DNA from: a virus
Length of the DNA: 25,214 bases
Reading direction: 5' to 3' (one strand)
Virus record (IMG/VR): IMGVR_UViG_3300017750_000104
Span: 1 to 25,214 of that record
A program made the position numbers and the translations under genes. Below are positions 1 through 25,214 of the stretch, one piece after another. Below the pieces are notes generated by a model. That model ran no database searches. It saw nothing but the letters and a program-made list of their open reading frames with translations, and had not been told where the DNA came from. How positions within the stretch are numbered: the stretch's first letter is position 1; each line of letters starts with the position of its first letter.

Positions 1-1343
1 GAACAAAGTCATTAGAAGATTGTGATTTTTTATGCCATAGGTCTGAGGTTACTGTTTCTGATTTAGTATCTATGGGGTATGATAAAGATGAAGTTTTAGA
101 ATATGCAAGTTCAACTGGCGATGAAATAGATCAATCCAGAGAAAAATTAAATCGTTTTGAGGACACCGATGGTGGAAGTGATCGGCACATTGAAATGGAT
201 GAATCCAGAAAAACAGTGTTATATTCAGAGTGTTATATAAGAACTGATTTTGATGGTGATGGAATTGCTGAGTTAAGACGAATTTGTGTAATTGGTAATT
301 ATCATATTTTAAAAAATGAACCTTTTGATCATATACCTTTTGCAACATTAAGTCCAATTTTACAACCTCATAAATTAATTGGTCGTTCTGTTTCTGAAAT
401 GGTTATGGATTTACAGTTAATTAAATCAACTGTTTTAAGACAAATATTAGATAATCTATATTTATCAAACAATACTCGTTTAGTAGTAAGTGATGGTGTA
501 AATTTAGATGATGTTTTAAATAATCAAGCAGGGGGTGTAATTAGAACAAGAAATATTGGATCGGTTCAACCTCTTAGCACTCCATTAGTTGCTAATCAGG
601 CATTTCCAATGTTGGATTATTTAGATCAGCTGAAAGAATCCAGAACTGGTTTATCTAAAGCCAGTATGGGTCTTGATCCAAACGCATTACAAAGTGCCAC
701 TGCAACGGCTGTTTCTGCAACTGTATCAGCTAGTCAGGGTAAGATTGAAATGATTGCAAGAGTATTTGCAGAAACTGGAATGAAAGATTTATTTAAAGGT
801 ATTTTACATTTAGCAAAAAAACATCAAACACAACCTTTAACAGTAAGATTGACTGATAAATTTGTACCAGTTGATCCAAGACAATGGACAAACGAATTTG
901 ATATGTCGATTAATGTTGGATTGGGTACTGGACAAACGAATGAAAAATTAGCGATGTTAGATAAAATATCAAAAACGCAAGAGCAAATTTTATTAACATT
1001 AGGACAACAAAACCCATTAGTTAATTTATCTCAATATAGAGAAACTTTGGCTAAGATTTTAGAATTAACTGGGTTTAAAAATCCAAATGAATTTTTTCTT
1101 GATCCTGCACAACAACCACCAATGGAAAATCAAAATACTGCACAAAATGAAGTGAGTGTGGATCGTTTTAAAGCAGAAGAAGAATTAAAGATTAAGCGAG
1201 AAAAAATGATGGCTGATATTGCGTTAGCTAGAGAAAAATTACAAGCTGAATTACAACTGAAACAGACTGAATTAAACGCTGAACTTCAATTAAGGGGGCA
1301 GGCACAAGCATTAGGTAATAAAGCAGTCAGTCAAAACTTATAG
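1..1343 (+). CDS. Portal protein, P22-like, 5' end missing
   Basis: The dodecameric portal forms the DNA entry and exit channel at one head vertex. The open frame runs without a stop from position 3 to the TAG at 1343, so the gene enters from outside the window; the ATG at 72 is only an internal methionine. The segment before it (LCHRSEVTVSDLVSMGYD) and the stretch GRSVSEMVMDLQLIKS are typical of P22-type portals. The C-terminal part is a charged helical tail (KAEEELKIKREKMMADIAL), matching the barrel or crown helices of long portals. It leads the head gene series, as expected when the terminase lies just upstream. At least 447 codons are present. Family assignment is from recognition; the direction, frame and partial state are seen directly. 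Confidence 0.85.
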   Translation, partial: TKSLEDCDFLCHRSEVTVSDLVSMGYDKDEVLEYASSTGDEIDQSREKLNRFEDTDGGSDRHIEMDESRKTVLYSECYIRTDFDGDGIAELRRICVIGNYHILKNEPFDHIPFATLSPILQPHKLIGRSVSEMVMDLQLIKSTVLRQILDNLYLSNNTRLVVSDGVNLDDVLNNQAGGVIRTRNIGSVQPLSTPLVANQAFPMLDYLDQLKESRTGLSKASMGLDPNALQSATATAVSATVSASQGKIEMIARVFAETGMKDLFKGILHLAKKHQTQPLTVRLTDKFVPVDPRQWTNEFDMSINVGLGTGQTNEKLAMLDKISKTQEQILLTLGQQNPLVNLSQYRETLAKILELTGFKNPNEFFLDPAQQPPMENQNTAQNEVSVDRFKAEEELKIKREKMMADIALAREKLQAELQLKQTELNAELQLRGQAQALGNKAVSQNL

Positions 1344-1352
1344 GAGAAAATT

Positions 1353-1859
1353 ATGTTACCAGTAGCAACGGCACTCGCACCAATGGCAGGGGCATCATTA
1401 GGAACGGCAGGAACACTTGCAGGACTAGGAGGTTTAGGAGGATTTCTAAGTGGACTTGGACAAGGTGGCTTTGGAGGATTTTTAGGTGGTTTAGGTAATT
1501 CACTGACTGGTTTACCACTCTCACAACTGTTTGGTGGTGCTAATACTCCGATGTCCTCAATTGGAGGATTATTTGGACAATTATTACCTAGTGGTAATTT
1601 AGCTAATGTAGGTCAGGCACAAATGTTAGGCAATATGATGGGTGGTGGTCAGCAACCTTCAACTCAAAACAGTCCAGAAGATGTTTTAAATGCTATGTCA
1701 AGTAGTGTAAATCCTATACCAGTTGATTTATCTAATGAACCGATGCCAATTACAAATGCACAAGAAATGATGATGCCTTTAAATACAAATCTTGATCCAA
1801 GAATGTTTGGATTAGGAGGGTTACTGGCAAGTAATTTAAATTCAAGACAAATTGTTTAA
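1353..1859 (+). CDS. Glycine-rich hypothetical protein between portal and scaffold
   Basis: Function not recognised. The 168-residue protein starts at ATG 1353 behind a clear SD (GGAGAAAATT). Its first 70 residues are almost only Gly, Leu, Ala and Ser in GGLGG-type repeats, a low-complexity hydrophobic stretch resembling the glycine-rich ends of phage internal virion proteins. The rest is Met/Asn/Gln-rich and probably disordered. It follows the portal by 9 bases and precedes a small helical gene, so it is very likely a virion or assembly protein. The glycine-zipper look would suit a membrane-active ejection protein, but that is inference only. Confidence 0.6.
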   Translation: MLPVATALAPMAGASLGTAGTLAGLGGLGGFLSGLGQGGFGGFLGGLGNSLTGLPLSQLFGGANTPMSSIGGLFGQLLPSGNLANVGQAQMLGNMMGGGQQPSTQNSPEDVLNAMSSSVNPIPVDLSNEPMPITNAQEMMMPLNTNLDPRMFGLGGLLASNLNSRQIV

Positions 1860-1868
1860 TTTATAAAT

Positions 1869-2159
1869 ATGAATGATGATAATGTTCCTCTTTCTAAAAG
1901 AAAAGCTAGGGGAGATAAAGCGAAAAGTTTACTTCAAAATGAAATCTTTAATGAAGTTTTTTCAATACTTGAAAAACGATATATCGAGGGTTTTGCAGAG
2001 AGTAAAATTGACGATAGTAAAACTCGTGAAACTTGTTATTTCTTATTACAAAATTTGCGAAAACTGCGTCAAGAAATGGTTCTAATTGTTAATGATGGTG
2101 ATATAGCCACTAAACAATTAGACAATTTAAATAATCCTAAAAAAAGGAAATTTTTTTAA
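1869..2159 (+). CDS. Small helical head-module protein, unknown function
   Basis: A 96-residue charged protein predicted to be mostly alpha-helical. The pattern KARGDKAKSLLQNEIFNEVF, then S..DD.KTRE..YFLL, then LRKLRQEM is shared by a class of small proteins found beside P22-type portals and scaffolds in many phages, whose role I do not know. A frame-shifted ORF beginning at 1873 is a shadow: it lacks this pattern. The start ATG 1869 lies 9 bases after the previous stop, with a weak SD. It sits between the glycine-rich protein and the scaffold, consistent with a head-assembly role. Confidence 0.6.
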   Translation: MNDDNVPLSKRKARGDKAKSLLQNEIFNEVFSILEKRYIEGFAESKIDDSKTRETCYFLLQNLRKLRQEMVLIVNDGDIATKQLDNLNNPKKRKFF

Positions 2160-2179
2160 TTTAAAATAAGGATGTTATT

Positions 2180-3190
2180 ATGGAAAACAGTACTCCAACT
2201 GGAACTGAACCAAATACTGAAACAATCAAATCTACTGGTGATGCCGTAGATTATCTCTTAAAAACTAATGAACCCTCTACTGAGGAAAATTCAGAAACTT
2301 TAGAAGAGTCAAATAATGAAGAAACTGTTCAAACAGAACAGAATGAATCTGAGGAGTCAACCGAGGAAATAACTGAGGAAGAAACCGAAGAAACAGATAA
2401 TGGTGAACAATATGAAGAAGTTGATTCAACTCCAGAGCCAGAACGATACACTGTCAAAATTGATGGTCAAGATCAAGATGTAACTTTGGATGATTTAAAA
2501 AATTCATATTTAAGACAATCTGATTACACTAAAAAAACACAAAACCTTGCAGAACAAAGAAGGCAGATAGAAAATATCAATGCAACTATTCAGCAAGAAA
2601 GAAAAGTTTTATCTGAAAATTTAAAGGCTACACAACAATTTTTAGAAAATGGTATGGTTCAACAACCAGATGTAAGTCTACTTGAATCAGACCCAGTTAC
2701 TTATATGAAACAAAAAGATGCATTTGAAAAACATCAGGCAGTTTTAAACCAAGTGAAACAAGAACAAATTAACATACAAACTCAAGAACAAAATGATTTA
2801 ATTCAAAACTATCAAAAGAACTTAGAGCAAGAAAAAGTTCGTTTGACTGAATATATTCCAGAGTGGAAAAATCAAGATGTTGCAACTAAAGAAAAAAACA
2901 ATATTGTAACTTATGCAAAACGACTTGGATTTACTCCAGAAGAGTTAAATTCAGCGAGTGATGCACGAGCCATTAATGTTTTACGAAAAGCATGGTTATA
3001 TGATAATTTGATATCTAAAAATAAAGTTGCTCAAAAAAAAGTTTCTAAAGCACCCAAAATGGTTAAAGGGGGTGTACCAAGAAACAAAAATGAAGTTAGC
3101 CAAAGAAATTCAAATAAACTATTTGACAGACTCAAAAAATCTGGAAAGCAAGAAGATGCAATTAATTATCTTCTATCTAAACAACAATAA
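2180..3190 (+). CDS. Scaffolding protein
   Basis: Guides capsid assembly inside the procapsid and is then lost. Residues 1-90 are extremely acidic and Thr/Glu-rich. The middle carries the signature found in many phage scaffolds: a short beta segment with KIDGQDQDVTLDDL followed by LRQSDYTKKTQ and AEQRRQIE. After that comes a long coiled-coil-like Gln/Glu/Lys helix, and the C-terminus is basic (KAPKMVKGGVPR), as scaffolds often use a basic C-terminal helix to bind the coat protein. It lies directly upstream of the capsid gene with an AAGGA SD before its ATG. Length (336) fits. The order portal-scaffold-capsid supports the call. Confidence 0.8.
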   Translation: MENSTPTGTEPNTETIKSTGDAVDYLLKTNEPSTEENSETLEESNNEETVQTEQNESEESTEEITEEETEETDNGEQYEEVDSTPEPERYTVKIDGQDQDVTLDDLKNSYLRQSDYTKKTQNLAEQRRQIENINATIQQERKVLSENLKATQQFLENGMVQQPDVSLLESDPVTYMKQKDAFEKHQAVLNQVKQEQINIQTQEQNDLIQNYQKNLEQEKVRLTEYIPEWKNQDVATKEKNNIVTYAKRLGFTPEELNSASDARAINVLRKAWLYDNLISKNKVAQKKVSKAPKMVKGGVPRNKNEVSQRNSNKLFDRLKKSGKQEDAINYLLSKQQ

Positions 3191-3220
3191 TATAAACATT
3201 AATTTTTAAGGAATAATACA

Positions 3221-4165
3221 ATGGCTACACAAACATCTATAATAGCAAAAGGTCTTAGAGAGGATTTATCCGATGTTATCTCTAGGATTTCTCCTGCCGA
3301 AACACCTATATTTTCAAATATGAGTGTTGAAACTATAACTAGCACAAATCACGAATTCTTAGTTCAAGAATTAGCAAGTGCAAGTGCATCTAACTTTAAC
3401 AATGAAGGTGCAGATTTTTCATATGCTACACCAACGCAGATGACTAGGCTAGGCAACCAAAGTCAAATCTTTATTCAATCCGCACAAGTATCTGAAACTT
3501 TAGAATCAGTTGATAAAGCAGGTCGAGCAAAAGAAATTGCATATCAAACTGTTTTAAAGAGTTTGGAACAACGAAAAGACATTGAGGCAACTTTGGTTGC
3601 ATCTCAAGCTAAATCTGCATCTGATCCTCGCAAAATGGGTTCTATTGAGTGTTGGATAAGTAATGTATCTGGTGCAGGGGATGCCACTGAAATAACAACT
3701 CACGATGGTGCAAATTTGCGTACTGATGGAACTGGAAGAGCATTAACCCTTGCAATGGTTGATGCAGTAGCACAAGCAGTTTTCGAGGATGGGGGTGAAC
3801 CTTCTATGATGGTATTAAGTCCATCTAAGAAAGCTACATTTTCGGATTTAGCTTCTGGTTCTGTTGCTACCAATCAAGTAACTATGACTGCGAATCAACC
3901 AGTTGAAGTTCCTATAATTGGTTCAGTGAGTGTATTTTTATCAGATTTTGGAAAAATTGACATAACCATAGATCGTCAAATGCCAAATGATAGAATTTAT
4001 ATATTTGATCCACAACATATGAAAATGGGTGCATTACCTAACAGACAATTTTCAAAAGTTGATGTTGCCAAAACTGGTGATAGCCAGAAATTTGGTATTG
4101 TTAGTGAGTTCACTTATATTCCGACTGCACCAAAAGCACATGGTGCTATTTATGATTTATCATAA
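3221..4165 (+). CDS. Major capsid protein, SU10-like
   Basis: The coat protein of the head. The N-terminus (GLREDLSDVISRISPAETP) followed by beta-rich sequence with FLVQEL, then ESVDKAGRAKEIAYQ and QRKDIEATL is the pattern of the SU10 major-capsid family (HK97 fold; formerly DUF5309). The C-terminal half has GSVSVFLSDFGKIDI and the typical end DRIYIFDPQHMKMG. Length 314 matches that family. The ATG at 3221 has a good SD (AAGGA). It is followed by the only strong rho-independent terminator of the structural block, as expected for the most abundant virion protein. Confidence is high because of both motif and position. Confidence 0.9.
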   Translation: MATQTSIIAKGLREDLSDVISRISPAETPIFSNMSVETITSTNHEFLVQELASASASNFNNEGADFSYATPTQMTRLGNQSQIFIQSAQVSETLESVDKAGRAKEIAYQTVLKSLEQRKDIEATLVASQAKSASDPRKMGSIECWISNVSGAGDATEITTHDGANLRTDGTGRALTLAMVDAVAQAVFEDGGEPSMMVLSPSKKATFSDLASGSVATNQVTMTANQPVEVPIIGSVSVFLSDFGKIDITIDRQMPNDRIYIFDPQHMKMGALPNRQFSKVDVAKTGDSQKFGIVSEFTYIPTAPKAHGAIYDLS

Positions 4166-4176
4166 TATTTAATATG

Positions 4177-4203
4177 AAAGGGGGTGTAAGAACCCCCTTT
4201 TTT
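4177..4203 (+). terminator. Rho-independent terminator after capsid gene
   Basis: A perfect 9-bp stem (AAAGGGGGT pairing with ACCCCCTTT) with a 6-base loop (GTAAGA), running into a T-tract (six T in a row). It begins 12 bases after the capsid stop. It probably lets capsid mRNA end separately while part of the transcript reads on into the neck genes. Confidence 0.9.
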
Positions 4204-4256
4204 ATTTGTGCTAAAAAAAACAATCAAGCGATTTATAGTCCAGTAAGAGTAAAAAA

Positions 4257-4574
4257 ATGACTGAAAGAATTATTAAGAAAAACGCAGAACAAAAAATTTC
4301 TATTAAAGAAGAGGCAGGAGAAACTGTTATTGAAAGAACAGAAAAAATAGATTCTATTTTAGAAAAAAACAAAATAGAACGCAATAATTTTCGTGCTAAT
4401 AATTTAATTAATAATACACAAAAACATCATAGAAAAGTTGCAGAGATTCCTGCAAATTTATTTTTTGAATTACAAAAGAAATATGGCAGTCCACAGCAAA
4501 ATTGGAAAGAATGGAAAAGGTGGTTATCTGATCCAGAAAATCGTTTTTTTAGAACTGATACTGGTAAATTATAA
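4257..4574 (+). CDS. Conserved neck-module hypothetical protein
   Basis: 105 residues; function not recognised. The N-terminal half is Lys/Glu/Asn-rich and probably a flexible helix. The C-terminal third carries a compact pattern (VAEIPANLFFEL, then WKEWKRWLSDPENRFFRT) that I recognise from small proteins encoded between capsid and adaptor genes in other short-tailed phages. The stop overlaps the ATG of the adaptor gene (TAATG), indicating translational coupling. It is the first gene after the capsid terminator, so it may depend on read-through or on a promoter in the 50-base gap, where I see no convincing one. Confidence 0.6.
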   Translation: MTERIIKKNAEQKISIKEEAGETVIERTEKIDSILEKNKIERNNFRANNLINNTQKHHRKVAEIPANLFFELQKKYGSPQQNWKEWKRWLSDPENRFFRTDTGKL

Positions 4575-5215
4575 TGGCATTATCAACTTACTCTGACCTT
4601 AAAACGGCAATTGCTAATTTTGCAAATCGAAGTGATCTTACTACCAACATTGATGATTTCATTGATCTAACTGAGGCAAGACTAAATCGAGAAATATTTA
4701 GTCGTTTTGAAAATCAAAGAGTTACGGCTAACACAACGGCTAATGACCCTTTTGTATCTTTGCCAACTGATTTAAGAGAAATTAAAACAATTAGAGTAAA
4801 TTCAGACCCAAGAGTTGTTTTAACGAATATGACTTTAAATGCTTTAGATATTCAATACCCAAATAGCACTGGAGGTAGTCCAGTGGCTTATGCAATTGTA
4901 AATGATAGTTTAAAATTAAGTCATACACCCAGTTCAGTATTAGAATTAGAAATGATTTATTCTGCACAAATTTCAGCTTTATCAGATTCTAATACAAACA
5001 ATGTAATTTTATTAAGACATCCAGATGCTTATTTATATGGTTCTTTGACCCACTTATCTACATTTTTACTGGATGAAACAAAAGCTAGATCATACGATGA
5101 ATTGTATACGAGAGCCATTCAAGAAATTAATACATCTTTAGATAAAGAAAAATATGGTTCATCACTTGCTATGAAAGACGATTACACAATTCAATTAACC
5201 AAAGTACAAGGATAA
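4574..5215 (+). CDS. Head-tail adaptor protein, SU10-like
   Basis: Forms the ring that joins the portal to the tail nozzle. The N-terminus STYSDLKTAIANFANRSDL, followed by IDDFIDLTEARLNREI, is the hallmark of this adaptor family in short-tailed phages with SU10-like capsids. The rest alternates beta strands (SLPTDLREIKTIRVN; LELEMIYSAQI) with a helical C-terminal region (HPDAYLYGSLTHLSTFL...) that would pack against the portal. At 213 residues it matches the usual length. It is coupled to the preceding gene by a one-base overlap. Confidence 0.8.
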   Translation: MALSTYSDLKTAIANFANRSDLTTNIDDFIDLTEARLNREIFSRFENQRVTANTTANDPFVSLPTDLREIKTIRVNSDPRVVLTNMTLNALDIQYPNSTGGSPVAYAIVNDSLKLSHTPSSVLELEMIYSAQISALSDSNTNNVILLRHPDAYLYGSLTHLSTFLLDETKARSYDELYTRAIQEINTSLDKEKYGSSLAMKDDYTIQLTKVQG

Positions 5216-5219
5216 AATT

Positions 5220-5600
5220 ATGAGTGCATCAGATTATTTAGAAAACAAGATATTAGATCATATTTTAGGATCAAGCGCCTTTAGTCAACCCAGTAAATTT
5301 TTAGCTTTGTCCACGGCAAGTCTGCAAGACGATAATTCTGGAACAGAGTTATCTGGTAATGGATATACACGAAAAGCAATTACATTTGGCACTGCTAGTT
5401 CAGGTAGTATCACAAATAGTGGTGCAGTTGAATTTGATACTGCGACTGGAAATCAAGGCACTATTTCTCATTTTGGTATTTATGATGCAAGTAGTGGAGG
5501 TAATTTATTGTTTCATGGTGCATTTAGTGCCTCTAAAGTAATTTCGACTGGTGATGTATTAAAAGTGAGTGCCTCTGCATTAACAATTTCATTAGATTAA
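5220..5600 (+). CDS. Small beta-rich tail/fibre-type protein
   Basis: 126 residues in the family often labelled 'phage tail fiber protein' or Gp80-like: it begins SASDYLENKILDHILG, continues with FLALSTAS, GNGYTRKAITF and ISHFGIYDASSGGNLL, and ends in a short beta strand (SASALTISLD). These proteins are small beta-sandwiches of uncertain exact position in the virion. It lies between adaptor and nozzle genes, so a place in the neck or tail is likely. The start ATG is 4 bases after the adaptor stop. Confidence 0.65.
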   Translation: MSASDYLENKILDHILGSSAFSQPSKFLALSTASLQDDNSGTELSGNGYTRKAITFGTASSGSITNSGAVEFDTATGNQGTISHFGIYDASSGGNLLFHGAFSASKVISTGDVLKVSASALTISLD

Positions 5601-5605
5601 GATGA

Positions 5606-6331
5606 ATGTCAGTTGTCGCTATAACATTAGAGCAACTAGATTCTTATGGTACACTTGAGCAATTAGATTCAGTATCAACAAACTTAGATGCACTTGATTT
5701 TGTTGATTATACAAACCCAAATTTAGATCAGTTAGATGGTTGGGGTGATTTAGACAATTTACCATTTAGTTTAGATAGTGCTAACTGGCAAAGTGTTTTT
5801 GTAAGATTTGCCAATGGTTTAGATAATTCTACTTTTACAACCACTGGTTCTTTTGTAGTAGTAGAAACAGTTAATGGATCAACTACTGCCACTTTTACAA
5901 GTTCTGGTTCAGCTATAAGACAAAGACTTGCTAGTAGCAATATATCAGCTACTTTTTCACCAAGTAGTTCAGCTATAAGAGTTAGAACAGTAAGTGGAAC
6001 TGATATATCTACTTTTACACCAACTTTAACTGCAACACGAATACAATTTGGTACTGGGTCAGTCAATTCTGTTTTTACAAACACTGCAACGGCAGTTTTT
6101 TCTGTAAATATTGCAGGAAATGATACTTCTACTTTTACCAGTAGTGGAAATTGTAATGCTACTATTTTAATAAATGGAACAACAAGTTCAGTATTTTCAT
6201 TAAGTGCAGTTTTAAAAAAACAAGGTGATGAATGGGTTGAAACAAGTTCAGCTTTAGAAACATGGAATCCAAGCAGTTCGGCAACCGAAACTTGGAATGT
6301 AGTTAATTCAGGAAATGAAACATGGAATTAA
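5606..6331 (+). CDS. Repetitive Ser/Thr-rich virion protein
   Basis: 241 residues with three zones. Residues 7-65 hold degenerate Leu-Asp repeats (LEQLDSYGTLEQLD, then NLDQLDGWGDLDNL, SLDSANW). Residues 70-205 hold about six imperfect beta-like repeats of roughly 22-24 residues built around STFTSSGSA followed by a strand with Arg or Val pairs, visible also at DNA level near 5910 and 5965. The C-terminus has three ETWN-type repeats. The first zone resembles a segment inside the neighbouring nozzle-like protein. The gene overlaps the next by 10 bases. It looks like an elongated repeat adhesin or tail decoration; no specific function is recognised. An antisense ORF over this gene is a shadow. 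Confidence 0.6.
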   Translation: MSVVAITLEQLDSYGTLEQLDSVSTNLDALDFVDYTNPNLDQLDGWGDLDNLPFSLDSANWQSVFVRFANGLDNSTFTTTGSFVVVETVNGSTTATFTSSGSAIRQRLASSNISATFSPSSSAIRVRTVSGTDISTFTPTLTATRIQFGTGSVNSVFTNTATAVFSVNIAGNDTSTFTSSGNCNATILINGTTSSVFSLSAVLKKQGDEWVETSSALETWNPSSSATETWNVVNSGNETWN

Positions 6332-7788
6332 AAATTAAATTAGATAGTTGGCTACCAGATCAACCAGATTATAATAATGGACTTACAGTTGCAGAAAATT
6401 GTTTACCCATTTTAAAAGGTTATGCAAGTACAAAAGGCTTAACGGCATTTAGTGGTGCAGGAGATAGCAAATTAACTGGAATCTTTGCTTTGGAAGATTC
6501 TTCAGGTAACGCACAAATTTTTGCAGGAAATCGTACTAAATTATATAAATATAATGGTACAACCAATGCATTAGATAATGTTTCAATTTCTGGTAATTAC
6601 TCAGCAGTTGGCGAAAACAATAGATGGAAGTTTGTTCAATTTGGAGATAAAGTAATTGCTTCTGCAGGAACAAGTCAAACCATTCAGGTGTTTGATTTAG
6701 GTACTTCAACTTTATTTGCAAATATAGCAACTGGAGTTAATGCAGAACATATATGTGTTGCTCGTGATTTTGTATTTACTGGCAACAATTCTGACTCTAT
6801 ATCAAGGGTAAGATGGTCAGCAATAGGTGATAGCAGTAATTGGACAACTAGCACAACCACTCAGGCTGATTTCCAAGAAATAAATGATTTAGGGCAAATT
6901 ACTGGATTAGTCGGTGGTGAATCAGTAACCATATTTTGTGAATCTGGTATTGTTATAGGTAAATATGTAGGCAGTCCTCTAATATGGCAGTTCGATGTCT
7001 TGGAAAATAATCGTGGGTGTAATTATGCAGGATCAATCACTAATGTAGCTAGAACATCTTTTTATTATACAGATGATGGTTTTTATAGTTTTAATGAAAA
7101 AACTGGATCAACACCAATTGGTCACGAAAAAATAGACAAATTTTTTCAAGATGATTTTAATACAACTTATAAAGATAATTTATATGCATCAGTAGACCCA
7201 AAAAACAAAATTGTAATGTTTGCATATCCTTCTAAAAGTAGTTCTGATGGAAGTAATGATAAGATTTTAGTTTTTAACTATATTTTAAATAAATGGAGTT
7301 TACTTAATATTGCCACTGATGTTTTAAGTCAAATTTTAACCCCTGCAACTACTCTTGAAGGTTTAGATAGTATTAGTGGAAATAATTTAGATAGTATGAC
7401 AACCAGTTTAGATTCTGACATTTGGAAAGGTGGTAATATTTTATTTGTGGGTTCAGTTGATAATAAAATTTCAACTTTTACTGGTTCAACTTTATCAGCG
7501 ACACTCACCACTGGTGAATTTTCTTTAGGAGGTTCACAAATGGCTATGTTGACTAAAGTTAGACCTTATTATGAAACAACTGGGTCGGCAACAGTTACTA
7601 ATCAAATTGCCTCAAGAAATTTAACAAATGATAGTTTTTCGTTTGCAAGTGCAGTGAGTTTAAACTCAGATGGTTTTTCACCTCATAGAAACTCTGGAAG
7701 ATATAATAGAGTACAAGTAAATTTAGGTGGTGATTGGAAAAATATTCAGGAAATAGATGTTGAATTACAAGCTAACGGCAATCGTTAA
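6322..7788 (+). CDS. Tail nozzle / DNA-stabilisation protein, P22 gp10-like
   Basis: Likely forms the hexameric nozzle under the adaptor that closes the short tail. The N-terminus (DSWLPDQPDYNNGLTVAENCLP) with GYASTKGLTAF and the run of beta-propeller-like blades (LTGIFAL...; AGNRTKLYKYNG; WKFVQFGDKVIASAG; FVFTGN...RVRWSAIGD) are characteristic of P22 gp10/nozzle proteins in short-tailed phages. The blades continue through ESVTIFCESGIVIGKYVG, FYYTDDGFYSFN and KILVFNYILNKWSL. A short insert near residues 343-368 (LEGLDSISGNNLDS...SLDSDIW) resembles the N-terminal repeats of the preceding protein. Length 488 is right for the family. It overlaps both neighbouring genes slightly. Confidence 0.75.
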   Translation: MELKIKLDSWLPDQPDYNNGLTVAENCLPILKGYASTKGLTAFSGAGDSKLTGIFALEDSSGNAQIFAGNRTKLYKYNGTTNALDNVSISGNYSAVGENNRWKFVQFGDKVIASAGTSQTIQVFDLGTSTLFANIATGVNAEHICVARDFVFTGNNSDSISRVRWSAIGDSSNWTTSTTTQADFQEINDLGQITGLVGGESVTIFCESGIVIGKYVGSPLIWQFDVLENNRGCNYAGSITNVARTSFYYTDDGFYSFNEKTGSTPIGHEKIDKFFQDDFNTTYKDNLYASVDPKNKIVMFAYPSKSSSDGSNDKILVFNYILNKWSLLNIATDVLSQILTPATTLEGLDSISGNNLDSMTTSLDSDIWKGGNILFVGSVDNKISTFTGSTLSATLTTGEFSLGGSQMAMLTKVRPYYETTGSATVTNQIASRNLTNDSFSFASAVSLNSDGFSPHRNSGRYNRVQVNLGGDWKNIQEIDVELQANGNR

Positions 7789-8102
7789 TGAGTAGTTTTA
7801 TTGCATTACCATATGCAGGAGGTGATCCAAGACAAGTTGCATTTGTTGTCAATAATGTTTTAGAAGGTAAACTAAATTCTACTGGCACAGTTACACTTAC
7901 TAACAGTTCAGCAACTACTGTTGTTGATGATAAAAGAGTCGGTGTAGATTCTATTATTTTATTTATGCCAATTAACGCAAACGCAAGTACAGAACAAGCC
8001 TCTGGAACAATGTTCGTCAGTTCGAGAGGTAAACAAACTTTTACTATAACTCATAATAATAATGCAAACACAAGGACATTCGGATATATCGTCATCGGAT
8101 AA
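7788..8102 (+). CDS. Small beta-rich virion protein, unknown
   Basis: 104 residues, rich in beta-forming residues (GTVTLTNSSATTVV; DSIILFMPINANA; GTMFVSSRGKQTFTITH) and ending GYIVIG. Such small proteins regularly follow nozzle genes in marine short-tailed phages; their role is not known to me. The ATG shares its first base with the last base of the nozzle stop (TAATG), so the two are coupled. Its final 41 bases also code, in another frame, for the start of the following GNAT-like gene. Confidence 0.6.
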   Translation: MSSFIALPYAGGDPRQVAFVVNNVLEGKLNSTGTVTLTNSSATTVVDDKRVGVDSIILFMPINANASTEQASGTMFVSSRGKQTFTITHNNNANTRTFGYIVIG

Positions 8103-8505
8103 TTTAAACAGTAAATTTCCATGTTTATATAAAATCACCCCCTCTAATATTTTTAGAGTATGGAAGATTATAAAACCTAAAGTTGAGGTTGCCTTAAAAC
8201 ATGGAATTCATGCAAATGATAGTAATTTTGTTTTTGAACAGTTGTATAAAGGTCATGCAAAATTTTGGTTAAATAAAGATAGTTGGATTATCTCAACTAT
8301 GGAAGATTTAAATATTGGAAAATGTATTACTATTTGGTTAGCCAGTGGAGATAAATATAATTTATTAAGTATGTACGATTTAATATCCAAATGGGCAAAA
8401 AAACAAGGTTGTACAAATATGTTAATTAACGGCAGAGAAGGTTGGGTTCGATTTTTAAAAAAATCAAATTTTAAACCCATGCCAATTCTAAGAAAGGAAC
8501 TTTAA
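8062..8505 (+). CDS. GNAT-fold-like protein of the tail module
   Basis: 147 residues. The C-terminal part (KCITIWLASG, then LISKWAKKQGCTNMLINGR, EGWVRFLKKSNFKP, LRKEL) has the strand-helix-strand layout and the GR.GW.RFL pattern of GNAT-like proteins often seen among phage neck and tail genes. The canonical acetyl-CoA pyrophosphate-binding motif (R/Q-x-x-G-x-G/A) is not visible, so enzymatic activity is doubtful. No other ATG, GTG or TTG lies in this frame before the conserved part, which fixes the start at 8062 despite a 41-base overlap with the previous gene and no clear SD. Confidence 0.6.
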   Translation: MQTQGHSDISSSDNLNSKFPCLYKITPSNIFRVWKIIKPKVEVALKHGIHANDSNFVFEQLYKGHAKFWLNKDSWIISTMEDLNIGKCITIWLASGDKYNLLSMYDLISKWAKKQGCTNMLINGREGWVRFLKKSNFKPMPILRKEL

Positions 8506-8507
8506 AA

Positions 8508-9332
8508 ATGGGTGGAGTTACAAAAGCAATTTTTGGTGGTGGTGGAGGAGGAGGTTCGTCTGCACCTCAACAGTCAGGAACGCAAGTCGTTAAAAATGAA
8601 ACTACTTTACCATCATATGTTCAACCTTATTATGAAGAGGCTTTAGAATCAGCACAACAACAATTTCAAACACCCAATACTTTATTTAGTGGTAGTTATG
8701 TTGTCCCATTTAGCCAAAGTACGCAACAAGGACTAGATCAAGCAACTGCCTTGGCACAACAAGGAAGTCCACTTATTAATAATGCAGTTTCAAATGCCAC
8801 TGATACTTTAGGAGGTACTTTTTTAAATGCAGGAAATCCATATTATCAAAATGCAATCAACTCTGCGATTGATCCGATTGAGTCAAGGGTTAATAGTGTT
8901 TTTAGTAGAGGAGGCAGATTAGGTTCTGGGGCAAATCAAGATGTCCTAGCTAAAGCTATCGGAGATGTAACTTCTAGAATGTCATATGATAATTTTGCAC
9001 AAGAAAGACAAAATCAATTAGCAACTCAAAGATTAGCACCAATTATTAGAGGTCAACAATTTGAAGATAGTCAGAAATTATTAAATCTTGGTCAAGTGGT
9101 AGAGGATCAACAAGCAAAAGAATTACAAGAGCAAATCATGCGGTCACAGTATGCGCAAACAGAACCTCAAGATAGATTAAATCAATATTTAGCCTCAATT
9201 ACTGGAGCTACAAGAGGTGGTACAACATCTTCTATCAGACCTATTTATGGCTCTAATAATAGAAGTAGTTCATTTTTAAATCCAATGGGTGTTGCCTCTG
9301 TTTTAGGGGGTCTAGGTGGATTATTTAGTTAA
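8508..9332 (+). CDS. Probable ejection (internal virion) protein A
   Basis: 274 residues. A poly-glycine stretch near the N-terminus is followed by LPSYVQPYYEEALESAQQQF, which is common to a group of phage proteins encoded just before the long ejection proteins. The middle is helical and Gln-rich (ARVFSRGG-like VNSVFSRGGRLGSG; QERQNQLATQRLAP), and the C-terminus ends in a hydrophobic glycine-rich tail (MGVASVLGGLGGLF). With the two next genes it makes a three-gene set, as for the P22 gp7/gp20/gp16 or T7 gp14/15/16 ejection proteins, though I see no direct sequence homology to those. A good SD (AAGGAAC) precedes ATG 8508. Confidence 0.5.
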   Translation: MGGVTKAIFGGGGGGGSSAPQQSGTQVVKNETTLPSYVQPYYEEALESAQQQFQTPNTLFSGSYVVPFSQSTQQGLDQATALAQQGSPLINNAVSNATDTLGGTFLNAGNPYYQNAINSAIDPIESRVNSVFSRGGRLGSGANQDVLAKAIGDVTSRMSYDNFAQERQNQLATQRLAPIIRGQQFEDSQKLLNLGQVVEDQQAKELQEQIMRSQYAQTEPQDRLNQYLASITGATRGGTTSSIRPIYGSNNRSSSFLNPMGVASVLGGLGGLFS

Positions 9333-9349
9333 TAGAAAAGGAAAATAAT

Positions 9350-10777
9350 ATGGGTTTGTTAGATACATTAGGTCAAATTTCAGGCACTCTTAGAGGTGTT
9401 AATGATTTATTCGGAAACATTAATCAATTTCAAAATGTAATTAATCCAAATCCACAACCTATGCAACAACCTATGCAAAAATTTGGCATAAATCCATTAA
9501 CTGGATTGCCTTCAATTATTTCTCAAATGCCATACAATGTTGGCATTAATTCAAATACACAACCTCAGTTTGGTGGTATGGTTTCAGTTGATCCTGATTT
9601 TTACAGAACAGCAGGATTTAATCCAGATGCACAATTACAACAACCAGTCGGTGGATATGGTGGCAATCCACCACCAGTAAATACACCATTTCCTACAACA
9701 CCTTTTCCTAAACAACCAACAATTCCACAACCTCAACCAAATACTTTTGCAAATAGATTAAAAGATTTTGGTAATATTTATGCTGATTATATTATCGGCA
9801 GATCAAATGCAGGAAAAGCAAGTTTTGATCCATCGTCTGGTGATGAGGCATTTGTAAATAATAGTGGACTTGCTAATGCTATGAATCAATACAAAAATAG
9901 AGAGGCTTTAAAAACTTTACAAGGACAACAAGCATTTGATAATCAAATGTCTGCATTAAATACACAAACTTCACAACAAAAAAACTTTCAATATAGACAA
10001 AGTTTATCACCACAAGAGCAAAAAGAATTTGATAAATATTTAACAAGTTCAAGTAAAGGAAATCTTCCTGCATCAGTTCAAGAATATCAATTTTATAAAG
10101 GACTGCCAAAATCAGAACAAGGTGAATTTTTTAGATTAAAAAGAAAAGGTTTTGAAATTAAAGATTTTGGTGATTCTTTTAAAGTTATAGATAACACTGG
10201 TGCAATAGTTCAAACTATTTCAAAAGGATTAAGTCCAGAAAATCAGCCTAAAAATGTTTTTGAAAAAGAAGTTTCTAAAATTAATGCTAAAGAATATGCA
10301 GAATTGAAAATTCAATTTCCACAAATTCAACAAGAAATGACTGAAAAAATACAAATAATCGATCAAATGTTAAATGATCCTAATTTAGGTTCTTATCTTG
10401 GAAAAAAAGCAAAATTAATACCAGATATACTTGTTGCAGGAACACCGACTGGTGATTTTAGAAGAAAATTAGGCATGATAAAAGGTAAAGAATTTTTAGC
10501 ACAATTCGACAAATTACGAGGTGGTGGTCAAATTTCTAATACAGAAGGTGAACAAGCACTGAGAGCAGGAACAAGTTTAGATGATTCATTAACAGAAGAG
10601 GCATTTAGACAAGAGTTATTAAGATTAAGAAAAATTGCAGAAACTGCATCACAAAAGAAATTTAAACAAATTCAAAATTTAAATACATCTGAACCTCAAT
10701 CTAATAACGAACAAGAATTATTTTATGATCCAGAAACAGACACAATGAAAAAATCAGATGGAACAACAGTAAAATGA
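9350..10777 (+). CDS. Probable ejection (internal virion) protein B
   Basis: 475 residues. The N-terminus has a Gly/Leu start (MGLLDTLGQISGTLRGVNDL), then a long Pro/Gln/Asn-rich disordered region (about residues 25-130, including a tandem QPMQQPMQ). The second half is charged and helical (EKEVSKINAKEYAELKIQFP...), followed by KGKEFLAQFDKLRGGGQISNTEGEQAL. That last block (F..LRG.G.IS..EG) is a pattern I know from phage internal and tail-associated proteins, where it may form a helical hairpin. Position in the ejection set supports virion function; no enzymatic motif is visible. The stop overlaps the next ATG (ATGA). Confidence 0.5.
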   Translation: MGLLDTLGQISGTLRGVNDLFGNINQFQNVINPNPQPMQQPMQKFGINPLTGLPSIISQMPYNVGINSNTQPQFGGMVSVDPDFYRTAGFNPDAQLQQPVGGYGGNPPPVNTPFPTTPFPKQPTIPQPQPNTFANRLKDFGNIYADYIIGRSNAGKASFDPSSGDEAFVNNSGLANAMNQYKNREALKTLQGQQAFDNQMSALNTQTSQQKNFQYRQSLSPQEQKEFDKYLTSSSKGNLPASVQEYQFYKGLPKSEQGEFFRLKRKGFEIKDFGDSFKVIDNTGAIVQTISKGLSPENQPKNVFEKEVSKINAKEYAELKIQFPQIQQEMTEKIQIIDQMLNDPNLGSYLGKKAKLIPDILVAGTPTGDFRRKLGMIKGKEFLAQFDKLRGGGQISNTEGEQALRAGTSLDDSLTEEAFRQELLRLRKIAETASQKKFKQIQNLNTSEPQSNNEQELFYDPETDTMKKSDGTTVK

Positions 10778-12714
10778 CACAAAAAGTAAAATTACCAAGT
10801 GGAGAAACTATTAATTTTCCAGACTACATGACTGCACCTCAAATAAAAGCAGTATTAAAAAAAAAATATAATCAAGCAGATGTTCAACCACAAACATCAT
10901 TTACTCCAACATTAGGAGACAAAGCAAGATTATTTGCTCAAGGACTATCTTATGGTTTTGGTGATGAAATAACGGCAGGGGCAAAATCTTTGTTTTCAGA
11001 TCGTTCTTATGATGATTTAGTAAAAGAAGAAAGAGATAAAATAAAAAATTATCAAACATCAAGACCTTTAGAATCATTAGGATATGAACTAGCAGGGGCA
11101 TTACCAACGGCTATTGGTTCTGGTGTAGGGTTGCTACGATTATTACCATCTTTAGCTAAAACATCCAATTTAGGAAAAGCAGTCGGATTAGGTGCAATAG
11201 AAAGTGGTGCATATGGTTTTGGAACTGGAGAAGGTTTACTTGATAGTGCAACAAATGCACTTATTTCTGCCCCCATTGGTGGTGTTACTGGTGGAACTGT
11301 ATCTTTAGTTGGTAGTGGATTAAAAAGATTAGCAACAAACCAACCTACTCGAACAAATAATGAGGCAAATAAAATAATAAAAGAGGCATTGGATGCTGAT
11401 GAATTGTCACCTCAAGATTTACAACAAAAAGCAAAAAATATACCCAATTCATTACCTCAAACCTTATCAGATTTAGCAGATGCAAACACTAGAGGATTAA
11501 CTTATGTTGCCTCACAAGGACAATCAAAAGGTAAAAAAGTTGCAGAAGATTTTTTAACAAGTAGAAATGTATCTGCACCAGATAGAGTAACAGATAATAT
11601 TACTAATTTTTTAAATCCAATTAAGGCAAAAAATGTTGATGACATAACCAATAAATTGCAAAAAGATGCTAGTGATTTATATGAAATTTCTTACAATAAA
11701 GTAGATGAGTTGGGCAATAAAACACCCAATCTTATAAATAAAAATTCTGTAAAAAATTTTTATGATTTAGATGTTTTTCAAAAAGCAATTAGAGAAACAA
11801 AAGATTTAGTTGAGTTAGATATTTTAGATAACCCAAAAGCAGTTAATGAGTTTAATTCTATTTTTAAATTTAACAATTCAACTAAAAAATTTGAAATTCA
11901 GGAGGATGTTCCTCTGGAATATGCCGACAAAATTAAACAAGGAATTGATGATTTTATTGAAAAAAATACTTCAACTTCAGTTAAAACTGGAACTCTAAGT
12001 AAAAAAGCAAAAAGAAAAGTTGTGCAGTTAAAAAATAAATATCTTGAAACTTTAGATGAACAGAATCCAGTTTATAAAAATGCAAGAAAAATCTTTAGTG
12101 ATAAAACATCGGTTCAAGATGCTTTTGATGAAGGCTTAAAATATAAACGATTAGATATGGATGAATTAAGTGATTCATTTAAACAACTAAAAACTGATCC
12201 AGAAAAAAAAGCATTTCGTTTAGGTGTTTCAAAAAGCATGAATGAAGAAGTTATTAAAAAACCAGACAGTGCAAGTGATTTTTACAAATCAATTTTAGGT
12301 TCAAATAAAAAGAAACAACTGTTTAAATTGATTGCACCAGATGAAAAATCTTATGATAATTTTTTATCACAACTTGATCGTGAAAAATCTATGTTTAAAA
12401 CGCAAAAAGATGTTTTATTAAATAGTAAAACTGCACCAAGAGAGTTATTTACCAGAACAGTAGATACTGCATTAAATCCACAAGGTTTAGTAAAAGAAAC
12501 ACTAGGCAAATTAGAAAATTTTGCAGTAGGTAGAAATCCAGAAGAATTAAGAGGGGCAATTATTGATAAATTATTAAACCCAAATTCTACAAAACAAACT
12601 CTGCAACAGATAATAGATGCAGATAAAAAAAGATTATTTGATGGGTTACTTAATACACAACCTTTAACTTACCCAACTAATATTGTCGTTCAACAAGGAC
12701 TTTTAAACAACTAG
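10774..12714 (+). CDS. Probable ejection (internal virion) protein C
   Basis: 646 residues, the longest gene in the window. The N-terminus resembles short phage modules (KLPSGETINFPDYMTAPQIK), then comes AQGLSYGFGDEITAGAKSLF and a glycine/alanine-rich amphipathic region (ELAGALPTAIGSGVGLLRLL; GLGAIESGAYGFGTGEG) seen in podovirus internal proteins that insert into the host envelope. Residues about 185-640 are charged helices. No lytic transglycosylase or peptidase motif is visible. Translation is coupled to the previous gene by a 4-base overlap. Role in DNA ejection is inferred from position, size and the membrane-active-looking segment. Confidence 0.55.
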   Translation: MTQKVKLPSGETINFPDYMTAPQIKAVLKKKYNQADVQPQTSFTPTLGDKARLFAQGLSYGFGDEITAGAKSLFSDRSYDDLVKEERDKIKNYQTSRPLESLGYELAGALPTAIGSGVGLLRLLPSLAKTSNLGKAVGLGAIESGAYGFGTGEGLLDSATNALISAPIGGVTGGTVSLVGSGLKRLATNQPTRTNNEANKIIKEALDADELSPQDLQQKAKNIPNSLPQTLSDLADANTRGLTYVASQGQSKGKKVAEDFLTSRNVSAPDRVTDNITNFLNPIKAKNVDDITNKLQKDASDLYEISYNKVDELGNKTPNLINKNSVKNFYDLDVFQKAIRETKDLVELDILDNPKAVNEFNSIFKFNNSTKKFEIQEDVPLEYADKIKQGIDDFIEKNTSTSVKTGTLSKKAKRKVVQLKNKYLETLDEQNPVYKNARKIFSDKTSVQDAFDEGLKYKRLDMDELSDSFKQLKTDPEKKAFRLGVSKSMNEEVIKKPDSASDFYKSILGSNKKKQLFKLIAPDEKSYDNFLSQLDREKSMFKTQKDVLLNSKTAPRELFTRTVDTALNPQGLVKETLGKLENFAVGRNPEELRGAIIDKLLNPNSTKQTLQQIIDADKKRLFDGLLNTQPLTYPTNIVVQQGLLNN

Positions 12715-12723
12715 GAGAAAATT

Positions 12724-13443
12724 ATGGCTAAAAATTCAGTAAACGATTATTCGGCTACGGCTGATTCAAATACCGATGTCGGTGGTATTTCTATTGCCGA
12801 GGGTATGTTGCCGTCAAATGTAAATAACAGTCTTAGGGAAATTATGAGTCATACTGCTGATTGGGTTGCAGGAACAACTGCACTATCTACTATAAATATA
12901 GATGGAGGTGCAATTGATGGAGTAAATATAGGGGCAAACTCAGCAGGCACTGGTGCATTTAGTACGGCAACTTTCGCAGACGGCAGTAATTCAGCACCGA
13001 GTATAAGTAATACTGGTGATACCGATACTGGATTCTATTTTAGTGGTGCGGATGAAGTTAGTTTAACAACTGGTGGTACACAAAGATTAAGTGTTAATTC
13101 ATCAGGTCATCTAAATCATAATGGTTCAGCTAGTGCCGATATTGCACCCTTAACCAGTGCCACTACTATTACAATGGATTTTGATACGGGTCAAAATTTC
13201 AGTGTGACACTTTCACATAATACGACTTTTGCAAACCCAACTAATATAAATGTGGGTCAGTCAGGGTCAATAATAATAACACAAAGTAGTGGGTCTAATA
13301 CTGCAAGTTTCGGATCGTATTTTAAATTTGGAGGAGGAACTGCACCTACCCTTTCGACTACTGCCTCTGCCGTAGATCGAATTGACTATTTTGTTGTGAG
13401 TGCGAGTTTAATTCATGCCGTTGTTTCTATCAATGTTTCGTAG
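12724..13443 (+). CDS. Tail fibre with conserved N-terminal anchor
   Basis: 239 residues. The first 50 residues (DYSATADSNTDVGGISIAEG, then MLPSNVNNSLREIMSHTADW) are the virion-anchor segment shared by many marine phage tail fibres. The rest is a beta-helical shaft with short repeats (INIDGGAIDGVNIG; TATFADGSNSAPSI; TGDTDTGFYFSGADEV) and ends in a compact beta C-terminus (TITMDFDTGQNFSVTLSHNT; ...YFVVSASLIHAVVSINVS). It is preceded by the strong SD GGAGAAAATT, the same as before the genes at 1353 and 16317. It starts the host-recognition block; receptor specificity cannot be read from the sequence. Confidence 0.75.
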   Translation: MAKNSVNDYSATADSNTDVGGISIAEGMLPSNVNNSLREIMSHTADWVAGTTALSTINIDGGAIDGVNIGANSAGTGAFSTATFADGSNSAPSISNTGDTDTGFYFSGADEVSLTTGGTQRLSVNSSGHLNHNGSASADIAPLTSATTITMDFDTGQNFSVTLSHNTTFANPTNINVGQSGSIIITQSSGSNTASFGSYFKFGGGTAPTLSTTASAVDRIDYFVVSASLIHAVVSINVS

Positions 13444-13451
13444 GTAGATTA

Positions 13452-14876
13452 ATGGTTTTTCAAAATGAAATTTTAGCAGGGTCAAGTGGCTCTAGTGCAT
13501 CTAGTGTTTATCAAATAGAACAATCTATTCGTTTTGATGACTCTAATCCAGCATATATGAGAAGAACACCAAGTAGTGCAAGTAATAAAAAAACTTGGAC
13601 ATATAGTGGATGGATTAAAAGAGGTGACCAACCAGCAAACTATGGTGCAGGTATGGTATTATTACATCATGGTAATTCTGGAACTGGTTTACAAGAAGTA
13701 ATAAGAATAAATACTGCATCAGGTTCTACTCATTCAACATTAATGTATTATAGCGATTCACCCTCTTCAAATTTAACAACAACTCAAGTATTAAGGGATG
13801 GTGCATCATGGTATCACATTGTGGTAGCAAAAGACACAACTCAATCTACTGCATCAGACAGAGTAAAAATTTACATCAATGGACAAAGAGTTACAAGTTT
13901 TAGCACAGAAACTTATCCATCTTTAAATGGTGAAGGATTTATAAATAGTAATGTTTTACATAATATAAGTTGTGACCAAAATGGTGGAAGTAATTATGAT
14001 GGCTATATAGCAGAATTAAATTTTATTGATGGTTCACAATTAGACCCTAGTAGTTTTGGCGAAACCAATCAAAACGGAATCTGGATACCTAAAGAATATA
14101 GTGGTAGTTATGGAACAAATGGATTTTATATTAAAGGTGCTGATGCAAGTTCGTTAGGCGCAGATAGTTCAGGTAATGGAAATGATTTCAGTACAAGTGG
14201 ACTTAGTGCTGATGATCAAGTTCCTGACTCACCTTCGAATAATTGGTGTACATGGAATGTAGTTGATAAAACACCTACATCAGTTCAAACTATATCAAAT
14301 GGAAACTTACAAGTAGTTACTTCTGGTGCTACTTCTGCTGATGGAATATCTGGAACTCAAGCTATTACTTCTGGTATATGGTATTGGGAAAGTCGTCAAC
14401 AAACTGCACAAGTATATAATTGTTATATTGGCATTAAAAGTACTGAAGTATCTAACAATAAATTACCACCTACAAACACTCCTGATAATAATGGTTCAAC
14501 TATAGGTTATTGGGGTGTGGGTTTATATAAAGATGGCTCAAAAGTGCAAGATGTTACAACTTCTGGTAATGGTGATGTAGTAGGAATAGTTGTAAATTTA
14601 GATGCCTCTCCACAAACTGTACAATTTTATAGAAATGGTTCAACATCTGGCACTGCTATTGAGATATCAAGTGGTTTCACATGGTTGCCAATAAGCAGTA
14701 CCAATAGTAGTGGTTATTCAGCAGGAACTACTTCAATGACTAATTTTGGTCAAGACAGTACATTTGGAGGACAAATTACTGCATCTACAAATACTGATGC
14801 TAATGGATTAGGTAATTTTAAATATAGTGTACCTAGTAATGCACTTGCAATCTGTACAAAAAATTTAGGGAGTTAA
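13452..14876 (+). CDS. LamG/SPRY-like tail fibre protein
   Basis: 474 residues with two beta-sandwich parts. Residues about 20-205 look like a concanavalin/LamG lectin domain (SIRFDDSNPAYMRRTPS; WTYSGWIKRG; YIAELNFIDGSQLDPSSFG). Residues about 265-455 look SPRY-like (GIWYWESRQ; TIGYWGVGLYKDG; QFYRNGS). Such lectin domains in fibres bind surface glycans. The C-terminus ends ...NALAICTKNLGS then stop. In other phages a near-identical end (CTKNLP or CTANLP) reads straight into a DUF7483-type fibre. Here a stop followed one base later by an ATG separates the two, so this is probably the front half of a split fibre gene. Confidence 0.75.
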   Translation: MVFQNEILAGSSGSSASSVYQIEQSIRFDDSNPAYMRRTPSSASNKKTWTYSGWIKRGDQPANYGAGMVLLHHGNSGTGLQEVIRINTASGSTHSTLMYYSDSPSSNLTTTQVLRDGASWYHIVVAKDTTQSTASDRVKIYINGQRVTSFSTETYPSLNGEGFINSNVLHNISCDQNGGSNYDGYIAELNFIDGSQLDPSSFGETNQNGIWIPKEYSGSYGTNGFYIKGADASSLGADSSGNGNDFSTSGLSADDQVPDSPSNNWCTWNVVDKTPTSVQTISNGNLQVVTSGATSADGISGTQAITSGIWYWESRQQTAQVYNCYIGIKSTEVSNNKLPPTNTPDNNGSTIGYWGVGLYKDGSKVQDVTTSGNGDVVGIVVNLDASPQTVQFYRNGSTSGTAIEISSGFTWLPISSTNSSGYSAGTTSMTNFGQDSTFGGQITASTNTDANGLGNFKYSVPSNALAICTKNLGS

Positions 14877-14877
14877 T

Positions 14878-16281
14878 ATGCCAACACCAACAATCAAACA
14901 ACCAAATAAACATTTTACATCAACCCTTTATGAGGGAAATGGAACTGCTATTGGGTCTGGTGGAAAAACAATAAGTGGTTTAAGTTTTAAACCAGATTTA
15001 GTATGGATAAAAAACAGAGATGCATCAGATAGTAATGCTTTATATGACTCTAGTAGAGGTGCAACAAAACAATTAGAATCTGACACTACCACAGCAGAAA
15101 CAACAGAGTCAGAAGGATTAACTTCTTTTACAAGTGATGGATTTACATTAGGAAGTTTGGATCAAGTTAATACCAATAATGAAAGTCTTGTTGCGTGGAA
15201 TTGGAAAGCGAGTGGTGGTTCGGCTTCTTCAATAACATATACAGTAAAAGTAGTTTCTGATAGTGGCAATAAATATCGCTTTGATGACTTTGGTACAAGT
15301 GCTGTAACCTTAGATTTGCAAGAAGGTGGCACTTACACTTTTGACCAATCAGATAGTAGCAATGCAACACACCCATTAAGGTTTTATACATCAGCCGATA
15401 AATCAGGTGGAGAGTATACAACAGGCGTAACTACAAATGGAACAGCTGGATCATCAGGTGCTTATACAAGAATTACTGTAGAGGATTCTGCACCCACACT
15501 CTACTACCAATGTAGTAGCCACCCTGCTATGGGTGGTGCAGTAAATACTAACTCAACTTTTGGTTCGTCAAATTTTGCTGGTAGCATACAATCTACTGTG
15601 CAAACTAATTCTGATGCTGGATTTTCTATTGTAGAATATACTGGAACTGGTAGTGCAGGAACAGTTGGACATGGTTTATCGTCAGCACCAGAATGGATTT
15701 TAGTAAAAAATCTTACAGATTCTAGTAATTGGTTAATTTATTCATCATTATTTGGTGCTAATAAATATGGATATTTAAACTTAACTAATGCTTGGGCAAC
15801 AGATACAACAGGTTTTAATAATGTAGAACCAACAAGTAGTGTGTTTTCTGTTGGAAGTGCTAATGAAACAAATGGTAGCACAGATAGCTTAGTAGCATAT
15901 TGTTGGCACGGAGTAGATGGCTTTAGTAAATTTAATAGCTACACTGGAAATGGTAATTCCAATGGGCCATTTATTCATACCAATTTTACTCCATCTTTGA
16001 TTATGATTAAGCGAACAGATAGTGCTGGTTATCATTGGTGTATTTTAGATAACAAAAGAAATTCATTAAATCCTGCTGATAATGTTTTAAAACCAAATTT
16101 AAGTGCAGTAGAGGATGATGATGCAAATATGGCAATAGATTTTTTAAGTAATGGTTTTAAAATAAGAGGTGCAGGAAGTGATGGAGATAATATAAATGCA
16201 AGTGGTGGAACATATATTTATATGGCTTTTGCTGAAAACCCCTTTATTGGGGATGGTGTATCTCCAGTAACTGCTCGTTAA
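14878..16281 (+). CDS. DUF7483-like fibre with cupredoxin-like insert
   Basis: 467 residues. Residues 10-113 match the repeat typical of DUF7483-type fibres (FTSTLYEGNGTAIGS; FKPDLVWIKNRD; ESLVAWNWKASGG). Residues 243-460 form a second related copy (FSIVEYTGTGSAGTVGHGL; PEWILVKN; YIYMAFAENPF). Between them, at about residues 119-226 (15232-15555), sits a different beta domain with GGTYTFDQSDSSNATHPLRF and YYQCSSHPAMGG. His165, Cys212, His215 and Met218 match the type-1 copper ligands of plastocyanin-like proteins. The ATG lies one base after the previous stop and uses the SD AGGGAG inside that gene. Probable C-terminal half of a split fibre; copper binding is untested. Confidence 0.7.
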   Translation: MPTPTIKQPNKHFTSTLYEGNGTAIGSGGKTISGLSFKPDLVWIKNRDASDSNALYDSSRGATKQLESDTTTAETTESEGLTSFTSDGFTLGSLDQVNTNNESLVAWNWKASGGSASSITYTVKVVSDSGNKYRFDDFGTSAVTLDLQEGGTYTFDQSDSSNATHPLRFYTSADKSGGEYTTGVTTNGTAGSSGAYTRITVEDSAPTLYYQCSSHPAMGGAVNTNSTFGSSNFAGSIQSTVQTNSDAGFSIVEYTGTGSAGTVGHGLSSAPEWILVKNLTDSSNWLIYSSLFGANKYGYLNLTNAWATDTTGFNNVEPTSSVFSVGSANETNGSTDSLVAYCWHGVDGFSKFNSYTGNGNSNGPFIHTNFTPSLIMIKRTDSAGYHWCILDNKRNSLNPADNVLKPNLSAVEDDDANMAIDFLSNGFKIRGAGSDGDNINASGGTYIYMAFAENPFIGDGVSPVTAR

Positions 16282-16316
16282 AAAAATAAAAAAATTTAAA
16301 TAAAAAGGAGAAAATT

Positions 16317-16943
16317 ATGACATATGCTTATGTAAAAGCAGATCAAGTAGTACAAATTTTAAATCCATCAATGGCTTGGACTGATCCTGCAACAGAAATT
16401 CAGCATCCAAGTTCTATATTTTCAATATGGTCAAAAACCGATTTAGCTAATATTGGTTTATATCCTCTTGTTTCTGCAACTCCTCCTGCATCAGATTTTC
16501 ACACAATAGGTGCAAGTAGTTATGCATTTGATAGTGTTAAAAAAGAAGTGGTTGAGTCTATTGCATCCTCTGATAAAAAATTAGACGATACATTATATGC
16601 GGATGGTGATGATATACCAGATGATAAAAAAGTTGGTGATGTTGCTAGTCAAGGCTTAGTTAACCTATGGATTGAAAAAACTAAAAATACGGCATCAAGT
16701 TTATTAACACCGACTGATTGGTATATTATCAGAAATACAGAAGATAATACAAAATCTATTCCTTCTGCCGTAACTACTCATAGAGCCAGTGTAAGAACTG
16801 CGTGTGATGAAATTGAAACAAAAATTAAAGAGTGTGATACTCTTGATAAACTAAAAACTTTATTTGTTACCCCTACTGACTCTGAAAATAAAATTACTGG
16901 TAATGCACCAATTTATGATTTTCCCAAACCTTATAGTGAGTAG
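16317..16943 (+). CDS. Tail-assembly chaperone-like protein
   Basis: 208 residues. The C-terminal half contains SLLTPTDWYIIRNTE, then IPSAVTTHRASVRTAC, the pattern of phage tail-assembly chaperones and fibre-associated proteins (Phage_tail_APC-like), in which an 'xxTDWYxxR' segment is followed by a helix. The N-terminal part (TYAYVKADQVVQI...MAWTDPATEIQHPSSIF) resembles the fibre-tip or fibre-assembly proteins encoded last in fibre blocks. It follows the DUF7483-type fibre after 35 bases and has the strong SD GGAGAAAATT. It most likely helps fold or attach the fibres. Confidence 0.6.
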   Translation: MTYAYVKADQVVQILNPSMAWTDPATEIQHPSSIFSIWSKTDLANIGLYPLVSATPPASDFHTIGASSYAFDSVKKEVVESIASSDKKLDDTLYADGDDIPDDKKVGDVASQGLVNLWIEKTKNTASSLLTPTDWYIIRNTEDNTKSIPSAVTTHRASVRTACDEIETKIKECDTLDKLKTLFVTPTDSENKITGNAPIYDFPKPYSE

Positions 16944-16945
16944 TC

Positions 16946-17413
16946 ATGGAATTGTTTTCTACGGCTTTAATAGGAATTAAGGTTGTTGAAAAATCTTTTG
17001 ATTTTATAAAAAAAAGTATTAATACAGTTCAGGATATTAGTGAATTAGGTGGTCAAATTGAATCATTTTTAGATAGTCACGATACATTACAAAAACAAAG
17101 ATTTAAAAAACAATCTGATCCATTTTCTATTAAAAATATTGCACAAGAAATAATTGATGCAAAATTAGCCGTTGAAAAAATGCAGGAAATGTCAACTATG
17201 ATTGATATGCGATTTGGTCATGGCACATGGTCAAAGATTGTTTCTACTCGAAGGCAACGAATTAAGGAAGAAAGAGAAAGAATTAAAAAAGAAAGAATTT
17301 TAAAAATAAAACGCAGAAATGAACTTATTAAAGAATTTCAACGAGTAAGTATTGTTGCAATTTGTATGATAATTTTTATAACACTTTTATTCATAGGACT
17401 GGCAAATGAGTAA
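16946..17413 (+). CDS. Coiled-coil membrane protein of lysis region
   Basis: 155 residues, unknown function. An N-terminal amphipathic stretch (ELFSTALIGIKVVEKSFDFI) is followed by helical sequence with AQEIIDAKLAVEKMQEMSTM, a very basic coiled coil (RQRIKEERERIKKERILKIK) and one C-terminal membrane segment (VAICMIIFITLLFIGLA, about residues 134-150). The basic stretch before the membrane segment predicts the N-terminus inside. It starts 2 bases after the chaperone-like gene and overlaps the next one by 8 bases. A spanin-like or structural role is possible, but nothing specific identifies it. Confidence 0.55.
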   Translation: MELFSTALIGIKVVEKSFDFIKKSINTVQDISELGGQIESFLDSHDTLQKQRFKKQSDPFSIKNIAQEIIDAKLAVEKMQEMSTMIDMRFGHGTWSKIVSTRRQRIKEERERIKKERILKIKRRNELIKEFQRVSIVAICMIIFITLLFIGLANE

Positions 17414-17600
17414 ATTATCAGAATTAGAAGAAGGTAAACTTTTAAATGCCGTTGAGAGTTTAACAACTGAATGTAAAAATTTAAATTGTAGAGTTCGTGC
17501 CTTAGAGTTGCAATTAGAAAAAGGCAAGGGGATGTTATCAGCAGTTGTTTTGATTTCTTCTGCATTAGGTGGAGTTGTTGCCACCATTATTGGAAAGTGA
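17406..17600 (+). CDS. Small membrane protein, holin-like
   Basis: 64 residues: an N-terminal coiled coil (LSELEEGKLLNAVESLTTEC, then CRVRALELQLEKGKG) followed by one hydrophobic helix (MLSAVVLISSALGGVVATII) and a short basic end. It overlaps the previous gene by 8 bases and the next by 4 (GTGAATC...), typical of lysis cassettes. It could be a holin modulator or a second holin; the GTA-type holin downstream is a better holin candidate. The two antisense ORFs across 17338-17605 are shadows. Confidence 0.55.
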   Translation: MSKLSELEEGKLLNAVESLTTECKNLNCRVRALELQLEKGKGMLSAVVLISSALGGVVATIIGK

Positions 17601-17998
17601 ATCATATATTACAAGGCAAGGCATCAGAACATTTTGTTGCTTATACTTTAAATATAATGGGGTTTAGAACCTCATTAATTAATCATAATGGATTTGATCT
17701 AATTTCTAATGTTAATAATTTAATATATAAAATAGAAGTCAAATCAACAACTCGTAGAATTAAAAATCGTAATGCTTTTAAATTTTCAACAAAACAAGCA
17801 AAAAAAAATCATAAATTATCTGATAATTTAGATTCAGATATTGTGGCATTTGTGATGTTTTATCAAAGCATACACCCACGAATTTTATTTAAACCAACTT
17901 ACAAAATTACAGGATTAAGTCATGGAATTTATGACATTCATATAAAACCAAATATGGAAAGGGAAACTTTTAATGAGTCAATTATGCAACTGGGATGA
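17597..17998 (+). CDS. PD-(D/E)XK nuclease-like protein in lysis block
   Basis: 133 residues with the order of a Holliday-junction-resolvase/restriction-type nuclease: GKASEHFVAYTLNIMGF (helix with Glu11), HNGFDLIS (Asp34), then YKIEVKSTTR with Glu47 and Lys49 of the E-x-K strand. These residues would bind Mg2+ and cut DNA; the fold is known for resolvases and phage end-processing enzymes. The annotated start is GTG 17597, overlapping the previous stop by 4 bases; this reads as MNHILQGKASE. The C-terminus overlaps the endolysin gene by 26 bases. Being inside a lysis cassette is odd for a nuclease; substrate unknown. Confidence 0.65.
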   Translation: MNHILQGKASEHFVAYTLNIMGFRTSLINHNGFDLISNVNNLIYKIEVKSTTRRIKNRNAFKFSTKQAKKNHKLSDNLDSDIVAFVMFYQSIHPRILFKPTYKITGLSHGIYDIHIKPNMERETFNESIMQLG

Positions 17999-18353
17999 AA
18001 TAAAATTTTTTAAAAAAGAAGAGTTTAATTGTTCACATTCTGGAAAAAATAAAATGCAACATGAATTTATGCAACGATTAGATGCTTTGCGAAAAATGAT
18101 AGATAGACCTTTAGTTATTAGTTCTGGGTTTCGTGATATTAGTCATCCAATTGAGGTAAAAAAAACAAAAGCAGGAATGCATACAACTGGTATGGCTTGT
18201 GACATTTTAGCCTCGCATCAACACGCATTAGATATAATTTCATTTGGATTAAAATTAGGATTTAAAGGTTTTGGAGTTCAGCAAAAAGGTGATTTTAATT
18301 CACGATTTATACATATAGATTTACGAGAAACACAAACATTATGGAGTTATTAA
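17973..18353 (+). CDS. Endolysin, M15-family peptidase
   Basis: Cuts peptidoglycan cross-links or stem peptides at the end of infection. 126 residues with zinc ligands laid out as in M15 peptidases: SSGFRD, then GMHTTGMACDI (His70-x6-Asp77), then FIHIDL (His114-x-Asp116). The N-terminal WDEIKFFKKEEFNCSHSG resembles the start of M15A phage endopeptidases (EEF.C..SG). No signal peptide is visible, so it depends on the holin to leave the cytoplasm. It overlaps the nuclease-like gene by 26 bases and is followed 3 bases later by the holin. Confidence 0.85.
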   Translation: MSQLCNWDEIKFFKKEEFNCSHSGKNKMQHEFMQRLDALRKMIDRPLVISSGFRDISHPIEVKKTKAGMHTTGMACDILASHQHALDIISFGLKLGFKGFGVQQKGDFNSRFIHIDLRETQTLWSY

Positions 18354-18356
18354 ATT

Positions 18357-18752
18357 ATGTTATTCGGATCAATTATATCAGCAGTTAGTGGTTTGGGTAA
18401 GGCTTGGCTTGAAAATAAAAAAATTAAAAACAAACAAAAAATGCAAATTGCAGAGGCACAAGTTAAAGCAGAAATAAAAAAAATTGAAGTTCAAGCAAGT
18501 GAAGTCAAAGGCGATACAAATTATGATTTAGAAGTTTTAAGAAATCAGAAACACACATTAAAAGATGAATACGCATTATTAATTGTGACTTTACCATTTG
18601 TTCTTTCGTTCATTCCTTTTACACAAGATTATATCGTAAAAGGTTGGCAATATTTACAACAAGCACCAGAGTGGTATTCATACATTTTTGTTGGTTCAAT
18701 AGCAGGATCACTCGGTTTAAGATTTATTACAAAAAAATTATTTAAAGGTTAA
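18357..18752 (+). CDS. Holin, GTA-type (3TM)
   Basis: 131 residues. The N-terminal hydrophobic segment (SIISAVSGLGKAWLEN) is followed by a charged coiled coil (IKNKQKMQIAEAQVKAEIKK), then the pattern LRNQKHTLKDEYALLIVTLP with a membrane helix, PEWYSYIFVGSIAGSLGLRF with another, and a basic tail. The KDEY...TLP and PEWY blocks are typical of the holins used by gene transfer agents and many alphaproteobacterial phages. It directly follows the endolysin, the expected partner. Confidence 0.8.
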   Translation: MLFGSIISAVSGLGKAWLENKKIKNKQKMQIAEAQVKAEIKKIEVQASEVKGDTNYDLEVLRNQKHTLKDEYALLIVTLPFVLSFIPFTQDYIVKGWQYLQQAPEWYSYIFVGSIAGSLGLRFITKKLFKG

Positions 18753-18754
18753 TA

Positions 18755-18868
18755 GTGAATTGGCTTGATGCAGAATTGATACAAGCAATCAATGAAATTT
18801 CTTGGTTTGACGGCATAGGAACACTTGTTGTTTTATTGGTTGCATATGCCATTTTTAAAAGAATTTAA
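18755..18868 (+). CDS. 37-residue single-span membrane peptide
   Basis: A short gene beginning at GTG 18755, two bases after the holin stop. It encodes 37 residues: an acidic amphipathic N-terminus (NWLDAELIQAINEISWFD) then one hydrophobic helix (GTLVVLLVAYAIF) and a basic end (KRI), so the N-terminus is probably outside. The clean topology, coupling to the holin and lack of stops support a real gene. It may be an antiholin or other lysis modulator; it resembles no family I can name. Confidence 0.45.
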   Translation: MNWLDAELIQAINEISWFDGIGTLVVLLVAYAIFKRI

Positions 18869-18878
18869 GCATAAATAA

Positions 18879-18992
18879 ATGCCAAAATACATTAAATTTT
18901 TGATCATTTTAATGTTGGTTGAAATTGTATTACATATCGCTGAAATCGGCTTTGACCTTGCACAATACCTTAATTTAACCAAATATATTTAA
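18879..18992 (+). CDS. 37-residue membrane peptide, last lysis gene
   Basis: ATG 18879 opens a 37-codon frame ending in TAA. The product has a basic start (MPKYIKF), one membrane helix (LIILMLVEIVLHIAEIG) and a short tail (FDLAQYLNLTKYI). It follows the previous small membrane peptide by 10 bases and closes the late rightward block; the next 485 bases hold the attachment region. No strong SD is seen. A role in lysis control is possible; a chance ORF is the alternative. Confidence 0.4.
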   Translation: MPKYIKFLIILMLVEIVLHIAEIGFDLAQYLNLTKYI

Positions 18993-19001
18993 ATTTTATT
19001 T

Positions 19002-19086
19002 TGTACTGTTTGATGTACTGATTTAGGTATATTCATAAGTATAATATGTGCATAAAACAGTACATTTTGTACTGATTTTTGTACTG
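19002..19086 (+). repeat. Cluster of TGTACTG repeats (integrase arm sites?)
   Basis: TGTACTG occurs at 19002-19008, 19014-19020, 19068-19074 and 19080-19086, and inverted (CAGTACA) at 19058-19064. Both direct pairs are spaced exactly 12 bases start to start. Another copy lies at 19443-19449, and an inverted AGTACAAAA at 19237-19245, so copies flank the tRNA core on both sides. This is how arm-type binding sites of tyrosine integrases are arranged; regulator binding sites are the alternative. Confidence 0.55.
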
Positions 19087-19133
19087 ATACTAACTTTACT
19101 TGATTTCTGGTAGTTACAAGAGTTTTACACTGT

Positions 19134-19173
19134 CTTTCAAGACCAGTGCATTCAACCACTCTGCCATCTCTCC
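19134..19173 (-). other. attP core: 5' half of tRNA-Ser(UGA)
   Basis: Read on the minus strand from 19173, the sequence is a tRNA-Ser 5' half: acceptor strand GGAGAGA, T8-G9, D-arm GCA...TGC with GTGGTTGAA loop, then CTGGT and the anticodon loop CTTGAAA (anticodon TGA at 19137-19139). After the loop the match breaks down: GACAG does not fully pair with CTGGT, and no variable arm, TPsiC arm or CCA end follows. It is therefore not a working tRNA gene but a fragment, as expected for an attachment site where crossover occurs in the anticodon loop. Confidence 0.7.
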
Positions 19174-19194
19174 ATATCCACAGTCAGTGGGTAT
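19174..19194 (-). other. Hairpin abutting the tRNA-Ser 5' end
   Basis: ATATCCAC and GTGGGTAT can pair around the loop AGTCA (one T-G position in DNA, a wobble in RNA of one strand). The stem ends exactly at the first base of the tRNA acceptor strand. It might shape the leader that RNase P removes, or be a protein site; chance is possible. Confidence 0.35.
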
Positions 19195-19220
19195 CTTACT
19201 AAAATATAATTAAGATTCAA
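19193..19220 (-). promoter_or_regulatory. Candidate promoter reading into the tRNA-Ser half
   Basis: On the minus strand TTGAAT (19220-19215) and TAAGAT (19198-19193) are separated by 16 bases, a fair sigma-70-type match. The start of transcription would fall near 19186, about a dozen bases before the tRNA 5' end at 19173. A promoter here is needed if integration separates the host promoter from the rebuilt tRNA. Confidence 0.45.
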
Positions 19221-19229
19221 CTCTTAATT
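19208..19229 (+). terminator. AT-rich perfect hairpin, possible weak terminator
   Basis: AATTAAGA and TCTTAATT form a perfect 8-bp stem around TTCAAC, followed by TTT on the plus strand. It could be a weak end for the rightward late transcript. It overlaps the -35 of the leftward candidate promoter, so it may instead be a regulatory site. Low GC makes it a poor terminator. Confidence 0.3.
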
Positions 19230-19403
19230 TTTAAATAGTACAAAACCTCCCCAACAAATTAATCGGTATAATCCGAACATAAATATGCGTTAATATTAAA
19301 TAATATACATATATTTAAAAATATTTTTTTTATTAAAAAGCCTAGTTTTACTGGTGTTTTGTTAAATATTTACACTGGTTTTTAAAAAAAGTAAAAAAAA
19401 GAC

Positions 19404-19434
19404 TTGTAAAGTATACCATTTTAGATAATATAAT
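19404..19434 (+). promoter_or_regulatory. Candidate promoter of integrase operon with operator-like spacer
   Basis: TTGTAA (19404-19409) and TATAAT (19429-19434) lie 19 bases apart, upstream of the gene at 19478. The spacer contains GTATACCATTTTA (19411-19423), identical to 24505-24517 upstream of the repressor, where TTTACA and TATTAT are also 19 apart. A regulator bound there would block RNA polymerase. On the minus strand the motif reads as an extended -10 (TGGTATACT), so it could also be a leftward promoter. Confidence 0.4.
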
Positions 19435-19466
19435 ATATATATTGTACTGAATATTAATTTTAAAAA

Positions 19467-19475
19467 AGCGAGAGA
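19467..19475 (+). promoter_or_regulatory. AGCGAGAGA translation leader, copy 1
   Basis: AGCGAGAGA ends two bases before ATG 19478. The same nonamer precedes the two next genes at the same distance, marking the true starts. It is not a classical GGAGG SD. Confidence 0.5.
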
Positions 19476-19477
19476 TA

Positions 19478-19741
19478 ATGAAAACAAAAACTGAACTATT
19501 TAAAGAATTTGATAAAGATATTTTAGATTTTTATAAAGGAATGGTCATTTCTTTAAAAGAAAATCATAATCAAACACCTGACAACCAAAGCGAGGACTGT
19601 ATGTCCATTGAAGATTATACAGTACGAGCTATTTGGCTAAATAAGGCATGTAAAATAAGCAAATGTTTTGAGGAACATCATAGTGCTATTAAAGAAAAGT
19701 TTTATCAATATGGATTAAAATTAATCGAAAATAATAATTAA
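19478..19741 (+). CDS. Small early protein, unknown function
   Basis: 87 residues, Lys/Glu/Asn-rich and likely helical (KTELFKEFDKDILDFYKGMV; AIWLNKACKISKCFEEHH; KEKFYQYGLKLIENN). No known domain is recognised. It is the first gene of the rightward integrase operon and uses the AGCGAGAGA leader. A hairpin lies right after its stop. Its place suggests an early or lysogeny-related regulator or excisionase-like factor, but no DNA-binding motif is visible. Confidence 0.55.
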   Translation: MKTKTELFKEFDKDILDFYKGMVISLKENHNQTPDNQSEDCMSIEDYTVRAIWLNKACKISKCFEEHHSAIKEKFYQYGLKLIENNN

Positions 19742-19749
19742 ATGGTCAA

Positions 19750-19773
19750 GGGGCAGAACCAAAAATCTGCCCC
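19750..19773 (+). terminator. Perfect GC-rich hairpin between early genes
   Basis: GGGGCAGA and TCTGCCCC form a perfect 8-bp stem with loop ACCAAAAA. It is striking in so AT-rich a region. No T-tract follows on either strand, so it may be an attenuator, mRNA-stability element or protein site rather than a true terminator. It lies 9 bases after the stop of the first early gene. Confidence 0.5.
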
Positions 19774-19784
19774 ACAACTTAACT

Positions 19785-19793
19785 AGCGAGAGA
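19785..19793 (+). promoter_or_regulatory. AGCGAGAGA translation leader, copy 2
   Basis: Within CTAGCGAGAGA, ending two bases before ATG 19796. It supports the short gene that follows. Confidence 0.5.
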
Positions 19794-19795
19794 AA

Positions 19796-19963
19796 ATGAA
19801 AATTTTACTTACAAAAAAAGATGTAGAATTAATAAGACTATGTTTATCGTCACACTTGGATAGTAGATATAGTTCAGACGATACAGAATCTGAATTAAGG
19901 AATCTTAAATACAAGTTACATAATATTGATGAAAAATTATGTGAAATGTTTAACAACAACTAA
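19796..19963 (+). CDS. 55-residue early protein, unknown
   Basis: ATG 19796 opens a 55-codon frame ending with TAA 19961-19963. The product (MKILLTKKDVELIRLCLSSH, then a charged helical stretch with ELRNLKYKLHNIDEKLCEMF) looks like a two-helix protein. It shares the AGCGAGAGA leader with its neighbours, which is the main reason to believe it is real. It lies 13 bases before the integrase gene. No function is recognised. Confidence 0.5.
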   Translation: MKILLTKKDVELIRLCLSSHLDSRYSSDDTESELRNLKYKLHNIDEKLCEMFNNN

Positions 19964-19965
19964 CT

Positions 19966-19974
19966 AGCGAGAGA
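19966..19974 (+). promoter_or_regulatory. AGCGAGAGA translation leader, copy 3
   Basis: Within CTAGCGAGAGA, ending two bases before the integrase ATG 19977; it fixes that start. A related AGCGAGAAAA precedes the Erf-like gene on the minus strand (22711-22720). Confidence 0.5.
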
Positions 19975-19976
19975 TA

Positions 19977-21197
19977 ATGAAAATAATATTTAAAAAACCT
20001 TTTAAAAAAAATTATGATTCAGTTAATAAACGATATTCTTATCGCATACGATTTACTGTTAAGTTTAATTTAAAAAATCAATTTGATAAAGAAACAACTT
20101 GTTCCGAGGATAAATTTCCTCACATTGAAAAAATAATTAATGATAAATATAAAAATTCTAAATTAGAACAATTTCAATTTGATGCATCGCAGAAACAAAA
20201 AAATAAAAAAGTTTATTTAGAAAAAATGTTTTTTGATTTAGTTAAAAAATATCGTGAATATAGGAAACAACTAATTACTAATAGAAAATTTGATGGTTAT
20301 GGTATTTTAAGCAATACCTACAAAACAGAATATTTTCACATGAAAAGTATACAACAAAAAATTAAGAATTTTAATTTTATAAAATGTGATGATATTACAC
20401 CTGAATTTGTTAACAAAAATTTTTTATTTGAATTTAGAAACTCAGCCAAATTTCATATCAATAAAGGTAAAAAATGTTATGACTTTATAAAAAAAGCAAT
20501 TATTTATGGAAGAGACATTGGATGGATTAAAAGACATAATATTGTTTTTAAAAAATTTGCAGATGATGTTGGCAGGGTTACTAAAAAAAATAATATTTTA
20601 CCAACTCCAACTAAAGATGAAGTTAAAAATATATTAAAACATTTACCCTTTAGATCATTTGTCATCACAACAGTTTTGGTTGAAACTGGATTAAGAATTG
20701 GTGAATTAAATGGTTTATTCTGGTCGCATTTAGATAAAAAAAATAAACTTTTATTAGTAAGTCAAGCAATAAGCGATAAACAAATTGAAGGCACAAAAAC
20801 TGAAAATGGAAATCGTGATATTCCAATTAATGAAGAGTTAATTTTATTGTTAGAAAAATATAAGCGCACACTTGGTAAAATACCAAAAGCAAACGATTTT
20901 ATATTTCCTCATAAAAATGGATCGGGTATTCCTGATAAAAAAGAAACTAATTATAATCAGCTTATGCGTATTTGTAAAAAATTAGGTTACATTAAAAAAA
21001 GCAAAAATCATAAGGGGCAAATTATATACTCAGGTAAATTTGGTAATCATGCCATGCGAAGATTTTTTAGAACTCAATGTGTTGCAAAAGGCATAGATAA
21101 TTTAGCAATCGATTATATAATGGGTCAATCTAGTCGAGGTAGTATTGGTGAAAGAAGATATACGGATCGTAAGCAATTAGTGCCACAAAAGGTATGA
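19977..21197 (+). CDS. int: Tyrosine-family integrase
   Basis: Integrates and excises the phage genome at the tRNA-Ser site. 406 residues: an N-terminal arm-binding-like region (about 1-75, RYSYRIRFTVKFN), a core-binding helical region (about 80-200) and a C-terminal catalytic domain. Visible catalytic residues: Arg240 in ETGLRIGEL, Lys274 in GTKTENGNRDIPI, His358 and Arg361 in NHAMRRFF, and Tyr395 in RRYTD. The usual second His/Trp (LGH) is Gln384 (MGQSS), a less common variant. It sits 800 bases from the attP core, with its leader and start well defined. It is the third gene of a small rightward operon. Confidence 0.9.
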   Translation: MKIIFKKPFKKNYDSVNKRYSYRIRFTVKFNLKNQFDKETTCSEDKFPHIEKIINDKYKNSKLEQFQFDASQKQKNKKVYLEKMFFDLVKKYREYRKQLITNRKFDGYGILSNTYKTEYFHMKSIQQKIKNFNFIKCDDITPEFVNKNFLFEFRNSAKFHINKGKKCYDFIKKAIIYGRDIGWIKRHNIVFKKFADDVGRVTKKNNILPTPTKDEVKNILKHLPFRSFVITTVLVETGLRIGELNGLFWSHLDKKNKLLLVSQAISDKQIEGTKTENGNRDIPINEELILLLEKYKRTLGKIPKANDFIFPHKNGSGIPDKKETNYNQLMRICKKLGYIKKSKNHKGQIIYSGKFGNHAMRRFFRTQCVAKGIDNLAIDYIMGQSSRGSIGERRYTDRKQLVPQKV

Positions 21198-21256
21198 CAT
21201 ATAAGTCATAAAACAAAAAAGATCGCACCAGTGAGGCTTATAACGGCTCGTTTTTT
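21193..21256. terminator. Weak convergent terminator region
   Basis: The integrase (+) and the recombination operon (-) converge here. TATGAC and GTCATA (21193-21210) form a 6-bp hairpin around the integrase stop; on the minus strand it is followed by CCTTTTG. An imperfect GAGGC/GGCTC hairpin (about 21232-21250) is followed by six T on the plus strand. Neither is a strong terminator. Confidence 0.35.
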
Positions 21257-21420
21257 GACGAAATAAAGTCAAAATAGACTTCTTCGCAATCTTTATGACA
21301 AAATGAGTAATCACCATTAATATGGATAAATCTATACTCCATATATTCAGTATCTAAATGTTTTTGGCATACTGGACAATTTAATTTATGAAAAGATTCA
21401 TCTTTAAATCGTCTTGGCAT
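21238..21420 (-). CDS. Small zinc-ribbon-like protein
   Basis: 60 residues. Two cysteine pairs are visible: Cys15-Pro-Val-Cys18 and Cys41-x3-Cys45 (FCHKDCEE), with a nearby aromatic-rich strand (YMEYRFIHING). This looks like a treble-clef or MYM-type zinc finger with CPxC and CxxxC knuckles. It is the last gene of the leftward operon; its ATG overlaps the stop of the gene before it (TAATG). It may bind nucleic acid or a host protein; the function is unknown. Confidence 0.55.
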   Translation of the reverse strand: MPRRFKDESFHKLNCPVCQKHLDTEYMEYRFIHINGDYSFCHKDCEEVYFDFISSKNEPL

Positions 21421-21638
21421 TACTTACAAATATTTTTCCAATATATATATTTATTTGTATTTTCTATTTGTGCAAAAAATTGTTTGGCATTTTTATCAAC
21501 TAATGTTTTACCAACATATTTAAATTCACATTCTAAATTAGTTCTGCGGTCAGTTTCTAATTGATAAAAATAATCATCATTAAAATATTTCAAGGATGAA
21601 TATGTCATAGTGATAGCTGAGATAATAGTAATAATCAT
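21420..21638 (-). CDS. Small protein with N-terminal membrane anchor
   Basis: 72 residues. A hydrophobic N-terminus (MIITIISAITMTYSSL) could be a signal or membrane anchor; the rest (DRRTNLECEFKYVGKTLVDK...) looks like a small beta-rich domain outside the membrane. Not recognised. It lies 17 bases after SSB and its SD (AGAGAGGATAAC) is good. It overlaps the zinc-ribbon gene start by one base. Confidence 0.5.
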   Translation of the reverse strand: MIITIISAITMTYSSLKYFNDDYFYQLETDRRTNLECEFKYVGKTLVDKNAKQFFAQIENTNKYIYWKNICK

Positions 21639-21655
21639 TTTGTTATCCTCTCTTT

Positions 21656-22036
21656 TTAAAATGGAATTTCGTCATCAAGTTCAGAGTCTTTTTTAATATT
21701 AGGTTTTTCTTTATTAGAATCACTGTTGCCACTTGGTATAAACTCAAATTGATTAAACAAACAACTGTAACTCACTCGTTTATTACCCTCTTTATCTTCG
21801 TAATTATTGGATTTTAATTCACCAGTAAAAACAACCCCAGTACCTTTTTTAAAAAAATTTACTAATGAAGTAGCACGATTTTCATTTAGAATTACACAAT
21901 CTAACCATGTTGTGGTTTGTTTATCTTTAGAACCTAAAGAATTTGAGGCTAATGAAAATTTTAAAATCTTACCACTTTTAACCTCAATCAATTCAGCATC
22001 TTTTCCAAGTCTGCCAGTACCATTAATTATAATCAT
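21656..22036 (-). CDS. ssb: Single-stranded DNA-binding protein
   Basis: 126 residues with an OB-fold: N-terminal INGTGRLGKDAELIEVKSGK, then FSLASNS, TTWLDCVIL and GTGVVFTGELKSNNYEDKEG. It ends in the acidic tip DDEIPF, the conserved SSB C-terminal peptide that recruits partner enzymes. It coats single-stranded DNA during replication and recombination. It follows the Erf-like gene by 12 bases, as an exonuclease-annealase-SSB set. The ATG 22036 has an AGGAGT SD about ten bases upstream. An overlapping plus-strand ORF is a shadow. Confidence 0.9.
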   Translation of the reverse strand: MIIINGTGRLGKDAELIEVKSGKILKFSLASNSLGSKDKQTTTWLDCVILNENRATSLVNFFKKGTGVVFTGELKSNNYEDKEGNKRVSYSCLFNQFEFIPSGNSDSNKEKPNIKKDSELDDEIPF

Positions 22037-22048
22037 AATAATATACTC

Positions 22049-22708
22049 CTATGTGTTACAAGTTGATTTTATATATTGACAAAAATCCATATAATCTTTT
22101 GACAATTCAGGTTTCCATTTAGATTTAGGATCGTGCATTGTTTTTATTTCAGCCGTTAATTTTAATAAATGATTTGATAATTTGCCTTTACACTCTTCTA
22201 AACCTTTATAAATTTCTGGATATTCAGCTTTTAATAATTCACCTACATGATCTGGTTTTTCTGCAATTTTATTAACTCTATGTGATTTGCCTCCATTGCC
22301 AGTTGGTTTAACATCTGGGTTATCTAAATCTTCTTCATTATGTTCAGCAAGTCCTAAAATAGCACTTAGTCCATATCTTCTGGCATAAGTTTGGGCTGAT
22401 CCAACACTTTGCATAACTGAATCTTTACCTTTATCAGTTGCATCCAAATGAATACCATCATCCGAAATGTAAGAACCATCTTTATGAAAAATAGTTGTTT
22501 GCATATATTCTTTATCATTTATTAAAATAGGTCGTTGTAAAAAATATAAATCACATTGATATAAAATAGGTCTAACTTCGCTTATCAAAGTTGCTAACTC
22601 GTGATATGCACCTTTGAATGCTTTTTTCTTTACACCCTTAATACCTTTAAACAAACCATGAAATTTCAACATAGATTCATGTATTTTGCCTTGTTTTATA
22701 TTTTCCAT
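22049..22708 (-). CDS. erf: ERF-family single-strand annealing protein
   Basis: 219 residues. The core matches ERF-type recombinases: KKKAFKGAYHELATLISEVR, then LYFLQRPI, TTIFHKDGSYISDDG and the signature SVGSAQTYARRYGLSAILGL followed by an acidic stretch (AEHNEEDLDN). These proteins anneal complementary single strands during phage recombination and genome circularisation. The C-terminal part is linker plus helices. Its start overlaps the exonuclease gene by 13 bases and uses the leader AGCGAGAAAATT. Together with exonuclease and SSB it makes a Red-like system. Confidence 0.85.
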   Translation of the reverse strand: MENIKQGKIHESMLKFHGLFKGIKGVKKKAFKGAYHELATLISEVRPILYQCDLYFLQRPILINDKEYMQTTIFHKDGSYISDDGIHLDATDKGKDSVMQSVGSAQTYARRYGLSAILGLAEHNEEDLDNPDVKPTGNGGKSHRVNKIAEKPDHVGELLKAEYPEIYKGLEECKGKLSNHLLKLTAEIKTMHDPKSKWKPELSKDYMDFCQYIKSTCNT

Positions 22709-23727
22709 AATTTTCTCGCTTTCGTTTGTATTTCGTCACCCCAGTCATAAAAAAAACTATCCCATTCAGGTGGTTCTATTAGACTAATAAGTTCGTTAGT
22801 TGTTGTTGTTTTTTTTAATAAATTTTGCCTAACTATTGCTAATCGTCTGGCATTTTCTACACTCTGATCCAAATAGGGTTGAGTCATTAACTCGCAATTT
22901 GATTCGTCAAAAGTATAAAAATCTGAATTTGTGGCATAAATCAAAACTGGTTTTAATCCAGTCGCTTTACTGTATAAAGCCACTTGCATAATATCGTTGG
23001 GGTAGGGTTCTTTAACAATCGGTGCAGTGGACATTTTATAATGTTCTTCTACATGATTTTTTATACATTCATCACCTTTAGATTGTATAAACTCGTCAGC
23101 TAAAGATTCACTTTCAAAATTCTTTTTTTGTTTACTGACTTCACCATTTTTAAGAATCCAATTAACAGTCCATTTTTCTTTAATTTTACTTACACGATTC
23201 CATTTTGTTTTTAATTCTAAAACTTGAGTTTGAGTTCTAAAATCAGTGAACCCATTAATTGGAATTTCTAAATTTTTCAGATATAATTCAATCGGTGTTT
23301 CAGTGTCACATTTTTTTAAATTAACACCTAAATAAGAAAATGCATTTTGTATATTTTCATAAACATCTAATAAAATTGTTTGATATTGCTCTAATTTAAA
23401 AAAATCAATTGGTTCGTAACCTTGATGTCTATATTTTAAATCAGCTAATATTTCTTTTAAAATTTTGTTAAGATCAAAACCTTGACCATCGACTAAATCA
23501 ATAAGCTGATTACAAGCTGAACCTAATCTTGCAGGAACACCATGTTTCTTTAATTTTATATCTTCTAAATCAAAAAGTATTTTATCTAATACCCATTTTG
23601 CAATAGGTGATTTTAAAGTTGAAGGAGATAAATGGTAAATATTCCAATGACTACACCAATTTGGTACAGAAATAGGTTCGGTATCGCAGGGTCTATTGTC
23701 CTGATTTAACGATAAAATATTTGACAT
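22696..23727 (-). CDS. PD-(D/E)XK exonuclease, RecB/Cas4-like
   Basis: 343 residues. The N-terminal half has HLSPSTLKSPIAKWVLDKIL and GVPARLGSACNQLIDLVDG, the helix with catalytic-site support found in RecB-like phage nucleases. The active site is GFTDFR (Asp162) followed by VLELKTKW (Glu171, Lys173). The C-terminal YPNDIMQVALYSKATGLKPV is the conserved QVALY helix of the family. It likely makes 3' single strands for the Erf-like protein, with which it overlaps by 13 bases. It is first in the leftward operon, preceded by an inverted repeat and a shared promoter-like motif. The role by analogy to lambda exonuclease is inferred. Confidence 0.8.
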   Translation of the reverse strand: MSNILSLNQDNRPCDTEPISVPNWCSHWNIYHLSPSTLKSPIAKWVLDKILFDLEDIKLKKHGVPARLGSACNQLIDLVDGQGFDLNKILKEILADLKYRHQGYEPIDFFKLEQYQTILLDVYENIQNAFSYLGVNLKKCDTETPIELYLKNLEIPINGFTDFRTQTQVLELKTKWNRVSKIKEKWTVNWILKNGEVSKQKKNFESESLADEFIQSKGDECIKNHVEEHYKMSTAPIVKEPYPNDIMQVALYSKATGLKPVLIYATNSDFYTFDESNCELMTQPYLDQSVENARRLAIVRQNLLKKTTTTNELISLIEPPEWDSFFYDWGDEIQTKARKLWKI

Positions 23728-23730
23728 AGT

Positions 23731-23755
23731 ACACTATACAGATAAAGCATAGTGT
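23731..23755 (-). promoter_or_regulatory. Inverted repeat upstream of exonuclease gene
   Basis: ACACTAT and ATAGTGT form a perfect 7-bp inverted repeat with an 11-base spacer, starting four bases upstream of the exonuclease start codon. It lies between the promoter-like motif at 23759 and the start codon, so it could be an operator or an RNA hairpin controlling translation of the recombination operon. Confidence 0.45.
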
Positions 23756-23758
23756 TTT

Positions 23759-23777
23759 TATACCATATTTAGATAAT
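23759..23777 (-). promoter_or_regulatory. Shared TATACCAT motif, probable leftward promoter
   Basis: TATACCATATTTAGATAAT differs from 19414-19431 (TATACCATTTTAGATAAT) by one inserted base. On the minus strand it reads TATGGTATAAA, an extended -10, about 30 bases upstream of the exonuclease ATG. Either promoter or operator, or both. Confidence 0.45.
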
Positions 23778-23798
23778 TATGCAAATAATATAATGTAA

Positions 23799-24455
23799 TT
23801 ATATTTGTGAAAAAACTGCAACAATCTTTGTTATTTTATGAAACTTATCGTAAGGTACTTTTTTATTCGTTATATCTTTAAATATTATAGCTTTACCAAA
23901 ACATGACAATTTAATATTTTCAGAGTCATATTCATCAATGGTTCGAGCCGTTGCCATTAATTCATTTTCAGCATTAGGGTTCTTTATTTGAACAAGCACC
24001 TGATCACCAACAGAATAAGTTGCATCATAATCACATAGAACATATGCACCTTGTTTAATTATAGGTTGCATACAATTAGCCGTAATTTGAACTAAAAACT
24101 GATTATCTTTTATTTTCCAAGGTACAAAATAATTAGGCTTTATATTAGTCATATTAATTGAACCATTCATGTTTCTGTTTCCATAAACCCCAGTTTGATT
24201 TTTATTATTATCATTTGATATAAATTTATTTATATCTAACTCACCTTGCAATTCTTGTTGTTTATTTAAAACATCATTTATGTTTAAATTAAATGCCGTT
24301 GATATTTTATTGAGTGTTTCAATACGAATTTTTCTATCAATATTTTCATTTTCAAGTCTGGATACTTCGGCTTGTGTTATACCTAATTTTCTTCCCATTT
24401 GGGTTTGAGATAGGTTATGTTTGGCTCTGTAATAAGCAATAATACTTTTATTCAC
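23799..24455 (-). CDS. CI-like repressor with degenerate S24 peptidase domain
   Basis: Maintains lysogeny by binding operators. 218 residues: N-terminal helix-turn-helix of Cro/CI type (about 5-60; LSQTQMGRKLGITQAEVSRL), an Asn-rich linker (about 65-108, with NRNMNGSINM), and a C-terminal S24/LexA-like domain (about 110-218; FLVQITANCMQPIIKQGAYV and VGDQVLVQI). The usual catalytic Ser (in GDSM) is Cys128 here, and the expected Lys position, 42 residues on, is Ala170 (ELMATAR). No clear Ala-Gly cleavage site is seen. It is divergent from the Cro-like gene. Promoter-like motif 24504-24513 lies about 50 bases upstream of its start. Confidence 0.8.
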   Translation of the reverse strand: MNKSIIAYYRAKHNLSQTQMGRKLGITQAEVSRLENENIDRKIRIETLNKISTAFNLNINDVLNKQQELQGELDINKFISNDNNKNQTGVYGNRNMNGSINMTNIKPNYFVPWKIKDNQFLVQITANCMQPIIKQGAYVLCDYDATYSVGDQVLVQIKNPNAENELMATARTIDEYDSENIKLSCFGKAIIFKDITNKKVPYDKFHKITKIVAVFSQI

Positions 24456-24712
24456 ATTAGTTGACCTATAAATTGTTTATATACATATATACTATTTTTT
24501 TACAGTATACCATTTTAAATTAATATTATACTTATTATTTAAATAAATAAAGTGTAATAATAATTATTGTCAAAATAAATAATTGTTTAAAATATTTGCA
24601 CACTAAGTATTTGCATATAAATTAATCTTTTTAAAAAAAACATTTGCAAAGTCAAAATTAATTTATAATTATATACCATATATATATTGTTTAAGTGCAT
24701 AAGGTATGGTTT
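24456..24712. promoter_or_regulatory. Divergent switch region between repressor and Cro-like gene
   Basis: About 250 AT-rich bases with no gene. It holds GTATACCATTTTA (24505-24517, minus-strand extended -10 TGGTATACT), TATACCATATAT (24672-24683), a leftward TTGACA (24573-24568), two TATTTGCA copies 15 bases apart (24593-24600, 24608-24615) and an ATTTGCA (24642-24648). TATAAT at 24664-24669 could be the -10 of the rightward promoter. AAGG (24701-24704) is the SD of the Cro-like gene. Operators are likely here, but I cannot assign them surely. Confidence 0.5.
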
Positions 24713-24934
24713 GTGAAATTAAAAGATTATCTCATTAATAATTTAATTACTGAAAAAAAATTTGCTGATCAACTTGGTGTTAAGCAACCAACTGTTTCAA
24801 GATACTTACATAATCTAAGAATACCCAAAAAAAATATTTTAAATAAAATTAGAGAAATTACTCAACAACAAGTCACTGAATCTGATTTTCCAACTCAAGT
24901 GCATTGGAAACAAAGAGGAAAAGATAATGGGTAA
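24713..24934 (+). CDS. Cro-like helix-turn-helix regulator
   Basis: About 73 residues from GTG 24713, chosen because AAGG lies 8 bases upstream and the product then begins like typical family members (KLKDYLINNLIT). An in-frame GTG at 24695 would add six residues but has no SD. The helix-turn-helix is TEKKFADQLGVKQPTVSRYL with the recognition helix KQPTVSRYLHNL. The C-terminus is short and basic (VHWKQRGKDNG). It is divergent from the repressor, so it probably acts as Cro in the lytic choice. Its 3' end overlaps the next gene by 8 bases. An antisense ORF over its 3' half is a shadow. Confidence 0.75.
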   Translation: MKLKDYLINNLITEKKFADQLGVKQPTVSRYLHNLRIPKKNILNKIREITQQQVTESDFPTQVHWKQRGKDNG

Positions 24935-25214
24935 GATGCAAAGAACTAAAGGTGCAAACTTTGAAAGAGAAATTGTTAATAAACATAAAGACTGGGGTAT
25001 AGAATCACAAAGAGTACCTTTATCTGGATCAACAGATTTTGCCAAACACGATGTCATTATTTCAGGTATTTCTGCTGAATGTAAAATTAGAGCCAACGGA
25101 TTTAAAAAAATTTATGAATGGTTGGAGTATCAAACACCAGACATTTTAATATGCAGAGCCGATAGAAAAGAGCCTTTTTATGTACTGAGTGAAAAAACAT
25201 GGAAACAATTTTTA
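24927..25214 (+). CDS. Holliday-junction-resolvase-like nuclease, 3' end outside window
   Basis: Open from ATG 24927 to the window end (96 codons, no stop). The layout matches Hjc/PD-(D/E)XK resolvases: RTKGANFEREIVNKH (Glu13), PLSGSTDFAKHDVII (Asp42) and SAECKIR (Glu51, Lys53), then YEWLEYQTPDILICRAD. In the Hjc family the helix with Glu, the D and the E-x-K bind Mg2+ at four-way junctions. It is coupled to the Cro-like gene and begins the rightward early block, presumably followed by replication genes. Another PD-(D/E)XK fold is at 17597; they share no obvious close identity beyond the motif. Confidence 0.65.
   Translation, partial: MGKMQRTKGANFEREIVNKHKDWGIESQRVPLSGSTDFAKHDVIISGISAECKIRANGFKKIYEWLEYQTPDILICRADRKEPFYVLSEKTWKQFL

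Follow-up and report, generated by a model that had tools for sequence, protein, structure and literature searches.

The window analysed here, i.e., the whole 25,214-base stretch (~31% GC) of the marine phage record IMGVR_UViG_3300017750_000104, is divided into two parts by a stretch without coding (~18990-19477). To its left lie phage structural and lysis-type genes, including those for an SU10-type portal and an M15 peptidase (Pfam), and to its right lies a temperate module comprising a tyrosine integrase (406 aa; 19977-21197, plus strand; PF00589, E = 9.4e-16), SSB, ERF, a CI-like repressor with an S24 domain (23799-24455, minus strand; Pfam), and a Cro/YdaS-like HTH protein (24695-24934, plus strand; Pfam). 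The portal gene is interrupted at the left end of the window, so the phage record is a fragment. Portal relatives (L029 and L030/L068, 99.9% identical) extend the phage sequence, and the nearest of these contigs ends at 18862, before the attachment site described below. Among phage genomes, BLAST returned no DNA-level match to the attachment site and integrase region, and the integrase itself had a single weak relative there and none on plasmids. The integrase reads MGQSS, i.e., it has Q at the usual catalytic His/Trp of the GHSS motif, where its relatives in the viral contigs L071 and L069 have H.

Within the noncoding stretch, sequence matching identified the 5' half of a tRNA-Ser(UGA) gene on the minus strand, extending over 39 nt from the acceptor strand to the end of the anticodon loop (19173 to 19135, GGAGAGATGGCAGAGTGGTTGAATGCACTGGTCTTGAAA; anticodon 19139-19137) and followed by the phage sequence GACAGTGTAAAACTC. 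As an earlier note on this DNA had described, the half gene terminates in the anticodon loop, CTTGAAA, beyond which identity is lost at once (GACAGTG in the phage, ACCAGCA in hosts). All 39 nt (39/39) are identical to the intact tRNA-Ser(tga) of L005, one genome in a collection of 84,980 species, and tRNA-Ser(UGA) genes of an AT-rich alphaproteobacterial order (hereafter the order of G143, after one of its genomes) differ from the window half by 1-2 mismatches. ARAGORN called no tRNAs across the whole window. A 3' half elsewhere in the phage, which the note had named as a finding that would speak against its reading, was searched for and is found nowhere in the window, itself a fragment of the phage genome. 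Rfam tRNA models are blind to half genes, and cmscan is hence uninformative for this site. Joined in silico, the phage 5' half and a host 3' half were called as tRNA-Ser(tga), and the opposite junction was not a tRNA. The core with the crossover region, CACTGGTC-TTGAAA-GACAGTG (19128-19147, minus strand), reads as an imperfect inverted repeat about the anticodon loop, the arrangement expected of tyrosine-integrase core sites. Its right arm, GACAG, is phage-specific; it is present in L071 too, and in the host genome G422 GACAACAG follows a displaced host 5' half.

The tyrosine integrase gene lies next to this site, at a distance of 0.8 kb, and the core is flanked on both sides by repeats that we predict to be arm-type integrase sites. 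With at most one mismatch, TTTTGTACTG occurs 12 times in the window, against 4.9 occurrences expected, and five copies of this family (all three exact ones and two near ones) fall within 450 bp around the core. On the basis of this repeat count, predicted sites with TTTTGTACTG are placed on the plus strand at 18999-19008 (P arm), 19065-19074, and 19077-19086. The P' arm would comprise TTTTGTACTA (19236-19245, minus strand), directly upstream of the candidate tRNA promoter, and TATTGTACTG (19440-19449, plus strand). The terminator scan also located a terminator-like perfect hairpin, CAGTACATTTTGTACTG (19058-19074, both strands), which has T tracts on both strands and overlaps the arm sites.

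Instead of an attachment site, a half gene of this kind could be what is left of a phage-encoded tRNA that has decayed, or a piece of tRNA DNA acquired by accident. Complete tRNA-Ser(UGA) genes do occur in marine T4-like viral contigs (L002, 12175-12264; L003, 12297-12386; L004, 1-76), with 34 nt identical to the half gene in the window; these contigs were discarded as carrying unrelated phage tRNAs. However, the two related phages L071 and L069 are difficult to reconcile with decay or capture. L071 (IMGVR_UViG_3300020391_000025), whose integrase is 48% identical to that of the window, carries GGAGAGATGGCAGAGCGGTTGAATGCACTGGTCTTGAAAGACAG at the matching place and strand, i.e., 43 of 44 nt (half gene plus GACAG) as in the window, and its truncation point is unchanged despite neighbouring genes at 45-88% identity. 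The sole change in its half gene falls at a position that is variable among host tRNAs too. Since the arm-like repeats of L071 differ from those of the window (ATGACTAA, three copies left of the core), core and half gene were kept while the arms changed. L071 excepted, an identical attP was not recovered again in the viral collection. L069 (L032/L069; sister contig IMGVR_UViG_3300025803_000134) shares the flanking genes, with a portal 70% and an integrase about 31-35% identical to those of the window. At its orthologous place stands TTTGTGGTACCGAAGGTCGTGGGTTCGAATCCCATCAGCCACCCCA, whose sequence we read as a tRNA-His 3' half that starts at the anticodon loop; this half gene is followed by a strong intrinsic terminator (2373-2394; whole arrangement, 2290-2394) and then by the integrase. 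This ordinary 3'-half layout, in which another tRNA is likewise divided within its anticodon loop, establishes the place as attP. Considering also that the site is flanked by arm repeats and an integrase, a decayed or captured tRNA is a very improbable explanation. Judging from these orthologous sites, the tRNA half that is supplied can switch within one phage lineage, with a 3' half and terminator in L069 and a 5' half in the window.

A crossover in the anticodon loop had been proposed in the earlier note, and it is the position predicted by the truncation shared with L071, by the split of tRNA-His at that point in L069, and by a host 5' half cut at TTGAAA in G422. The note's further claim, that this attP carries the 5' rather than the usual 3' part of its target, agrees with the same half in L071 and the conventional 3' half in L069. 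In the passages of the Islander report that give such counts, 3,760 islands carry a 3' and 159 a 5' displaced tDNA fragment (3,919 in total), and the 5' mode is thus uncommon but already on record, at ~4% of islands (PMC4383910). By the same passages, the 5'-fragment islands resemble the window in having a tyrosine integrase, a tRNA target, a crossover in the anticodon loop (subsite A), and an element that supplies the 5' part (PMC4383910). They differ in that Islander provides counts, whereas the window provides a free phage attP together with a promoter that is conserved both in a related phage and upstream of host genes.

The promoter had been proposed as TTGAAT-N16-TAAGAT, and it indeed lies at 19193-19220 on the minus strand (hexamers 19220-19215 and 19198-19193), 19 nt upstream of the tRNA. 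By itself, however, it is a chance-level match: 8 of 12 positions agree with the consensus, and about two thirds of random 60-mers from the window score at least 8. The promoter scan lists nothing at 19220-19193, and approximately five chance sites are expected in the region. These figures would suit an attP that carries the 5' half and an accidental promoter match, with the rebuilt tRNA transcribed otherwise, e.g., by readthrough from phage early transcripts. Comparison with other loci argues against an accident. In L071, TTGAAA-N16-TAGAAT likewise stands 19 nt before the tRNA half and matches 10/12 of the consensus; at a fixed position and spacing, a 10/12 match has a rate of 1.6e-4 in the L071 locus. 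Two genomes, G428 and G429, have TTGAAA-N16-TATGAT 19 nt before an intact tRNA-Ser(UGA). The 60 nt upstream of their tRNA-Ser are identical to the phage at 44 positions (background mean 18.6, sd 3.7), a value reached by 0 of 270,750 background comparisons. When all three were compared, the hexamers proved more conserved than their surroundings, with 9/12 hexamer positions identical versus 19/48 of the other positions. Phage-like promoter geometry was absent from the remaining host tRNA-Ser genes inspected. Since spacing and distance are kept in L071 and in G428/G429, with hexamers closer to the consensus than those of the window, it is comparison, and comparison only, that makes the promoter convincing; by this measure 19220-19193 looks like a real promoter, and we consider an accidental match unlikely.

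We thus take 19000-19450 to be, very probably, a temperate-phage attP at which the integrase crosses over into a host tRNA-Ser(UGA) gene within the anticodon loop, with the tRNA gene rebuilt and run from a phage-borne promoter. The attP, its 5' half, the predicted anticodon-loop crossover, and the candidate phage-borne promoter are each supported by comparisons independent of the window, and we infer the integration of the window phage itself, the activity of the promoter, and the identity of the host. In this mechanism, the tyrosine integrase would recombine attP with the host tRNA-Ser(UGA) gene inside the anticodon loop, with the phage 5' half and promoter on the integrase side of the crossover. 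At the integrase-side junction, phage promoter and 5' half would be joined to the host 3' half to give a working tRNA-Ser, and the serine tRNA of the lysogen would be transcribed from the phage-borne promoter. At the other junction, the displaced host promoter and 5' half would be joined to GACAGTG and the late-gene end of the phage, into which the displaced promoter would fire; the hairpin at 19058-19074 may end both late transcription and, in the lysogen, this transcription from the host promoter. Phage-brought promoter and 5' half would tie the supply of host serine tRNA to phage DNA, and therefore excision, mutation, or regulation at attP could alter translation in the lysogen. To our knowledge, nearly every phage described as targeting a tRNA gene relies on the host for the promoter of that gene. 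A limited literature search, which does not establish the absence of a published case, found no rebuilt tRNA for which a conserved promoter carried by the phage had been described. Integration with a 5' fragment was already known; the distinguishing feature here is the conserved phage-borne tRNA promoter.

Conventional attP sites, such as those of L069 and of mycobacteriophages, e.g., Boilgate (PMC10865867), share with the window the integrase superfamily, a crossover in the anticodon loop, and a half gene on the integrase side, and L069 also shares the orthologous attP position. However, a conventional attP supplies the 3' half (with a terminator in L069) and the host promoter is retained, whereas the window supplies the 5' half and a promoter. 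The tRNA-dependent lysogeny of Fionnbharth and others (PMC10865867) is similar in that an essential tRNA gene is targeted, phage DNA secures the supply, and a phage promoter drives the tRNA. In that system the common core spans only 8-17 bp and does not restore the host tRNA, whose loss is made good by a separate and complete tRNA of the phage (PMC10865867). Were the window phage of this type, the host tRNA would not be usefully rebuilt and a complete phage tRNA-Ser would lie elsewhere, conceivably in the missing part of the genome since the window is a fragment. Against this, the window itself holds no tRNA, the phage retains 39 nt together with a promoter, and in silico the host gene is restored as a tRNA-Ser; we regard this alternative as highly unlikely. 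A further parallel is that of marine phage contigs in which an integrase accompanies a partial tRNA gene with an identical counterpart in a host (PMC3861242). In passages of that paper the tRNA match serves host prediction, and those passages leave the half used and its promoter undiscussed. The half-tRNA match of the window also offers a host link for uncultured marine phages.

The earlier note had pointed to SAR11 and related genomes for comparison, and no exact match supports SAR11 as the host. A half-gene search of sampled Alphaproteobacteria led to the order of G143, a small AT-rich order (32 genomes, mostly 0.9-1.4 Mb) whose tRNA regions are mostly 26-32% GC, i.e., phage-like. In three of its genomes the tRNA is identical to the L071 half, and the others differ from the window half at the 1-2 positions noted above; the exact window 39-mer was absent from the matched genomes of this order. 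The host is probably to be sought in this order, to which G143, G428, and G429 belong, and not in SAR11 proper. HIMB59/AEGEAN-169 would presumably fit as this order. The genome with the exact 39-nt match (L005/G001, labelled Magnetovibrio) was set aside as host on account of its higher GC, a tRNA upstream region without a comparable promoter, and the lack of a related integrase in its order. Integrated relatives and their attL/attR were sought, as the note had advised. No intact prophage with a related integrase turned up among the 32 genomes of the likely host order, the 317 of G001's order, or 385 of the class, and integrase matches in the class sample were discarded as weak and not related elements. 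Junction-like sites were recovered in G422, G428, and G429.

In four of the 32 genomes of the order of G143 (G423, G426, G428, and G429), TTTTGTACTG occurs 40-70 nt before GGAGAG, always at tRNA-Ser. In G428/G429 it aligns with the phage P' arm site beside the promoter (19236-19245). G423 (L102, 14601) and G426 (L106, 8695) have TTTTGTACTG 50-70 bp before tRNA-Ser, without a phage-like promoter. One explanation is that this phage group takes over transcription of the host tRNA-Ser, and that promoter, arm site, and 5' half were left behind in G428/G429, and perhaps in G423/G426, after prophage loss; we put this forward tentatively, as somewhat less than an even chance. If so, a core tRNA gene has had its promoter changed for good by phage integration, a process that may contribute to the turnover of promoters at tRNA genes of bacteria. 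A different origin, compatible with the attP reading, is that the promoter-like regions of G428/G429 are not prophage scars but native host DNA, captured by an ancestral phage through imprecise excision. The neighbours of the G428/G429 sites are conserved host genes, found repeatedly beside tRNA-Ser in the order, and phage homologues are absent from the vicinity; the sites are hence at best scars, or else the DNA from which the phage took its copy. In G423/G426, too, the distal part of the upstream sequence looks native. On the other hand, the region holds an arm-type site that is found five times in the phage attP, but in the ~270 kb of host flanking sequence retrieved occurs only within 75 bp upstream of tRNA-Ser. 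Weighing these observations, we consider a native origin to be almost an even prospect.

A host 5' half displaced at the same point occurs in G422 (L095, 7546-10261; G422:C2), in an element that is not the window phage. There, the host upstream region and a 5' half cut at TTGAAA are followed by GACAACAG, and then by genes for a restriction-endonuclease-like protein and a DNA methyltransferase; no integrase accompanies them. The tRNA-Ser that comes next is intact but diverged (GGAGAGT/ACTCTCC acceptor), and the host upstream region is repeated before it, again in diverged form. This layout is the remnant expected from an element that brings its own 5' half and promoter region. Two decayed copies bearing the 3' half come last, and the whole has the look of a tandem array holding a cargo element that lacks an integrase.

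Other islands adjoin tRNA-Ser in these genomes. In G428, an island of ~6 kb (L098, 10606-16961; G428:C13) is bounded on one side by the intact tRNA-Ser and on the other by a copy whose 3' half is perfect but whose 5' half has decayed; its genes appear to encode a fasciclin-like protein, a dehydrogenase, and an ABC transporter with a periplasmic binding protein. On the 3' side of the tRNA-Ser of G429 (L100, 5629-15119; G429:C8) lie a tyrosine integrase and genes named from reading of their sequences, one for a large helicase of the UvrD type, one DUF262-like, and one PD-(D/E)XK-like; this is possibly a defence island of the 3'-half type.
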